Source: Sandaracinus sp.
GTDB lineage: Bacteria > Myxococcota_A > Polyangia > Polyangiales > Houyiibacteriaceae
Reading direction: 5' to 3'
Length of the DNA: 64,000 bases
Assembly (NCBI GenBank): GCA_002699025.1
Contig: PABA01000124.1
Location: forward strand, 1-64,000
The notes beneath the pieces are model-generated. The model worked only from the letters and a program-made list of their open reading frames with translations, had not been told where the DNA came from and searched no databases. Position numbers and translations under genes: made by a program. How positions within the stretch are numbered: position 1 is the stretch's first letter; each line of letters opens with the position of its first letter. Of this stretch, positions 1-64,000 are shown piece by piece.

Positions 1-1
1 C

Positions 2-219
2 CCGGGCGACGACGCGGGCGACGCCGCCCGGGTCGCCGAGCACCCGCGGCCGCCGCCGCGCCGGACCGCTCAGCCGCGGCGCTCGGCGGCACGAGCGACG
101 AGCTCGGCTCTCGCCCTCGCGTCCCGGCGAATCCGGGCGGCGACGCCGGGGACGCCGCCCGGGTCGCCGAGCACCCGCGGCCGCCGCCGCGCCGGACCGC
201 TCAGCCGCGGCGCTCGGCG
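2..219. repeat. 131-bp-period direct repeat over the carrier-protein gene 3' end
   Basis: Positions 2-88 repeat 133-219 with offset 131. Bases 20-88 and 151-219 are identical, and 2-19 versus 133-150 differ at only a few positions. The right-hand copy holds the last five codons and the stop of the carrier-protein gene (minus strand, stop at 201-203). The left-hand copy holds the same five codons and stop (70-72) with no gene attached. It looks like a tandem duplication reaching downstream from the gene's 3' end, with 44 unrelated bases between the two units. Confidence 0.9.
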
Positions 220-455
220 ACCAGGGCGGCGATGCCCTTGGTGCTCCCGAAGCTCTCCTCGGTGAGGTCGTCCATGTCGAGCTCGATCTCGAAGCTCTCC
301 TGCAGCTTCGCGAAGAGCTGCAGGACCGTGAGCGAGTCGAGGTAGCCCTCGTCGATCAGGGCGGTCTCCGGCGTCAGGTCGACCTCCAGGCCCGTGGATT
401 CGTGGATCGTCTCGGCGACCAGGGTCGTCACCTGCGTCTCCAGCTCGCTGCTCAT
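201..455 (-). CDS. Acyl/peptidyl carrier protein
   Basis: This is an 84-residue phosphopantetheine carrier protein. The Asp-Ser-Leu attachment motif (in EGYLDSLTVLQL, Ser about 41) sits in a four-helix carrier fold and is followed by the usual acidic helix (ELDMDDLTEESFGS). It is expected to carry an acyl or aminoacyl group as a thioester in the cytoplasm. The ATG overlaps the stop of the upstream AMP-ligase gene by ATGA (452-455), and an AGGAG-like ribosome binding site lies just upstream, so the two are almost certainly cotranslated and the ligase is the likely loading enzyme. DltC-like carriers of the D-alanylation type and the carriers of exosortase/exopolysaccharide clusters look similar. 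The substrate cannot be told from sequence. Confidence 0.9.
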   Translation of the reverse strand: MSSELETQVTTLVAETIHESTGLEVDLTPETALIDEGYLDSLTVLQLFAKLQESFEIELDMDDLTEESFGSTKGIAALVAERRG

Positions 456-1936
456 CGCTCCTGCTCTCTTCTCTGGGGTTCGGTGGGGGACTGGGAGGCG
501 GGCTGCATCGCGGCCCGGACGGCGGCCCGGTCCGGCTTCCCGGAGCGGGTGCGCGGGAGGGCCTCCACCCGCTCGATCTTCTGCGGCACCTTGTAGGGGG
601 CCAGGCGCGACCGGCACCAGGCGAGGAGCGCCTTCGTCTCGGGCGCCTCCCGCGCCTCGACGGCGGCGACGATGCGCTGGCCGGCCATGGGATCGGGTAC
701 CCCGACGACCACCGCGTCGGCGACCCCTGGATGGGATACGAGCGCCTCTTCGATCTCTCCCGGATCGATGCGGTAGCCCTGGCGCTTGATGAACTGGCTC
801 CGCCGGCCCCGCAGATGGAGCCCGGCCGCGTCGCGGAAGCCGACGTCCCCCGTGCCCAGCCAGCCCTCCCGGTCGGCGAGCGGCTGGAGCGCCCCTTCGC
901 GCCAGAGACCGAGCGCCACGCTGGGCGCGCGCGCCCGGACCTCGTCCGGCGCCTCCGGATCGGCGGGCACGTCGAGCTCGACCCCGGCGAGCGGGGCGCC
1001 GACGCAGCCGCGCGGCGGGAGCGCGTCCTCGGGCGCGACGTCGAGGCGCGTGAGCGGGCCGAAGGCCTCGGAGAGCCCGTAGCGGAGGTGGAGCGAGAGC
1101 GCGGGCGAGGCCTCCCGGAGGCCGGCGAGGAGCGCGCCGTCGACGCTCGCCGAGCCGAGCACGCACGCCCGGAGCGCGGGGAGCGCGTCGCCCTTCCACA
1201 TCTGCAGCCGGAGGAGCATGCGGAAGTAGCTCGGGCTGCCGACCAGCGCGCGCACCTCGGCCCGCTGCATGCGCTTGCGGTCGTCGCCCGGCACGAAGCG
1301 GTTGGCCACGAGCACGCTCGAGCCCGCGAGGAGGTGCTCGAGGACCACGGCGCCGCCCATGGCGTGGAACTGGGGCATGGGCGAGAAGACGGCGTGGCCC
1401 GCGAAGGCGGCGGCGAAGTCCGCGCAGGCGTCGACGGCGGCCTCGAGGGCGGCCCGGCCGAGCACGACCGGCTTGGGCGTGCCGGTGCTGCCGGAGGTGA
1501 GCTGCACCATGGTCGCCTCGGGCGGGAGCGCGGGGGCCCGGCGCGGCGCGAGGGGGGCGTCGTCCGGCGCGTCGGGATCGTGGAGCGGCGCGTCCTGGCC
1601 GAGCGCCGCCAGGGCGTCGCGGATCGGGGCGGCGTCCGCCGGCCGGACGAGCACCGCGTCCGGCGCGAGGGCCGCGAGGGCCTTCGCGTGCTCGGCGGCG
1701 GTGGCGCGAAGCGGGAGCGGGAAGAAGACGGCGCCGGCCTCGAGGCAGGCGAGCTGCGCGGCGGTGAAGCCCGGCCCGCTCGGGAGGACGGCCGCGACGA
1801 GCGCGCCCGGGCGCATGCGACGAGCGAGCGCTTCGGCGTCGCGGGTCAGCGCGCGGAGGTCCCGGGTGCTCTTCCCGTTCGCGACGGCGAGCCGGTCCGG
1901 ATGCCGGTCCCGGTGGGCGCGCAGGCGCGCGAGCAT
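452..1936 (-). CDS. AMP-forming acyl/amino-acid ligase (ANL superfamily)
   Basis: The 494-residue protein is an adenylate-forming ligase that activates a carboxylate as acyl-AMP and hands it to a thiol, here probably the neighbouring carrier protein. The family motifs are in order: P-loop-like A3 LTSGSTGTPKP (146-156), A5 YGLSEAFG (286-293), A7 GTGD (361-364), the A8 hinge QFIKRQGYRIDPGEIEE (about 381-397) and the A10 catalytic lysine in RTRSGKPDR (Lys 467). It is complete. Its ATG shares one base with the decarboxylase stop (TGATG, 1934-1938), and its own stop overlaps the carrier-protein start. The trio decarboxylase, ligase and carrier recalls the 'exosortase A system-associated' cassette. 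No exosortase or exopolysaccharide gene is visible before the window edge. The substrate is unknown. Confidence 0.9.
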   Translation of the reverse strand: MLARLRAHRDRHPDRLAVANGKSTRDLRALTRDAEALARRMRPGALVAAVLPSGPGFTAAQLACLEAGAVFFPLPLRATAAEHAKALAALAPDAVLVRPADAAPIRDALAALGQDAPLHDPDAPDDAPLAPRRAPALPPEATMVQLTSGSTGTPKPVVLGRAALEAAVDACADFAAAFAGHAVFSPMPQFHAMGGAVVLEHLLAGSSVLVANRFVPGDDRKRMQRAEVRALVGSPSYFRMLLRLQMWKGDALPALRACVLGSASVDGALLAGLREASPALSLHLRYGLSEAFGPLTRLDVAPEDALPPRGCVGAPLAGVELDVPADPEAPDEVRARAPSVALGLWREGALQPLADREGWLGTGDVGFRDAAGLHLRGRRSQFIKRQGYRIDPGEIEEALVSHPGVADAVVVGVPDPMAGQRIVAAVEAREAPETKALLAWCRSRLAPYKVPQKIERVEALPRTRSGKPDRAAVRAAMQPASQSPTEPQRREQER

Positions 1937-3249
1937 CAGCCCGCCTCGCCGGGCAGGCGCTGGCCCCGGAGCGCGTCCTCGGGCCGGCCCGCCGCGCGCA
2001 CGACCTCGGCCACCTCGCCGTCGACGAGGACCTCCGCCGGCGCCGGGTGCCCGAGGAAGAGCACGTTGCTGAAGGTGAGCCCGTAGGCCCCGGAGGAGAG
2101 GAAGGCGACCAGCTCGCCCTGCTCGAGCTCGAGGCCCTTCGCGGTCGGGAAGACGTCGGCCGGCGTGCAGAGCGGGCCGCCGAGCTGACAGCCCTCCTCG
2201 CCCGCCGGCGCCTTCAGCCGCGTCGCCCGCACCATCGGGTAGGCGCGGCGGATCACCGTGCCCATGCCCGTGGCGGCCGCGTGCTGGTTCATGCCGCCGT
2301 CGAGGATGGCGAAGCGCTTGCCGTTCGACTCCTTCAGGTAGGTCACGCGCGTGAGGAAGACGCCGGCCTCGGCGACCAGGTAGCGGCCGAGCTCGACGTG
2401 GTAGCGGCGGTCGGCGCCGTCCTCGTCGATCAGCGCCCGGAGCCCCTCGCCGGCCGCCGCGAGGTCGAAGGGCGTGTCCTTGTCGAAGACGGGCACGCCG
2501 AAGCCGCCGCCGAAGTTCAAGCTCGCCAGGCGCCGGCCGAGCGCCGCGTCGAGCGCCCGGGCCCGCTCGACGAGCCAGCGGGCGTTGGCGAGCCAGCCCT
2601 CGTGGTCGAAGGTCTGCGTGCCGGCGTAGGTGTGGAGGCCCTCGAGCGCGACCCCGTCCAGCGCCTCGGCGCGGCGCGCGACGTCTTCGAGGGCGCCCGC
2701 GTCGATGCCGAACTTCGCGCTCCCGCCGCTCATGCGCATGCGCGAGCCGGTCATGGAGGCCGGCGGGTTCACCCGGAGCGCGACCCGCGCGCGGACGCCG
2801 GCCTCGCGCGCCGCCGCCGCGATGGCCTCGAGCTCGGCGGCCGACTCGACGTTGAGGAGCACGCCTTCGCGGAGCGCGAGCCGGAGGTCCTCGCCGTGCT
2901 TGCCCGGCCCGGCGAACTGCATGGCCTCGCCGCCGATCCCCGCGCGCAGGGCGACGTGGATCTCGCCGGCGGAGGCGACCTCGGCGCCCGCGCCGCCCGC
3001 GTGGAGGAGCTGGGCGACGGCGGCGTTCGGGTTCGCCTTCAGCGCGAAGAGCACGCCGACGCGCGGACCGAGGGCCTCGCGGACGGCCGCGAGGTTCTCG
3101 CGCAGGATCGCCGCGTCGAAGACGTAGCAGGGCGTGCCGAAGCGCTCGGCGAGGGCGCGCGCCGGAAGCGCGCCGATCACCAGCTCGTCGTCGCTGCGCG
3201 GGAAGCGCGCGGCGAGGAGCCGGCTCGCGAGGGTCCCCCCGGTGGTCAC
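1936..3249 (-). CDS. PLP-dependent decarboxylase, DAP/ornithine-decarboxylase fold
   Basis: This fold-type III PLP decarboxylase (437 residues) has an alanine-racemase-like barrel with the Schiff-base lysine in FALKANPN (Lys about 71), the Gly-rich phosphate loop NFGGGFG, ELGRYLV, and the second active-site segment GGPLCTPAD, which carries the catalytic Cys from the partner subunit, followed by SSGAYG. It resembles diaminopimelate decarboxylases and the decarboxylases annotated as exosortase-A associated. The GTG at 3249 is preferred over the in-frame ATG at 3285: the 12 extra codons use AGA, GTT and GCT, unlike the rest of the gene, and a TAGAGC box lies 7 nt before the GTG. It is first in the three-gene operon. 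It may supply an amine or amino acid to the ligase/carrier pair, which is inference. Confidence 0.88.
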   Translation of the reverse strand: MTTGGTLASRLLAARFPRSDDELVIGALPARALAERFGTPCYVFDAAILRENLAAVREALGPRVGVLFALKANPNAAVAQLLHAGGAGAEVASAGEIHVALRAGIGGEAMQFAGPGKHGEDLRLALREGVLLNVESAAELEAIAAAAREAGVRARVALRVNPPASMTGSRMRMSGGSAKFGIDAGALEDVARRAEALDGVALEGLHTYAGTQTFDHEGWLANARWLVERARALDAALGRRLASLNFGGGFGVPVFDKDTPFDLAAAGEGLRALIDEDGADRRYHVELGRYLVAEAGVFLTRVTYLKESNGKRFAILDGGMNQHAAATGMGTVIRRAYPMVRATRLKAPAGEEGCQLGGPLCTPADVFPTAKGLELEQGELVAFLSSGAYGLTFSNVLFLGHPAPAEVLVDGEVAEVVRAAGRPEDALRGQRLPGEAG

Positions 3250-3376
3250 GAGCCCAGCTCTAACCGTTGCGACGGAACCGTTCAATGGTGCAGTCCGGTC
3301 GGACCGCCCTCCTCGGCGAACGCTCCCCTTCCCGGGGGACGCGCGAGCGCGCCGAGGCGCGGCCCGCGGAGCGCCC

Positions 3377-5083
3377 TCAGCGGCGGAGGAGCGTGACGCG
3401 ACGCGGGTAGTCGTCGGGGAGCGCGGGCGGGTCGGCCTGGCCGAAGAGGCGCGCGCGGGCAGCCCGCGCGCGCCTCTGGAGGTCGTCGGGGATCGGCCCG
3501 GCGCAGCCCTGCGCGAGGACGGCGTCGAAGGCGATGGCGAGCGCCTGCGCGTGGGGCGCCTCGCTCACGTCCTCGCCGTCGGGCTCCATGCTGCAGGCCT
3601 GGAGGAGCGCCGTGTAGCCGTGGGTCTCGCTGGCGAAGCTGGCGAGGTAGGCGCTGAGCTCGTCGACGGCGGCCGCGCTCATGCCCTCGGGGCAGCCCGA
3701 GCACTGGGCCCCCTCGCCCTCGTCGGCGACGTGCTGGAGCTCGTGGACGGAGACGGCGCCGGCGACCCAGGTCGTCAGCCCCTCGACCGCGTCGGCGAGG
3801 GCCGGCGTGCGCCCGAGGCGCTCGGAGGCGCCGAGCAGGCGGGCGGCCTCGCCGAGCGTGACCTCCGGGCACTCGCCGCTCTGGCTCCGATCGAGCGCCT
3901 CGACGAGGGCGCGCTGGTCCGGCGGCTCGAGGCCGTTCCAGGGGAGGCCGTAGATGCGGAAGGTGTTGCCGCAGGAGGCGCGCGCGTGGATGGAGGAGGC
4001 GACCTCGATGAGCGCCTGCTGGTCGACGGCCGTCTCGTGGAGGAGCGTGTAGGCGGGCGCCTCGAGGGCGCCGAGGGCCTCCCGGCGCACGAAGGGGGCG
4101 AGGCCCCGCTCGCGCTCCGGGAGGCGGGCGTCGAGGCCGCCGTGGAGCATGGGCCAGACGTGGCGCACGCCGAACTCGAGGACCTGGTCGAGCATGACGA
4201 GGGCGCCGTCGCCGCCGCCGGTGGTGTGGCCGAGGAAGCCCTCGTCGACGTTCGTGAGGTCGGCGCGGCGGAGCAGGCGGAGCCGGTGGCCGGCGGGGTC
4301 GCGGAGATCGTGGAGGACCTCGTAGGAGCGCGTGAGGAAGGTGGGGCGGCCCCGGCGACGGAGGTGCAGCGTGGCCTCGAGGCGCCAGGGGATCGCGTGG
4401 GCGTCGAGGTAGTCGTTGTAGGCCCAGAGGAGGTAGTCGACGCGGCGGGCGCGGCCGATGGGGTCCTCGCGGAGCGCGGCCTCGAGCTCGTCGAAGAGGC
4501 CGAGGAGGTTCGGGTCGTCGGCGAGGGCGTAGCGGAGCTCGGAGTAGGCCTCGTGCTCGCGGGCGCGGCGCTCGTCTTCGGGGAGGCGGCGCGTGCTCTT
4601 GGTGATGACCCAGAGCGGGAGGAGGCGGCCGTGCACGTCGTGCCAGTCGATGGCGGCGAGGGCGTCCTCGTCGACGGGGTGCGGCGGCGCGTAGCGGGGG
4701 GCGCCGTGGAGGTCGATCTCACCGCGGAGGTAGCTGGCGAGGGGGAGGCGGTAGCGGAAGGCGAGGCCGGCGAGGAAGAGGGCGAGGGCGCCCAGGAGGG
4801 CGCGGCGGAGGAGGGCGCGGCGGCGGTCGGCCTTCAGGAGGTGGAGGACGCGGTGGTCGTCCAGGGGGGCGTCGTCGTCCGCGGCGGCGACGCGCGCGAG
4901 GACGCCGTCGACCCGCGCGCGCTCCGCGTCGCCGCGCTCCGCACCCGCGTCCTCGACCTCGGCGCCGCGCTCGGCGTCCGACCGCTCGGCGTCCGCGCGC
5001 TTCGCGGTCGCGCCCACGTCCGCGAGAGCGCCCGCGCCCGGGGGCGTGGGCTCGAGCTCCTGCCGATGCGCCGCCTCGCTCAC
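3377..5083 (-). CDS. Membrane-anchored protein with HExxH zinc-peptidase-like motif
   Basis: I recognise no named family for this 568-residue protein. The N-terminal 80 residues are Ala/Asp/Glu-rich with ADAERSDAER-type repeats, followed by a basic stretch and one membrane helix (about 91-115). The rest would be outside the membrane. Near the C-terminus is VSVHELQHVADE, a HExxH zinc signature (His 447 to His 451), followed 24 residues later by VDELSAYLASFASETHG, where a Glu could be the third ligand as in gluzincins. A CSGC pair lies between them. A zinc-dependent hydrolase is therefore possible but unproven. The GTG start has GGGAG nine bases upstream. It is monocistronic; the next genes on both sides are unrelated. 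Confidence 0.75.
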   Translation of the reverse strand: MSEAAHRQELEPTPPGAGALADVGATAKRADAERSDAERGAEVEDAGAERGDAERARVDGVLARVAAADDDAPLDDHRVLHLLKADRRRALLRRALLGALALFLAGLAFRYRLPLASYLRGEIDLHGAPRYAPPHPVDEDALAAIDWHDVHGRLLPLWVITKSTRRLPEDERRAREHEAYSELRYALADDPNLLGLFDELEAALREDPIGRARRVDYLLWAYNDYLDAHAIPWRLEATLHLRRRGRPTFLTRSYEVLHDLRDPAGHRLRLLRRADLTNVDEGFLGHTTGGGDGALVMLDQVLEFGVRHVWPMLHGGLDARLPERERGLAPFVRREALGALEAPAYTLLHETAVDQQALIEVASSIHARASCGNTFRIYGLPWNGLEPPDQRALVEALDRSQSGECPEVTLGEAARLLGASERLGRTPALADAVEGLTTWVAGAVSVHELQHVADEGEGAQCSGCPEGMSAAAVDELSAYLASFASETHGYTALLQACSMEPDGEDVSEAPHAQALAIAFDAVLAQGCAGPIPDDLQRRARAARARLFGQADPPALPDDYPRRVTLLRR

Positions 5084-5340
5084 CGTCTCACTCCCGTCTC
5101 AGTATGCCCGGCGCGTCAGCACCGCGCCGCCGCGGTTCGACACCACCGCGCCCGGGAAGTTCCTGGGGTCGAACGGGCCCGCCGTCCGCCAGAGGGCCCG
5201 CAGGCGGAGCGGCGGGTCGGGGAGCGCGAGCCGTGGATTCTCGCGGAGCGAGGAACACAGGCCGCGCCTCGGCGAAGCGAGCGCCGCTGCGACCCCGAGG
5301 GATCGGGCGAGGGCGCGTCGACCGGTGGCGAACCCCGGTC

Positions 5341-6456
<1,116 letters not shown>

Positions 6457-6532
6457 CGTGGGGGATGGTGGTGCTTCGGCGCGCGAACGACAATGGCCGG
6501 GCGCCGGCACACCCGGGTGCTATCCCGAACGC

Positions 6533-6808
6533 ATGGACGACGAGAGCCGCGTCATCCGCGACGACGCCCCGGCCCAGCTGATCATCCCGTGGGAGCGCCT
6601 CTCGCCCGACGCGCTCGCGGGCGTGATCGAGGAGTTCGTGACGCGCGAGGGCACCGAGTACGGCTGGGAGGACGTGGACCTCCCGGCGAAGGTCGCGCAG
6701 GTGAAGCGCCAGCTCGCGAAGGGCGAGGTGCTGGTGCTCTTCGACGGGGACGCCCGGACCGTGAACCTGGCGACGCGCCGGGAGGTCGAGCGGCTCGGCC
6801 TGCTCTGA
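6533..6808 (+). CDS. YheU-like (UPF0270) family protein
   Basis: This 91-residue protein aligns with the YheU/UPF0270 family: LIIPWERLSPDALAGVIEEF, REGTEYGWEDVDL, then KVAQVKRQLAKGEVLVLFD and TVNLATRREVE. Compared with enterobacterial YheU it has about 15 extra N-terminal residues (MDDESRVIRDDAPAQ). The family function is unknown. A TATCCC box 6 nt before the ATG resembles the other candidate leaderless promoters in this window, and there is no Shine-Dalgarno sequence. Divergent from the FIST gene. Confidence 0.85.
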   Translation: MDDESRVIRDDAPAQLIIPWERLSPDALAGVIEEFVTREGTEYGWEDVDLPAKVAQVKRQLAKGEVLVLFDGDARTVNLATRREVERLGLL

Positions 6809-7370
6809 CTCCGGCTCCGTCTCGGCCAGCGAAGCCGACCCGACGACGAACGCCGAACGGGACGAACGGGACGAACGGGACGACCGCCGAACGGAACGAA
6901 CGCCGAACGGAACGAACGCCGAACGGAACGAACGCCGAACGGAACGACCGCCGGTCCGGATGGGCGCCGGACCGGATGGGCGCCGGACCGGACGCACGAA
7001 CGGTGGGACGGAAAGCGAACGCCCCGACACCGGGGGGAAGGTGTGGCCGGGGCGCTCGGGGGACGCGCCACGGGCGCGCCTGAGGACGAGCGTGCGCCAG
7101 CTCGGCCGCCGCGGAAGTGGCAATCATTGCCACGGTCGAGCCCCTCGCCGAGCCGGTACGCTGCGCCGGTGCCGACGCTCGTGCCGACGCTCGGTCCGCG
7201 CCCGCCCGCGCTCGCCCGCGCACGCCCGCGCGCCCCGCTCCGGCGACCGGGTCGACGCGACGAAGCGGGTCCCGGATCGCCGGCGTGTCGGACGGTGCTC
7301 GGGCCCTCTGCGGAGCACGCCCGTCGACGCCCGGCCCCGCCGGGCCCCCTCGCGGCCGCGGCCGCCGCGC
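6809..7370. other. Gene-free stretch of 562 bp with tandem repeats
   Basis: No convincing gene lies here on either strand. The left part holds tandem repeats: degenerate GAACGGGAC units (6851-6884), four near-identical 16-bp units starting CGCCGAACGG (6885-6948), and two 16-bp units GGATGGGCGCCGGACC (6958-6989). The remainder (6990-7370) is GC-rich with no gene, hairpin or repeat that I can support. Confidence 0.7.
6851..6989. repeat. 16-bp tandem repeats downstream of the yheU-like gene
   Basis: Four consecutive 16-bp units (6885-6900, 6901-6916, 6917-6932, 6933-6948) differ only in the last base of the final unit. They are flanked by shorter variants and by a second two-unit 16-bp repeat at 6958-6989. 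The period is not a multiple of 3. It lies between convergently transcribed genes, immediately after the yheU-like stop. Confidence 0.9.
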
Positions 7371-7994
7371 TCAGCCCCTGTCGAAGCGCCAGCGCTCGGC
7401 GTAGCGCACGAGCTCCGCCGCCGTGTCCACGCCGAGCTTCTTCCGGATGCGCTCCGCGTGCGTGTAGACGGTCGACGCGCTCCGCCCGAGCTCGAAGGCG
7501 ACCTCCTTCGTCGAGAGCCCCCGCGCCAGCAGCCGGAACACCTCGAGCTCCCGCGGCGTGAGCAGCTCCTCCGGCCCCCGCGCCTCGTCGGCCGCGAGGA
7601 GCGCCTCGAGCGCCTCCGGCAGGCGCCGCTCGCCGGTCCGGAGCGCCTCCACGGCCTCGAGGTAGGCGTCCATCGGGCTCGCCTTCGCGAGGTAGCCGCG
7701 CGCCCCCGCGCGCACCAGCGCCGCCACCGCCTCGTCGATCGGGTGCAGCGTGAAGAGCAGGATGGGCACCTCGTGGCGCGCCAGGGCCTCCACGGTCCGC
7801 GGCCCCCGCATGCCCGGCAGCTGCACGTCGAGGCTGAGCACGTGCGGCGTCGCGTCCGCCAGGCGCGCCTCCGCCTGCTCGATCGTCCCCGCCGTGCCGA
7901 TGACCTCGAGGCGCGGCTCGACCGCCGCGAAGCGCTCGATGCCCTCCACCACCACCGGGTGGTCGTCGACCACCAGGACCCGCGTCGCGCTCAC
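7371..7994 (-). CDS. NarL/FixJ-family response regulator
   Basis: The 207-residue protein has a CheY-like receiver (acidic pocket VVDDH at 8-12, phospho-acceptor Asp about 56 in LSLDVQLPG, TLH for the conserved Thr, and Lys in YLAKAS) and a C-terminal LuxR-type helix-turn-helix (LLTPRELEVFRLLARGLSTK ... SASTVYTHAERIRKKL). The GTG start overlaps the sensor-kinase stop by GTGA (7991-7994), so both are made from one message and should form a cognate pair. Its targets are unknown. It is the last gene of the pair. Confidence 0.95.
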   Translation of the reverse strand: MSATRVLVVDDHPVVVEGIERFAAVEPRLEVIGTAGTIEQAEARLADATPHVLSLDVQLPGMRGPRTVEALARHEVPILLFTLHPIDEAVAALVRAGARGYLAKASPMDAYLEAVEALRTGERRLPEALEALLAADEARGPEELLTPRELEVFRLLARGLSTKEVAFELGRSASTVYTHAERIRKKLGVDTAAELVRYAERWRFDRG

Positions 7995-9304
7995 GCCCGC
8001 ACCTCCATCGTCGCCGCCGCGGGCAGGCGCATGCGCACCGTCGTCCCGCCCTCGCCGCTGAGCAGCTCGAGCACGCCGCCGAGCGCCCGCGCGCGCTCCC
8101 GGAGACCCTTCAGGCCGAGCCCCACGCGCGACGCCTCCACGTCGAAGCCGCGGCCGTCGTCCTCGACCTCCGCGAGGAGCGCCTCCCCGGCGCGGCGGAG
8201 CGCGATCCGGATGCGCGTCGGCTCGGCATGCTTGAAGGCGTTCGAGAGCGCCTCCTGCACCAGCCGGTACATGGCCTCCCGGGTCGCGTCGCTCGGCACG
8301 GCCCCGTCGAGGCGCACCTCCGTCTCGATGGCCACCCCCGAGCGCGCCCGGAGCGGCGCGACCAACTCCTCGAGGCTCTCCTCGAGGTCGTCCACGGTGG
8401 GCGGCTCGCGGAGCCGCGAGATGAAGCCGCGCACCGAGCGATCGAGGGTCTCGACGACCGTCGAGAGGTGGCCGAGGGGCGGCCCGTCGCGGGTCGCGAG
8501 GCCGCGGAGCGTGCGCTCGAGCGTGTCGAGCTCCATGCGCACGCCGACGATCAGCTGGCCGAGGTCGTCGTGGAGCGCGCGGGCGACGTCCTCCCGATCG
8601 ACCGTCTGGCTCTCGAGCTCGCTCGCGAGGTGCTGCACGGCCTCCGTCCGCTCCTCGACCTCGCGCTGGAGCCGCGCCGCGTGCGCCTCGAGCTGTGCCT
8701 GCTGGCGCTCGAGGCGGCGCGCGAAGAAGAAGCGCTCCCGCACCAGCTTGTAGACGGCGTGGCCCATCAGGATGCTCACCGGGATGATCGCGATCAGCAC
8801 CACGATCGGCACGTGGATCATCGGGTGCTCGGCGTACTGGGGGAAGCGCGCGAAGTAGGCCGTGCCGAAGGCCGCGGGCCCGAGCAGGGTCATGGTGACG
8901 CGGGCCGGGAGCCGGAGCGGGAGGGCGATGGGGAGCGGCGGGAGGATGTAGACGATGTAGAAGAACGGCCCGTTCAGGTCGCTCATCTCGCCGACGTGCA
9001 GGGCCCCGATGGTCGTGAGCGCGCCGTGGAAGGAGAAGGCGAAGACGGTCGGGTGGCGCCGCGCGAGGGGGAGGTAGCGGAAGACCAGCCAGGCGACGAC
9101 GGAGACGACCGCGAGGACCGCGAGCCAGAAGCGGCCGGGCGCGTCGAGCGGGTCGCCGGCGAGGACGACGCGACCGATCACCCAGGCGAAGGAGCTGATG
9201 AAGACGCAGGCGAGGGCCGTGAGCTCCATGCGGCGCCGGCACTGCTCGCGGGCGAACGCCTCGAACGCGCGAACATCCCGCGCGAGGGTCTCCGTCTCGG
9301 ACAC
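7991..9304 (-). CDS. Membrane sensor histidine kinase, HisKA_3 type
   Basis: This 437-residue NarX-like kinase has about six membrane helices between residues 28 and 182 and little extracytoplasmic sequence, which suggests sensing in or at the membrane. A coiled coil (about 195-235) leads into the HisKA_3 dimerisation box with phospho-acceptor His 245 in ARALHDDLGQ. The ATPase domain shows the N box (ALSNAFKHAEP), G1 box DDGRGF and GLGLKGLRERA. It is coupled to the response regulator by a GTGA overlap. The GTG start at 9302-9304 has no Shine-Dalgarno sequence and is preceded 8 nt upstream by TATGGT. Confidence 0.95.
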   Translation of the reverse strand: MSETETLARDVRAFEAFAREQCRRRMELTALACVFISSFAWVIGRVVLAGDPLDAPGRFWLAVLAVVSVVAWLVFRYLPLARRHPTVFAFSFHGALTTIGALHVGEMSDLNGPFFYIVYILPPLPIALPLRLPARVTMTLLGPAAFGTAYFARFPQYAEHPMIHVPIVVLIAIIPVSILMGHAVYKLVRERFFFARRLERQQAQLEAHAARLQREVEERTEAVQHLASELESQTVDREDVARALHDDLGQLIVGVRMELDTLERTLRGLATRDGPPLGHLSTVVETLDRSVRGFISRLREPPTVDDLEESLEELVAPLRARSGVAIETEVRLDGAVPSDATREAMYRLVQEALSNAFKHAEPTRIRIALRRAGEALLAEVEDDGRGFDVEASRVGLGLKGLRERARALGGVLELLSGEGGTTVRMRLPAAATMEVRA

Positions 9305-9312
9305 GCGCGGGG

Positions 9313-9318
9313 ACCATA
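9313..9318 (-). promoter_or_regulatory. Candidate -10 box of the sensor-kinase operon
   Basis: TATGGT on the minus strand lies 8 nt before the GTG start. It fits TANNNT, and no Shine-Dalgarno sequence lies between, which suggests a leaderless or very short leader. No -35 element is evident. Confidence 0.35.
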
Positions 9319-9335
9319 CCGCAGGGAGGCCACGC

Positions 9336-9548
9336 GACCAGTTGGCGAGACCCGGACGCGCGATCCGCGCAGCAGGGGGAAGGAGACGGCCCCCGCGACC
9401 GTGCGGCGCGGCGCGACCCCTCGGCGAGAGCCGGACGCGGGCTCCGCGCAGCAGGCGGGAAGAGAGGGCGCCGGCGGCCGTCTCCGCGGGGGCGCCGCCT
9501 CTCGGGGAGCCGGAGGCAGGCTCAGCGCAGCAGGAGGAAGGAGACGGC
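9336..9548. repeat. 79-bp tandem repeat including the kinase 3' end
   Basis: A roughly 79-bp unit recurs with anchors (C/A)CGCGCAGCAG at 9365, 9444 and 9523, and a partial tail unit precedes the first. The third unit is the last 25-30 bases of the kinase gene (stop 9522-9524). On the minus strand the gene reads GAVSFLLLR then stop, and the first copy reads GAVSFPLLRGS with no stop because TCA is TCC. The extra copies lie downstream of the gene and are degenerate. Confidence 0.85.
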
Positions 9549-10628
9549 CCCGGCGATGGCGGCCGTGACGAGCCCGAGGCCGAGGACGATCGCCCAGAAG
9601 CGCCGGGGCTCCTCGCGGGCCACGCGCTCGAGGGGCGGCGCCGGGCTCGGGAAGGAGCCGGCGGGCGTGTAGAGACCGTCGGGCGGGATCGAGAAGCGCG
9701 GGGAGTCGCCGCGCTCGAGGCCGACGGCGGCGAGGAAGGCGTCGTTCAGCTCGCGGGGCGTCTGGAAGCGCTGGGCTGGATCCTTGGCGAGGGCGCGCTG
9801 GAAGAAGGCGTCGAGCTCGGCCGGCAGCTCGGGGCGGCGCGCGCTCGCCGGCTCGATGCGCCCCTGGAGGATGGCCCCGAGGAGCTGGCCGTGGTCGGAC
9901 GCGGCGAAGGGGCTCTCGCCCGTGAGCGCTTCGTAGACGATGACGCCGAGCGCGTAGACGTCCGAGCGCGGACCGGTGTTGGCGGCGGAGGCGATCTGCT
10001 CCGGCGCCATGTAGCGGGGCGTGCCGATGACCGTGCCGGTCGCCGTGAGCTTCTTGAGATCCTCGGCGCGCGAGAGGCCGAAGTCGATGAGCTTCACGCT
10101 CACGGCCGCGTCGTCGCGCCGGTGCAGCATGACGTGGTCCGGCTTGAGGTCGCGGTGGATCACGCCGGCCCGATGCGCCGCCTCGAGCGCGTCGCAGACC
10201 GCCGTGAGCACGGGCCCGAAGGCCTCCGGCTCGAGCGCCCCCTTGCGCCGGATGCGCTCGCCGAGCGTCTCCCCCTCGACCAGCTCCATGGCGAGCCAGG
10301 GGACGCCGCCCGGCGCGTGCCCGTAGCCGCGGATGCCCACGATGCCCGGGTGCGAGATCTTGCTGAGGATCTCCGCCTCCCGCGCGAAGCGCTGCCGCGC
10401 CTCCTCCTCGTGCTTGCGCTTGAGCAGCACCTTGAGCGCGACCGGCTGCTCCGTGCGGAGATCCGTGGCGCGATAGACCGCGCCCATGCCCCCCGCGCCG
10501 AGGGCCGCGTCGATGCGGAAGCGATCGCCGAAGAAGGAGCCCGCCGAGAAGGGCGCCATGACGGCGGTCTCCTCCTCCGTCTCCCACGGGTTGGATATGG
10601 GCGCCTCACCCACCACGACCCCGAGCAT
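9522..10628 (-). CDS. Tail-anchored Ser/Thr protein kinase (Hanks type)
   Basis: The 368-residue protein has a complete bacterial Hanks kinase domain: glycine loop GAGGMGAVY (45-52), ATP lysine Lys 66 in VALKVL, catalytic loop HRDLKPDHVM (158-167), DFG (182-184) and APE after GTPRYM. The catalytic-loop Asn (normally KPxN) is His 165, so metal binding may be altered. The domain is followed by a Pro-rich linker and a single C-terminal membrane helix (about 342-366) with no outer domain, so the kinase is tail-anchored and faces the cytoplasm. A shorter start at MAPFSAG (10559) is possible. It lies 38 bp after the large kinase/ATPase gene in the same orientation and may be cotranscribed. Its 3' end is repeated downstream. 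Confidence 0.92.
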   Translation of the reverse strand: MLGVVVGEAPISNPWETEEETAVMAPFSAGSFFGDRFRIDAALGAGGMGAVYRATDLRTEQPVALKVLLKRKHEEEARQRFAREAEILSKISHPGIVGIRGYGHAPGGVPWLAMELVEGETLGERIRRKGALEPEAFGPVLTAVCDALEAAHRAGVIHRDLKPDHVMLHRRDDAAVSVKLIDFGLSRAEDLKKLTATGTVIGTPRYMAPEQIASAANTGPRSDVYALGVIVYEALTGESPFAASDHGQLLGAILQGRIEPASARRPELPAELDAFFQRALAKDPAQRFQTPRELNDAFLAAVGLERGDSPRFSIPPDGLYTPAGSFPSPAPPLERVAREEPRRFWAIVLGLGLVTAAIAGAVSFLLLR

Positions 10629-10666
10629 ACCCGCTCCGCGCCGCCCACGCGCACCGCCGCCCGGCG

Positions 10667-13600
10667 TCAGGGCACCCACATGCGTGCCCAGCGGGCCGGC
10701 GCGCGTATCCCGCACGCCTCCAGCGCTCGCTCGGCCCGGCGCGCCCGCGTCGGCCCGTCGGCGCGCGCGAGCTCGACGGAAGCCGCGTGCGCCCGCATGT
10801 GCGCCGCCTCGAAGCCGACCTCCGCCCGCGCCAGCGCCGCCTCGGCCGCCCGCGCCCGGCCGCGCCGCCGGAGCAGGCCCGCCTCGAGCGCGTCGGCCAG
10901 CGGCGCCGCCCAGGTCAGCTCTTCCTTGCGGAGCGCGCGGACGTGCCGCGAGACGACGCGCTTCGGGGCGCCCCCCGCCAACCGCGCCCGCCCGGCGAGA
11001 TCGTGGGCGGCGATGCGGAGGAAGGGCATGCGGGTCAAGAGCGAGCCCTTCAGCCGGGCCCAGCCGGCGTCCACCCGCGCCGCCGCCGCGAGGCCGTCCC
11101 CCTCGTAGAGATCGATCTGCGTGCGCGCCCAGAGATCGAAGAAGTGCTGGATGACGTACTCCTTCGGCTCCCAGCCCCGGAACCCCTCGACGGCCTCGCG
11201 CCGGGCCCGCTCGGGGTCGTCGTCGGCGAGCCAGAGCGCGTTCGTGAAGCCGGAGCGGAAGCTCGTGAGGGCGAAGAGATCGCCGCGCCGCTCGGCCAGC
11301 CGAATCACGCGCGGGATGCGGTCCCGGAGCGCGTCGTAGTCGCCCAGGAAGACCAGCGCGGCCGCGCCGAGGAGCTGCACCGTGACGACCTCCTTGGCCA
11401 TGCCCACGGCGTCCTCGACGAAGCGCCCGGCCGCCTCGTCGGCGCGCGCGAGCGCCCCGCGCCAGCGCCCGTTGTGGAACTCGATCAGGCAGCGCGCGCC
11501 GGGGATCAGCGCCCGGAGGTGCGGGTCCCCGATCCGCTCGGCGAGCTCGGTGGCCCGGGCGAGCGTCGCCCGCGCCGAGCGCTCGCCCCGCCGCCCCTGG
11601 TTGGCCTGGAACGCGGCCTCGTAGGCGAGCGAGCGCGCGATGCGATAGGGATCCCCGGCGTCCAGGGCGTCCAGCAGGCTCCGGGCGAGGAAGCCCGCGC
11701 CGCGCAGGCTGTCGACGAAGGAGAGGCCGACGCCCGCGGACCAGCACAGGTCGATGCGCTGCAAGCTCTCGGGCGCGATCTCCCCCTCGGGCCGCTCCCG
11801 GAAGCGGGTGCCGCGCAGCCGGAGGCGGGCCCGGGTCGCGAGGAGCGTCGCGAGCGCCTCGGCCGGGTGCGCCGGGTAGCGCAGCCCGAAGAGCGCCAGC
11901 GCCTGGCCGAGCGCCCCCACCCCCTCCGACATGCGCCCGGAGCGCAGGAGCTGCTCGGCGATGCGGCGGAGCAGGTCCGTCTCGTCGATGGCGATCGCCC
12001 CCGCCCGCGCCGCCGCCAGCGCCGGGCGGAAGGCGGCGACGGCGTCTGCGCTCCGGCCGGCGTGCGCGAGGGCGTCCCCGCGCGCGACCTGCAGCCGCGC
12101 CACGGGCTCGGCCCGGTCGCGTCGCAAGGCGATCGCTCGCTCGTAGAGCACCGCCGCGCGCTCCCAGGCGAGCGCCGTCTCCGCGCGCCGCGCCGCCCGC
12201 TCGAGCCAGTGGAGCGCCTCGTCGAGCTCACCGGCCCGGTCGAAGTGGAAGGCCACCGCCTCGGCGTCCCCCCCGCGCGCCGCCAGAGCACAAGCGAGCG
12301 CGTGGTGCGCCTCCCGGAGCGCGTCCGGCTCCAGCTCGGCGACCACGGCCTCGGCGATGCGGTCGTGGTAGGTCAGCGCGACCGGCGGGTGCAGGCTCTC
12401 GTCCACCACGGCGAGGCGGCGTGCCTGGAGCCCGTCCAACGCCGCGAGGAGCTCGGCGCGCTCGACGTGGCCCGCCGCCGCGGCGACCGGGAGCGGGAGC
12501 GGCCGACCCGCCAGGGCGAGGAGCGAGAGGAGGCGCCGCGCCCCCGGCTCGAGCTCGGCCTGGGCGCGGCGCAGCGCCTCCGCCATGCTCACGCCCGGCC
12601 CCGCCTGGGCCAGGAGCTCCACGAAGAGCGGGTTGCCGCCGGTCTCCTCGGCGATGCGCTCGGCGGCCGGCGCCGTCGACCCGAGCCAGGCCCGGGCGAG
12701 CGCCGCGGCCTCGTCCCGGGGGAGCGCCCCGAGGACGAGCCTCCGCCCCCCGGTCGCTTCGCGCAGCCGCTCGAGCGCCGGCCGGAGAGCCCCCGTCGTG
12801 GGGCGCCGGCTCGCGACGAAGAGCATCGGGACCGGCGCCGGGGGGCGGAGCAGCTCCTCCAGGAGCGCCACGCCCTCTTCGTCGCTCCACTGCAGATCGT
12901 CGAGCGCCAGCACGAGCGGCCGGCGACGCGCGATCGCCCCGAGGAGGGCGCGGAGCGCCGCGAAGGCCTCCACGCGGAGCTGAGCCTGCTCATAGCCGAC
13001 GGGGCGCCGGGCGCCCCGGAGCCGGGGGACGCGGCCGAGCACCGGGAAGAGGGCGAGCAGGGGCGCCGCGCCGCTCGGGACGAGGGCCGCGACCTCGTCG
13101 TCGGGCCAGCGCCGGAGCTGGTCGGCGAGCCCGTCCACGGCCGCGTCGAGGCCCTTGTAAGGGAGCGCCTCGCGCGGGTAGCAGCGGCCCCGCAGCACCA
13201 CGACCTCGCCGCCGAGCCCGCCGAGGAAGCGGCGGAGGAGCGCGCTCTTGCCCGCCCCCGCCTCGCCCTCGATCCACACGCTCGCCGCCCGCCCGCGCTT
13301 CACCTCCGCGAAGGCCTCCTCCAGCGCCGCCAGCTCCGAGCCCCGCCCGACGAAGGGCACGCTCGAGGTCGCGCGCACGCTCGGCGCCGGCTCGCCGAGC
13401 GCCTCGAGGATCGCGTCCAGCGTGGGGCGCGCCTCGGGCGAGCGCGCGAGCAGCCCCGCCACGAGCGGCCCGAGCCCGAGGTCCGGCCCCGGCAGAGGCG
13501 GCGCGTCCTCCTCCTGCTTGCGCACGAGCATCTCCACCAGGCGTCCGTCGAAGGGCGGCGCCCCGGCGAGGCACTCGTGGAGCATCACGCCGAGCGCGTA

Positions 13601-14176
13601 GAAGTCGCTCGCCGGCGTCGGGCGCCCCGCCTCCGCGAGCAGCTCCGGCGCCATGTAGATCGGTGTGCCGACGAGCTCCTCGCTGAGCGCCCCCTCCAGC
13701 TCGGTGGCGAAGCCGAAGTCGAGCACGCGGACCGCGCCGTCGACCTGGAGGCGCACGTTCGAGGGCTTCACGTCCCGGTGCACGTGGCCGCTCGCGTGGA
13801 GCGCGCCGAGGCCGAGGGCGATCTCCCGAAAGACGCGCCGAAGCCGCTGGCCGTCGACGACGCCGCCCGGCCGCACGTAGGGGATCAGGTCGAAGCCGTC
13901 GACCAGGTCCATCGTGAAGAACCAGCGGTCGCCGTCCCGATGGAGCGAGTGGAGGGGGACGAGGTGCGGGTGGCGGAGCGGAGCCACGGCGCGGAACTCG
14001 CGCTTGAAGCGGGCGAGGGACGCGGCGTCCCGCTGGTGTAGGAGCTTCAGGGCGACCTCGCGCCGGTCCACCCGATCGTAGGCGCGGAACACCTCGCCGT
14101 AGCTGCCGCTCCCGAGCCGCGGCCCGAGTCGGAAGCGGCCGTCGGCGAGCGCGTCGATCGGGCCCGGCGACCTCAC
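10667..14176 (-). CDS. Ser/Thr kinase - AAA-type ATPase - TPR fusion (PknK-like)
   Basis: This 1169-residue three-part signalling protein starts with a Hanks kinase: LGSGSYGEVF (21-30), VALKLL, HRDVKPSN (133-140), DFG (153-155) and GTPIYMAPE. Then comes an AAA/STAND ATPase beginning FVGRGSELAALEEA, with Walker A GEAGAGKS (304-311) and Walker B LVLALDDLQWSDEE. A long alpha-helical C-terminal half has TPR-like repeats rich in Ala/Arg/Leu. Mycobacterial and myxobacterial PknK proteins share this layout and regulate transcription factors by phosphorylation and protein contact. The GTG start overlaps the stop of the sigma-54 activator (GTGA, 14173-14176), so the activator is the obvious partner. 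The codon-level overlap also fixes the start. Confidence 0.93.
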   Translation of the reverse strand: MRSPGPIDALADGRFRLGPRLGSGSYGEVFRAYDRVDRREVALKLLHQRDAASLARFKREFRAVAPLRHPHLVPLHSLHRDGDRWFFTMDLVDGFDLIPYVRPGGVVDGQRLRRVFREIALGLGALHASGHVHRDVKPSNVRLQVDGAVRVLDFGFATELEGALSEELVGTPIYMAPELLAEAGRPTPASDFYALGVMLHECLAGAPPFDGRLVEMLVRKQEEDAPPLPGPDLGLGPLVAGLLARSPEARPTLDAILEALGEPAPSVRATSSVPFVGRGSELAALEEAFAEVKRGRAASVWIEGEAGAGKSALLRRFLGGLGGEVVVLRGRCYPREALPYKGLDAAVDGLADQLRRWPDDEVAALVPSGAAPLLALFPVLGRVPRLRGARRPVGYEQAQLRVEAFAALRALLGAIARRRPLVLALDDLQWSDEEGVALLEELLRPPAPVPMLFVASRRPTTGALRPALERLREATGGRRLVLGALPRDEAAALARAWLGSTAPAAERIAEETGGNPLFVELLAQAGPGVSMAEALRRAQAELEPGARRLLSLLALAGRPLPLPVAAAAGHVERAELLAALDGLQARRLAVVDESLHPPVALTYHDRIAEAVVAELEPDALREAHHALACALAARGGDAEAVAFHFDRAGELDEALHWLERAARRAETALAWERAAVLYERAIALRRDRAEPVARLQVARGDALAHAGRSADAVAAFRPALAAARAGAIAIDETDLLRRIAEQLLRSGRMSEGVGALGQALALFGLRYPAHPAEALATLLATRARLRLRGTRFRERPEGEIAPESLQRIDLCWSAGVGLSFVDSLRGAGFLARSLLDALDAGDPYRIARSLAYEAAFQANQGRRGERSARATLARATELAERIGDPHLRALIPGARCLIEFHNGRWRGALARADEAAGRFVEDAVGMAKEVVTVQLLGAAALVFLGDYDALRDRIPRVIRLAERRGDLFALTSFRSGFTNALWLADDDPERARREAVEGFRGWEPKEYVIQHFFDLWARTQIDLYEGDGLAAAARVDAGWARLKGSLLTRMPFLRIAAHDLAGRARLAGGAPKRVVSRHVRALRKEELTWAAPLADALEAGLLRRRGRARAAEAALARAEVGFEAAHMRAHAASVELARADGPTRARRAERALEACGIRAPARWARMWVP

Positions 14177-15765
14177 GCGCGCCCTCCCCGCCCGCGCCGC
14201 TCCACGCCGAGGCGCTCGAGCCGGCTCACGAGCGTCGTGCGGGGCACGCCGAGGGTCCGCGCGACGCGGGCGACCACGCCATCGTGGGCGTCGAGGGCGG
14301 CGCGGAGGACGGCCCGCTCCCGCTCTTCGAGCGCGGCGCGCTCTGCCTGGAGCGCCGCGTAGGCGTCCCCCGGCGTGCTCGGGGTCGCGGGTCGCGCGGG
14401 CGCCTGCCGGGGCGGCGCCGTGGAACCGCCCGCGCCACCGACCAGATCCGCGTCGCGGACGTGGCGCAGGTCGAGCGTGTCGGCGTCGGCGTCCTCGGCG
14501 AGCGCCCGATCCCGCGCCCGCCGCACCACCATGGCGAGCTGCCGCAGGTTGCCGGGCCAGCGCAGCGCCGGGTCGGTCAGCCGGCGCCGGAGGGGGAGCG
14601 CGAAGCCCCAGGCCCGCTCCGGGTCGAGGCGCGCGAGCATGCCCTGGGCGAGGGGCACGACGTCCTCGCGGCGCGCGCGCAGCGGCGGGAGGTGGAGCCG
14701 CGCGCCAGCGAGGCGGTAGAGGAGGTCCTCGCGGAAGCGACCGGCGGCGACGGCACCGTCGAGGTCCCCGTTGGTCGCCGAGAGGAGCCGCACGTCCGTC
14801 CGGCGCGGCTCGCGGCCCGTCCAGCCGAGCGGGCGGTAGGTGCCGAACTGCGTGAGGTCGAGCAGGAGCTGCTGAGCGTGCGCCGGCAGGCTCAGCACCT
14901 CGTCGAGCACGAGCACGCCGCCGTCCGCCTGCTCGACGAGCCCGACCCGCCGACGCGTCGCCCCGGAGAAGGCCCCCCGGGCGTGACCGAAGAGCTCCGA
15001 GCTGATGGTGTTCAGGTCGTCGCTCGATCCGAGCAGCGCCCGGACGATCGGCCTTCGCTCGCCCGCCTCCGCGATCGCGCGGCAGAGCAGCGTCTTTCCC
15101 GTGCCCGACTCGCCGGTGACGAGCACTGGGGTCGCGTCCCCGAGGCTCGCGATCTCGCCGCGGAGCCCGGCCATGCTCTCCGGCGCGAGGAGCTCCCGAA
15201 GCGAGGGCGCCTGGGCGGCGGCGCGCGTGTCGGCGAGGACCGTGCGCGCGTGGGCGAGGGCGCGGTGGCGATCGAGGAGCACGGCGACCATGTCCGCGAC
15301 CGCTTCGAGGAGCTCGAGGTCGCGGGCCCCGAGGAGGCGGCGAGGTCGTCGCAGGTCCACGTAGAGCACGCCGACGGGCGCGCCCTCCCCGCCGACCGGC
15401 CCGATGGGGGCGGCGGCCGCCGCGACGATGCCGAGGCTCGCGAGGCTCGCGCTCCCGTCCTCGCCCGCCTCCCAGACGATGCTGCGCCCTTCCCGATGCA
15501 CCCGCCGGACGAGCGACTGGCTCGCCTCCTGCCACTCCTCCTTGCGCAGCGCCCCCTCCGCGCCGCGCGCGTGCACGACGTAGTCGCCCCCGGCCTCGCG
15601 GATGGAGACGAGGCCGCGGTCGGCGTCGACCAGGGCGACGAGCGTGTCGAGGGCCTCCTCGAGCCAGTCGTCGCGATGGCTCACCGCGCGCAGGCGGCCG
15701 AGGAGCCGGCGCAGCACACGCCAGGAGGAGGAATCGGCAGGGGGGCCGTCGGAGGAGGTGATCAT
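14173..15765 (-). CDS. Sigma-54-dependent activator with GAF domain
   Basis: The 530-residue bacterial enhancer-binding protein has an N-terminal GAF domain (about 35-170), a central AAA+ domain with Walker A GESGTGKT (218-225) and Walker B GGVLVLDE, the arginine-finger region FREDLLYRL, and a Fis-type helix-turn-helix at the C-terminus (VARVARTLGVPRTTLVSRLE). The sigma-54 contact loop reads GAFSGA (264-269) instead of GAFTGA, a conservative Thr to Ser change. It has no receiver domain, so GAF-ligand binding or the coupled PknK-like kinase probably controls it. The ATG at 15765 has GGAG upstream. A sigma-54-type promoter lies about 190 bp away in the divergent direction. Confidence 0.94.
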   Translation of the reverse strand: MITSSDGPPADSSSWRVLRRLLGRLRAVSHRDDWLEEALDTLVALVDADRGLVSIREAGGDYVVHARGAEGALRKEEWQEASQSLVRRVHREGRSIVWEAGEDGSASLASLGIVAAAAAPIGPVGGEGAPVGVLYVDLRRPRRLLGARDLELLEAVADMVAVLLDRHRALAHARTVLADTRAAAQAPSLRELLAPESMAGLRGEIASLGDATPVLVTGESGTGKTLLCRAIAEAGERRPIVRALLGSSDDLNTISSELFGHARGAFSGATRRRVGLVEQADGGVLVLDEVLSLPAHAQQLLLDLTQFGTYRPLGWTGREPRRTDVRLLSATNGDLDGAVAAGRFREDLLYRLAGARLHLPPLRARREDVVPLAQGMLARLDPERAWGFALPLRRRLTDPALRWPGNLRQLAMVVRRARDRALAEDADADTLDLRHVRDADLVGGAGGSTAPPRQAPARPATPSTPGDAYAALQAERAALEERERAVLRAALDAHDGVVARVARTLGVPRTTLVSRLERLGVERRGRGGRA

Positions 15766-15955
15766 CGACGAAGCTCCGTCGGACCGCGACGACGAATCGT
15801 CGTCACATCGCCGAGCGTCCGGAACACTAGCACCGGATGGGGACAAGCGAGCGTCCGGCGCATCCCGGCGTGGGCGGACGAGAGCCCCGCTCGCAGCGAG
15901 GGTTCGGGCGCCTCTCCCCCAAGCCGGGCACCCGGAGTCGAGCACGGAACGCCGG

Positions 15956-15970
15956 TGGCACGTCCCCTGC
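15956..15970 (+). promoter_or_regulatory. Candidate sigma-54 (-24/-12) promoter
   Basis: TGGCACG-N4-CTGC has the invariant GG and GC dinucleotides exactly 10 bp apart and differs from the consensus TGGCACG-N4-TTGC at one base. The predicted start is about 12 bp downstream of the GC, which leaves a leader of about 75 nt before the ATG at 16056. The sigma-54 activator gene diverges from the same intergenic region. Confidence 0.6.
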
Positions 15971-16055
15971 GAAGGGGCTCCCCGAGGCCCGAGGAGCGGG
16001 CCACCAGCCGCGGCCGTCGCGGCGCCGGCCGACGCGCCGGGAAAGGGGAACGAGC

Positions 16056-17288
16056 ATGCATCGACACACTCTCATCGGCGCCCTGGCGCTGCTCGCGTTC
16101 GGGGCCGGTACCGCCCGGGCCGAGCTGCCCGAGGGCGTGTTCTACAACGACTTCGACGCCTACTTCGAGCTCGAGAACACCGAGGAGTCGCGGAACGGCC
16201 AGCGCGTGGACGCGGGCTGGTACCTCGAGTTCGACGCGACGCTGGTCGGCGACGAGATCCCCGTCGACAGCGGCCTGAAGTACGTGCTCAAGCAGGGCCG
16301 GCGCACGCTCGCGACCGTGCTGTGCGACGCGCGACTGAGGCAGCGCCACACCGGGTACGACTACGAGGAGGGCGTGCCCGGGCTGATGGAGGGGCGCGGC
16401 TGCGAGGACGACGACGAGACGACCCAGGCCACCGGCGAGATCACCATCGAGGTGTACTTCATCGACGGCAACGACGACTCCGAGACGCTGGTGCGGACGC
16501 ACACCATCGAGGTGCGCAAGTTCGCCCGCGTCCGGCGCGCGTCGCAGTACTACATCGTCCACAACGGCGAGATCCTGAGCGCGGTGATCCACGAGTTCCG
16601 GCGGAGCGAGCGCAACGCGACCAACGCGCGGAACATGCGGAACGACTACGTGGGGCTCTTCCTCTGGATGGCGGAGCAGGACTCCAACGGTGTCCGGCCG
16701 GACGGCCCCGACCTGGGCAACGACCTGCGGGTGCGCTGCAGCGTCGATGGCGAGCGGATCCCGACGACCTTCGATCCGCGCGTGAACCACGTGCGGGACC
16801 GGCGGGTCGACGTGATGGCGAGCTGGGGCGAGGGCCGTCAGGACGAGCGCGATCGCTACGCCTTCGAGCAGTTCCACATCGTCCTGCCGATCACCATGGG
16901 GGAGGACTCGCAGCTCCCGGGCGCGGCCCGTCTCGAGGAGCACCCGGGCCAGTGGGAGTGCGAGCTCCGGCAGCAGCGGGAGACGATCCGGACGATCCGC
17001 TTCACGGTGGCCGACGGGCACATCCAGCCCCATCCGGAAGAGGCCGCCGAGGGCGGCGTGCAGCTGCCGGAGCGCCTGCACCTCGTCGACATGCGCCTGC
17101 CGCGCGAGAGCCCGATCGAGACGCGCGTCGACGGCCGCGCCGCCCGCCGAGGGCCGTTCTTCGGCGTGGGGTGGCACACGGACGAGGGCCGCGCGATGGT
17201 GCGCGCCCTGCCACGCATCGGCGAAGCCTTCCTGCCCGGGGAACGCCGCCGCCGCGGGCGACGCGGCCGCCGGGGTCGCCGCCGCTGA
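16056..17288 (+). CDS. Secreted protein of unknown function
   Basis: I do not recognise this 410-residue protein. A clear Sec signal peptide (MHRHTLIGALALLAFG ... cleavage after ARA, about residue 22) is followed by an acidic, mixed alpha/beta body (ELPEGVFYNDFDAYFELENT; two Cys-containing segments ATVLCDARL and GRGCEDDDET; YYIVHNGEILSAVIHEF; WECELRQQRETIRTIRFTV). The C-terminus is very basic (RRRRGRRGRRGRRR). A GAAAGGGG ribosome-binding stretch precedes the ATG. The sigma-54-type promoter at 15956 and the divergent sigma-54 activator suggest regulated expression. The protein is probably periplasmic or exported. The Arg-rich tail could bind nucleic acid or a polyanion, which is speculation. 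Confidence 0.85.
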   Translation: MHRHTLIGALALLAFGAGTARAELPEGVFYNDFDAYFELENTEESRNGQRVDAGWYLEFDATLVGDEIPVDSGLKYVLKQGRRTLATVLCDARLRQRHTGYDYEEGVPGLMEGRGCEDDDETTQATGEITIEVYFIDGNDDSETLVRTHTIEVRKFARVRRASQYYIVHNGEILSAVIHEFRRSERNATNARNMRNDYVGLFLWMAEQDSNGVRPDGPDLGNDLRVRCSVDGERIPTTFDPRVNHVRDRRVDVMASWGEGRQDERDRYAFEQFHIVLPITMGEDSQLPGAARLEEHPGQWECELRQQRETIRTIRFTVADGHIQPHPEEAAEGGVQLPERLHLVDMRLPRESPIETRVDGRAARRGPFFGVGWHTDEGRAMVRALPRIGEAFLPGERRRRGRRGRRGRRR

Positions 17289-17311
17289 CGCGGCACGAAC
17301 CACGCGAACCA

Positions 17312-17351
17312 CGACGGGCCGCCGCGCTCCCCCGAGAGCGGCGGCCCGTCG
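17312..17351 (+). terminator. Hairpin after the secreted-protein gene
   Basis: A perfect 14-bp inverted repeat (17312-17325 against 17338-17351, arms CGACGGGCCGCCGC/GCGGCGGCCCGTCG) lies 23 nt past the stop at 17288. There is no T-run after it, so it is a strong hairpin rather than a classical intrinsic terminator. Confidence 0.6.
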
Positions 17352-17735
17352 CGCATCGCGACCCCGTCCCAGCGAGCCGAACCCGCCCCGACGCGGCGAA
17401 GCCACCCCACCGCAAGTCGGAGCGCCCCCCACGAACGCGACAAAGTCACCCCACTGCCTCCCAGGCCTCTGCGAAGCGGAGCGCCCCAGCGACGCTGCAG
17501 CGAATCCCGGTGGAGCGCAGGAGCGCTCCGGCCGCGCGAGCGGATGAAGACACGCTGCCGCAGCGGGAGCGCACCGGCCGCGAACGCGGCAGAGCCCGGC
17601 TTCCGCGAAGGGGAGCGCTCCGGCCGCGAACGCGGCGAAGTCACTCACCTGCAAAGAGGAGCCCACCCATCTCTGCCCCGTGACCCGGCCCCACGGAGCC
17701 GCGTTCGTGTACCCATGAAGAACCGACCCGTGTGA

Positions 17736-17752
17736 CGCCGCCGAAGGCGGCG
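17736..17752 (-). terminator. Short hairpin downstream of the methyltransferase
   Basis: CGCCGCC-GAA-GGCGGCG forms a 7-bp perfect stem 35 bp past the methyltransferase stop (17787). There is no T-run on either side. Confidence 0.4.
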
Positions 17753-17786
17753 CCGAGGGCCCCACGGGCCCGCTGGTAAGCCCCAA

Positions 17787-18428
17787 TTAGCGAGCGAAGC
17801 GAGCGGACACCGCCCACTGGAAGCGCTGCTCGCTGCCCCAGGGCGTCTCGTGCGTCTCCCGCCACCCCTCCACGAGCGCGAGCCCGAGCTCCTCCGCGAG
17901 CGCCTCCGCGCTCCAGCGCCGCACGGGCAGCCCGCTGCACTTCTCCGGCCCGTCCGGCGCGAAGGTCGCCACGATGGCCACGCCCCCCGGCACCAGCGTC
18001 GCCTCCAGCAGCCGCCGGTAGCGCGCCCGGTCCTCGGCCTCGGTCAGGAAGTGGAAGACCGCCCGGTCGTGCCACACGTCCACCGGCCCGATCGCCTCCG
18101 GCTCGAGCGCCCGCACGTCCCCGGCGACCCAGCGGACCTTCTCCGCCTCCACCCCGAGCCGCGCCTTCGCCGCCTCGAGCGCCGCCTCGGCCAGGTCGAC
18201 CACGGTCAGCGCCCGGAAGCCCCGCTCGAGCAGCGCGTCCACGAGCCGCGAGGCGCCGCCCCCCACGTCGACGAGCCGCGCCTCGGGCCCGACCCCCGCC
18301 ACCTCGAGCGCCCGCAACGAGGGCGTCGGCGAGGGCTGGAACCAGCTCACGTCCTCGGGCGTCTTGCCGCCCCAGACCGCGTCCCAGTGCGCCTTGGCCG
18401 CCGCCTCGCGCTCAGACTCGCTCGACAT
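17787..18428 (-). CDS. Class I SAM-dependent methyltransferase
   Basis: The 213-residue Rossmann-fold methyltransferase has SAM-binding motif I VDVGGGASRLVDALL, motif II TVVDLAEAALEAAKA with the acidic Asp, WVAGDVRAL and the post-motif VWHDRAVFHFLTE. The N-terminus AHWDAVWGGKTPEDVSWFQ is typical of a widespread, uncharacterised bacterial methyltransferase group, so the substrate is not known. Its ATG lies inside the last codons of the Rel gene (17-bp overlap, 18412-18428), so it is translationally tied to stringent-response Rel. This linkage is unusual. Confidence 0.9.
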   Translation of the reverse strand: MSSESEREAAAKAHWDAVWGGKTPEDVSWFQPSPTPSLRALEVAGVGPEARLVDVGGGASRLVDALLERGFRALTVVDLAEAALEAAKARLGVEAEKVRWVAGDVRALEPEAIGPVDVWHDRAVFHFLTEAEDRARYRRLLEATLVPGGVAIVATFAPDGPEKCSGLPVRRWSAEALAEELGLALVEGWRETHETPWGSEQRFQWAVSARFAR

Positions 18429-20559
18429 CCTGCACCCCGTGGATCTTCGCGATGCCGCGCATCACGGTCCGCAGGCGGGCCAGGTCGTCGACGGTGAAGT
18501 TGAAGAGGTTCACCGCCTTGCCGTCCTCCTGGCTCCGACAGATCGCCTCGCTGATGTTCACACCGTTCTCCGTGAACACGCCGGACACCTGCGCGAGGAT
18601 CCCCGGCAGGTTGTTCGTCACGACCTTGAGCTGCACCGGCAGCTCCATGTGCGAGTCGCTCGCCCACTGCACCTCGACGCGCCGCTGCGGATCGAGCTCC
18701 ATGGCCCGCGGGCAGCCGCGCCGGTGGATCGTCACGCCGCGCCCGCGCGTGATCCACCCCACCACCGGATCGCCCGGCACCGGGTTACAGCACTTGGCGA
18801 AGCGCACGAGGATGTCGTCCATCCCGTGGATGCGGATCGTGTCGTCGTCGCGCCGCGTGACCTTGCGGACCGTCTTCTCGAAGAAGCTCGGCTCGAGGCT
18901 CTTGCGCGCCTTCGGCTCCTTCGGGTCGACGACCTCGACGACCTTGTCGACGTCGATCTTGCCGTAGCCGATCTGCGCGAAGAGCTCGTCCTCGTGGTTG
19001 AGCCCGAAGTCGTCGCCGACGGTCTTCTTCGCGCCGTTCTTGAGCCAGCGCGAGAAGCTCAGCCCGCGCTTGTGCATCTTCCGCTCGAGCAGGTCGCGCC
19101 CGAGCTTCACCGAGCGCGAGCGCTCCTTCGCGCGGAGGTGCGCCCGGATGCGCGAGCGCGCCTTGCCCGTGACGACGAAGTCGAGCCAGTCCTTGTTCGG
19201 CTGCTGGTTCTTGCTCGTGAGGATCTCGACGACGTCGCCGTTCCGCAGCTTGTGGCGGAGCGGGACCATGACGCCGTTCACCCGCGCGCCCGAGCAGTGC
19301 TGGCCGACCTCCGAGTGGATGCCGTAGGCGAAGTCCACCGGCGTCGCGCCGCGCGGGAAGGTCTTCACGTCGCCGGCGGGCGTGAAGACGTAGACCTCCT
19401 CCGGGAAGAGGTCGAGCTTCACCGAGTCGAGGAACTCGGCCGGGTCGGCGACGTCGCGCTGGAACTCGAGGAGCTGGCGCAGCCAGGCGAAGCGGGCCGC
19501 GTCGCGCTGGTCGAGGCCGCCGCCGCCGCCCTGCTTGTACTGCCAGTGCGCGGCGATGCCGAGCTCGGCCGTCCGGTTCATCTCGTGGGTGCGGATCTGC
19601 ACCTCGATGCGCCGGCTCGAGGGGCCGATGACCGTCGTGTGCAGCGACTGGTACATGTTCGGCTTCGGCAGCGCGATGTAGTCCTTGAAGCGCCCGGGCA
19701 CGGGCGTCCACTCGCTGTGGATCACGCCGAGGGCCGCGTAGCAATCGGCGACCGTCTCCATGATGCAGCGGAAGGCGACGAAGTCGTGCACCTGCTCGAA
19801 CTCGATGCCCTGCCGCTTCATCTTCCGGTGGATCGAGTAGAGGTGCTTGCGGCGGCCGGCGACCTCGAGGGCGAAGCCGCGCGAGATGAGCATCTTCTTG
19901 AGCTTCGCGCAGACGTCCTGGACGTAGCGGTCCCGGTCCTGCGTGACGTCGTTCACCTTCGCCTCGAGCTCGGCGTGGGCGTCCGGGTGCAGGTAGCGGA
20001 AGCTCAGGTCCTCGAGCTCGACCTTCAGCCAGTTGATGCCGAGGCGGCCGGCGAGGGGCGCGTAGATCTCCATCGTCTCGCGGGCGATGCGCTCCTGCGA
20101 GTCGATCTTCATGTGCGTGAGCGTGCGCATGTTGTCGAGACGGTCCGCGAGCTTCACGAGGAGCACGCGGATGTCCCGCGCCATGGCGACGAGCATCTTG
20201 CGGAAGGACTCGGCCTGCCGGTCCTCCTTCGAGGCGAAGTTGACCTTGCCGAGCTTGGTGACGCCGTCGACGAGGAAGGCGACCTCTTCGCCGAACTGCT
20301 GCGCGATGTCCTTCTCGGTGACGTCCGTGTCCTCGACGACGTCGTGGAGGAGCGCGGCGCAGACGCTCGCCGTGTCGAGGCGCATCTCGGCGATGACGCC
20401 GGCGACCGACGAGGGGTGGATGAAGTAGGGATCGCCCGACTTGCGCATCTGCCCGTCGTGCATGCGCTCCGAGTAGGCGTAGGCCTTCTCGATGAGCGCC
20501 GTGTCCGCCTGCGGGTGATAGGCCCGCACCTTCTCCACGAGCTCGGCCAGCGGAACCAT
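18412..20559 (-). CDS. rel: Bifunctional (p)ppGpp synthetase/hydrolase Rel/SpoT
   Basis: The 715-residue RelA/SpoT homologue makes and breaks the alarmone (p)ppGpp. The N-terminal hydrolase domain has HDVVED (72-77). The synthetase domain has GRRKHLYSIHRKM, the substrate loop VPGRFKDYIALPKPNMYQSL (RFKD at 290-293; the RxKD form marks bifunctional enzymes rather than RelA-only ExDD), and the TGS domain starts VYVFTPAGDVKTFPRG. A zinc-finger/helical region and a C-terminal ACT domain (about 640-715) complete it. The length is normal for the family. The start is followed by MVPLAELVEKV as in other delta-type Rel proteins. A G-rich, possibly quadruplex-forming tract lies about 65-100 bp upstream. 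Confidence 0.97.
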   Translation of the reverse strand: MVPLAELVEKVRAYHPQADTALIEKAYAYSERMHDGQMRKSGDPYFIHPSSVAGVIAEMRLDTASVCAALLHDVVEDTDVTEKDIAQQFGEEVAFLVDGVTKLGKVNFASKEDRQAESFRKMLVAMARDIRVLLVKLADRLDNMRTLTHMKIDSQERIARETMEIYAPLAGRLGINWLKVELEDLSFRYLHPDAHAELEAKVNDVTQDRDRYVQDVCAKLKKMLISRGFALEVAGRRKHLYSIHRKMKRQGIEFEQVHDFVAFRCIMETVADCYAALGVIHSEWTPVPGRFKDYIALPKPNMYQSLHTTVIGPSSRRIEVQIRTHEMNRTAELGIAAHWQYKQGGGGGLDQRDAARFAWLRQLLEFQRDVADPAEFLDSVKLDLFPEEVYVFTPAGDVKTFPRGATPVDFAYGIHSEVGQHCSGARVNGVMVPLRHKLRNGDVVEILTSKNQQPNKDWLDFVVTGKARSRIRAHLRAKERSRSVKLGRDLLERKMHKRGLSFSRWLKNGAKKTVGDDFGLNHEDELFAQIGYGKIDVDKVVEVVDPKEPKARKSLEPSFFEKTVRKVTRRDDDTIRIHGMDDILVRFAKCCNPVPGDPVVGWITRGRGVTIHRRGCPRAMELDPQRRVEVQWASDSHMELPVQLKVVTNNLPGILAQVSGVFTENGVNISEAICRSQEDGKAVNLFNFTVDDLARLRTVMRGIAKIHGVQDVERV

Positions 20560-20910
20560 CGTCAGCTCGACCGCCCCCTTTGGAGGCTCACTTCACCGGC
20601 GCGGGCCGACGGAGAGGCGGCTCGGGGAAGGGGGGAAAGAAGGGGCAGGGGGGAAGAGGGCGTGGGGGTCACGGGCTCCCCGGAGCGAAGCGATTCGACG
20701 CGGGGCCGTCCACGTCGAGGGGCATCGAAAGGTAGCACTCGCGAATCCACCGACACAACTTCGGCACGATCCCTGCGTGGCGCAATTTCGCCGAGGCGTC
20801 CGAGGGCGCGGGCAGCCGCGTGGGCGCCGGGAGGACGCCGGGAGGATGCTGGGTGCACGCCGGGTGGACGGAGGACACGCCGGGCGGCGCTCCGTGGCAG
20901 AATGTGACCG
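20560..20910. other. 351-bp divergent region with G-quadruplex-type tract
   Basis: This lies between rel (minus) and a lipoprotein gene (plus). Bases 20624-20660 contain runs of 4, 6, 4, 6 and 3 G separated by 2-6 bases on the plus strand, which is a strong quadruplex pattern. The right end (about 20810-20890) has loosely repeated GCCGGGAGGA-like segments. I see no gene. Confidence 0.6.
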
Positions 20911-20918
20911 ATGTCACG
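20903..20918 (+). promoter_or_regulatory. CRP/FNR-type half-site palindrome at a start codon
   Basis: TGTGA-N6-TCACG matches the CRP consensus TGTGA-N6-TCACA at 9 of 10 positions. It overlaps the ATG at 20911. A bound regulator would block translation initiation or transcription start. A Crp/Fnr-family regulator is encoded at 50777-51424. Confidence 0.4.
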
Positions 20919-22065
20919 CGCGCTCGCCTTCGCCCTCGGCCTGATCCTCGCTGCCTCCTGCGGGGGCGATGACGACGGGGGAGGCGGCGACGCGGACGGC
21001 GGCGGCGGCGGCCCGGACGCGGGCGGGGAGCGCGACGGCGGGGTCATCGATCCGGAGCCCTGTCGGGTCGCGCTCCCCGTGGACCTCATCTGGGTCGTCG
21101 ACAACTCGAACTCCATGCAGGAGGAGCAGGCGCAGCTCGTCGCGAACTTCCCGGTGCTGATCGAGACGCTCACGAACCCGCCCGACCGCGACGGGGACGG
21201 CGAGCCGGACTTCCCGCCGCTCGACGATCTGCGCGCGGGGATCGTGACGACGGACATGGGGGTCGGCGACAACCCGGGCGTGATCGGCTGCCCGAGCGCG
21301 ACGGGCGACGAGGGGATCTTCGTGAGCGAGAGCCGCTCGGAGGCGGCGGAGTGCGCCGGCTTCGCGCTCGAGGAGCCGAGCTGGCTGCAGTTCGATGGGA
21401 CGAACGGCGAGGCGTTCGAGAGCGAGTTCGCGTGCCTCGCCGAGCTGGGCACGAACGGCTGCGGGCTCGAGCAGCAGCTGGAGGCGTCGCGGGAGGCGCT
21501 GACGACGCATCGGGAGGCGGGGGGCCCGCACGAAGGGTTCTTGCGGAGCGACTCGCTGGTGGCGGTGATCTTCGTGACCGACGAGGACGACTGCTCGGCG
21601 GCGGACGAGTCGATCTTCGACCCCTCGCCGGCGGCGACGAGCGAGCTCGGGCCCCTCGGGACGCGCTGCGCCTTCCACCCGGAGCTGCTGCACCCGACCG
21701 ATCGCTACGTGCGCACGCTGAAGGACCTGGCGCTCGACCGGCGCGGGGACGTCATCGTCGCGGCGATCACCGGGGTGCCGCGGGCGCTGACCGAGGACCC
21801 GCTGGACGTGGACTTCGAGGCGCTGCTCGCGGACGAGCGGATGGAGTACCGGGAGGACGAGACGCGACCGGGGCAGCTGGCGCCGGCGTGCGAGTTCGGC
21901 GGGGTGGGGCGGGCGCCTCCCGCGCGGCGGCTGGTCGAGGTGGTGCGGGAGTTCGCCGAGACCGGGGACGGGCTGCTGGCGAGCATCTGCGAGCCGGACA
22001 TGCGGCCGGCCATCGCGTCGATCGCGGAGCTGGTGGCGGCGCGGCTCTGCGACGCGCCGGAGTAG
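20911..22065 (+). CDS. Lipoprotein with VWA-like domain
   Basis: The 384-residue predicted lipoprotein has a signal peptide with lipobox LAASC (Cys 17) and a Gly/Asp-rich linker (about 18-50). The body opens with PVDLIWVVDNSNSMQEEQAQL, a VWA-type metal-binding DxSxS motif (DNSNS), and later shows LVAVIFVTDEDDCSA, where Thr-Asp could complete the metal site. Paired Cys residues (GCPSA, AECAG, FACLAELGTNGCG, TRCAF, PACEF, ASICEPD, RLCDAPE) suggest disulphides, as expected outside the cytoplasm. Such proteins are abundant in Myxococcota and act in surface adhesion or protein assembly; the ligand is unknown. The gene's final 19 bases and the following 65 bases are repeated once downstream. Confidence 0.88.
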   Translation: MSRALAFALGLILAASCGGDDDGGGGDADGGGGGPDAGGERDGGVIDPEPCRVALPVDLIWVVDNSNSMQEEQAQLVANFPVLIETLTNPPDRDGDGEPDFPPLDDLRAGIVTTDMGVGDNPGVIGCPSATGDEGIFVSESRSEAAECAGFALEEPSWLQFDGTNGEAFESEFACLAELGTNGCGLEQQLEASREALTTHREAGGPHEGFLRSDSLVAVIFVTDEDDCSAADESIFDPSPAATSELGPLGTRCAFHPELLHPTDRYVRTLKDLALDRRGDVIVAAITGVPRALTEDPLDVDFEALLADERMEYREDETRPGQLAPACEFGGVGRAPPARRLVEVVREFAETGDGLLASICEPDMRPAIASIAELVAARLCDAPE

Positions 22066-22215
22066 GGCGCATCCCGGGCGGCTCGTGGTGCGCCGCGGGC
22101 CGGTGTGCCGCGCGCAAGCCGGGCCGGTGCCCTGCGACGCGCCGGAGTAGGACCGCATCCCGCGCGGCTCGTGGTGCGCCGCGGGCCGTTGTGCCGTGCG
22201 CAAGCCGGGCCGGTG
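22047..22215 (+). repeat. 85-bp direct repeat including the lipoprotein gene 3' end
   Basis: The unit 22047-22131 is repeated at 22132-22215 with about six differences. Both copies begin CTGCGACGCGCCGGAGTAG, which is the end of the lipoprotein gene (Cys-Asp-Ala-Pro-Glu-stop) in the first copy and an orphan copy in the second. The shared downstream part includes CGGCTCGTGGTGCGCCGC and GCGCAAGCCGGGCCGGTG. Confidence 0.92.
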
Positions 22216-22694
22216 TGCCGCGCGCAGGCACCGCTGCGGCGCGGATGGCGTCGTCGCGAACGGCCGGCTGAGCCGTCGCCGCGATCGGGCTCCGTGAGAA
22301 AGCGCTCAGAGCACCGCGCGAAATCGGCAGCCCGTGAGGCAACTCAATGCGGCCCGCGGCCAGGTCACGCATACCTCTCGGCGTCGGGCAAGTTGGAAGT
22401 CGAACTTCTAGCTTTGTTTTCTTCCACTCACGGCGGAATCACCGACATGCCCCGTCCGCGGGGCGACCAACCATCCGTAAACAACCCGAAAGCAGCACAA
22501 TTCCCGATCCGCATCGGGCGCTTCGGCGCCCACGCTTGACTTGAGCTTGAAGAGCGGGCGTCGCACCCCATCCCATCCCAACACCGCGGCGCTCGGCCCG
22601 AGAGGGCAGAACACCCTCCTTGGACTCGGTGGTTTCCCCGACACACCGGCTCCTCGGGGGGTGTTCTCGTCTCCTCTGCCCTATCCTCGAAGCG
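22066..22694. other. 629-bp gene-free region with a low-GC pocket
   Basis: The left 150 bp hold the 85-bp repeat. At 22390-22425 there is a short stem (GAAGT-CGA-ACTTC) followed by a T-rich run (CTTTGTTTTCTTCC), the only clearly AT-rich stretch in this part of the window; it may terminate transcription on the plus strand. Bases 22426-22680 show no gene that I can support. Confidence 0.55.
22682..22687 (+). promoter_or_regulatory. Candidate -10 box, CAP lipoprotein gene
   Basis: TATCCT lies 7 nt before the first of three successive GTG codons (22695). No Shine-Dalgarno sequence lies between. Confidence 0.4.
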
Positions 22695-23456
22695 GTGGTG
22701 GTGCGGACGCGGTGGTGGCTCGGCACGCTCCTGGTGGTCGCGCTGGGCTGCACGGGCGAGCTGAGCTCCACGGGCGGGACGCCTTCCGGCCGCGACACGG
22801 GCCCCACCGAGCGCGTGGACGCCGGCGACCCGGGCGAGGACGCGAGCGCGCCCCGGATCGACGCCGGCACGGACGACGCGGACGCCGGGGAGCCCGCCAC
22901 GGACGCGGGGAGCGAGGGCGAAGACGCGGGCTCCCCCCCGCCGCTCGACGCCGGCACGGACGCCTGGATGCCGCCGCCCCCCGAGGACGCCGGCATGCCC
23001 GACCACTGCGCCGACGGCCCCCTCGACGCGCCCCTCCCCGATTGCCGCCCGACGCCCCCGCCGAGCACCGGCGACATCCGCGAGGACTGCGTGCGCCGGA
23101 TCAACCAGTTCCGGCGCGAGTGCCAGTGCCTGCCGCCGCTGGAGCGCTGGGTCGAGGGCGAGAGCTGCGCCGACGAGCATGCCGAATACGACGCCGATGG
23201 CGCCGGCGCGCACGGCGGGTTCCGGGACCGCATCTGCAGCCCCGGCGGCTCGGCGCAGAACGAGTGCCCCGGCTGGGGCTCGGAGACGCAGGTGATCTCC
23301 GGGTGCCTCCAGGCCATGTGGGACGAAGGCCCCGGCGAGCCCTTCAGCGAACACGGCCACTACATCAACATGTCGAGCAGCCGCTACTCGCGCGTGGCCT
23401 GCGGCTTCCACACGACCGCCGCCGGCCGCGTCTGGGCCGTCCAGAACTTCCGCTGA
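22695..23456 (+). CDS. CAP/SCP-domain lipoprotein
   Basis: About 253 residues. A short signal peptide (VRTRWWLGTLLVVALGC) ends in a lipobox Cys. Next comes a roughly 90-residue linker rich in Asp-Ala-Gly repeats (DAGDPGEDAS, DAGTDDADAG), typical of myxobacterial surface lipoproteins. The C-terminal domain is CAP/SCP/PR-1-like: INQFRRECQCLPPLERW, CADEHAEYDADGAGAHGGF, then the CAP signature GHYINMSSSRYSRVACGF and VWAVQNF. The Cys content fits an extracytoplasmic location. CAP proteins in bacteria are of mostly unknown function, some linked to lipid or surface binding. Translation may start at any of the GTG codons at 22695, 22698 or 22701. Confidence 0.85.
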   Translation: MVVRTRWWLGTLLVVALGCTGELSSTGGTPSGRDTGPTERVDAGDPGEDASAPRIDAGTDDADAGEPATDAGSEGEDAGSPPPLDAGTDAWMPPPPEDAGMPDHCADGPLDAPLPDCRPTPPPSTGDIREDCVRRINQFRRECQCLPPLERWVEGESCADEHAEYDADGAGAHGGFRDRICSPGGSAQNECPGWGSETQVISGCLQAMWDEGPGEPFSEHGHYINMSSSRYSRVACGFHTTAAGRVWAVQNFR

Positions 23457-23562
23457 GCGTTCGCGCCGCGGCTCGGTGGCGGCGAACGGGGCATCCCGTC
23501 CGGCCGAATCGGCTCTGGCCGGTCCTCGAGCCGGCGCTGTCGGTGCCGGAGGCCGAGGCTGG

Positions 23563-23568
23563 TACCCT
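23563..23568 (+). promoter_or_regulatory. Candidate -10 box, globin operon
   Basis: TACCCT lies 6 nt before the GTG at 23575, with no Shine-Dalgarno sequence between. Confidence 0.4.
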
Positions 23569-23574
23569 CCTCCC

Positions 23575-24177
23575 GTGGCGGACGCGAAGCGCGAGAGACG
23601 GAAGCGGCGGGCCGGGGACCTCGATCCGGATCCGGCGATGTGGGAGGCGCTCGAGCAGGGCAAGCTGCTCCGGGCGATCCTCGAGGACTTCTACGGCCGG
23701 GTCTACGAGGACGCGCGCCTCGCGCGCTTCTTCGAGCACGTCACGAAGGGCCGCGCGATCGACAAGCAGTACGAGTTCCTGCGCGACAAGCTGCTCGGCA
23801 CGCGCGACTACTTCGGCGACCGGCCGCGCAACGCGCACCACTGGATGGTGATCAGCGACGAGCTCTTCGACTACCGCGAGGCGCTCCTCTCGACCTGCGC
23901 GCGCGACGCCGGGCTGGACGAGCGCTGGGTGGCGCGGCTCCGCGCCATCAGCGAGCGCTTTCGAAAACAGATCGTCAAGGACGCGCCCATCCCGAAGAAG
24001 GTCCGCGGCCGCGCGCTCCCGCTCGAAGGCTATGAAGACCTCGTGCTCAGCGCCGGGGCCCTCTGCGACGCCTGCGGCGAGCCCATCGAGGTCGGCGACG
24101 CGGTCCGCTACCACGTGCGCACCGGCGCCACCTACTGCGCCCGCTGCGCCCCCACCCAAGAGGCCCCCCGCTCATGA
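23575..24177 (+). CDS. Globin-like domain fused to a zinc ribbon
   Basis: About 200 residues. After a basic N-terminus (KRERRKRRAG), residues 28-130 look like a truncated-haemoglobin or related globin: LLRAILEDFYGRVYEDARLA, RFFEHV, IDKQYEFLRDKLLG, then NAHHWMVISDELF, where His 88 or 89 could be the proximal haem ligand. A linker leads to a Cys4 zinc ribbon, CDACGEPIEVGD ... YCARC (Cys 164, 167, 188, 191). This combination is uncommon. The stop overlaps the CDGSH gene start by ATGA, so the two are cotranslated; oxygen, NO or redox sensing is a reasonable inference. The assignment of the globin fold is by pattern only. Confidence 0.75.
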   Translation: MADAKRERRKRRAGDLDPDPAMWEALEQGKLLRAILEDFYGRVYEDARLARFFEHVTKGRAIDKQYEFLRDKLLGTRDYFGDRPRNAHHWMVISDELFDYREALLSTCARDAGLDERWVARLRAISERFRKQIVKDAPIPKKVRGRALPLEGYEDLVLSAGALCDACGEPIEVGDAVRYHVRTGATYCARCAPTQEAPRS

Positions 24178-24380
24178 GCAAGCTCCGTATCCGCTGCCGC
24201 GCCCGCGGCCCCCTCGTCGTCGACGGCGACCTCGGCGAGCTCGAGCTGCACGGCCCCGATGGGGAGCCGATCGATCTGACGGATCGACCGCGCATCCTCC
24301 TCTGCCGCTGCGGCGCCTCGAAGAGCCGACCCTTCTGCGACGGCTCGCACCACCGCACGGACTTCGAAGCGGACGAGTAG
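24174..24380 (+). CDS. CDGSH iron-sulfur domain protein
   Basis: The 68-residue protein has the CDGSH [2Fe-2S] motif CRCGASKSRPFCDGSHH (three Cys and one His ligands). The preceding segment (PLVVDGDLGELELHGPDGEP) matches the small bacterial CDGSH family, whose clusters are redox-active and labile. It is translationally coupled to the globin/zinc-ribbon gene (24174-24177). It probably acts as an electron-transfer or redox-sensing partner. Confidence 0.93.
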   Translation: MSKLRIRCRARGPLVVDGDLGELELHGPDGEPIDLTDRPRILLCRCGASKSRPFCDGSHHRTDFEADE

Positions 24381-24396
24381 CGCTTCCGCTCGGACG

Positions 24397-25374
24397 TCAG
24401 CCGGCCGCGCGCGCCAGCGCGTAGAGCGCCTCGCGTGCCTCGGCGAAGCGCGGCGCGAGCGCGCCACCGGCCACCGCCTCGCGCATGGCCTGCACGAACG
24501 CGCCCGGATGCGCCTCCGTTCGCGCGAGGCACTCCGCGAGCTCCGGCCCGTTGTCGAGCGCCGCGTGCGCGAGCAGCCAGTACATGGCGTCGCCGTAGCG
24601 CTCGCCCACCGTCGCCTTCGCCGCCTCCCACTCCGCCGGCGTGGGCAGCGCGTCGAGCTGCCAGCGCTGGACGCCGCCGCCGACGAAGCCGGCGAGCCAG
24701 CTCCGCGAGAGCATGCCCATGCGCGGCCGCCAGTGCGCCCCCCAGGACGCCGCGAGCGCCTCCGGCAGGGGCTCCCCGGCCGGGCGCTCGGCGTGCGCGC
24801 GCCAGTCGAACCCCTCGATCGCGAAGCAATCCCGGAGCTCGGCCGGGTCCACCTCCGCCTCGGCCTTCTCCTCCGGGTCCATCCCGTCGAGCTCGCCGTC
24901 GATCTGCTCCCAGAGCTCGCCGAGCTCGTGCAGCAGGAACGCCGAGCAGGTCGGGGCCCAGGTCCCGAGCTCCCGCTCGTCGTAGTACATGACGCCGCCG
25001 ACGCCGGGCGCGTGCTCCTCGAGCACCAGCATGGGCCACATGAAGTCGCCGTAGCCGAGCCGGACGCCGACCGGGTAGAGGCCGACGAAGTGGCAGCAGG
25101 CGAGGTAGCGGCCGAGCAGCCCCTGGCCCAGCGCGGAGAGGAAGGCGTCGACGTCCGGCAGCCCGCAGGCGAAGGGGTGCCCGTCGATCTCCGGGTGGCC
25201 CTCGGCGTCCGGGTGCTCGAGCGTCGGCCGCGCGCGGAGGAAGGCGCGGCTCTCCTCCGGGAGGCGCTGACCGATGGCCGCCTCGAGGGCCTTCAGCTCG
25301 TCCGTGTCTTCGGCGACCGGCGCCACGCCCGCGAGCGCCAGCACGGCCTCGAGCTCCGTTCCGTCGACCTTCAT
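24397..25374 (-). CDS. Cytoplasmic protein with SMI1/KNR4-like N-terminus
   Basis: I do not confidently recognise this 325-residue protein. The N-terminal half (LKALEAAIGQRLPEESRAFL ... LACCHFVGLYPVGVRLGYGDF ... GVMYYDERELGTWAPTCSAFLLHEL) recalls the SUKH/SMI1-KNR4 superfamily that includes immunity proteins. The second half is helical and acidic. There is no signal peptide. The ATG overlaps the stop of the upstream WD40 gene by ATGA (25371-25374), so the two are a coupled pair. It could be an accessory to the WD40 protein. The SUKH call is tentative. Confidence 0.65.
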   Translation of the reverse strand: MKVDGTELEAVLALAGVAPVAEDTDELKALEAAIGQRLPEESRAFLRARPTLEHPDAEGHPEIDGHPFACGLPDVDAFLSALGQGLLGRYLACCHFVGLYPVGVRLGYGDFMWPMLVLEEHAPGVGGVMYYDERELGTWAPTCSAFLLHELGELWEQIDGELDGMDPEEKAEAEVDPAELRDCFAIEGFDWRAHAERPAGEPLPEALAASWGAHWRPRMGMLSRSWLAGFVGGGVQRWQLDALPTPAEWEAAKATVGERYGDAMYWLLAHAALDNGPELAECLARTEAHPGAFVQAMREAVAGGALAPRFAEAREALYALARAAG

Positions 25375-28300
25375 CGCACGCCCTCCCGCTCCATCCCCTC
25401 GACCGCCGCGCGGCCTGCGCCGCGTTCTCCGTCGCCGGCCGGCTCCCCGTCCGTGACCGTGAAGAGCCCGCCCGACTTCGTGCGCACCAGGAGGCGGCCG
25501 TCGCGCAGGAAGCCCACGCCCATGAGCTCGTGGCTCTCGAAGGCGCCGAAGGGGAGCACCCAGCGGCGACGCCGCGCGTCCAGATCCCAGAGCTCGAGCC
25601 GACCGCTCGAGGGGATCGCGAGCAGGCGCCCGCTCGGGTCGAAGGCGAGCCGGTTGAAGAGCCCGAAGCCGCACGCGATGCGCAGCTCGGGCGTCGCCTC
25701 GGGCCAGCGGTAGACGCGCACGACGTGATCGGTCGCGCCGCTCGCCACGCGCTCCCCGCCGGGGGCCGCCACGACGCTGCACACGTCGCGGTGCGGGTTG
25801 CCCCGCTCGAGCCGATCGGCGCCGTGGTCCGCCTTGCGCCACACCTCGGCGCCCTCCTTCACGAAGGCGAGCTCTCCGGCCTCGCTCCCCGCGAGGAACC
25901 CGCCCCCCGGCGCCGCGCAGAGCGCGTTCACGTCGTCGCTCCCCACCTCGACCGGCTCGCCGACGGGCGCGAGGTCCGGCAGGCGCGCGAAGGCCAGGGC
26001 CTCGTCCGACGACCAGGCGACCGTCGGGCCGTCCGGCGTCGCGCCGTCCGGTGTCGCACCGCCCGTCCCCGCGAGGTCCGCCGCCGCGTCCACCGCCACG
26101 TGGTCGGCCCGCGCGTCGGTCTCCGCGAGGAGCGCCCCGTCGCGGACGCGCACGAGCCTCAGCCCGTCACGCGTCCCGCAGAGCGCCGCGGGCTCGGGCC
26201 CGTCGACGAGCGCCAGGCTCTCGCCGGTCACGCCGAGCGCCGCGACCTCCTCGGCCACGCCCCCGGTCGCGGGCCACGCGAGCAGGTGCCCGTCCCAGTC
26301 GAGCGAGAGGATCCGCCCGTCCGGCAGCTCCACCGCGTCCACCACCCGCGTCGCGTGGCGCGCGCCCTCGGGCTCCACGCGCGCGTCGCCCTCCACGACG
26401 ATCACCTCACCGGCCGTGCCCGCCGCGAAGGCGCGCCCCGCACCGAGCGCCAGGGCCCAGAGCGGCGGCCCCTCTTCCACGAACGCACGCGGCGCGCCGT
26501 CCTCGGCGTCGAGATCCTCGAAGCAGATGAGCGCGCCCTCCTCGCTCGTCGCCCAGAGCCGCGCGCCATCCCACTCGAGCCGCGTGACCTTCGCGAGCGG
26601 CAAACGCCGCTCCTCCTCGAAGCCGCGCTCGGTCCAGCGCCCCACCCGCACGCTCTTGGCCTCACCGCCGAGCGCCAGCCGCCCGGCCCCGTCCACGGCC
26701 AGCGCCCACATGGAGGCGTCCACGTCGTGCCGCTCGGCCGCGCCGCTCGCCGGGTCGAGCACCTCGAGGAAGTTGGCCTCGCCGCCGCTCGTCTTCACGT
26801 GGCTCGCCAGGACCCGTCCGTCGGGCAGGAAGGCGACGTCCTGGTAGCTGCCGGGCCCGCCCTCGTGCACCCACCGCGCCTCGCCGCTCGCCACGTCCCA
26901 GGCGATGAGCCGGCCGTCGCCGCCGCCGCTCACGAGCGTCGCCCCGTCCGGCGCGAAGGCGAGGCAGCGGGTGCCCGTGGGGACGCCGCCATGACCCTGG
27001 AGCTCACGCACGCGCTCGCCGCTCGCCGCGTCGTAGAGCTCGACGTGGCCACCATGGAAGCACGCCGCGACTCGGGCGCCGTCCGGCGCGAAAGCGCAGT
27101 CGTAGCCCCAGTTCCAGCGGAGCTCGAGGCCGCCGATGGCCGCGCCACCCCGCGCGTCGAGGAGCCGCGCCGCCTCCTGACCGACCGCGCAGAGCGTCGC
27201 GCCGTCCGGGGAGAGGGCGAGGCCGTTGACGTGCGCGCCGACGACGAAGGGCGCCGCGTCGAAGCGACGCACGCGGACGCCCTCCGGGGGCGCCTCCTCC
27301 GGGCGCGCGCGCTCCAGATCGCCCTCGTCGAGGACGAAGGCGCGGATCCAGGCGCTCGTCGTGTCCCCGAGCCAGGCCTCCTTCTCGTCCTCGTCGAGCG
27401 CCTGGAGGAAGCGGAGCGCCTTCTTCGAGTCCGCCGGCACGTCGTCCGCGTACTGGAGGTAGTGGTTTCGCTGCCCCTCGAGGCGCGCCCGGCACCAGGC
27501 CGCGAGCCGCCGCCGGAGCTCCGCGTCCTCGCCCTCTTCGAGCCCCTCGGCGAGCGCCTCCACGATCGGATCGAGGAAGACCGCGCCCTCCTCCTCGAGC
27601 GCCGCCAGGAGCCCCTCCGGCCCCGCCTCGGCGCGCGTCCGCCGCACCCGCGCCGGGTCGTACCAGGTGCGCGCGAGCGGCCCGAGCCCCAGCTCCTCGC
27701 GGGCCCGATCGGCGATCTCGCGAAGCAGCCAGAAAGGCGCCGTCGCCCAGCTCGCGACCTGCCGCCGCGCGTCGTCGTCGGCGACCCGAAGCAAGAGCTC
27801 GCCGGCCAGGCGCCGCACGAGCACGACGTCGTCCGCCTTCGGCCAGCCGTAGCGCTCGAGGTGGAGCTCGTGGAGGGCCCAGCGCGCGTCCTCGAGGCCC
27901 ACCGCGTGCCCGCGCGCGGCGAGGGCGAGCGCGGCCCCGAGGCGCACCGCGCGCGTCTCCGGCGTGTCGTCGATCCAGCGGTGGAGCCGCGCCTCGAGGG
28001 GCTCCGTGCCGGCGTCGTCTTCGCCGGTCGCGAGCGTCACGAGCCCGAGGTAGGCCCACGGGCCCTCGTCCAGGCAATGGTCCAGGCAACGGGCCAGGGC
28101 CTCCACCCAGCTCGGCGCCGCGCGGCTCTCGGCGCGTGAGCCGAGCGCGCGAACGAGCGCCCCGAAGGCGTGCTCGTCCCGGTCGAGCCCCACCCGGTCG
28201 GCGGCGCCGTCGGCGAAGGCCGCGAGCGCCTCGCCGAGGGCTCCGTCCGCGCGCGCGTCGCTCCGCCCGGCCATGGCGCAGGCGACGTGGAAGCGCGTCG

Positions 28301-28763
28301 GCCAGGGCATGGTGTCGAGCTCGGCCGCGGGGAGATCCCGATCGGCCTCGTGCGGCGAGCCCGCGAGGAAGGGCACGAGCTGCGGGCGGAGCGCGTCCGG
28401 CAGCAGCGGCGCAGCCGGCCGGCCGAGGTCGAGGCCGCCGAGCAGGAGCGGCGCTACCCGGCGCGCCTGTTCGCCGTGGAGCTGCATCGCCAGCCAGGCG
28501 CCCGCGTCGCCGACGCCTTCCTCGAGGAGCGCCCGGCGCGCCTCGTTGCCCCCGAAGAGCGCGTCCCGCGCGCGGTCGAGCTCGAAGGCGAGCCGCGCGT
28601 CGCGCTCGGCGACGCGCTCGTAGACCCGGGCGACGAAGTCCCGGCTCGACGGGTCCGCCCAGACGGCCGCCCGCCAGCCTTCGTCCGCCGCCACCTTCTC
28701 GGCGCGCGCCCGGGCTTCGGCCCGCGCCCGCTCGCGCTCTCGTAGAAAGTCGAACCACCCCAT
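25371..28763 (-). CDS. Large WD40-repeat protein
   Basis: The 1130-residue cytoplasmic protein has no signal peptide or membrane helix. Residues 1-480 are helical and Arg/Ala/Glu-rich (MGWFDFLRERERARAEARAR...). From about 500 onwards WD40-type blades repeat: VVGAHVNGLALSPDGATLCA, CAFAPDGARVAACFHGGHVE, CLAFAPDGATLVSGGGDGRL, VAFLPDGRVLASH, SVVAAPGGERVASGATDHVV, LAFDPSGRLLAIPSSGRLEL. The repeats are enough for two propellers. It is probably a scaffold. The ATG lies 6 nt after a TAGGCT box with no Shine-Dalgarno sequence. Coupled to the SMI1-like gene. Confidence 0.88.
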   Translation of the reverse strand: MGWFDFLRERERARAEARARAEKVAADEGWRAAVWADPSSRDFVARVYERVAERDARLAFELDRARDALFGGNEARRALLEEGVGDAGAWLAMQLHGEQARRVAPLLLGGLDLGRPAAPLLPDALRPQLVPFLAGSPHEADRDLPAAELDTMPWPTRFHVACAMAGRSDARADGALGEALAAFADGAADRVGLDRDEHAFGALVRALGSRAESRAAPSWVEALARCLDHCLDEGPWAYLGLVTLATGEDDAGTEPLEARLHRWIDDTPETRAVRLGAALALAARGHAVGLEDARWALHELHLERYGWPKADDVVLVRRLAGELLLRVADDDARRQVASWATAPFWLLREIADRAREELGLGPLARTWYDPARVRRTRAEAGPEGLLAALEEEGAVFLDPIVEALAEGLEEGEDAELRRRLAAWCRARLEGQRNHYLQYADDVPADSKKALRFLQALDEDEKEAWLGDTTSAWIRAFVLDEGDLERARPEEAPPEGVRVRRFDAAPFVVGAHVNGLALSPDGATLCAVGQEAARLLDARGGAAIGGLELRWNWGYDCAFAPDGARVAACFHGGHVELYDAASGERVRELQGHGGVPTGTRCLAFAPDGATLVSGGGDGRLIAWDVASGEARWVHEGGPGSYQDVAFLPDGRVLASHVKTSGGEANFLEVLDPASGAAERHDVDASMWALAVDGAGRLALGGEAKSVRVGRWTERGFEEERRLPLAKVTRLEWDGARLWATSEEGALICFEDLDAEDGAPRAFVEEGPPLWALALGAGRAFAAGTAGEVIVVEGDARVEPEGARHATRVVDAVELPDGRILSLDWDGHLLAWPATGGVAEEVAALGVTGESLALVDGPEPAALCGTRDGLRLVRVRDGALLAETDARADHVAVDAAADLAGTGGATPDGATPDGPTVAWSSDEALAFARLPDLAPVGEPVEVGSDDVNALCAAPGGGFLAGSEAGELAFVKEGAEVWRKADHGADRLERGNPHRDVCSVVAAPGGERVASGATDHVVRVYRWPEATPELRIACGFGLFNRLAFDPSGRLLAIPSSGRLELWDLDARRRRWVLPFGAFESHELMGVGFLRDGRLLVRTKSGGLFTVTDGEPAGDGERGAGRAAVEGMEREGVR

Positions 28764-28769
28764 GCGCCG

Positions 28770-28775
28770 AGCCTA
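28770..28775 (-). promoter_or_regulatory. Candidate -10 box, WD40 gene
   Basis: TAGGCT on the minus strand lies 6 nt before the ATG at 28761-28763, with no Shine-Dalgarno sequence between. Confidence 0.4.
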
Positions 28776-28814
28776 CCTCCGCCCGGTCGCCGGGGGATCT
28801 CTGGAGGCCTCAAT

Positions 28815-29294
28815 TCACGAGAGCGTGCCGAAGCGGCGACGCAGCGCGCGGTGGCGGCCGGCGAAGAGGCGCCCGACGATGCGCCGGGTCATACCCGGCA
28901 GCAGGCGCGGCTCGAAGACGACCTCGTCCTCGACCCGGCAGCCGCCCTCGATCGGCGAGAGCGTCCGTCGATGGTCCCAGCGGCGCTGGAGCCAGGAGCG
29001 GGAGCGCTCGTCGAAGCCGCGGCCCGGGTCGACGCGCGCGAGGACGAGCGCGTGGCGGTCGAAGGGCAGCACGCCGCCGAGGAGGAGCCAGCTGTGGAAG
29101 GCGAGCTCGCCGCGGGGCAGGGCCTCGAGCGAGACCGCGCGCCCGCCCGGCGTCGACATGCGCACCCAGGGTGCGAGCTCGCGGTTGACGCCGCGCATCG
29201 TGCTCACCTCGGCCCAGACGGCGTCGACCGGGGCGGCGAGATCGGAGCGGACGTGGACCGTTCGGGTCACGGCTCGGGTCACGGCGCGCAGCAT
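28815..29294 (-). CDS. SRPBCC (START/polyketide-cyclase-like) protein
   Basis: The 159-residue protein fits the SRPBCC ligand-binding fold: TRTVHVRSDLAAPVDAVWAE (first strand and helix), PWVRMSTPGG, LLLGGVLPFDRHALVLARVD, then a C-terminal long helix LLPGMTRRIVGRLFAGRHRAL. These proteins bind hydrophobic ligands, and no enzyme motif is evident. It is transcribed divergently from a helical-repeat gene across a 60-bp region holding a perfect 14-bp palindrome. Confidence 0.8.
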   Translation of the reverse strand: MLRAVTRAVTRTVHVRSDLAAPVDAVWAEVSTMRGVNRELAPWVRMSTPGGRAVSLEALPRGELAFHSWLLLGGVLPFDRHALVLARVDPGRGFDERSRSWLQRRWDHRRTLSPIEGGCRVEDEVVFEPRLLPGMTRRIVGRLFAGRHRALRRRFGTLS

Positions 29295-29333
29295 GCCCCG
29301 AGCGCGAGGCGGGAAGTAGGGCGGGAGGCGCGG

Positions 29334-29349
29334 CGTATCGCGATACGAT
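29334..29349. promoter_or_regulatory. Perfect 14-bp palindrome (operator candidate) with -10-like box
   Basis: CGTATCGCGATACG (29334-29347) is a perfect palindrome in the 60-bp divergent region. On the plus strand TACGAT (29344-29349) lies 5 nt before the ATG at 29355, and TATCGT lies on the minus strand in the same place. A dimeric repressor bound here could control both genes. Confidence 0.5.
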
Positions 29350-29354
29350 ACGCC

Positions 29355-30248
29355 ATGCACGATCCCCACTTCCCGATCCCCTTCGCCCTCGACGACCTCC
29401 CGGAGGCGCTCCGGGCGGCCGTCCGGGCCGCGGCCGGTGACGGGCTCGAGGCGAGCGACGCGAAGGCGGCGATCGAGGCGCACTGGGAAGACGGCGGCGC
29501 GCGCACGCCGGGGACGCTGCTCGCCGTGGCCTATCTCGGGGTGAAGGACGCCTGCGAGATCATGGTCGACGACCAGCTGCGCATGGCCGAGCAGGCGCTG
29601 ACGCTCGTCGAGGAGGCGCGGCGAGGCGGCGCCCGCGAGAGCGAGGGGCTGGCGCGCTTCGTGGCGCTCGCGCGGACGATCCGCGACGAGGAGCGGGCGC
29701 GGAAGGGCGGGCTGGAGGCGCAGTTCGACGTGGATCCGGAGACGCTGGATCAGCCGACGGCGGCGGACATCGCCTACGAGCTCTGCGACCGGGGGCGCGA
29801 CGCCGAGGCCGTGCCCTTCTTCACGCGGGTGATCGGGCTGGTCGGGCCCGGCCGACGCCTGCACTACGAGATGAACCGGGCGCGCTGCCAGCTGAAGGCG
29901 GGGGACGTGGAGGCGGCGCGGGCGTTCTGGGTGCGGGTCGTGCGGGAGCAACCGGCGGCGGACCGCTTCATCGTGTCGGACGCCTGGTCCGGTCTGCTCG
30001 AGACCGAGGAGGACGACGAGCGCTTCGCCGCGCTCTTCGAGGAGGCGCTGGGCTGGGCGCGCCAGCAGGGCGAGAGCGGCGCGTTCCCGGCGGCGCACCC
30101 GACCCAGGAACGGCTCCTCGAGCGGGCCATGGAGCGGGACCTCGGGCCGATCGCGCTCCACCTCTGCGACGTCATCGAAGGGCGCGGGGGACGCCTCGCG
30201 AAGGAGCTCGAGATGCGCGTCGCCGAGGCGCGCCGACGCTTCGGCTGA
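29355..30248 (+). CDS. Cytoplasmic helical (TPR-like) protein
   Basis: No named family is recognised for this 297-residue protein. It is almost wholly alpha-helical with Ala/Glu/Arg-rich amphipathic helices, including AEQALTLVEEARRGGARESEG and a TPR-like helix pair AADIAYELCDRGRDAEAVPFFTRVI ... YEMNRARCQLKAGDVEAARAFW. This suggests a protein-interaction repeat. No signal peptide or catalytic motif is seen. Its promoter region carries the palindrome described at 29334. Confidence 0.75.
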   Translation: MHDPHFPIPFALDDLPEALRAAVRAAAGDGLEASDAKAAIEAHWEDGGARTPGTLLAVAYLGVKDACEIMVDDQLRMAEQALTLVEEARRGGARESEGLARFVALARTIRDEERARKGGLEAQFDVDPETLDQPTAADIAYELCDRGRDAEAVPFFTRVIGLVGPGRRLHYEMNRARCQLKAGDVEAARAFWVRVVREQPAADRFIVSDAWSGLLETEEDDERFAALFEEALGWARQQGESGAFPAAHPTQERLLERAMERDLGPIALHLCDVIEGRGGRLAKELEMRVAEARRRFG

Positions 30249-30266
30249 GTCGCCTCGCGCCCGAGC

Positions 30267-30572
30267 TCAGCGCTCGCCGGACCGATCCGCCTCGACCTCC
30301 GCCTCGATCCCGTCGAGCGTCCACGGGCCCTCGCTCTCGCCCTCGTCGTCCCGCGTCGACCCGTCCAGGTCGTCCAGCGTCGGCCCGTCCAAGTCGTCCA
30401 GCGTCGGCCCGTCCAGGTCGTCCAGCGTCGGCCCGTCCAGGTCGTCCAGCGTCGGACCCTCGTCGGGCGCAGCCGCGCCCTCGCCACCGCGCGTCCCCGC
30501 GCCCTCGCCACCGCGCGTCCCCGCGCCCTCGTCGCTCGCTCCCGCAGCCGGACCGTCGACGCGCCCTCGCAC
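30267..30572 (-). CDS. Possible small acidic repeat protein
   Basis: A 101-codon GTG-initiated frame encodes four perfect copies of GPTLDDLD, two copies of AGTRGGEG and an acidic tail (DIEAEVEADRS-like). The repeats are in units of 24 bp (8 codons), and the reading frame is preserved through the array. The product would be very acidic and disordered. No Shine-Dalgarno sequence or promoter is clear, and it lies convergent to the helical gene. A real gene is possible; it could also be a non-coding in-frame repeat. Confidence 0.35.
   Translation of the reverse strand: MRGRVDGPAAGASDEGAGTRGGEGAGTRGGEGAAAPDEGPTLDDLDGPTLDDLDGPTLDDLDGPTLDDLDGSTRDDEGESEGPWTLDGIEAEVEADRSGER
30350..30535. repeat. 24-bp tandem repeats
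   Basis: About four units of 24 bp (GTCGTCCAGCGTCGGCCCGT core) lie at about 30361-30456, and a second 24-bp repeat (CCCTCGCCACCGCGCGTCCC core) at about 30475-30530. Both sit inside the small acidic reading frame. Confidence 0.85.
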
Positions 30573-30734
30573 GATCCTTCGGGCCCGCAGCGGGGTCGCG
30601 CGGCTGGACGCCCTGGCCGCCGCGCGCTACGCCCCGCGCGCTTTCGGGGGAAGCGGGTGCGCGTGGGATGGCGCGGCCTGGCCCCTCGCGCTTGCCTTCG
30701 GCGCCGTGGCGCCACGACCAGGATGGGGGATTCG

Positions 30735-32171
30735 ATGAACCGCGCCTTCTGCGCACCGCTCGCGCTCGTGCTCGTGCTCGCCGGCTGCGGCGGCGACGAC
30801 GACGGTCCGATGACCGAGCCCGGGACCGACGCCGGCATGCCCGCGATCGACGACGCCGGCTCGATGGAGACCGACGAGGACGGCGGCGCGTCGGCCGTCG
30901 ACGCCGCCGCGGCGGAGACGCTCCCGCCCGGCGCCGCATGCGACTGCGACGACGAGTGCGAGGGCACGCCGACGCACCCGGGGCTCTGCGTCCAGGGCAT
31001 CTGCATGACGCGCGCGAGCGCCGCCTGCGCCGAGGCCGGGTCCACCGGCGAGTGCCCGAGCGGCTCGCGCTGCTGGGGCCTCGACGGCTTCGAGGGCGGC
31101 GTCTGCTGGCCCGACTGCGACGCCGTGAGCTGCGCCGGGAGCTGCGACTCCGACGGCTCCTGCGTGCCCGACGAGAGCTCGACCTGCACGGCGTCCTGCA
31201 GCGAGCTCTGTGGCGAGGGCGGCGACGACTGCCCGCCGAACTCGCACCCCGAGGGGGACGGCTGCGTCTGCGACGAAGGCTACGTGGTCAACGCCGACCG
31301 CACCGCCTGCGTGCTCCCCTGCGAGCGCGACGACGAGTGCGCGGGCGAGCTCGTCTGCGGCGACGAGGGCACCTGCGTGGCGCCGCCCTGCACGCCGGGC
31401 TCCTGCGACGCCGGCGAGGTCTGCGCCGAGAGCGGCGCGTGCATCGTCGACATCGGTGAGGCGCCCCCCGGCACGCCGCCGGCGGCCTGCGCCGTCGGGA
31501 GCATGGGCGTGCCCGACTGGCGCTGCACCGAGGACTGCGACGCGCTCGTCGCCTTCGACCCGCGCATGGGCCTCGGCTACGACGACTACCCGCTGAACGG
31601 CGAGACCGCGGCCGACCAGTACCGGTCCTGGATCCGCCGCGACGTGATGATGCTCGTCCGCTACGCCGCCGCCATGACCGCCTGCCAGGGCGGCGAGTGG
31701 CCGTTCGGGAACGGCGGCGCGCTCGGCCTCGGCGACATGAGCGAGGCCGACGGGAGCATCCCCGGCACGCGCGAGGGCAGCCCGGGGCATCCGGCGGGCA
31801 CGCACGTCGACGGCAGCGACATGGACCTCGCGTACTTCCAGACGGGCACCGGCGACAACCGGCTGCGCTCCGTCTGCCCGCACGTGGTCGCCGGGGAGGA
31901 CCAGTACCACTGCACCGGCGCGCCGGACCGCCTGGACCCCTGGCGCACGGCGCTCTTCCTCGGGCACCTGCACGCGAGCCCGGACCTCCGCGTCATCGGC
32001 GTCGACGGCCAGGTGGGCCCGCTGATCGACTCGGCGCTCACGCAGCTCTGCGCCGACGGATGGCTCGAGGGCGGCGTGTGCCGCGGCCACTCGATCACGT
32101 GGGAAGAGACCGACATGGGGCGCGGCTGGTACCGCTTCCACCACCACCACTTCCACATCAGCGTGCGCTGA
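30735..32171 (+). CDS. Lipoprotein with C-terminal LAS-type peptidase-like domain
   Basis: About 478 residues. The signal peptide ends in lipobox LAGC. A Gly/Asp/Ala-rich linker leads to a Cys-rich EGF/laminin-like middle part (about 70-240, many CxxxC and CDxDxxC groups). The C-terminal domain carries THVDGSDMDLAYF (His 357, Asp 362/364) and ends in FHHHHFHISVR (His 469-474). This looks like the HxxGxD ... HxH zinc arrangement of the LAS (MepA/VanX/D,D-carboxypeptidase) metallopeptidases that cut peptidoglycan cross-links. A murein hydrolase role is a plausible inference. GGGGG lies upstream of the ATG. Confidence 0.8.
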   Translation: MNRAFCAPLALVLVLAGCGGDDDGPMTEPGTDAGMPAIDDAGSMETDEDGGASAVDAAAAETLPPGAACDCDDECEGTPTHPGLCVQGICMTRASAACAEAGSTGECPSGSRCWGLDGFEGGVCWPDCDAVSCAGSCDSDGSCVPDESSTCTASCSELCGEGGDDCPPNSHPEGDGCVCDEGYVVNADRTACVLPCERDDECAGELVCGDEGTCVAPPCTPGSCDAGEVCAESGACIVDIGEAPPGTPPAACAVGSMGVPDWRCTEDCDALVAFDPRMGLGYDDYPLNGETAADQYRSWIRRDVMMLVRYAAAMTACQGGEWPFGNGGALGLGDMSEADGSIPGTREGSPGHPAGTHVDGSDMDLAYFQTGTGDNRLRSVCPHVVAGEDQYHCTGAPDRLDPWRTALFLGHLHASPDLRVIGVDGQVGPLIDSALTQLCADGWLEGGVCRGHSITWEETDMGRGWYRFHHHHFHISVR

Positions 32172-32178
32172 GCGCGCG

Positions 32179-32412
32179 CCGTTCTCACAGCCCCGCCCTC
32201 GCCGCTCGCCGAGCGCACGGCCGCACTCCCCGCCGAGCCCTCGGCGGGCGCCGAGCCGTTCTCACAGCCCCCGCCCTCGCCGCTTGCCGAGCGCACGGCC
32301 GCACTCCCCGCCGAGCCCTCGGCGGGCGCCGAGCCCGCGCCGTTCTCACAGCCCCGCCCTCGCCGCTCGCCGAGCGCACGGCCGCACACCCCGCCGAGCC
32401 CTCGGGGCCCAC
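32179..32412. repeat. Triple 77-84-bp tandem repeat with hairpin potential
   Basis: Three copies begin GTTCTCACAG at 32181, 32258 and 32342 and share the following 60 bases (CCGCCGAG, CTCGGCGG segments). Each carries inverted repeats such as CCGCCGAG-CC-CTCGGCGG. They fill the space between the lipoprotein and flotillin genes, which converge. Confidence 0.92.
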
Positions 32413-32429
32413 GCCCCCTCCCCCGAACG

Positions 32430-32469
32430 GCGACGGCGGCGCCCCCATCATCGGGAGCGCCGCCGTCGC
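32430..32469. terminator. Bidirectional hairpin between convergent genes
   Basis: GCGACGGCGGCG (32430-32441) and CGCCGCCGTCGC (32458-32469) form a perfect 12-bp stem with a 16-base loop, 258 bp after the lipoprotein stop and just beyond the flotillin stop (32487). It could serve both genes. Confidence 0.65.
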
Positions 32470-32486
32470 GTGCGTTCTGCTGCTCG

Positions 32487-33878
32487 CTACTCCGCGGGCG
32501 GCGGCGGCGCGCCGCGCTCCACCGCGCCGAAGCCCTGCGGCGGCGTGTTGCCGGTCCGCGGCGGGCGCGGCCGGCGCGGCTTCTTCGGTGCCTCGCCGGT
32601 CCCCACGTGCTCCTTGATCACGCCGGCCACGTCGATCCCCGTCGCCGCCTTGATCTGCTCCTGGGCGCTGACCAGCGTCCCGGCGAGCCCGCCGAGCCCG
32701 GCGCCCTTGCCGCCGCCGCCCGCGGCGCCGGCGCTCCCGCCGAGCCCCGAGTCGCCGCCGCCGATCACCGTCAGCCGATCCACGCGCAGCTGCTGGATCG
32801 TCCCGGCCACCTGCTGCAGCACGGGCACCAGCTTCTGCATCAGCAGCACGTCGCGCCCCGCGTTGCCCTGGCCCCGGTAGGAGGTCGCCAGGTCCCGCAG
32901 CACGTCCGCCGTCGCGCGCCCCTGCTCGATGATCTTCGAGGCATCCGCCCGGGCCCGCGCGATCGCCTGGTCCCGCTGCGCCTCGGCGGGCCGCACGATG
33001 TCGGCCTCGAGCTGCAGCTTCACCTGCGCGATGCGCGCGTCCTGCATCGCCAGCTCCGCCTGCGCCTGCGCCAGGAGCGCCTGCACCTCGGCGTGCTGCT
33101 CGGCGATCATGGCCTCGCGCTTGGTCCGGGCGTCGGCGATGCGGCGCTCGTTCTCCTTGCGCGCGACCTCGATCGCCGCCTCGAGCTTCGCGACCTCACC
33201 CTGCATGTAGTTCGACCACTTCACCTCGGCCGCGTCGGCCTGCGCCGTGGCCTCGGCGATCTGCGCGTCGCGCCGGATCGCCGCCGCCCGCATGCGCCCG
33301 ATGGCGTCGAGGTAGCCGACCTCGTCGCTCACGTTCTGGATGTTCAACGTGTCGAGCACGAGGCCGATCTTCTCGAGGTCGTGGCCCGCCTCGTCGGTGA
33401 GCTTCGCGGCGAAGGCCTCCTTGTCGCGGTTGACCTCCTCCGGCGTCAGCCCGGCGAGCACGCCGCGCAGGTTGCCCTCGAGCGTCTCCCGGCCGACCCG
33501 CATCAGGTCCTCGCGGCTCCGCCCGAGGAAGCGCTCGAGCGCGTTGTGGATCAACGGCATCTCACCGGGGATCTTGATGTTGGCCACGCCCTGCACGGTG
33601 AGCGGGATGCCCCCCTTCGAGTAGGCGTTCCGCACCGTGACCTCGATGATCATGTTCGTGAGGTCGACCTTGTCGACGGTCTCGATCAGCGGCCAACGCA
33701 CGGCCCGCCCGCCCTTGACGATGCGGTAGTGCGTGATGAGCCCGCCGTGGTCGCGGCGCCGGCCGCTGAAGACCAGCACCTCGTTCGGCTGGCAGACGTA
33801 GAGCAGGTTCCGGACGACCAGCATCACGGCGACGACGCCGATGAAGCCGATCCCGATCAGCGCGAGTCCCGCACCCAT
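32487..33878 (-). CDS. SPFH/flotillin-family protein (second copy)
   Basis: 463 residues. An N-terminal membrane helix (about 5-25, GLALIGIGFIGVVAVMLVV) precedes an SPFH domain (LLYVCQPNEVLVFSG ... VDLTNMIIEVTVRNAYSKGG) and a long coiled coil with alternating Ala/Glu (about 195-330). A Gly-rich loop and a Pro-rich tail end the protein. Flotillins oligomerise at the inner membrane and organise membrane domains. It overlaps the preceding SPFH gene by TGATG (33876-33880), so both are made together. The two proteins are only distantly alike (different coiled coils and tails), which suggests a heteromeric assembly. Confidence 0.92.
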   Translation of the reverse strand: MGAGLALIGIGFIGVVAVMLVVRNLLYVCQPNEVLVFSGRRRDHGGLITHYRIVKGGRAVRWPLIETVDKVDLTNMIIEVTVRNAYSKGGIPLTVQGVANIKIPGEMPLIHNALERFLGRSREDLMRVGRETLEGNLRGVLAGLTPEEVNRDKEAFAAKLTDEAGHDLEKIGLVLDTLNIQNVSDEVGYLDAIGRMRAAAIRRDAQIAEATAQADAAEVKWSNYMQGEVAKLEAAIEVARKENERRIADARTKREAMIAEQHAEVQALLAQAQAELAMQDARIAQVKLQLEADIVRPAEAQRDQAIARARADASKIIEQGRATADVLRDLATSYRGQGNAGRDVLLMQKLVPVLQQVAGTIQQLRVDRLTVIGGGDSGLGGSAGAAGGGGKGAGLGGLAGTLVSAQEQIKAATGIDVAGVIKEHVGTGEAPKKPRRPRPPRTGNTPPQGFGAVERGAPPPPAE

Positions 33879-35233
33879 CAGGCACCTTCCCTTCCGTTGA
33901 GGATCCCGGGCACGTCCACGCCCGTCGACTCGGCGAGGCTCTTCATCACCGCCGCGACCATCTGCGGATAGGTCGCCGCGTAGCTCGCGAGGCCCGAGCC
34001 GTCGCCCTGGTCGAGCACCGTGACCTCCTCGACGTCCACGTCGCGGAGCTGATCGACGACCGTCCCGACGATCTGCTCGAGGTGCTGGATCACATAGATC
34101 TCCTTCGCCTTCGGCCCCATCGAGCGCCAGGCCTCGCCCATCATGTCGAGCACCTCGACGGCCGCCGCACCGTTCTGCGCCGTGGGCGCGGCCTCACCGA
34201 CGGCGAGGATCGCCCGGGCCTGCCGCTGCATCTCGGCGGGGATGACGACGTCGGCCTCGAGGCGCTTCTCCTCCAGGCTCGCGCGCACCTCCTGGAGCGA
34301 ACGCTCGGCCGTCGCGCGCGCGGTCTTCGCCGCCGCCTCGGCCTCGCGCTCCACCGACTGCGCCTCACCCTCGAGGGTCGCGCGCACGCGCCGGAGCTCG
34401 TTGCGCTTCTCGAGGATGGCCGTCTCCGCCGTCGCCTTCGCGACGTCCGCCCGCTGCGACGCCGCGGCCTGCGCGCGGGTGATCTTCTGGCTCGCCTCGT
34501 TCTCCGAGTTCTCCGCGTCGCGGAGCGCGGCGGCGATCTGCGGCCGCCCGAGCGAGTCGAGGTAGCCCGTGTCGTCGGAGACGGTCTGGATCTTCAGCGT
34601 GTCGAGCTGGAGCCCGAGCTTGAAGAGATCGTCCAGCGCCGCCGTGCTCAGCCGCTCCGCGAAGGCGAGCCGGTCTTCGTTGACCTGCTCCGGAGTCAGC
34701 GTCGCGATGACCTCGCGGACCGCACCCTCGAGGGTCTGCTGGGCGACCAGCTGGATGGCCTGGAGCGACTGCCCGAGGAAGCGCTCGACGGCGTTGGCGA
34801 GGTACTGGTCTCCCGCGTGGACCTTCACGTTGGCGATCGCGTGGATCTGCAGCGGGATGTTGCCGGCCGAGTAGGCGTTCTGCACCACGATGTCGATGGG
34901 CAGGAGGCGCATGTCCATGCGGTCCACCCGCTCGAGGATCGGGATGCGCCAGGCGCGCTGACCCTGCCGCAAGATGCGGTAGGGCAAGACCGTGCCGTCG
35001 GCGCGCTTGTACTTCTTGCCGCTGAAGACGAGCGCCTCGTTCGGCTGCGCGATGTGCAGCAGCGACTTGGCGATCGCGATCAGCACCAGCACGCCCACCG
35101 CCGCGCCGAGCGCGATGAAGACGATGGTCCAGGCCCCCGAGTCGAGGCCGTCGAAGAAGCCCGCGTCCTGCGGTGGCGCGAGACCTCCCCCGCCCGGGTA
35201 GGGCTGCTGCGTCTGTCCGAAAGGTTGTTGCAT
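33878..35233 (-). CDS. SPFH/flotillin-family protein (first copy)
   Basis: 451 residues. Residues 1-25 are Gln/Pro-rich, one membrane helix follows (about 33-60, WTIVFIALGAAVGVLVLIAI), then an SPFH domain (LLHIAQPNEALVFSGKKY ... MDMRLLPIDIVVQNAYSAGN) and a coiled coil (about 215-345). The start has an AGGGGG ribosome-binding sequence. The gene precedes the second SPFH gene (TGATG overlap) and follows the YqiJ-like gene, so the three form one operon. Confidence 0.92.
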   Translation of the reverse strand: MQQPFGQTQQPYPGGGGLAPPQDAGFFDGLDSGAWTIVFIALGAAVGVLVLIAIAKSLLHIAQPNEALVFSGKKYKRADGTVLPYRILRQGQRAWRIPILERVDRMDMRLLPIDIVVQNAYSAGNIPLQIHAIANVKVHAGDQYLANAVERFLGQSLQAIQLVAQQTLEGAVREVIATLTPEQVNEDRLAFAERLSTAALDDLFKLGLQLDTLKIQTVSDDTGYLDSLGRPQIAAALRDAENSENEASQKITRAQAAASQRADVAKATAETAILEKRNELRRVRATLEGEAQSVEREAEAAAKTARATAERSLQEVRASLEEKRLEADVVIPAEMQRQARAILAVGEAAPTAQNGAAAVEVLDMMGEAWRSMGPKAKEIYVIQHLEQIVGTVVDQLRDVDVEEVTVLDQGDGSGLASYAATYPQMVAAVMKSLAESTGVDVPGILNGREGA

Positions 35234-35297
35234 CCGATGCCCCCTCGGCCGCTCCTGCGCGGCCTCCGACCCGGACCCCGCGCGCGGGGCGGGCCGC

Positions 35298-35942
35298 TCA
35301 GTCGTCGATGCGCGCCACCCGGGCGCGCGTGCCTTCCATCTCGATGATGAGCACCTCGTCCTCGGAGGTGAGCTCGCCCTCGTCGGTCACGGCGAGGACG
35401 TCGACCAGCGACCCCTTCACCTCGACCCGCACCTTGCCCACGGAGCCGCCGCGCAGGGGCACGACGACCCGCGCGGTCTTGCCGATGTAGTCCCCGCTGC
35501 CGGCGCCCTCGGCCGTGCGGTCGCTGGAGAGCGCGCGGATGGCCGCCGCCGCGCCGAAGCCCGTCGCCCCGCCCATCCCGAGCGCGAGGGCGAGCGTGAC
35601 CCAGGGGTTGTCCACGAGCCCGAGCCCGTCGAGGACCATGCCGGTCAGCCCGAAGAAGGCGAGGAAGAAGGTCCAGAAGCGGAGGCTCCGGAGCGCCCAG
35701 AAGACATCGGCGCCGCCCCCGTCGAGCTGGAGGTCCTTCGAGAGCCCGCCCCCATGATCGACGTCGGCGTCCACGTCCCCGTCGACGTCCAGATCGAGGT
35801 CCGCGTCGGCGTCGACATCGAGGTCGGCATCGAGGTCGACGTCTCCATCGGCGTCGAAGTCCCCGTCGTCGTGGCCGCCGAGGAGGATCGAGGAGAAGAG
35901 GAGGACGCCGCCGAACACGAGCGCCCCCAGGTACGCGTACAT
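35298..35942 (-). CDS. YqiJ/NfeD-like membrane protein
   Basis: About 214 residues. A membrane helix at 2-22 is followed by an unusual Asp-rich segment with alternating D (GDFDADGDVDLDADLD and similar, about 25-65), two further helices (FWTFFLAFFGLTGMVL; VTLALALGMGGATGFG), and a C-terminal OB-like domain of beta strands (KTARVVVPLRGGSVGKVRVE, DVLAVTDEG, DEVLIIEMEG). This is the YqiJ/NfeD arrangement that sits next to flotillin genes. The acidic segment lies on the opposite side of the membrane from the OB domain and may bind metal ions. A GTG start at 35948 is also possible. Confidence 0.85.
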   Translation of the reverse strand: MYAYLGALVFGGVLLFSSILLGGHDDGDFDADGDVDLDADLDVDADADLDLDVDGDVDADVDHGGGLSKDLQLDGGGADVFWALRSLRFWTFFLAFFGLTGMVLDGLGLVDNPWVTLALALGMGGATGFGAAAAIRALSSDRTAEGAGSGDYIGKTARVVVPLRGGSVGKVRVEVKGSLVDVLAVTDEGELTSEDEVLIIEMEGTRARVARIDD

Positions 35943-36197
35943 CAGCACGGCGGCTGCGAGCGTACCCCAAGAGGCCCGCCGGCGATGCCCCCCAGGAGCG
36001 GGACATGTCCCTTTTCCGGGCCCCGCCGGACGCGCCTTCGAGCCCGCCGAAGGCAGGCACCCCGCGCGCTCTCAGCTTGGCAGGCCGTGAGGACGCGACC
36101 GGGGTGGGCGAGCGAAGACCGAGGTCCAGAGAGCTCGACGGCGGGGTGCTCGACGGCAGCGAGCTTCATGGCGGCGTGCTCGACGGCGCGAGCGCTG

Positions 36198-37064
36198 TCA
36201 GCCGCGGATCGGCAGCAGCCAGGTGACGTAGAGCCAGGTCGCCGCGCCCGTGAACATGAGCGCGTCCGAGCGATCCAGCAGGCCGCCGTGGCCGGGCATG
36301 ATGTTGCCGCTGTCCTTCACGCCGCAGCTCCGCTTGATCATCGACTCGAGCAGGTCTCCCGCCTGGCCGAGGGCCGCGCCGACGAAGGCGAGGAGGACGG
36401 CGTCGATGAGCGGGAAGCGACCCGCCAGGAGGGTCTGCTGGAGCGCGACGGCGCCGAGGGCCGCGGCCACCAGGCCTCCGACGGAGCCTTCGATGGTCTT
36501 CTTCGGCGAGAGCGCGGGGGAGAGCTTGTGCTTCCCGAACGCGCGGCCCGCGAAGTAGGCGCCGGTGTCACTGAGGAAGGCGAGGAACATCGAGAGCAGC
36601 ACCCAGGCGCCCCCGTCGGTGTGCGCGTGGAGCTGGGCGAGGCAGGCGAGCGTGCCGGCCACGTAGATCGGCCCGCCGAGGAGCCAGCCGAGGCGCCGGC
36701 TCGCGGACTCGATGGGGAGCGGGCGCGCGAGCGCGGCGACGAGCGCGCCGATCGCGAGGCCGAGCACGGCCGTCGGGAGCGCCGCCGGGTGCTCGGCGAA
36801 GAGGAGCACGGCGCCGAGGCCGGTGGTGGCGACGAGGCCCCAGGCCCGCGCGACCGGCGACTCGGGCAGCGTCATGCGCATGAGCTCGCGCGCGCAGATC
36901 GCGATCCAGAGCATGCCGAAGACCTGGAAGCCCCACTTCGGCAGATAGAAGAGGAGGAGCGCGACGACCACCACGAGGGGGATCGCCGTGGCGAAGCGGA
37001 GGGCGGTGCTGCCGAGCTTCTTGGGCTTCGGGGTGTCGGCGTCGTCGGCGGCGGGCTCGCTCAT
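36198..37064 (-). CDS. cdsA: Phosphatidate cytidylyltransferase CdsA
   Basis: This 288-residue integral membrane enzyme makes CDP-diacylglycerol from phosphatidate and CTP, the branch point for phospholipids. The C-terminal family signature SDTGAYFAGRAFGKHKLSP ... KKTIEGSVGGL ... KDSGNIMPGHGGLLDRSDAL is complete. About eight hydrophobic helices precede or follow it. It lies downstream of uppS on the same strand (125-bp gap), a common order in bacteria. The TATGCT box 40 bp upstream of the ATG may be its own promoter. The 249 bp between it and the YqiJ-like gene hold short GCTCGACGGC repeats and no gene. Confidence 0.97.
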   Translation of the reverse strand: MSEPAADDADTPKPKKLGSTALRFATAIPLVVVVALLLFYLPKWGFQVFGMLWIAICARELMRMTLPESPVARAWGLVATTGLGAVLLFAEHPAALPTAVLGLAIGALVAALARPLPIESASRRLGWLLGGPIYVAGTLACLAQLHAHTDGGAWVLLSMFLAFLSDTGAYFAGRAFGKHKLSPALSPKKTIEGSVGGLVAAALGAVALQQTLLAGRFPLIDAVLLAFVGAALGQAGDLLESMIKRSCGVKDSGNIMPGHGGLLDRSDALMFTGAATWLYVTWLLPIRG

Positions 37065-37189
37065 GGAGAAACCGGGGGAGGGTGGCCCCGAGCGGGGGCG
37101 GCGCGAGCATAGCGGGCGCGGGCGAGGGTCAAAACCCGAACGCGCGAACGGATGGCCGGCGGGTCATCGGGCGGAGCCGGGGCGCGGGC

Positions 37190-37951
37190 TCATTCTCCGG
37201 CGGAGGAGATCGGCTCGGGCTCCGCGTGGAGCGTGGTGACCCGGCCGAAGCGGCGTTGCCGCGACTGGAAGGCGCGGATCGCCTGGTAGAGGTCCTCCGC
37301 CTCGAACTCGGGCCAGAGCCGCGGGGTGAAATGCAGCTCGGCGTAGGCGGCGCCCCAGAGGAGGAAGTTGCTGATGCGCTGCTCGCCGCCGGTCCGGATG
37401 AGGAGGTCGACCCGGCCCACATCCACGCTCGGGACGTGCGCCTCGAGCGCTGCTTCGTCGATGGCGTCGGGCGTGAGGCGTCCGGCGGCGACCTCGCTGG
37501 CGAGGGCGCGGGCGGCGTCCACGAGCTCCTCCCGACCGCCGTAGGAGAGGGCGAGGGTGAGGGTCATGCCGTCGAGGTGGGCCGTGTCGGCGACGAGCGC
37601 GTCGAGCACGTCGCGGACGCTCGACGGGAGCTTGTCGACGCGGCCGACGGCCCGGAGCCGGATGCCGTTCTCCATGAGCTCCTCGCGCTCGCTGATGAGG
37701 TACTCGCGGAGGAGCTCCATCAAGGCGGCGACCTCGGGGCCCGGCCGGTGCCAGTTCTGTTCGCTGAAGGCGAAGAGGGTGAGCGCGTCGACGCCGAGGC
37801 GTCGGGCGGCGCGAACGGTCCGGCGGACGGCGCGGGAGCCCTCGCGATGGCCGATGCTGCGGATGCGGCCTTGGTCCTGCGCCCAGCGCCCGTTGCCATC
37901 CATGATGATGGCGACGTGTCGCGGCAGGCGGTGGAGATCGACGAGGGTCAC
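37190..37951 (-). CDS. uppS: Undecaprenyl diphosphate synthase UppS
   Basis: The 253-residue cis-prenyltransferase makes the C55 carrier lipid for peptidoglycan and O-antigen. The active-site Asp is in [11 protein letters not shown] (Asp 18), with [33 protein letters not shown] and the C-terminal [22 protein letters not shown]. The GTG at 37951 gives the usual family length. Upstream in-frame sequence starting at 38035 would add 28 atypical residues. Next gene downstream is cdsA. Confidence 0.97.
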
Positions 37952-38130
37952 GGCGCGGGCGGTACCACGAGGGGGGTGTGGCAGCAAGACGGGCCCGAGG
38001 GGCTGAACCCTTCCGCAGCGCCATAAGTGGCGCATGTAGTGTGTCTAGAGCGCCAGAGTTGTCGCTCCGCGCGCAGTCCAGGTGTGGCAGGGAAGTTGAT
38101 GCGGAGCGCCGTGTGGTTATGGTGAGTCCG

Positions 38131-39072
38131 ATGTCCGAGAAGGACTACTACGGCGCCCTCGGCGTGAAGAAGGGCGCTTCCACCGACGAGATCAAGAAGG
38201 CCTACCGCCGCCTGGCGAAGGAGCTCCATCCGGATCGGAATCCTGGAGACGAGAAGGCGGAGGAGCGCTTCAAGGAGGTGTCCGAGGCCTACGGCGTGCT
38301 GTCGGATGCCGAGAAGCGCGCGCTCTACGACGAGTTCGGGGTGGCAGGGCTTCGGGAAGGGTTCGACCCGGAGGCCTATCGCGCGCGGCAGGCTGCGGCG
38401 GCGGGCTTCGACTTCGGAGAGATGTTCGGAGGTCGCGCCCGAGGCGGCGGCGGGGGAGGCTTCGGGTTCGACCTCGAAGACCTCTTCCGCGGCGCGGGCT
38501 CGCGCACCAGCCCCCGGCCGGGCCGCGACTACGAGGCGAAGGTCGAGGTGAGCTTCCTCGAGGCGCTTCGGGGGACCGAGAAGGAGGTGAGCTTCACGCT
38601 GCCGCGCCGGCGCGAGGTCAAGTCGCTGAAGGTGCGGATCCCGGCCGGTATTCGGGATGGCGAGAAGCTGCGGCTCCGAGGCCAGGGCGGAAAGGGCGCG
38701 CGGGGGGGCTCCGATGGGGACCTGATCCTCTCGGTCTCCGTGGGGACGCATCCGGATCTCTGGTACGAGGGGGACACGCTGCACATGAGGCTGCCGGTTC
38801 GACCCCTCGAGGCGTACGAGGGATCGAAGGTGCCGGTGTCGACGCCTGGAGGGGACGTGCAGGTGAAGCTCCCCAAGGGCGCCAAGACGGGAGCCAAGCT
38901 GGGGCTGAAGGGGAAGGGCGCCCCGAAGCGGGGTGGCCCGCGAGGCAAGCTCATCCTGCACGTCGAGGTGGTGCTACCCGAGGGCCGGAGCGATGCGCTT
39001 CGCGAGGCCTACGCGACGCTGGACGAAGCGCTGTCCGGTGACCCACGAGGCGTGCTGCCCAAGCTGAGCTGA
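38131..39072 (+). CDS. DnaJ/CbpA-type co-chaperone
   Basis: 313 residues. The J domain ([23 protein letters not shown] at 33-35 in LHPDRNPGD) is followed by a G/F-rich linker (about 90-130) and two C-terminal substrate-binding domains ([40 protein letters not shown]). It has no Cys-rich zinc finger, so it is CbpA-like rather than DnaJ proper. It should present clients to DnaK. It is transcribed divergently from uppS. A second in-frame ATG at 38119 would add four residues. Confidence 0.93.
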
Positions 39073-39086
39073 GCCAGCCGGGCCCT

Positions 39087-39100
39087 GTTTCACGTGAAAC
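39087..39100. promoter_or_regulatory. parS centromere site 1
   Basis: Perfect palindrome GTTTCACGTGAAAC, the ParB-binding core found in most bacteria. First of three in 107 bp. Confidence 0.9.
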
Positions 39101-39133
39101 CCTACGTGGGGCTACGCTGCCCTATGTGGCACC

Positions 39134-39147
39134 GTTTCACGTGAAAC
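39134..39147. promoter_or_regulatory. parS centromere site 2
   Basis: Identical 14-bp palindrome. It starts 47 bp after site 1, with the flank GTGGCACC also seen before site 3. Confidence 0.9.
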
Positions 39148-39179
39148 GGCGTGACGCCGCTGCTGCCCTACGTGGCACC

Positions 39180-39193
39180 GTTTCACGTGAAAC
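39180..39193. promoter_or_regulatory. parS centromere site 3
   Basis: Identical 14-bp palindrome, starting 46 bp after site 2. The three sites are about 22 kb from dnaA, in the position expected of an origin-proximal centromere. Confidence 0.9.
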
Positions 39194-39326
39194 GCATCGG
39201 CGTGGCCGTCCTCTGATGTCCCGACCTCCTGGAGTGGTTCTCTTGGAACACGGCCCTCTCCAGGCTCTTTGGACGCAGGTTCCGCCATGGGCTTGCGGGT
39301 CGTCCCGGGGACGGTAGAACCGGCCG

Positions 39327-40475
39327 GTGACGATCGAGGACGAGCTCCGCTGGCGACTGGAAGCGCGACGCGCTGCGGGGCTCCTTCGCGAGCTCCGGCC
39401 CCTTCACGGGGCAGGACCCCGCGTGCGTCAGGCCGGCCGGGACCTCCTCAACTTCTGCTCCAACGACTACCTCGGCTTCGCCTCCGACCCGCGCCTGCTC
39501 GACGCCCTCCGCTCGGCTGCCGGCGTCGGCGCGCCCGCCTCGCGCCTCATCACGGGCCACCTGGAGGAGCACGAAGCCACGGAGCGGCTCCTCGCCTCCC
39601 TGGTCCGCCTCCCCGAGGCCCTGCTCTTCACCAGCGGCTTCGCCGCCAACCTCGGCACCATCCCTGCGCTCGTCGGCCCCGATGACGTGGTCTTCAGCGA
39701 CGCCCTGAACCACGCGAGCCTCATCGACGGCTGCCGCCTCAGCCGGGCCCGCGTCGAGGTCTACCCCCACGGCGACCTGGAGGCCCTCGAGCAGGCGCTG
39801 CGGGCGCGCCGGGGCGCGGGGAACGCGCTGATCGTCAGTGACGCGGTGTTCAGCATGGACGGAGACGTCGCCGACGTGGCGGCCCTTCGGGGCCTCGCGG
39901 ACATCCACGACGCCTGGCTCATGGTCGACGAGGCGCACGGGCTCGGCGTCTTCGGTCCGCAGGGCGCCGGCGTCTGCGCCGCCGCCGGCGTCCAGCCGGA
40001 CGTCCTCGTGGGCACCCTCGGGAAGTCCTTCGGCGCCTCCGGCGCCTTCGTGGCGGGTGCTCCCGCGCTCCGCGCCTGGCTGATCAACCGCGCCCGGAGC
40101 TTCGTGTTCTCCACCGCCTATCCCGCCGCGCTCCTCCCCGTGCTCCGCGCGGCCGCGTCCCTGGTGGAGGCCGCCGACGACCGACGAAGGCGGGTCCTCG
40201 AGCATGCCGAGCGCATTCGGCGCGAGGCGCGGGGCCTGGGCTACGAGGTCCCCGAGGGGGAGAGCCCGATCATCCCGGTGCTCGTCGGCTCCAACGAACG
40301 CGCCATCGAGCTCGGTCGCGCGCTCGAAGAGCGCGGCGTCCTGGTGGTGGGCATCCGGCCCCCCACCGTGCCACGGGGAACGGCGCGGCTGCGGATCACC
40401 CCGATGGCGACGCATACGGACACCGACGTGGACCACCTCCTCGAGGCCCTCGCGGCCATCCGGAGCCCGGCATGA
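39327..40475 (+). CDS. bioF: 8-amino-7-oxononanoate synthase BioF
   Basis: This 382-residue PLP enzyme (alpha-oxoamine synthase family) condenses pimeloyl thioester with L-alanine in biotin synthesis. Key features are NFCSNDYLGFA, FTSGFAANLGT, DALNHASLIDG, DEAHGLGVFG and the PLP lysine in GTLGKSFGASGAF (Lys 233). The GTG start is preceded by TAGAAC 6 nt upstream. BioD follows with an ATGA overlap, so the last two steps before biotin synthase are in one operon. No bioA or bioB lies in the window. Confidence 0.95.
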   Translation: MTIEDELRWRLEARRAAGLLRELRPLHGAGPRVRQAGRDLLNFCSNDYLGFASDPRLLDALRSAAGVGAPASRLITGHLEEHEATERLLASLVRLPEALLFTSGFAANLGTIPALVGPDDVVFSDALNHASLIDGCRLSRARVEVYPHGDLEALEQALRARRGAGNALIVSDAVFSMDGDVADVAALRGLADIHDAWLMVDEAHGLGVFGPQGAGVCAAAGVQPDVLVGTLGKSFGASGAFVAGAPALRAWLINRARSFVFSTAYPAALLPVLRAAASLVEAADDRRRRVLEHAERIRREARGLGYEVPEGESPIIPVLVGSNERAIELGRALEERGVLVVGIRPPTVPRGTARLRITPMATHTDTDVDHLLEALAAIRSPA

Positions 40476-41146
40476 AGCTCTTCATCACCGCCACCGGTAC
40501 CGAGGTCGGCAAGACCTTCTTCACGCGGGGCCTCGCGCGGGCGCTCGCTCGGCGTGGCGAGGACGTCGTCGCGGTGAAGCCCATGGAGACGGGCGTCGAC
40601 CCGGTGGCGATGGACGCCGAGGTCCTGGCGCGCGCCTGCGGGGTGGATCTCGCCGCCGATCCCGCCTTCTACCGGGCACGGCGCCCCCTCGCGCCCTGGT
40701 CGGCGACCCTCGCCGGAGAGCCGGCGCCGGCGTGGACCCCGATGCTGGAGCGCCTGCGCGCGCTGATCGATCGCCACCCGCACGTGCTGGTCGAAGGCGC
40801 GGGAGGACCGCTGGTGCCCGTGGACCGCGAGCGCGACGTCATCGACCTGGCGGGCGCCCTCGCGCTCCCCGTCGTGCTCGTCGCGCGGGACGCCCTGGGC
40901 GTGCTCTCGCACACGCTGACGGCCATCGAGTCCATCCGAGCGCGGAGCATCGAGGTGCGAGGGGTGGCGCTCGTCGTCCACGCCGACGCCGATCAGAGCC
41001 GCCACAGCAACGGCGAGATCCTCCGCGCGCGCGCGCAATGTGCCGTGTGGCAGGTGCCTGCCGCGTCCGGACCCGACGCGGAAGACGACGAGCTGGCGGA
41101 CCGGCTGGAGGCCGCCGGGGTGCTCGACGCGCTGCGACGAGCCTGA
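40472..41146 (+). CDS. bioD: Dethiobiotin synthetase BioD
   Basis: The 224-residue ATP-dependent carboxylase has P-loop GTEVGKT at residues 9-15, VKPMETG, the conserved VEGAGGPLVPVD and LVARDALGVLSHTL. It closes the ureido ring to give dethiobiotin. The ATG overlaps the bioF stop by ATGA (40472-40475). Confidence 0.96.
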   Translation: MKLFITATGTEVGKTFFTRGLARALARRGEDVVAVKPMETGVDPVAMDAEVLARACGVDLAADPAFYRARRPLAPWSATLAGEPAPAWTPMLERLRALIDRHPHVLVEGAGGPLVPVDRERDVIDLAGALALPVVLVARDALGVLSHTLTAIESIRARSIEVRGVALVVHADADQSRHSNGEILRARAQCAVWQVPAASGPDAEDDELADRLEAAGVLDALRRA

Positions 41147-41284
41147 GCACCGCGGCCGTCGGGAGCGCGAAGCCGCAAGAGCGTTGCCTCCCGGCAGTGC
41201 CTGGCGGTGCAGGTGAGCCTCCGGACCCCGACGGGCCGAAGCCCCCGCACTGCGTGAGCGTGGCCTTCCACCCCCGCCTTTTTG

Positions 41285-41298
41285 GTTTCACGTGAAAC
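41285..41298. promoter_or_regulatory. parS centromere site 4
   Basis: The same palindrome GTTTCACGTGAAAC, 2.1 kb from the other three. Confidence 0.9.
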
Positions 41299-41409
41299 CC
41301 TGACTCTCGCGCCTGACGCAGCCGGCAACCTCCGCCGCATCGTCGTGACGCAGGCAGAGGCAGAGCTCGACCTCTCTACGGACAGCGCGCAAGCGGCTCC
41401 TCGGCTCGT

Positions 41410-41575
41410 CGCACAGGTCTCGACCGTCGCGCGGCTCTCCAGCGTCACGCGCTTCTCGAACGTCCCGCGGGTCTCGCGAACGTCGCGCGGGTCTCGAGCA
41501 TCGCGCAGCTCACGAGCCTCGCGCGGGTCTCGAGCATCGCGCAGGTCTCGAGCGTCGCGCGGGTCTCGACGTCGC
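41410..41575. repeat. 18-bp tandem array (about nine units)
   Basis: Units of the form CGCGCGGGTCTCGAGCAT vary by one to four bases; one unit is 20 bp. In one minus-strand frame the repeat encodes RDARDP-type hexapeptides, but no start or stop context supports a gene. Confidence 0.88.
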
Positions 41576-41742
41576 CTGAGCGCGAACTCCCCGGCCGAGC
41601 CCCCGGGAACGTTCATGCGCGCCATCCGCCGGGCCCGAACCCGCCGCAACCCGGAGGGCCGTTCCCGCTGGACGACGGCGGCACAGAAAAGGCCGGCAGG
41701 CTCTCGCCCACCGGCCTCCGAAGCCGAGCGCCGGCCTCGCCC

Positions 41743-42924
41743 TCAGTCGAACGCAGGCAAGCCCGTGATGTCCGCGCCCACGATCAGCGTGTGGATGTCG
41801 TGGGTCCCCTCGTAGGTGTAGACGGTCTCCAGGTTCATCATGTGCCGACCCACCGGGTACTCGTACATGATGCCGTTCCCGCCGAGGACGTCCCGCGCCA
41901 TCCGCGCGATCTCGAGCGCGTGGTGCACGTTGTTCCGCTTCGCCAGCGAGATCTGCGCGGGCCGCACCTTCTTCGCTTCCTTGAGCCGCCCGAGGCGCAG
42001 CGTCAGGCACTGCGCCTTCGTGATCTCGCTGAGCATGTGCACCAGCTTCTGCTGCACCAGCTGGTACCCCGCGATCGGTCGCGAGAACTGCACGCGGTCC
42101 TTCGCATACGACAAAGCTGTCTCATAACATCCCATCGCAGCGCCAATCGCGCCCCAACAGATGCCGTATCGAGCTTGAGACAGACAGGAGAGCGGCCCCT
42201 TCATGCCCTTCACGCCGGGCAGGAGCGCGTCCTCGCCGACCTCGACGTCCTCCAGGATCAGCTCGCTCGTGACGCTCGCGCGCAGCGAGAACTTGTCCTC
42301 GATCTTCATCGCCGTGAAGCCCGGCGTCTCGGTCGGCACCAGGAAGCCTCGAACGTCCTGACCCGGCTTGTCCGCCTTCTCGCCCTCGAGCTTCGCCCAG
42401 ACGATCGCGACCTTCGCGAGGTTGCCGTTCGTGATCCAGCGCTTGGTCCCGTTCAGCCGATAGCCGCCGCCCGGCAGCCGCACGGCCTTGGTGATCATCC
42501 CGGTCGGGTTCGACCCGAAGTCCGGCTCGGTCAGCCCGAAGCAGCCGATGATCTCGCCCTTCGCCATCCCCGGCAGCCACCGCTCCTTCTGCTCCTCCGA
42601 TCCGTAGGCCCAGATCGGGAACATGCAGAGCGACCCCTGCACCGAGCAGAACGAGCGCACGCCGCTGTCGCAGCGCTCGAGCTCCTGCATCGCGAGCCCG
42701 TAGGAGACGTCCCCCATCCCCGCGCAGCCGTAGCCCTCGAGGTTCGCGCCGAGCAGCCCCAGCTCGGCGAACTCCGGGATCAGCTCGAGCGGGAACGTGC
42801 CGTCCTGATAGTGGCGCGCGATGTCCGGCATCACGCGCCCCTCCACGAAGCGGCGCACGTTGTCGCGGACCTGGCGCTCCTCCTCGCGGAGCTCCTCGTC
42901 GATGCCGTAGTAGTCGACCTTCAT
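41743..42924 (-). CDS. Glutaryl-CoA dehydrogenase
   Basis: The 393-residue acyl-CoA dehydrogenase is of the GCDH type, which oxidises and decarboxylates glutaryl-CoA in lysine and tryptophan breakdown. GCDH features are FCSVQGSLCMFPIWAYGSEEQ, IGCFGLTEPDFGSNP (FAD and substrate), NGTKRWITNGN, KFSLRASVTSELIL, ARYGICWGAIGAAMGCYETA, the catalytic base in YEGTHDIHTL (Glu 372) and the C-terminal GADITGLPAF. An AGAGGAAG ribosome-binding site precedes the ATG. The nearest neighbours are unrelated. Confidence 0.93.
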   Translation of the reverse strand: MKVDYYGIDEELREEERQVRDNVRRFVEGRVMPDIARHYQDGTFPLELIPEFAELGLLGANLEGYGCAGMGDVSYGLAMQELERCDSGVRSFCSVQGSLCMFPIWAYGSEEQKERWLPGMAKGEIIGCFGLTEPDFGSNPTGMITKAVRLPGGGYRLNGTKRWITNGNLAKVAIVWAKLEGEKADKPGQDVRGFLVPTETPGFTAMKIEDKFSLRASVTSELILEDVEVGEDALLPGVKGMKGPLSCLSQARYGICWGAIGAAMGCYETALSYAKDRVQFSRPIAGYQLVQQKLVHMLSEITKAQCLTLRLGRLKEAKKVRPAQISLAKRNNVHHALEIARMARDVLGGNGIMYEYPVGRHMMNLETVYTYEGTHDIHTLIVGADITGLPAFD

Positions 42925-43010
42925 GCTTCCTCTGCCTCCCGCGCGCGCGGCGAGCAGCGGCGCCGCGGCGGCCGATCCTCTCTCACGAGCCCCGACCGCG
43001 CACCATGCGC

Positions 43011-43038
43011 TTGCGCACCCCGCGCCCGTGTGTATAGT
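43011..43038 (+). promoter_or_regulatory. tRNA-Ala promoter
   Basis: TTGCGC (43011-43016) and TATAGT (43033-43038) are separated by 16 bp and lie just upstream of the tRNA. This is the cleanest sigma-70-type promoter in the window. Confidence 0.6.
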
Positions 43039-43050
43039 GCCGCTTCCCGA

Positions 43051-43123
43051 GGGGCTGTAGCTCAGTTGGGAGAGCGCTTGAATCGCACTCAAGAGGTCAG
43101 GGGTTCGATTCCCCTCAGCTCCA
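43051..43123 (+). tRNA. tRNA-Ala (anticodon CGC)
   Basis: A complete cloverleaf with a 7-bp acceptor stem including the G3:U70 identity pair of tRNA-Ala, D stem GCTC/GAGC, anticodon stem CTTGA/TCAAG with loop ATCGCAC (anticodon CGC, reading GCG), and T arm with TTCGATT. The discriminator is A. CCA is not encoded. Confidence 0.97.
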
Positions 43124-43139
43124 CCCCCCTCGAACGATG

Positions 43140-43163
43140 CGGCCGCCGAAAGGCGGCCGTTTT
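43140..43163 (+). terminator. Intrinsic terminator after the tRNA
   Basis: CGGCCGCC-GAAA-GGCGGCCG forms an 8-bp stem with a GAAA loop and is directly followed by TTTT. It begins 17 bp after the tRNA. Confidence 0.9.
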
Positions 43164-43264
43164 CGTTCCGTCCCGCCCCCCACGCCCACGCCCCTTCGCG
43201 ATTTGGCGCCAACCCGCCGCCGACCCTTGAACGCGCCCGCGCCCCGCGGCACGCTCCGGTCGCC

Positions 43265-44341
43265 ATGAGCCGCCTCATCAACTTCAGCCCCGGTCCCGCC
43301 ACCCTCCCGCTCTCGGTCCTCGAAGAGGTGCAGAGCGAGCTCGTCGACTACCACGGCTCGGGCATCTCGATGCTCGAGCACAGCCACCGCGGCAAGGAGT
43401 ACTCCGCGGTGCACGAGGAGACGACGGCGCTCGTGAAGGAGCTCCTCTCCGTCCCCGACACGCACGACGTCCTCTTCATGCAGGGCGGCGCCACCGGCCA
43501 GTTCGCCCTCGTCCCGATGAACTTCCTCGGCGGCGCGAGCGCGGACTACGTCGACACCGGCGCCTGGTCGAAGAAGGCCTTCAAGGCGGCCAGCTGCTAC
43601 GGCGCGCCCCGCTGGGCCGGCTCCGGCAAGGAAGGCGAGGGCTACGTCCGCGCCCCGAAGGACCTCGACCTGAAGGACGACGCCGCCTACGTCCACCTCA
43701 CCAGCAACGCGACCATCGCCGGCGTCCAGTTCCACGAGTTCCCCGAGACGAAGGCGCCCCTCGTCGCCGACATGTCGAGCGACATCCTCTGGCGCCCGAT
43801 CGATGTCTCGAAGTTCGGTCTGATCTACGCCGGCGCCCAGAAGAACCTCGGCCCGGCCGGCGTCACGGTCGTCATCGTCCGCAAGGACTGGATGGAGAAG
43901 GGCGCCCAGGACATCCCGGACATCTTCCGCTACGGCTTCATCAGCGAGAAGGGCTCCACCCAGAACACGCCGCCGACCTTCCCGATCTACGTGATGGGCA
44001 AGGTCCTGAAGTGGGTGAAGGACCAGGGCGGCGCCGCCGCGATGGAGAAGCAGAACCGCGCCAAGGCCGACGCGCTCTACGGCGTGGTCGACGCCCACGA
44101 CGGCTTCTACCGCTGCCCGGTCGAGAAGGGCTCGCGCTCGGTGATGAACGCGGTCTTCAACCTGCCGACCGAGGAGCTCGAGAAGAAGTTCATCGCCGAC
44201 GCCGCGGAGGCCGGCATGGTGAACACGAAGGGCCACCGCTCGGTCGGCGGCATCCGCATCAGCATGTACAACGCGATGTCCCTCGAGAACGTCGAGAAGC
44301 TCACGACGTTCATGAAGGACTTCGTCGCGAAGAACGGCTGA
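43265..44341 (+). CDS. serC: Phosphoserine aminotransferase SerC
   Basis: The 358-residue class-V aminotransferase converts 3-phosphohydroxypyruvate to phosphoserine in serine synthesis. It has [40 protein letters not shown] and the PLP lysine in [14 protein letters not shown] (Lys 193), then the C-terminal [14 protein letters not shown]. It is full length. No serA or serB is adjacent. Confidence 0.97.
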
Positions 44342-44385
44342 GCCCGCCTCGAACGCCAACGCTCGCCGCCGCACCCGCCGCGCAC

Positions 44386-44391
44386 TAGACT
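44386..44391 (+). promoter_or_regulatory. Candidate -10 box, lipoprotein gene
   Basis: TAGACT (in CACTAGACT) lies 6 nt before the GTG at 44398. The same nonamer precedes the gene at 47171. Confidence 0.45.
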
Positions 44392-44397
44392 CGGCGG

Positions 44398-44970
44398 GTG
44401 CGCGTCGTTCCGTCCCCCCTCGCGGCACCGCTCCTCGCGGGCGCCCTCGGCGGCCTCTTCCTCAGCGCCCTTTCCCTGAGCGCCCTCTCTCTGAGCGGCT
44501 GTGGCGACACCCCCGGCTATTGCGACTTCCCCGAGCCGCGCGCCGACCTGCCGGTGCGCGCCGTCGCCGTCGGCACGAGCGGCTACCGCGACTACCTCGA
44601 CAACGCGCCGAGCTCCGGCTTCGAGGCCTACCCGGACGGGGGCGAGACGAGGCTCATCGCCGGCGCCCAGGGCGGCTACATGCTCCAGCCCGCCATCCGC
44701 GTCGAGGCGCTCCCCGGCGACCCGGACGAGCTCTGCGTCGCCTACCGCGTGAGCAACGCCTCGCCGGACGCCGAGGTCACGAGCGGCTTCGAGATCGCCG
44801 TGCGCCTCGCCCGCGACGGCGACTTCTTCTACTCGCAGCCCGTCGACGACTTCCTGAGCTTCAACTTCTTCGAGCTCGAGGGGGCCGAGCTCACGCTCGA
44901 GGTCACCGTCGTCGGCGAGACCTTCCAGGGCAGCGAGAGCGTCACGCTCACGCTCCTCCCCGCGACCTGA
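44398..44970 (+). CDS. Small lipoprotein of unknown function
   Basis: The 190-residue predicted lipoprotein has a long hydrophobic signal ([22 protein letters not shown], with a repeated LSAL unit) that ends in lipobox LSGC. The mature part is acidic, with paired Cys ([17 protein letters not shown]) and a beta-rich C-terminus ([20 protein letters not shown]). I recognise no domain. It lies 56 bp after serC and just before uvrB. The GTG start has no Shine-Dalgarno sequence. Confidence 0.75.
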
Positions 44971-45026
44971 TCCTCGCCGGCCGCGCGCGAACGTCGCAGC
45001 GCGCCCGCATACTGACGGACAGCGCC

Positions 45027-47048
<2,022 letters not shown>

Positions 47049-47157
47049 GCGCCCGGCGGCCGTTCGAACGACGGTTTCGCCGAAAGGATCCGTTCACCTC
47101 GCAAAACGTGGGGCCTCGGCCGTGAGCCAGCGCCTTGGCGCCTCCGCCAACCGACAC

Positions 47158-47163
47158 TAGACT
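47158..47163 (+). promoter_or_regulatory. Candidate -10 box, CFI-box gene
   Basis: TAGACT (in CACTAGACT) lies 7 nt before the ATG at 47171. Confidence 0.45.
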
Positions 47164-47170
47164 GGCCGGC

Positions 47171-49027
47171 ATGCGTCGTGGCTTGCTCGTCTTGCTGGCC
47201 GGGGTGGCCCTCGCCTGGTCGTCTCCGGGGGAGGCCCAGGACCGAGTCATCGAGATCTCCTTCACCCCCACCGAGCGGGCGCAGATCGCGATCTGGATCG
47301 AGAGCGCGGACGGGACCTTCCTCCGCACGATCCGCCTGACCGAGGCCACGGCCCGGCGCGGCATCGGCAACCGGCCCGGCGCGCTGCAGATGAACAGCGG
47401 GTTCCACTGGCCCTACGGCCGGCGCGAGGGCGTGCTCCCCGTCTGGGCCCATCGGCGCGTCACCGCCCAGGAGCCCTTCCGCCGCGTCATCTTCCAGGAC
47501 CGGCTCTCGGAGGGCTTCGCTTCGCGGACGAGCAACGACGCCTCCCCCGACGACTACTACTGCCTCTCCTTCAACCAGGCGACGACCACCCGCGACGCCC
47601 TCGACGCCGTCACCTGCGCGAGCCAGTTCAACAGCGACAAGGGCCGCTACATCACCGAGGACGACGTCGAGCGCGGCTACGCCGAGCCCTTCGAGATGGA
47701 GGGCGGCGACGCGATGGAGATGCGTCAGCTCGACGCCACCTCGCTCTACCCGCCGCGCCGCGACCTCCGCGAGGCGCGCGGCGCCGACCACCCGGATGTC
47801 CTCGAGTTCGCCGACGACGTGCGCGAGGTGATGCCCGAGATCGACGCCGTGACCATGGCGACGCCCCCGGGCGCCGAGGAGTGGACCGTGCAGTTCATGG
47901 TCCCCGCGGACTGGCCGGCCGGCGAGTACGTCGTCTACGCCGAGGTCAACGTCGAGGGCGACTACAACGAGATGTACGACCCGGAGCGCTTCCCGACGCC
48001 CTCGCTCGGCGGGACGACGCACTGGGACTACTGGGCGCAGACCTACGGCTACCCCTACCGCGGCCAGCCCTCGGTCGTCTTCGAGGTGCCCTTCACGCTC
48101 GACTCCTCGGGCGGCACCTACGTCGCCGAGGCCCCCGTCGGCTACGGCTCCGTGCAGGGCCGCGACGGGGACATCCGCCCGATCGACGGCACCATCGCCG
48201 ACGATCCCACCGGCGCCCCGGGGAGCGGCGCCGACCGCTTCATGGCGCAGCCGGAGGGCGAGCGCCTCGCCGTCGTGGTCGTGCCCTCGAACGTCTGCGA
48301 GAGCGAGGACCCGCCGCCCCAGTGCGGGATGGGCTGCGACGGGGACTCCGCCTGCGGAGCCGGCTTCCTCTGCGACGCCGGGGAGTGCGTCGGCATCTGC
48401 GACGTGGACGACCCGCCCATGGCCGTCGGCGAGCTCCTCGTCGAGCCGCACGAGGAGCGCTCCTGGGACCAGGCGCACGTCTCCTTCCTGGCGCCCGAGA
48501 GCCGCCGCTCGCTCCGGAGCTACCAGGTGCGCGTCGCGCGCGTGCCCTTCGAGCCCGGCATGGACTTCGGCTCCTGGGGGAACGAGGCCAAGATCGCCGG
48601 CCTCGAGGACGTCGCCCTGGTGGTGCCGACCGACGCGGCACCCGGCGAGCGGATCGAGGTCGACCTCGGCCACCTCACGCAGCAGAACACCTACTACGTC
48701 GGCGTGCGCGCCGTGGACTCCTGCGGGGCCGGCGGCGAGGTGCAGGTCGCCGAGGTCGAGACGACCGAGATCATCTTCACGACCGTCTCCCCCTGCTTCG
48801 TCGCCACGGCGACCTACGGCACGCCCATGGCGTCCGAGATCGGCGCGCTGCGGCGCTTCCGCGATCGCTACCTCATGAGCCACGCCTTCGGGCGCTGGCT
48901 GGTGGAGCGCTACTACGCGGTCGGCCCGGACGCGGCCGACGAGATCCGCGAGGACGAGGATCTGCGCGCGATCTCGCGGGCGGCGCTCTCTCCGGTCGTC
49001 GAGGTGGTGCGATGGCTCGTCGACTGA
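47171..49027 (+). CDS. Secreted protein with CFI-box C-terminal domain
   Basis: The 618-residue exported protein has a Sec signal peptide (MRRGLLVLLAGVALAWSSPGEA). The N-terminal beta domain (DRVIEISFTPTERAQIAIWIES) and a middle part precede a Cys-rich GMGCDGDSACGAGFLCDAGE segment and a fibronectin-III-like strand region (RSWDQAHVSFLAPESRRSLR). The C-terminal 80 residues match the CFI-box domain: CFVATATYGTPMA, then IGALRRFRDRYLM and helices to the end. This box is a known C-terminal signature in myxobacterial and other secreted proteins and may be processed or anchored. Its 3' end overlaps the DUF4266 gene by 16 bp, so the three genes that follow form an operon. Confidence 0.88.
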   Translation: MRRGLLVLLAGVALAWSSPGEAQDRVIEISFTPTERAQIAIWIESADGTFLRTIRLTEATARRGIGNRPGALQMNSGFHWPYGRREGVLPVWAHRRVTAQEPFRRVIFQDRLSEGFASRTSNDASPDDYYCLSFNQATTTRDALDAVTCASQFNSDKGRYITEDDVERGYAEPFEMEGGDAMEMRQLDATSLYPPRRDLREARGADHPDVLEFADDVREVMPEIDAVTMATPPGAEEWTVQFMVPADWPAGEYVVYAEVNVEGDYNEMYDPERFPTPSLGGTTHWDYWAQTYGYPYRGQPSVVFEVPFTLDSSGGTYVAEAPVGYGSVQGRDGDIRPIDGTIADDPTGAPGSGADRFMAQPEGERLAVVVVPSNVCESEDPPPQCGMGCDGDSACGAGFLCDAGECVGICDVDDPPMAVGELLVEPHEERSWDQAHVSFLAPESRRSLRSYQVRVARVPFEPGMDFGSWGNEAKIAGLEDVALVVPTDAAPGERIEVDLGHLTQQNTYYVGVRAVDSCGAGGEVQVAEVETTEIIFTTVSPCFVATATYGTPMASEIGALRRFRDRYLMSHAFGRWLVERYYAVGPDAADEIREDEDLRAISRAALSPVVEVVRWLVD

Positions 49028-49227
49028 TCGGCGCGCTCGCGCTCTCCGCGGCGCTCCTCGGGGGCTGCGTGAGCGTGGCGCCCTACGAGCGCGAGGCGCT
49101 CTCCCGGAAGGGCATGGACGTCGAGCGCGAGGGCATGGAGATGGGCTTCCGGGCGCACGTGCACGACTCGCGCGAGGGCGCCACCGGCGGGCATGGCAGC
49201 ACCGGCGGCGGCTGCGGCTGCAACTGA
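49012..49227 (+). CDS. DUF4266 small lipoprotein
   Basis: The 71-residue predicted lipoprotein has a signal peptide and lipobox LGGC (Cys about 19). Its mature part PYEREALSRKGM ... HDSREGATGGHGSTG ends in a Gly/Cys tail (GGGCGCN), the signature of DUF4266. Such genes are found beside DUF3570 genes, and a DUF3570 gene follows. It overlaps the CFI-box gene (49012-49027). It is a likely outer-membrane or periplasmic partner for DUF3570. Confidence 0.9.
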   Translation: MARRLIGALALSAALLGGCVSVAPYEREALSRKGMDVEREGMEMGFRAHVHDSREGATGGHGSTGGGCGCN

Positions 49228-49332
49228 CGGCTCCCACCGCTGCAGGGCAAGGGCGCGAGCAGTTCACGGGTGCGAGGCATGGGTCGGGGCGTAGAGCAGG
49301 AGGGCGCGACCCGGGGAAACGGGAGCGTCCTC

Positions 49333-50535
49333 ATGGCCCGCCGCGGGCCGAGCGGCTATGACGCGCCGGTGAACTCGCGGCTTCGACTCGTCGCGCTCGC
49401 GCTGAGCACGGCGGCGGCGCTCCTCGTCCCGGCGCGCCCGGCGTCGGCCGACGAGGCGTCGGGCACCTGGACCGGCGACGTGGAGCTCCGCGGGAACTAC
49501 TACTGGGAGCGCTCGACGCGGGTGATCGCGCCGGCGGTCTCGACGCGGCTTCAGGCGCCGAACGGGCTGCGGGTCAACGCCGAGTATCTGGTCGACGCGA
49601 TCACGAGCGCGAGCCAGGCGGCGGGCGTGCTCGAGGACGTGCGCTTCACGGAGATCCGTCACGAGGGGACGGTCGGGCTCGGCGGCGAGATCGATCTGGG
49701 CGACGCGCAGCTCGACCTCTCCGGCTCCTTCCGCGTGAGCCGGGAGCCGGACTACCTCTCCATCGGCGGGGGGCTGAACGCGGGGCTCGCGCTGAACGAC
49801 CGGGCGACGACCCTGCGGCTCGGGGCGTACGTGATCCACGACGAGATCCGGCAGCGCTTCCAGGCCGGGACGGGGACGCGGCCGGACTTCATGGGCGAGG
49901 GGACGAGCGCCGACGCCTTCGAGGAGAGCTTCAACGCGCTCTCGCTCACGGCGGGCATCGAGCAGGTGCTCTCGCCGGTCGTCTATTTCAACGTCACCTA
50001 CCAGTACAACTACCTCAACGGGTTCTTGGCGAACGCCTATCGGCGGGTGGCGGTGGCGGACGTGCTGCGGCCGGAGAACCACCCGGGGGTGCGCCACCGG
50101 CAGAGCCTGACCGGACGCCTGGCCGGGCACATCCGGCGGACGCGGACGTCGGTCCACGTGATCTACCGCGCGTACTGGGACAGCTGGGACATCGCCGCGA
50201 TCACGCCGGAGCTCCGCGTGTACCAGCAGCTCGCGCGGTACACGCACCTGCGGCTGAGGTGGCGCCACTACCGGCAGCGGCGCGCGTTCTTCTACGAGCC
50301 GGCATACGCGGACGACACGCCCGAGGACGCCTACGTGACGGCGGACCCGAAGATGAGCACGTTCCACAGCCACCTGGCGGGCTTCCAGCTCTTGCTCGGC
50401 ATGGGCTTCCTCGAGGACACGGCGCTCGACGCCTTCCGCGAGGCGACGCTCGATCTGAACTTCGAGTACATCTGGAACACGAACCGCTTCGGCAACGGCG
50501 TCATCGCCCAGGTCGGCCTGCGCATCCCGTTCTGA
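49333..50535 (+). CDS. DUF3570 outer-membrane beta-barrel protein
   Basis: About 400 residues from the ATG at 49333 (GGAG nine bases upstream). A shorter GTG start at 49369 (VNSRLRLVALALST) also gives a signal peptide. The signal peptide is followed by a beta-barrel-like chain of alternating strands: GDVELRGNYYWERSTRVIAP, INVNAEYL-like, FNVTYQYNYLNGFLANAY, EYIWNTNRFGNGVIAQVGLR ending in a terminal aromatic residue (RIPF). This is the DUF3570 family. Together with DUF4266 it forms a recurrent gene pair often next to thioredoxin-like and ApbE genes; those two are absent here. Confidence 0.88.
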   Translation: MARRGPSGYDAPVNSRLRLVALALSTAAALLVPARPASADEASGTWTGDVELRGNYYWERSTRVIAPAVSTRLQAPNGLRVNAEYLVDAITSASQAAGVLEDVRFTEIRHEGTVGLGGEIDLGDAQLDLSGSFRVSREPDYLSIGGGLNAGLALNDRATTLRLGAYVIHDEIRQRFQAGTGTRPDFMGEGTSADAFEESFNALSLTAGIEQVLSPVVYFNVTYQYNYLNGFLANAYRRVAVADVLRPENHPGVRHRQSLTGRLAGHIRRTRTSVHVIYRAYWDSWDIAAITPELRVYQQLARYTHLRLRWRHYRQRRAFFYEPAYADDTPEDAYVTADPKMSTFHSHLAGFQLLLGMGFLEDTALDAFREATLDLNFEYIWNTNRFGNGVIAQVGLRIPF

Positions 50536-50696
50536 CCTCCGCCGGTCCCCGACCGGCGATCACCCCTGCCCCTTCCGCGGGACCCGTCGCGAGCGCCCGG
50601 GCCGCCCCCGCCGAGGCCCGGACACGGCTCGTTCTGGGCCTCGGGCTTGCTGGAGCTCGGGCTCTTCTCGAGGTCGAGCTCGGCACCGACCTCGAC

Positions 50697-50765
50697 CGCG
50701 CAGTCACGACCACACAGTCACGACCGACGACACAGTCACGACCGCGCAGTCACGACCGCGTAGTT
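50697..50765. repeat. AGTCACGAC tandem repeat
   Basis: CGCAGTCACGAC-like units recur at 14 or 18 bp spacing (about four to five copies) between two convergent genes, 12 bp from the Crp-like gene stop. Confidence 0.85.
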
Positions 50766-50776
50766 GCCGCCCACGC

Positions 50777-51424
50777 CTACTCGTCGCCGAACTTCTCGCG
50801 CATCTGCAGGAACTCGAGGAACTCGTGCAGGCGCATGACGTCCGGGATGCGAAAGCCCTCGGCCGTCTCCTCGACGATCTTCAGCCGGCCGAGCCGCTGG
50901 AGCACGGTGGAGACCTCGTCCGCCGAGAGGCCGATCTGGTTGGCCAAGCCGCCGCGGTCCAGCGGCACCACGACCGAGCCGTCCTCCCGGCGCTGCCCGT
51001 TGTACTCGGCCTCGTGCGCGAGCCCGAGGATGGTCCGCGCCTTCGGGTCGCGGTGCATCAGGAGGTCGATGAGCGTGTTCGCGCTGTCGAGGCGACGGGC
51101 GAGCTTCTTGATGAGCCGCACGGCGATCTCGGTGTTCGAGACGATCATCGCGCCGAAGGTCTTCGGATCGATGCTGAGCAGCTGGGCGTCCTCGACGACC
51201 TCCGCCGAGGCGGTGCGCGGCTTGTCGTTCAGGATGGCCATCTCGCCGAAGAAGTCGCCCGGCCCGAGGATGGCCAGGAGCTTCTCGCGCCCCTTCACCT
51301 CGGTGAAGATGCGCACGCGCCCGCGCTGGATGACGTACATCTCGTCGCCGCGGTCCCCGTCCCGGAAGAGCACGGTGCCCTCGGGCACCTGCTGAACGCG
51401 CTTGGCCAGCTTCTCGTTCGTCAT
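50777..51424 (-). CDS. Crp/Fnr-family transcription regulator
   Basis: 215 residues. The N-terminal cyclic-nucleotide-binding beta-barrel has VLFRDGDRGDEMYVIQRG and GPGDFFGEMAILNDKPRTAS, where Arg and Glu could contact cyclic nucleotide. A long connecting helix and a C-terminal winged helix-turn-helix follow (NQIGLSADEVSTVLQRLGRL). It is probably cAMP- or c-di-GMP-responsive. Its ATG overlaps the stop of the preceding glycosyltransferase by ATGA. It could act at CRP-like sites such as 20903. Confidence 0.93.
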   Translation of the reverse strand: MTNEKLAKRVQQVPEGTVLFRDGDRGDEMYVIQRGRVRIFTEVKGREKLLAILGPGDFFGEMAILNDKPRTASAEVVEDAQLLSIDPKTFGAMIVSNTEIAVRLIKKLARRLDSANTLIDLLMHRDPKARTILGLAHEAEYNGQRREDGSVVVPLDRGGLANQIGLSADEVSTVLQRLGRLKIVEETAEGFRIPDVMRLHEFLEFLQMREKFGDE

Positions 51425-52086
51425 CGCGCCGCAGGATACCAGGGGGCGGCGGCGGCGCGCGTCTCGGCTGCGTGAGGGAGATCGCGGAGCGCAGCGGCGG
51501 TGCGGGGCGCGGCGGCCGGGTCGAGGGCGAGGTGCGCCCGGAGGAGCGCCAGGTCGCGCGGCGTGTCGACGTCGTACCAGGGCTCGATGAGGGCCGCCTC
51601 CGGCTCGGCGCGGAGCGAGTCGGCGAGGGCGTGGGGCGACGACCAGCGCACGTCTCCGAAACGGAGCGGGCGCCGAGCGCCGACGAGCACGTAGCCGCCG
51701 TCGTGGCTCGGGGCGAAGACCACCTCGCGCTTCCTCAGGGCGGCGGCGGCGGCGCGGAGCAGGCGCGCCGGAAGGGTGGGGACGTCCGTGCCGACGAGCA
51801 GCACGGCGTCCGCGCGAGTGAGCGCGGAGGCGAGGGCGTGCTCCATGCGCGCGCCGAGGTCGCGGCCCTCTTGGGCGCGCCGGGGCAGGTCCGGGAGCGA
51901 GGGGTGCGCCGGGTCGCCGGCGACCCAGAGCGTCGGCGGGAAGAGGGCGCCGGCGCGGGCGACGACGTCCTCCAGGAACGCGCCGTAGAGGGCCGCGGCG
52001 CCGGCCTCGCCGAGGGCGGGCGCGAGGCGCGTCTTCACTCGGCCGGGCACGACCGGCTTGCCGAAGAGCGCGAGCGCGAGCTTCAC
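51421..52086 (-). CDS. TIGR04282-family (DUF2064) glycosyltransferase-like protein
   Basis: The 221-residue Rossmann-like sugar-nucleotide transferase is of the TIGR04282 group: ALALFGKPVVPGRVKTRLAP, LLVGTDVPTLP, FAPSHDGGYVLVGAR and ALIEPWYDVDTPRDL. The GTG start overlaps the glycosyltransferase-2 stop (GTGA, 52083-52086), and the stop overlaps the Crp start. These proteins are often found with GT2 genes, as here. Confidence 0.88.
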   Translation of the reverse strand: MKLALALFGKPVVPGRVKTRLAPALGEAGAAALYGAFLEDVVARAGALFPPTLWVAGDPAHPSLPDLPRRAQEGRDLGARMEHALASALTRADAVLLVGTDVPTLPARLLRAAAAALRKREVVFAPSHDGGYVLVGARRPLRFGDVRWSSPHALADSLRAEPEAALIEPWYDVDTPRDLALLRAHLALDPAAAPRTAAALRDLPHAAETRAAAAPWYPAAR

Positions 52087-52787
52087 CGGGCGTTCGCTCC
52101 GGGGTGGGGCGCGCGCGTGTGCCGGGCGAGGAGCCAGAGGATCTTCGCCCCCGCGCCGACGCTGCCGCGGAGCGTCCCGCTCACCTTCGAGGTGCCGACG
52201 CGCGGCCGATAGGAGACGGGCACCTCCGCGTGGCGGAGCCCGCGCTGGGCGGCCTTGATCTGCATCTCGACCGTCCACCCGAAGTTCCGGTCGCGCATGC
52301 CGAGCCGCTCGAGCGCCTCCCAGCGGATGGCGCGGAAGGGGCCGAGGTCCGTGTAGCGCGCGCCGTAGAGCGCCCGGAGCGCGACGCAGGCGATGGCGTT
52401 GCCGACGCGCTGCTGCGGGGTGAGGGCGCCGCGCTGGAGGCGACCGCGGACGCGCGAGCCGATGACGAGGTCGGCGCCGGCGCCGAGGGGCGCGAGCAGG
52501 CGCGGGAGCTCCTCCGGGTGGTCCGAGTAGTCGCCGTCGAGGAAGACGACCACCTCGGGCGGGTCCGAGCGGAGGTGGGCGAGGGCCTCGAGGCAGGCCG
52601 CGCCGTAGCCCTTCTCCGGCTGGTGGACGACCTCCGCGCCCCCGGCGCGGGCGACCTCGGCCGTGCGATCGGTGGAGCCGTTGTCCGCGACGACGACGCG
52701 CCGGACGGGCGGGCGCGGGATGGCCGCGAGCACGCGCGGCAAGGCCTGCTCTTCGTTCAGCGCGGGGATGATGACGTCGACGCGCAC
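52083..52787 (-). CDS. Glycosyltransferase family 2
   Basis: 234 residues. The GT-A fold has VDVIIPALNEEQALPRVLAA, VVADNGSTDRTAEVA, FLDGDYSDHPEELPRLL (DxD-type metal site DGD) and VIGSRVRGRL, then TDLGPFRAIRWEALERLGM and NFGWTVEMQIKA, close to dolichol-phosphate mannose synthase-type or UDP-sugar polyprenyl transferases. It lacks the C-terminal membrane helices seen in some relatives. Coupled to the TIGR04282 gene by GTGA. Confidence 0.92.
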   Translation of the reverse strand: MRVDVIIPALNEEQALPRVLAAIPRPPVRRVVVADNGSTDRTAEVARAGGAEVVHQPEKGYGAACLEALAHLRSDPPEVVVFLDGDYSDHPEELPRLLAPLGAGADLVIGSRVRGRLQRGALTPQQRVGNAIACVALRALYGARYTDLGPFRAIRWEALERLGMRDRNFGWTVEMQIKAAQRGLRHAEVPVSYRPRVGTSKVSGTLRGSVGAGAKILWLLARHTRAPHPGANAR

Positions 52788-53533
52788 GGGAGGGGTACGT
52801 GCGGCCAGCCCGCGCGCTACGCAAGCGCGGTCGCGGCCCATCCGGGGGAGCGCGAAGAGGACGCGGGTCCCGGGGAGCCGATCGCGCGCCCTCCGGCGGG
52901 ATGCGACCGCTCTGCGCGCCGGGACCCTCCGGCGCGATGACGAACGCGGAGGGCCGGGATGGAGACGACCAGCGCGCCGGGACGTCCTGCGCGGGACGGC
53001 GACCGACCAGCGCGCCAACCGACACTTCCGGGCAGGACCGCGCGCCGGTTGGGGAGGTCGCGAAGCCTGCCGGCGGAATGCGCCACAACTGCCACGCCCC
53101 CCGCCCGAGCCCTACGATCTTCTCTTCCTCCACCTCTCTACCCCACCGCCCGGTAGCGTTGGGGGGTGGGCCGTGTCCTCCCCGTACTCAGGGGTTATCG
53201 AGCCGGCCCGGAGGGCGGTTTCGTCATGAAATGGCGCCAGGATGCGCCAGACTCCAATAATCCCTATCGACTTTCGTGACGCCCCTCGTGAGCCCGAGCG
53301 GGGCGCCTCGCCCGATGCGTCGCCGACGTCCCGCTCGCCGGCGAACCGTCGGGGTCTCGCCACGCTCGCCCTCGCGCCGCGGCCCGTCCTCACCCCGCGC
53401 CGCGCCCGCCCTCGCGTCGCAGCACGCCCTCACCCTGCGCTCCGCTCGCCTCCGCGTGTCCTCCGCCCGCCTCGTCCGCCCGCACCCCGCGCCTCCGTAG
53501 GCACCCGCGCGTCGTCGTGCTACCCGTTCGCCC
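52788..53533. other. 746-bp divergent region, no gene supported
   Basis: I see no protein or RNA gene. Bases about 52880-53020 repeat a loose CCAGCGCGCCGGGAC-type segment. At 53220-53280 there is a locally AT-rich stretch (AATGGCGCCAGG, CCAATAATCCC), possibly promoter DNA for the gene at 53534, whose leader would then be long. Confidence 0.5.
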
Positions 53534-54508
53534 ATGAGCCAGCCGCGCCGGACCCGCATCCTGACCCGCGCCGACGTCGCGCGCGTCGCCGACATGAAGG
53601 ACGCCGTCGAGGCCGTCACCGAAGCCTTCGCCGCCCAGGCGAAGGGCACGGCCCAGATGCCGCCCAAGGTCTACCTCGACCTCCCCGAGCACGACGGCGA
53701 CTTCCGCGCCATGCCGGCCTCCCTCGGCGACGCCGCCGGCGTGAAGTGGGTCAACAGCCACCCGAAGAACCCGGAGCGCTTCGACCTCCCCTCGGTCATG
53801 GGCGTCTACGTCCTCAGCGACCCGGCGAGCGCCTACCCGGCCGCCATCCTGGACGCGACTCTCCTCACCGCCCTCCGCACGGGCGCGGCGGCCGGCGTCG
53901 CGTCGAAGCACCTCGCCATCGCGTCTCCGAAGACCGTCGGCTTCGTCGGCGCGGGCGTGCAGGCGCGCTACCTCCACGGCGCGCACCAGGCCGTCTTCGG
54001 CGACGCCTTCGAGGCCCTCTTCGCCGACCGCGACGCCGCCCGCGCCGAGGCCCTGGCCGCCGAGCTCGGGGGCCGCGCCGTGAGCGTCGAGGAGGCGAGC
54101 GGCGCCGACATCGTCTGCACCTCCACCCCCTCGCGGAGCCCGGTCGTGCAGCGCGCCTGGCTCGCGCCCCACGCCCACCTCAACGCCATGGGCGCCGACG
54201 CCGAGGGCAAGCAGGAGCTCGAGGTCGCCATCCTGAAGGACGCGCAGGTCTTCATCGACGAGCGCGAGCAGGCGACCCACAGCGGCGAGATCAACGTCCC
54301 GCTCCACGACGGCACCTACGCCGAGAGCGAGCTCGCCGGCACCCTCGGCCAGGTCATCGTCGGCGACGTGCCCGCGAAGCGCGACGGCCTCACGGTCTTC
54401 GACTCCACCGGCCTCGCGCTCCAGGACGTCGCCCTCGCCAAGCGCCTGGTCGCCGCCGCGGCCGCCGCCGGCGTGGGCACCGAGCTCGACCTCGTCGGCG
54501 AGGGCTGA
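53534..54508 (+). CDS. Ornithine cyclodeaminase / mu-crystallin family protein
   Basis: 324 residues. The family fold has ADMKDAVEAVTEAFAAQAKG, PPKVYLDLPEHDGDFRAMPA, the NAD-binding KTVGFVGAGVQARYLHGA (GxGxxA type), CTSTPSRSPVV and LNAMGADAEGKQEL. Members convert ornithine to proline, dehydrogenate alanine or reduce ketimines (EutC in ectoine use), so the substrate is open. A 2-hydroxyacid dehydrogenase follows 5 bp later, apparently in the same operon. Confidence 0.9.
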   Translation: MSQPRRTRILTRADVARVADMKDAVEAVTEAFAAQAKGTAQMPPKVYLDLPEHDGDFRAMPASLGDAAGVKWVNSHPKNPERFDLPSVMGVYVLSDPASAYPAAILDATLLTALRTGAAAGVASKHLAIASPKTVGFVGAGVQARYLHGAHQAVFGDAFEALFADRDAARAEALAAELGGRAVSVEEASGADIVCTSTPSRSPVVQRAWLAPHAHLNAMGADAEGKQELEVAILKDAQVFIDEREQATHSGEINVPLHDGTYAESELAGTLGQVIVGDVPAKRDGLTVFDSTGLALQDVALAKRLVAAAAAAGVGTELDLVGEG

Positions 54509-54513
54509 GCGCC

Positions 54514-55464
54514 ATGGCCCCGCGCGTCTTCGTCGCCCGCCGGCTCCCCGTGGACGCCGCGGCCTTCCTCGAGGGCGACGCGGAGGTGGACGTCTTCGAG
54601 GCGCCCCGCCCACCGACCCCCGACGAGCTCCGCGCGCGCGCCGCGCCCTGCCGGGCGATCGTCAGCCTGCTGAGCGACCGGATCGACGACGCGCTCCTCG
54701 CCGCCTGTCCCGAGCTCGAGCTGATCGCCAACTACGCCGTGGGCGTGGACAACGTCGACCTCGCGGCGGCGAAGGCGCGCGGCGTGCGCGTCACCAACAC
54801 GCCGGACGTGCTCACGGACGCCACCGCGGACCTCACCTGGGCGCTCCTCCTCGCCGTCGCCCGGCGCCTCCGCGAGGGCGAGCGCGTCGCGCGCAGCGGT
54901 GACATCGGCGCCTGGCAGCCGACCGGCCTCCTCGGCCTCGAGCTCGCGGGCGCCACGCTCGGCGTCTTCGGCTTCGGGCGCATCGGCCGCGCCGTCGCCC
55001 GCCGCGCGCAGGGCTTCGGCATGCGCGTCCTCTACACGACCCGAAGCCCCGTCCCGGAGGCCGAGCGCGAGGGCGCGGCGCCTGTCTCCAAGGCCGAGCT
55101 CCTCGCCCGCGCCGACGTGCTCTGCCTCTGCGCGCCGCTCACGCCCGAGACGCGCCACGCCGTCGGCGCCCCCGAGCTCGCGGCCATGAAACCCGGCGCG
55201 ATCCTCGTGAACACGGCGCGCGGGGCCCTCGTCGACGAGGCCGCGCTCGTGCAGGCGCTCGACGCCGGTCCGCTCCGCGGCGCGGGCCTCGACGTCTTCG
55301 AGGAGGAGCCGAAGGTGCACCCGGGGCTCCTGGAGCGCGACGACGTCGTGCTCTCCCCGCACATCGGGAGCGCCACCGAGCACACCCGCCGGCGCATGGC
55401 GGAGATCGCCCTCGGCAACGTCCGCGCCCACCTCCGCGGCGAGCCCCTCCTCACCCCGGTCTGA
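54514..55464 (+). CDS. D-2-hydroxyacid dehydrogenase (glyoxylate/hydroxypyruvate reductase type)
   Basis: 316 residues. The NAD-binding motif GFGRIGRA is at 153-160, the substrate arginine is in NTARGALVDE, the acid is in LDVFEEEP and the catalytic His in SPHIGSAT. The early motif IANYAVGVDNVDL fits glyoxylate reductase. It lies 5 bp after the ornithine-cyclodeaminase-type gene, so cotranscription is expected. Confidence 0.93.
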   Translation: MAPRVFVARRLPVDAAAFLEGDAEVDVFEAPRPPTPDELRARAAPCRAIVSLLSDRIDDALLAACPELELIANYAVGVDNVDLAAAKARGVRVTNTPDVLTDATADLTWALLLAVARRLREGERVARSGDIGAWQPTGLLGLELAGATLGVFGFGRIGRAVARRAQGFGMRVLYTTRSPVPEAEREGAAPVSKAELLARADVLCLCAPLTPETRHAVGAPELAAMKPGAILVNTARGALVDEAALVQALDAGPLRGAGLDVFEEEPKVHPGLLERDDVVLSPHIGSATEHTRRRMAEIALGNVRAHLRGEPLLTPV

Positions 55465-55474
55465 GGGCGTCCGC

Positions 55475-55660
55475 TCAGAAGAACGCGAAGGCCTGCGCCC
55501 AGAGCTCGTAGTCGGCGGCCTCTCCATCGGGCTCGCGCTCGGCCTCGCTCCGTTCGCTCGCGACGCGCGCGGCGTAGTTGGTGCAGCCCTCGGTCACGCA
55601 CTCGACGCGAGAGAAGCCCACGTAGTGCACCTCGCCACCGCAGAGGGGACAGCGCTTCAT
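55475..55660 (-). CDS. Small zinc-ribbon protein
   Basis: The 61-residue protein has CPLCGG and CVTEGC (Cys pairs about 4/7 and 18/23), and an acidic C-terminal helix (ASERSEAEREPDGEAADYE). The ATG at 55660 is preferred over a GTG six bases upstream. It converges with the dehydrogenase gene 10 bp away. Function unknown. Confidence 0.75.
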   Translation of the reverse strand: MKRCPLCGGEVHYVGFSRVECVTEGCTNYAARVASERSEAEREPDGEAADYELWAQAFAFF

Positions 55661-55729
55661 CGACACGAGCTTGGGGGCCGGCCCGCGTGCTCCGCAAGGG
55701 CGCGCGCGCCGATCGCCGGGCTCGCCCCG

Positions 55730-55951
55730 CTCGGGGTCGCGCCGGCTGCGGCTGCGGGATGCCGTGGAACGCGCCCCCGCCCTCGAGGATCTTCCGCGCC
55801 CTACTCAGGGTCGCGCCGGCTGCGGCTGCGGGATGCCGTGGAACGCGCCCCCGCCCTCGAGGATCTTCCGCGCCCCACTCAGGGTCGCGCCGGCTGCTGC
55901 TGCGTGATGCAGTGGAACGCGCCCCCGCCCTCGAGGATCTTCCGCGCCCCG
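55730..55951. repeat. 74-bp tandem repeat: agmatine deiminase 3' end in three copies
   Basis: Copies begin at 55730, 55804 and 55878 (period 74). The third is the real 3' end of the agmatine deiminase gene and encodes (minus strand) ARKILEGGGAFHCITQQQPARP-type sequence split over the coding end. The first and second read HGIPQPQPARP, so the catalytic Cys codon TGC is GGC in both. Copy 2 keeps the TGA stop; in copy 1 TGA is CGA. Confidence 0.93.
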
Positions 55952-56832
55952 AGCCCGCGCACGCGCCGCTCGGGGTAGAGCGCCGCCAGCGCCTCCACGG
56001 CCTCCGCGTCCGCGTCCACGCCGTAAGTCGGGACGAGCACCTGCCCGTTCGCCAGGTAGTAGTTGCAGTAGCTCGCCGGCAGGAGCGTGCCCTCCGCCCC
56101 CACCACGGCCCCCGGCGAGGGCAGCGCGTGCACCTTCAGGCCCGCGGCCTCGAGCTGCCCGAGCAGGCGCCGCAGCGTCTCCCCGTTGGGGTCGCCGTCG
56201 ACCGGCGCCATGGCCACCGCCTCCCCGGGACGGAGGAAGCGCGCGAGCGTGTCGATGTGCCCGTCCGTGTGGTCGTTCTCGAGCTGCCCCTCGAGCCAGA
56301 TCACCCGCTCCACGCCGAAGGCCGCCTCGAGGCGCGCCGTCACGTCGACGCCCGGGTTCCGCCGCTCGAGGCAGTCGCGCGTCGTCATCAGCGCGCCGGC
56401 TCCGTCGAGCTCCACGCCGCCCCCCTCGAGGACGAGCGCATGCCGCTCCACGCGCACGTCGAGCGCCGCCGCGATCCGCTCCGCGAGGTCCTCGTCGCCG
56501 GCCATGCGGTACTTCCCGCCCCAGCCGTCGAAGCGGAAGACGAGCGCCACCGGCTCCTCATCCCGCCAGCCGAAGATCGCCCCCGTGTCGCGCGTCCAGG
56601 CGTCCCCGTAGGCCATGCGCCGCACGCGCACGCCCTCCCCGAGCGCCGGCGCCTGAACGCCCGGCGCCACGAGCAGCTCCACCGGCTCGGTCTCGGCGAT
56701 GGCCCGCGCGAACGCCGCGATCTCCGCGCGCGCCCCCGCGAGGTCGACCCACTCGTCCTCCCGGTAGGGCCAGGCCATCCAGCAGGCGGCATGCGGCCCC
56801 GTCTCGGCCGGCACGTGGAGCGGCGCGCTCAT
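55879..56832 (-). CDS. Agmatine deiminase (peptidylarginine-deiminase family)
   Basis: The 317-residue guanidine-modifying enzyme hydrolyses agmatine to N-carbamoylputrescine. Family features are WMAWPYREDEW, AWTRDTGAIFG, EGGGVELDG, NDHTDGHIDTLARF (catalytic His 192), PASYCNYYLANGQVLVPTYG and the catalytic Cys 308 in FHCITQQQP near the C-terminus. The start is 10 bp after the upstream gene. The ATG has no Shine-Dalgarno sequence. Its last 25 codons are the third unit of a tandem repeat that continues beyond the stop. Confidence 0.94.
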   Translation of the reverse strand: MSAPLHVPAETGPHAACWMAWPYREDEWVDLAGARAEIAAFARAIAETEPVELLVAPGVQAPALGEGVRVRRMAYGDAWTRDTGAIFGWRDEEPVALVFRFDGWGGKYRMAGDEDLAERIAAALDVRVERHALVLEGGGVELDGAGALMTTRDCLERRNPGVDVTARLEAAFGVERVIWLEGQLENDHTDGHIDTLARFLRPGEAVAMAPVDGDPNGETLRRLLGQLEAAGLKVHALPSPGAVVGAEGTLLPASYCNYYLANGQVLVPTYGVDADAEAVEALAALYPERRVRGLGARKILEGGGAFHCITQQQPARP

Positions 56833-56842
56833 CGTCGCTGCC

Positions 56843-57430
56843 TCATCGTTGCCGCGGACGAAGCGAGGGGATGCGCTGCCGCGGCCGCGCCACCGACCCG
56901 GGCAGGCGCTCGCGGAGAGGCCAGCTCGGCTGGAGCTCCCGCGCGTCCTCGAGCACGCGCCGCGCCGCATCCGGGAGCCCGTCGATCCACTCCGCGCCCT
57001 TTCGCCGGACCAGCGGGATGATCGGCTCCTCCGCGTCCACCCCCGAGCCGGCCTGCGCCGACGCCTCGCGAAGCGCCGCCGAGCCGGTCTGCGCCGACTC
57101 CTCGCGAAGCGCCGCCGACTCCTCGCGCAGCGCCGCCGCCTCGCGCGCGGCCAGGAAGCCGCCGAGATCGGTCGCCGGCGCCGCGGGCGGGGGCGGCACG
57201 CGCCGCTCGAGCCGGGCCAGCGCCAGCTTCACCGCGCGCCGATCGAAGCGCTCCGTCGGCGCCTCCTCCTCGGCCATCGCCCCGAGCGCCCGGCGCACGA
57301 CCTCCCGTTCGGCCTCCTCCGACGCCCGCGCGAGCGCCCGACTGAAGGTCTCGGCGACGGGCACCGTGGTCGCCTCGAAAGGCTCGCCGGTGACCTCCTC
57401 GGCGAACGGATAGTGCGTGCGGTCGTCCAT
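56843..57430 (-). CDS. Uncharacterised coiled-coil-rich protein
   Basis: I recognise no family for this roughly 195-residue protein. It opens MDDRTHYPFAEEVTGEPFEA, then has Ala/Glu-rich helices (FSRALARASEEAEREVVRRAL) and an imperfect heptad repeat (AALREESAALREESAQ ... ALREASAQAGSG). The C-terminus is basic (LRPRQR) after IIPLVRRKGAEWIDGLPDAA. A GAGGGGG ribosome-binding stretch lies nine bases before the ATG. It is upstream of agmatine deiminase by 10 bp, so the two are probably cotranscribed. Confidence 0.7.
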   Translation of the reverse strand: MDDRTHYPFAEEVTGEPFEATTVPVAETFSRALARASEEAEREVVRRALGAMAEEEAPTERFDRRAVKLALARLERRVPPPPAAPATDLGGFLAAREAAALREESAALREESAQTGSAALREASAQAGSGVDAEEPIIPLVRRKGAEWIDGLPDAARRVLEDARELQPSWPLRERLPGSVARPRQRIPSLRPRQR

Positions 57431-57785
57431 GCTCGGCATCCCCCTCGTTCCGTGCTCAGCACGCGCCGTGCCACACGCTTCGCCTCGAAACTCTTCGCGT
57501 TCGAAGGCCCCCGCGGCCCCGATCCGGCTAGCCGAGGCGCCACCGCCGGCCACTCGAGCGGTCCTCACCGCCCACCGAGCCCCCTCGAATCCCGGCCTCT
57601 CGCGCGCCCGCGCGCTCCCCGCGCGCTCCCCCGACCCTCTCGAGCCGCCCCGCCCCCGGTCCTTCGCCATCGAAGGAGCTCTCGGAGCGAATTCCTCGAA
57701 TTTTTCGGCCAATTCGCGCGCCACTCGTTCTAAGGTCGGGCCAGGCCCGCAGCCCGGGCCCTCGAGCACCCGGAGGCAGGACGAG
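57431..57785. other. 355-bp divergent region with inverted repeat
   Basis: It lies between the coiled-coil gene and the M24 gene. GCGAATT (57687-57693) and AATTCGC (57711-57717) form a 7-bp inverted repeat with a 17-bp AT-rich spacer, which could be an operator. TTCTAAGG at about 57728 may be part of the M24 promoter. No gene is seen. Confidence 0.5.
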
Positions 57786-58949
57786 ATGCGCGACCGCGAC
57801 GACATGACCTTCCCCATGGAGGAGTACCAGCGCCGCCTGACCGAGCTGCGTCAGCGGATGGAGAAGCGACTCCTCGACGCCGTCATCATCAGCGACCCCG
57901 AGAACCTGATGTACCTGACGGACTATCAGACCACCGGCTACTCCTACTTCCAGGCCCTCGTCGTCCCCCTCGACGACGAGCCCTTCATGATCACGCGCGA
58001 GCTCGAGGAGTCGAACGTCCACGCGCGCACCTGGGTCGAGAAGACGCGCCCCTTCGCCGACACGGGCGACGCGATCCAGATGCTCTACTCGGCCCTCAAG
58101 GAGTTCGGCCTCGCCGACAAGCAAATCGGCTACGAGCGAAACAGCTACTTCTTCCCGGCCTACCTCCAGGACCGCATGCACACGTCCTTCACCGACGTGC
58201 ACCTGCAGGACTGCTTCGGCATCGTCGAGGAGGGGCGCATCCGGAAGTCGAAGTGGGAGATCGAGCTGATGCGCAGGTCCGCCCACGCCGCCGAGGCGGG
58301 CATGGTCGCGGGCTACGACGCGGTCCGCGAGGGCGCGACGGAGAACGAGATCGCCGGCGAGATCTGCCGCGCCATGTTCGCCGCCGGCGGCGAGTACCCG
58401 GCCGTGCTGCCCTACGTCACGACGGGCCCGCGCTCGATGATCGGCCACGCGACCTGGGAGGGCCGCACCATGCAGGCCGGCGAGCACGCCTTTCTCGAGG
58501 TCGGCGGCTGCGTCCGCCGCTACCACACGGCGATGATGCGCACGGTGGTCCTCGGCGAGCTGAGCGACTCCATGCGCGAGGCGCAGGACGTGATGATCGA
58601 GGCCATCCGCCAGGTGCACGAGCTGGTGCGCCCGGGCGTGACCGTCTCCGACGTGGACGTGCTCGTCCGCAAGATCATCATGTCGAACGAGGTCGGCGCG
58701 AGCCTGATCACGCGCAGCGGCTACTCGATCGGCATCGCCTTCCCGCCCAGCTGGGACGAGGGCTACATGATCAGCCTCAAGGCCGGCGACAACCGCATCC
58801 TCGAGGAGGGCATGACCTTCCACCTGATCCCGTGGATGTGGGGCGTCGACGGCGACAAGACCTGCGGGATCTCGGACACGATCCTCGTCACCGAGGACGG
58901 CTGCGAGTCCTTCTTCACGCTCGACCACGAGATGCACGTCGTGGGCTGA
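57786..58949 (+). CDS. M24-family ectoine-hydrolase/creatinase-like enzyme
   Basis: 387 residues. The fold is that of creatinase and aminopeptidase P (pita-bread): N-terminal DAVIISDPENLMYLTDYQTT, then the C-terminal domain with ELMRRSAHAAEAGM, AFLEVGGCVRRYHTAMMRTV, GIAFPPSWDEG and MTFHLIPWMWGVDG. The two metal-binding Asp of true M24 peptidases are replaced (Glu 238, His 247), which marks the non-metal branch (creatinase, DoeA ectoine hydrolase). GIAFPPSWDEG is DoeA-like. A short-form succinate-semialdehyde dehydrogenase follows. A GGAGG site precedes the ATG. Amidine or lactam hydrolysis is expected; ectoine is the leading candidate substrate. Confidence 0.82.
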   Translation: MRDRDDMTFPMEEYQRRLTELRQRMEKRLLDAVIISDPENLMYLTDYQTTGYSYFQALVVPLDDEPFMITRELEESNVHARTWVEKTRPFADTGDAIQMLYSALKEFGLADKQIGYERNSYFFPAYLQDRMHTSFTDVHLQDCFGIVEEGRIRKSKWEIELMRRSAHAAEAGMVAGYDAVREGATENEIAGEICRAMFAAGGEYPAVLPYVTTGPRSMIGHATWEGRTMQAGEHAFLEVGGCVRRYHTAMMRTVVLGELSDSMREAQDVMIEAIRQVHELVRPGVTVSDVDVLVRKIIMSNEVGASLITRSGYSIGIAFPPSWDEGYMISLKAGDNRILEEGMTFHLIPWMWGVDGDKTCGISDTILVTEDGCESFFTLDHEMHVVG

Positions 58950-59090
58950 GCCCCGCGCCACCGCCGCGCCCCGCGCCCCCGCCGCGCCCCGGTCGAGCCC
59001 CCGCGCCACCGCCGAGCCGCGCGCGACCCCCGAACGAACGCGAACCCAGACAGACCCGAGCGCCCGAGACGCGCTCCCGAGGAGGCCCCC

Positions 59091-60455
59091 ATGCTCCGAG
59101 CCACCAACCCCTTCAACGGCGAGACCGTCCGCGAGGTCGAGCCCGACTCCCCCGAGGTCGTCGAGCGCAAGCTCGCCGCCGCCGCCGACGCCTATGGCAG
59201 CTGGCGCGACACCAGCTTCGAAGAGCGCGCCGAGCTCCTCCGCGCCGTCGCCGCGCAGCTCCGAGAGGACGTGGACGAGCTCGCCCCGCTCATGACCGAG
59301 GAGATGGGCAAGCCGCTCCGCGAGGCCAAGGGCGAGATCGAGAAGTGCGCCTGGTGCAGCGAGCACTACGCGGACCACGGCGCCGCCTACCTCGCCACCG
59401 AGAAGCTCGAGTCCGACGCGGTCCGCAGCTACGTGCAGTACCTCCCGCTCGGCGCCGTGCTCGGGATCCTCCCGTGGAACTCGCCCTTCTGGCTCGCCTT
59501 CCGCGTGGCCGCCCCGGCGCTCATGGCGGGCAACGTCGTGCTCATCAAGCCCGACCCGCACGTGCCCGGCTGCGGCGCGGCGCTCGGGCCCCTCTTCGAG
59601 CGCGCCGGCTTCCCGAAGGGCGTCCTCGACGCGCTCCTGATCGAGACGCCCGCCGTCGAGGAGGTCATCCGCGACCGGCGCGTGGCCGCCGTGAGCTTCA
59701 CCGGCTCCACGCGCGGCGGGCAGGCCGTCGCCGCGATCGCCGCGAGCGAGATCAAGCCCTGCGTGCTCGAGCTCGGCGGCTCGGACCCGGCCATCGTGCT
59801 CGCCGACGCGGACCTCGACCGGGCGAGCGAGATCCTGGTGAAGAGCCGCACCATCGCGACCGGCCAGTCGTGCATCGCGCCCAAGCGCATGCTCGTCGAG
59901 GCGCCGGTCTACGACGCCTTCCTCGAGAAGATGAAGGCGCGGCTCGGCGCGTTGAAGGTCGGCGACCCGGCGGACGCGGCGACCGACGTGGGGCCGATGG
60001 CGCGGGCGGACCTGCGGGCGGAGGTGCACCGGCAGGTGAGCGAGTCCGTCGCGAAGGGCGCGCGCGCCATCCTCGGTGGCGAGCTCCCCGATGGGCCCGG
60101 GAGCCTCTACCCGATCACGCTGCTGGCCGACGTGACGCCCGAGATGGCCGCCTTCCGCGAGGAGGTCTTCGGGCCCGTGGCGAGCGTGACGAAGGTCGCC
60201 GACGCGGAGGAGGCGATCCAGATGGCCAACGACACGGAGTACGGGCTCGCCGGGAGCGTGTGGACGAGCGCCGAGCGCGGCGAGGCCTTCGCGCGGCGCG
60301 TCGCCACGGGCCAGTGGGTCGTGAACGGCGTCGTGAAGACCGACCCGCGCCTCCCGAGCGGCGGCATCAAGAAGAGCGGCTACGGGCGCGAGCTCGGCCC
60401 CCACGGCATCCGCGAGTTCGTGAACGCGCAGCAGGTCTGGGTCGGAGAGGGCTGA
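59091..60455 (+). CDS. NAD(P)-dependent succinate-semialdehyde dehydrogenase (short form)
   Basis: The 454-residue aldehyde dehydrogenase starts ATNPFNGETVREVEPDSPEV and has EMGKPLREAKGEIEKCAW, ILPWNSPFWLAFRVAAPALM, FTGSTRGGQAVA, catalytic Glu 227 (LELGGSDP) and Cys 261 (GQSCIAPKR). The length matches the YneI/short SSADH group. A GAGGAGG site is upstream. It may act on the product of the neighbouring M24 enzyme or agmatine/putrescine breakdown (aminobutyrate semialdehyde and then succinate semialdehyde). Confidence 0.95.
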   Translation: MLRATNPFNGETVREVEPDSPEVVERKLAAAADAYGSWRDTSFEERAELLRAVAAQLREDVDELAPLMTEEMGKPLREAKGEIEKCAWCSEHYADHGAAYLATEKLESDAVRSYVQYLPLGAVLGILPWNSPFWLAFRVAAPALMAGNVVLIKPDPHVPGCGAALGPLFERAGFPKGVLDALLIETPAVEEVIRDRRVAAVSFTGSTRGGQAVAAIAASEIKPCVLELGGSDPAIVLADADLDRASEILVKSRTIATGQSCIAPKRMLVEAPVYDAFLEKMKARLGALKVGDPADAATDVGPMARADLRAEVHRQVSESVAKGARAILGGELPDGPGSLYPITLLADVTPEMAAFREEVFGPVASVTKVADAEEAIQMANDTEYGLAGSVWTSAERGEAFARRVATGQWVVNGVVKTDPRLPSGGIKKSGYGRELGPHGIREFVNAQQVWVGEG

Positions 60456-60460
60456 ACGGG

Positions 60461-61840
60461 CTAGAACCCGAGCTTCCGCCCGATCGCCTCGACCGCGCGG
60501 GCCGTCTTCTCGTCCTCCTTCTCGAGGAGGCCGTTGATCTTCCGCACCGCGCTCATGACCGTCGTGTGGTCCTTGCCGCCGAAGCGCTCGCCGAGCTCCG
60601 GGTAGCTCGTGCCGAGCCGCTGCCGGCAGAGGTACATCGCCACCTGCCGCGGGTAGCTCACGGCGCGGTGCCGGCGCTTCGACTTCAGCTCGCTCAGCTT
60701 CAGGTTGAAGTAGCCGCAGACCGCCCGCTGGATGTCCTCCACCGTGAGCGCCGTCTCCGGCGCCGGCAGCACGGCCTTCAGCGAGTCGCGCGCGAGGTCG
60801 AGGTCGATGGGCCGCGCGAGCAGCTCCGCCTTCACGGCCAGCCGCAAGAGCGTCCCCTCCAGCTCGCGCACGTTGCTCTTCACCACCTGCGCGATGAAGT
60901 GCGCCACCTCGTCGGTCAGGTGGATCTGCTCCGCCTCGGCCTTCTTCTTCAGGATGGCCACGCGCGTGTCGACCTCGGGCGCCTGGATGTCGGCGACCAT
61001 GCCCGACTGGAAGCGGCTGATGAGCCGCTCCTCCATCTCCGCGATCTGCTGCGGGTAGACGTCGGAGGTGACGACGATCTGCTTGTCCGAGTGGTAGAGC
61101 GCGTTGAACGTGTGGAAGAACTCTTCCTGCGTCTGGTCGCGCCCCGCGAGGAACTGGATGTCGTCCATCAGGAGGACGTCACAGCCCTCCCGGTAGCGGC
61201 GCCGGAACTCGTCGATGCGGTGGTTCTGCAGCGACCAGATGAACTCGTTCGTGAAGCGCTCGGCGCTCAGGTAGAGGATGGTCGCGCTGGGCTCGTCCTC
61301 GAGGATGAGGTGGCCCATGGCGTTCATCAGGTGCGTCTTGCCGAGGCCCACGCCGCCGTAGATGAAGAGCGGGTTGTAGCGCTTCCCCGGCGCCGACGCG
61401 ACGGCCACGCTGGCCGCGTGGGCGAGCTGGTTCGACGGCCCGACGACGAAGTTGTCGAAGCTGTACTTCGGGTTCAGGTCCGACACGCGGAACGGCGCCG
61501 GGCCCTTCGGCGCCCCACCGCCGTTCGCCCGCGCCTTCGGCCGTGGCGCCGGCTTCGACTCCGTGCGCTTCGCCTGCACCTGCTCCTGGAGCGCCTCGTC
61601 GACCTCGAAGCGCAGCTTCTGCGGGGAGCCATCCTCGCCGCCCGCCTCCGCCAGCGCTTCGAGCAGCAGGTCCGTGTAGTGGTTGCTGATCCAGTCGGCG
61701 TAGAACCGGTTCGGGATGCGCAGGACGACCGCGTCGTCCTCGACGCCCTGGCAACGCACCGGCGCGAGCCAAGTCTCGAAGTTCTCGGTGGAGAGGCGGC
61801 CGCGAAGGGTGTCGAGCGCGCGTTCCCACAGGTCGATCAT
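60461..61840 (-). CDS. dnaA: Chromosomal replication initiator DnaA
   Basis: 459 residues. N-terminal domain I (LWERALDTLRGRLSTENFET), an unstructured linker, AAA+ domain with Walker A YGGVGLGKT (161-169) and Walker B LLMDDIQF (223-230), and C-terminal domain IV with the DnaA-box-binding FGGKDHTTVMSAVRKI. The ATG at 61840 has GAGGAA upstream. It converges with the dehydrogenase gene 5 bp away. Confidence 0.98.
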   Translation of the reverse strand: MIDLWERALDTLRGRLSTENFETWLAPVRCQGVEDDAVVLRIPNRFYADWISNHYTDLLLEALAEAGGEDGSPQKLRFEVDEALQEQVQAKRTESKPAPRPKARANGGGAPKGPAPFRVSDLNPKYSFDNFVVGPSNQLAHAASVAVASAPGKRYNPLFIYGGVGLGKTHLMNAMGHLILEDEPSATILYLSAERFTNEFIWSLQNHRIDEFRRRYREGCDVLLMDDIQFLAGRDQTQEEFFHTFNALYHSDKQIVVTSDVYPQQIAEMEERLISRFQSGMVADIQAPEVDTRVAILKKKAEAEQIHLTDEVAHFIAQVVKSNVRELEGTLLRLAVKAELLARPIDLDLARDSLKAVLPAPETALTVEDIQRAVCGYFNLKLSELKSKRRHRAVSYPRQVAMYLCRQRLGTSYPELGERFGGKDHTTVMSAVRKINGLLEKEDEKTARAVEAIGRKLGF

Positions 61841-62653
61841 GGAGATTTCCTCAGCGATCTCGAGGCAATGGGAGGCCACTCCCCAACCTTTCCACAGGTG
61901 GGGAGGAAGACCTTCCGGGTTCAGGGGGCTGGCTTGTCGGGGGCGAGCGGAGCGTTCTGGCGTAGCGAGCGCATCACAGGACGGCGGGTCACGGACGATG
62001 AGTCATGGACAGCCGGCGCTGGGAACGCTCCTCTCCCACACGGAGCGCGCAGGTCACCCTCGACGTTTCCCCCGAGACGCCCGCGCGAGGGCCACCCGCA
62101 TCATCCGTGAAGCGCACCGAGCTGGTGCCGCTCCGAACGAAGAGCGGGATCGACGACCCTCTTCTGTTCCCCGTGTGGGCTCGAAACCTCCCCGAGCCCC
62201 CCTCGTTTCCGAAGGGACAGCGAAGCTAGCAGTCGATCGTCGTCACGTCTACGGCACTTTCGACCGATCACGCTAAATCCTGGGGATCGCGTGAGATTCG
62301 CCTGTGGAGAAATCCCTCCACAGGCTCGAGCGACGGTCCGGTTTTTCTCACCATCTCTGCAACTCACCGGAATCTCACGTTTTTCGGTGCGAAGGATCCT
62401 TCGCGGGGGCGAATCGGCCCTGATCCCTGGGGGGATCCTCCCGTGATCCCGGGGGGATGGGGACAACCCGCGGGCGGTCCGGAAGCCGACGTGTCACGTC
62501 AAGGCGCGAATCCGTCATACGCGGCGCGCCCCGAGGGCCCGTCCCACCGCTTTTTTGGAAGGCTACAGGGCCGCTGCTACGTTCGCCGCCGCTAGGGCGA
62601 GCGGCTCCCGGACGCAGGTTGCGGGAGCGGGCGACGTGAAAAGCGGGGCGACG
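61841..62653. other. Candidate oriC (813 bp)
   Basis: The long dnaA-upstream region holds DnaA-box-like sequences: CTTTCCACA (61888-61896), and the inverted pair TGTGGAGAA (62303-62311) and CTCCACAGG (62316-62324). The last two form a perfect 9-bp inverted repeat CCTGTGGAG/CTCCACAGG with a 6-bp spacer. An AT-richer stretch follows at 62339-62390 (GGTTTTTCTCACC, CACGTTTTTCGG). G-rich inverted sequences (CCCCAACCT/AGGTGGGG, 61881-61904) flank the left side. No protein or RNA gene is supported here. Confidence 0.6.
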
Positions 62654-63625
62654 ATGATGGCAGAAGCGACGGATCAGCGGCGGGCGAGCCGCGGGGGAGC
62701 GCGAACGACGCTCATCCTCGGAAGCCTCCTCCTCGGCCTGGGGGCCGCCAGCGGCGCCGAGGCGCAGGAGGAGCTCCCGCCCAGCGGGGACGCCATCCCG
62801 GCCAGCGACATCCCCCGCGAGGAGACCTACGAGACCACCCGCGGCATGGGCATGGGTACCGGCGCCCGGGCCTCCGCCGTCGGCACCTCGGCCATCGCCT
62901 ACAACCCGGCGAACCTCTCCATGGCGCGCCTGTACCACGCCGAGACCTTCGCTGGGTACGGGGTGAGCGACGGCGCTTGGACCTTCGGCGGCGCCATCGC
63001 CGACTCGACGACCAACCGCATCGCCGCGGGCCTGAGCTTCCACGGCTTCTATGGCGATGGGGACCGCAACTACCGCGGCTTCGACGGCCGCCTCGCGCTC
63101 GGCATGCCGCTGAGCCAGGCCATCGCCATCGGCGTCAGCGGCCGCTACGTGAAGCTCCGCTCGCGCGAGCGGAACGCCAACGACGAGCGCGTCGGGCCCG
63201 AGCTCCGCGCCTTCACCATGGACGCCGCGATCCGGGTGACGCCCACCGAGGGGCTCCACATCGCGCTGCTCGGCCACAACATCATCCGCACGGACTCGCC
63301 CATCGCGCCGCTGCTGCTCGGCGGCTCGGTGAGCTACACCATCGCCAACGCCTTCACGCTGGCGTCGGACGTCTTCGTCGACCTGACGACCATGGACGAC
63401 GAGTCGCAGATGGTGTTCGGCTTCGGCGCCGAGTACCTGGTGGCCGGGCAGGTGCCCCTCCGCATCGGCTTCCGCCGGGAGCACGGCCGGGAGCTCAACC
63501 AGTTCACGGCCGCCGTCGGCTACGTGGACCAGCGCGTGGGCATCGACATCGCGCTCCGCCAGGACATCGCGAGCGACAGCTCGGACACGCAGCTCCTCTT
63601 CGCGTTCCGCTACCACGTGCAGTGA
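62654..63625 (+). CDS. Outer-membrane PorV/FadL-like beta-barrel protein
   Basis: About 323 residues. A signal peptide (LILGSLLLGLGAASGAEA, after a basic N-terminus) precedes GMGTGARASAVGTSAIAYNPANLSMARL, the conserved N-terminal hook of the PorV/UPF0164/FadL-like barrels. Alternating strands follow to RQDIASDSSDTQLLFAFRYHVQ at the end. The ATG at 62654 or 62657 is likely; a GTG at 62636 with GGGAG upstream would add six residues. A transport or surface role is expected. It faces dnaA across the candidate oriC. Confidence 0.8.
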   Translation: MMAEATDQRRASRGGARTTLILGSLLLGLGAASGAEAQEELPPSGDAIPASDIPREETYETTRGMGMGTGARASAVGTSAIAYNPANLSMARLYHAETFAGYGVSDGAWTFGGAIADSTTNRIAAGLSFHGFYGDGDRNYRGFDGRLALGMPLSQAIAIGVSGRYVKLRSRERNANDERVGPELRAFTMDAAIRVTPTEGLHIALLGHNIIRTDSPIAPLLLGGSVSYTIANAFTLASDVFVDLTTMDDESQMVFGFGAEYLVAGQVPLRIGFRREHGRELNQFTAAVGYVDQRVGIDIALRQDIASDSSDTQLLFAFRYHVQ

Positions 63626-63683
63626 TGCGCCACGGGGGCCTCGGCCCTCGCCGGTCGACCGCCCGCCGCCGCCCCGACCGCCC

Positions 63684-63847
63684 GAGTCCTGCGGACACCG
63701 GGAGTCCTGCGGACGCCGGGGAGTCCTGCGGACGCCGGGAGTCCTGCGGACGCCGGGAGTCCTGCGGACGCCGGGAGTCCTGCGGACACCGGGGAGTCCT
63801 GCGGGCACCGGGAGTCCTGCGGACGCCGAGGAGTCCTGCGGACACCT
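63684..63847. repeat. 18-bp tandem array (about nine units)
   Basis: GAGTCCTGCGGACGCCGG-type units follow one another with 18-20 bp spacing from 63684 to 63847, with small substitutions. There are no spacers, so it is not a CRISPR array. The surrounding 63626-64000 holds no supported gene. Confidence 0.9.
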
Positions 63848-63971
63848 GGGCCTTCGCGTGGGCTCGGGGTCGGGCGGGCGTCACGCGGCGCGGGCGGCGA
63901 AAACCGCGTGATCTCGCATGGCTGGGCGGCCGCAAGGGGTCAGCCCGGCCGGGCGAGAGTCCTTCGGAGCG

Positions 63972-63999
63972 AAGTTGAACCTGACGTCAAGTTCAACTT
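63972..63999. promoter_or_regulatory. 28-bp near-perfect palindrome (operator)
   Basis: AAGTTGAAC, then C, TGACGTCA, A and GTTCAACTT: every base pairs with its mirror image except the pair at 63981/63990. It looks like the operator of a MerR-family or similar dimeric regulator, serving a gene just beyond the window edge. Confidence 0.7.
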
Positions 64000-64000
64000 T

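Follow-up and report, generated by a model that had tools for sequence, protein, structure and literature searches.

The window, the whole 64,000-nt stretch of Sandaracinus sp. DNA that was analysed (GenBank assembly GCA_002699025.1, contig PABA01000124.1, positions 1–64,000), carries on its minus strand a gene of the agmatine deiminase/PAD_porph family, the 3′ end of which lies in an array of three head-to-tail 74-bp units (period 74, 3.1 copies, 95% matches). The features of the locus are:

55879–56832, minus strand: agmatine deiminase/PAD_porph-family gene, intact; 317 amino acids from the ATG at 56832; catalytic Cys308
55877–55950, minus strand: U1, the in-gene unit; encodes GARKILEGGGAFHCITQQQPARP, then TGA GT
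55803–55876, minus strand: U2, the first post-stop copy; encodes FHGIPQPQPARP; three substitutions relative to U1
55729–55802, minus strand: U3, the second post-stop copy; the three substitutions of U2 and three of its own (position 1, G>A; positions 70 and 74, both T>C)
55723–55728, minus strand: 6-bp GGGGCG remnant; matches the first bases of the unit and adjoins U3

As judged from its sequence, membership of the protein in the PAD_porph/agmatine deiminase family is firm, with a match to PF04371 (PAD_porph) over positions 2–321 of 321 (E = 1.6e-90, 304 bits) and PDB matches to the agmatine deiminases 3h7c and 2jer; its closest protein relatives are 65–69% identical. The substrate is less certain, since the scores against the NCBIfam agmatine deiminase models fall under their curated cut-offs (TIGR03380, 208.7 vs 381.8 bits; NF010070, 211 vs 483). 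The C-terminal catalytic Cys motif, GGGxxHC, is present (the gene reads GGGAFHCITQQQP), and the number 308 given to this Cys in a preliminary description of the DNA is correct for a start at 56832. Among relatives with a readable gene end the Cys is kept in 102 of 102, using a search pattern that left the Cys position free. Translation ends at the TGA of U1 and both U2 and U3 lie behind the gene's own stop, so the enzyme product should be intact. Elsewhere in the genome there is a speA-type arginine decarboxylase and, on another contig (G000:C85:443-1294, L248), an aguB-type gene, which from our reading of the family we take to encode N-carbamoylputrescine amidase and which shares 76% identity with the gene that follows aguA in the relative L003; this gene set fits an agmatine route to putrescine. 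In the relatives L003 and L006 aguB starts directly behind aguA; in the present genome aguA is parted from aguB and the repeat occupies the space behind aguA.

Alignment recovered the three copies of the gene 3′ end as exact 74-bp units. U1 takes in the gene's final 72 nt with the TGA. Three sites set U2 apart from it: a T>G at unit position 40 that turns a Cys codon (TGC) into Gly (GGC), an A>C at 46 that turns Thr (ACG) into Pro (CCG), and an A>C at 53 that turns Gln (CAG) into Pro (CCG). Both extra copies thus lack the catalytic Cys, and the preliminary reading of FHGIPQPQPARP in U2 and U3 where the gene has FHCITQQQPARP was correct; in U3 the change at position 70 also turns the TGA into CGA and removes the stop. 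The proposal that the extra units are more alike to each other than to the gene holds for the coding core, where U2 and U3 are identical (unit positions 2–69), and not for the raw count over the full 74 bp (three differences for U1–U2, three for U2–U3). The repeat identity of 71/74 at a single lag is far beyond chance, and the alignment of the gene end with the downstream DNA scores 63, while none of 818 shuffled controls reaches 18. GGGGCG is present at both ends of the array. No other copy of the unit was found in the same genome, which argues against a dispersed REP-like repeat, and that candidate was rejected.

The three units and their order are established directly, as is the derived state of U2 and U3 relative to the conserved protein: the Cys and the residues around it are what is conserved, so that U2 and U3 go back to a common decayed ancestor. 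The earlier suggestion that a decayed copy was itself duplicated is borne out by the three derived changes that U2 and U3 have in common and by the Cys in all readable relatives. A downstream copy was seen in 0 of the 102 relatives read. The history is very probably one of neutral, short-homology-mediated tandem duplication of the gene 3′ end, with post-stop copies that have no function. The unit would have been duplicated by slippage between GGGGCG tracts 74 bp apart, the first within the coding end and the second immediately behind the stop; since U1 retains the TGA, the product was kept. Relieved of coding constraint, the post-stop copy would then have gained the T>G and the two A>C changes that replace Cys with Gly, Thr with Pro and Gln with Pro, before being duplicated again into U2 and U3. 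We infer the mechanism (slippage), the timing and the lack of function; the GGGGCG remnant is the probable microhomology at the original duplication junction, and six shared bases are weak evidence for one particular mechanism. Five of the six substitutions in the units are A/T to G/C.

Tandem duplication mediated by short repeats, through slippage or illegitimate recombination, is documented in bacteria (PMC4169377; PMC2884548). The array resembles the de novo duplications of penA, a beta-lactamase gene, in that a short segment flanked by short direct repeats is repeated head to tail; the penA duplications lie within the coding region, are selected and revert, whereas here the extra copies are post-stop and diverged (PMC4169377). 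Its tandem units of at least 20 bp are also like those of bacterial minisatellites or small variable segments, many of which are ascribed to replication slippage at short repeats, but here the unit includes the last part of a conserved enzyme's coding sequence, and coding constraint maintains one of the units (PMC2884548). The open-access literature yielded no account of such a pattern in Sandaracinus or the myxobacteria.

A survey of 1.19 of the 9.24 Mb of the genome (about 13%, window included), using Tandem Repeats Finder for arrays and a home-made codon-usage caller for genes, in which starts are uncertain, returned 120 arrays with a period of at least 40 bp (101 per Mb). Array density was 46 per Mb in the genome G034 (10.3 Mb, one contig) and 21–75 per Mb in four family members, for which the samples were smaller. 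In the surveyed DNA, arrays spanned the 3′ end of a gene in 16 cases and the 5′ end in one (binomial p = 2.7e-4), a directly observed excess of 3′ over 5′ arrays that G034 repeats in small numbers (four vs zero; pooled, 20 stop-spanning vs 1 start-spanning arrays, p = 2e-5). Random placement, under a null that ignores depletion inside genes, expects about 18.5 arrays at each type of gene end; against this expectation the counts of 16 and 1 indicate that stops are neither a barrier nor a hot spot and that starts are avoided. An enrichment of arrays at 3′ ends was accordingly rejected, the 3′ count being close to random placement and the 5′ ends depleted. This asymmetry holds robustly where an array covers the start itself and less so for those close by, with the 5′ count rising from one to nine when arrays within 30 bp of the called start are included. 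The other arrays in the window that cover a stop, all with periods in the range of 78–86 bp, are:

9333–9556: array following a protein kinase gene (Pkinase)
22047–22215: array
32161–32405: array

Arrays inside genes had a period divisible by three in 29 of 29 cases, a rule not seen in the 3′-end and intergenic arrays of the 1.19-Mb survey. When gene ends were aligned directly with the adjoining DNA, a copy of the coding end was present behind the stop in 9 of 818 genes and, mirrored at starts, in 1 of 827 (Fisher p = 0.011; shuffles gave 0 at the same score), so that in about 1% of genes the stop is followed by part of the gene's own coding end, vs 0.1% at starts. Such a distribution corresponds to frequent tandem duplication with selective filtering, the duplications being kept in frame inside genes, little tolerated at starts and freely tolerated past stops. 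The present case is clear but ordinary, 3′-end duplications being common in this GC-rich bacterium.

Two further gene ends were noted individually. At L193:14294-14476 the last ~84 nt of a sigma-54 activator gene (Fis-type HTH), through the stop, are copied once behind the gene, with a few substitutions and two small indels relative to the gene end. At L122:6281-10030, 52 nt of the coding end of an SNF2 helicase gene are copied post-stop with seven differences.

The extra copies at eight gene ends were compared with their genes, where polarity at gene ends other than the present one assumes that the in-gene copy is ancestral. A/T>G/C changes numbered 25 at 104 A/T sites and G/C>A/T changes 10 at 293 G/C sites; one gene end (L224) gives about half of the changes, and an earlier count with it roughly subtracted was still significant. 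Codon positions 1 and 2 account for all 25 A/T>G/C changes, and position 3 for half of the G/C>A/T changes. Gene GC content at codon positions 1, 2 and 3 is 75, 50 and 96%, and noncoding DNA has 75%. As read from these comparisons, the extra copies are drifting from the codon-position pattern towards the composition of noncoding DNA, gaining G/C mostly where the protein had forced A/T. The changes TGC>GGC, ACG>CCG and CAG>CCG are changes of this general G/C drift in untranslated copies. The preliminary description thus had the unit order and the re-duplication right, and missed that the pattern extends to many genes and that the Cys loss belongs to a general drift.

Three other explanations were weighed. 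An artefact, in which the assembler expanded a single real unit, might be suspected in an assembly of 238 contigs with repeats at many contig ends, but the copies are each marked by differences of their own, junction bases among them, unlike a simple mis-expansion. Since the copies differ from one another in this way and the single-contig genome G034 shows the same class of 3′-end array, we regard an artefact as improbable. Slightly more improbable still is a functional 3′ element, with the units serving as a terminator, RNA stabiliser or protein-binding array. Many arrays do lie at or just past stops, as such a role would have it, but their number is close to random placement and they vary in sequence and period. 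No terminator was found at the array, its folding is no better than that of shuffles (z = +0.96), and sixteen 3′-end units fold at a mean z of 0.12 with no excess, so a terminator or structured RNA was rejected. Programmed variation, whether by gene conversion from a silent cassette or from the template of a diversity-generating retroelement, is the least credible of the three: a silent copy does adjoin the active gene end and exchange could yield an inactive enzyme, but the silent copies encode only the version without Cys, none of the relatives read has the arrangement, and the substitutions (T/G, A/C, A/C) are not adenine-restricted on either reading, the wrong pattern for a retroelement of this kind, which was rejected.

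Under neutral duplication, the single case is a tidy example of why 3′-end tandem duplications persist, with the product unchanged while the extra copies decay. U1 and U2 are identical over the 39 nt before the Cys codon and over a 21-nt block after their last difference. Slippage or crossover in the 39-nt block would put Gly at position 308, and in the 21-nt block the Cys would be kept; the preliminary warning that recombination would inactivate the gene is therefore plausible for an exchange in the first block and not for one in the second. As a class, post-stop copies let a sequence under constraint be set against its unconstrained counterpart in one genome, a paired comparison relevant to how GC stays so high in bacteria of this sort, and they show where a gene could be inactivated by exchange. 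Only tentatively, we propose that short tandem duplications arise so often in this myxobacterial-type genome that about 1% of the genes are followed by a decaying, untranslated copy of their own coding end, that the paired copies may serve as a built-in control for measuring constraint on coding sequence and bias in substitution at a genomic GC content of 74%, and that gene-to-copy exchange may be a recurrent route to inactivation.

Other repeats were observed in the same DNA. A dispersed family of 46-bp repeats (GGAGCGCTCC...CGCGGCC), often tandem and at contig ends, occurs in L121, L113, L124, L122 and L193, with no matches in samples of three relatives. Within the window, a 46-bp array at 17519–17662 looks similar to this family, and an 18-bp tandem array (GAGTCCTGCGGACGCCGG, about 8.7 copies) lies near the window end at 63684–63850.
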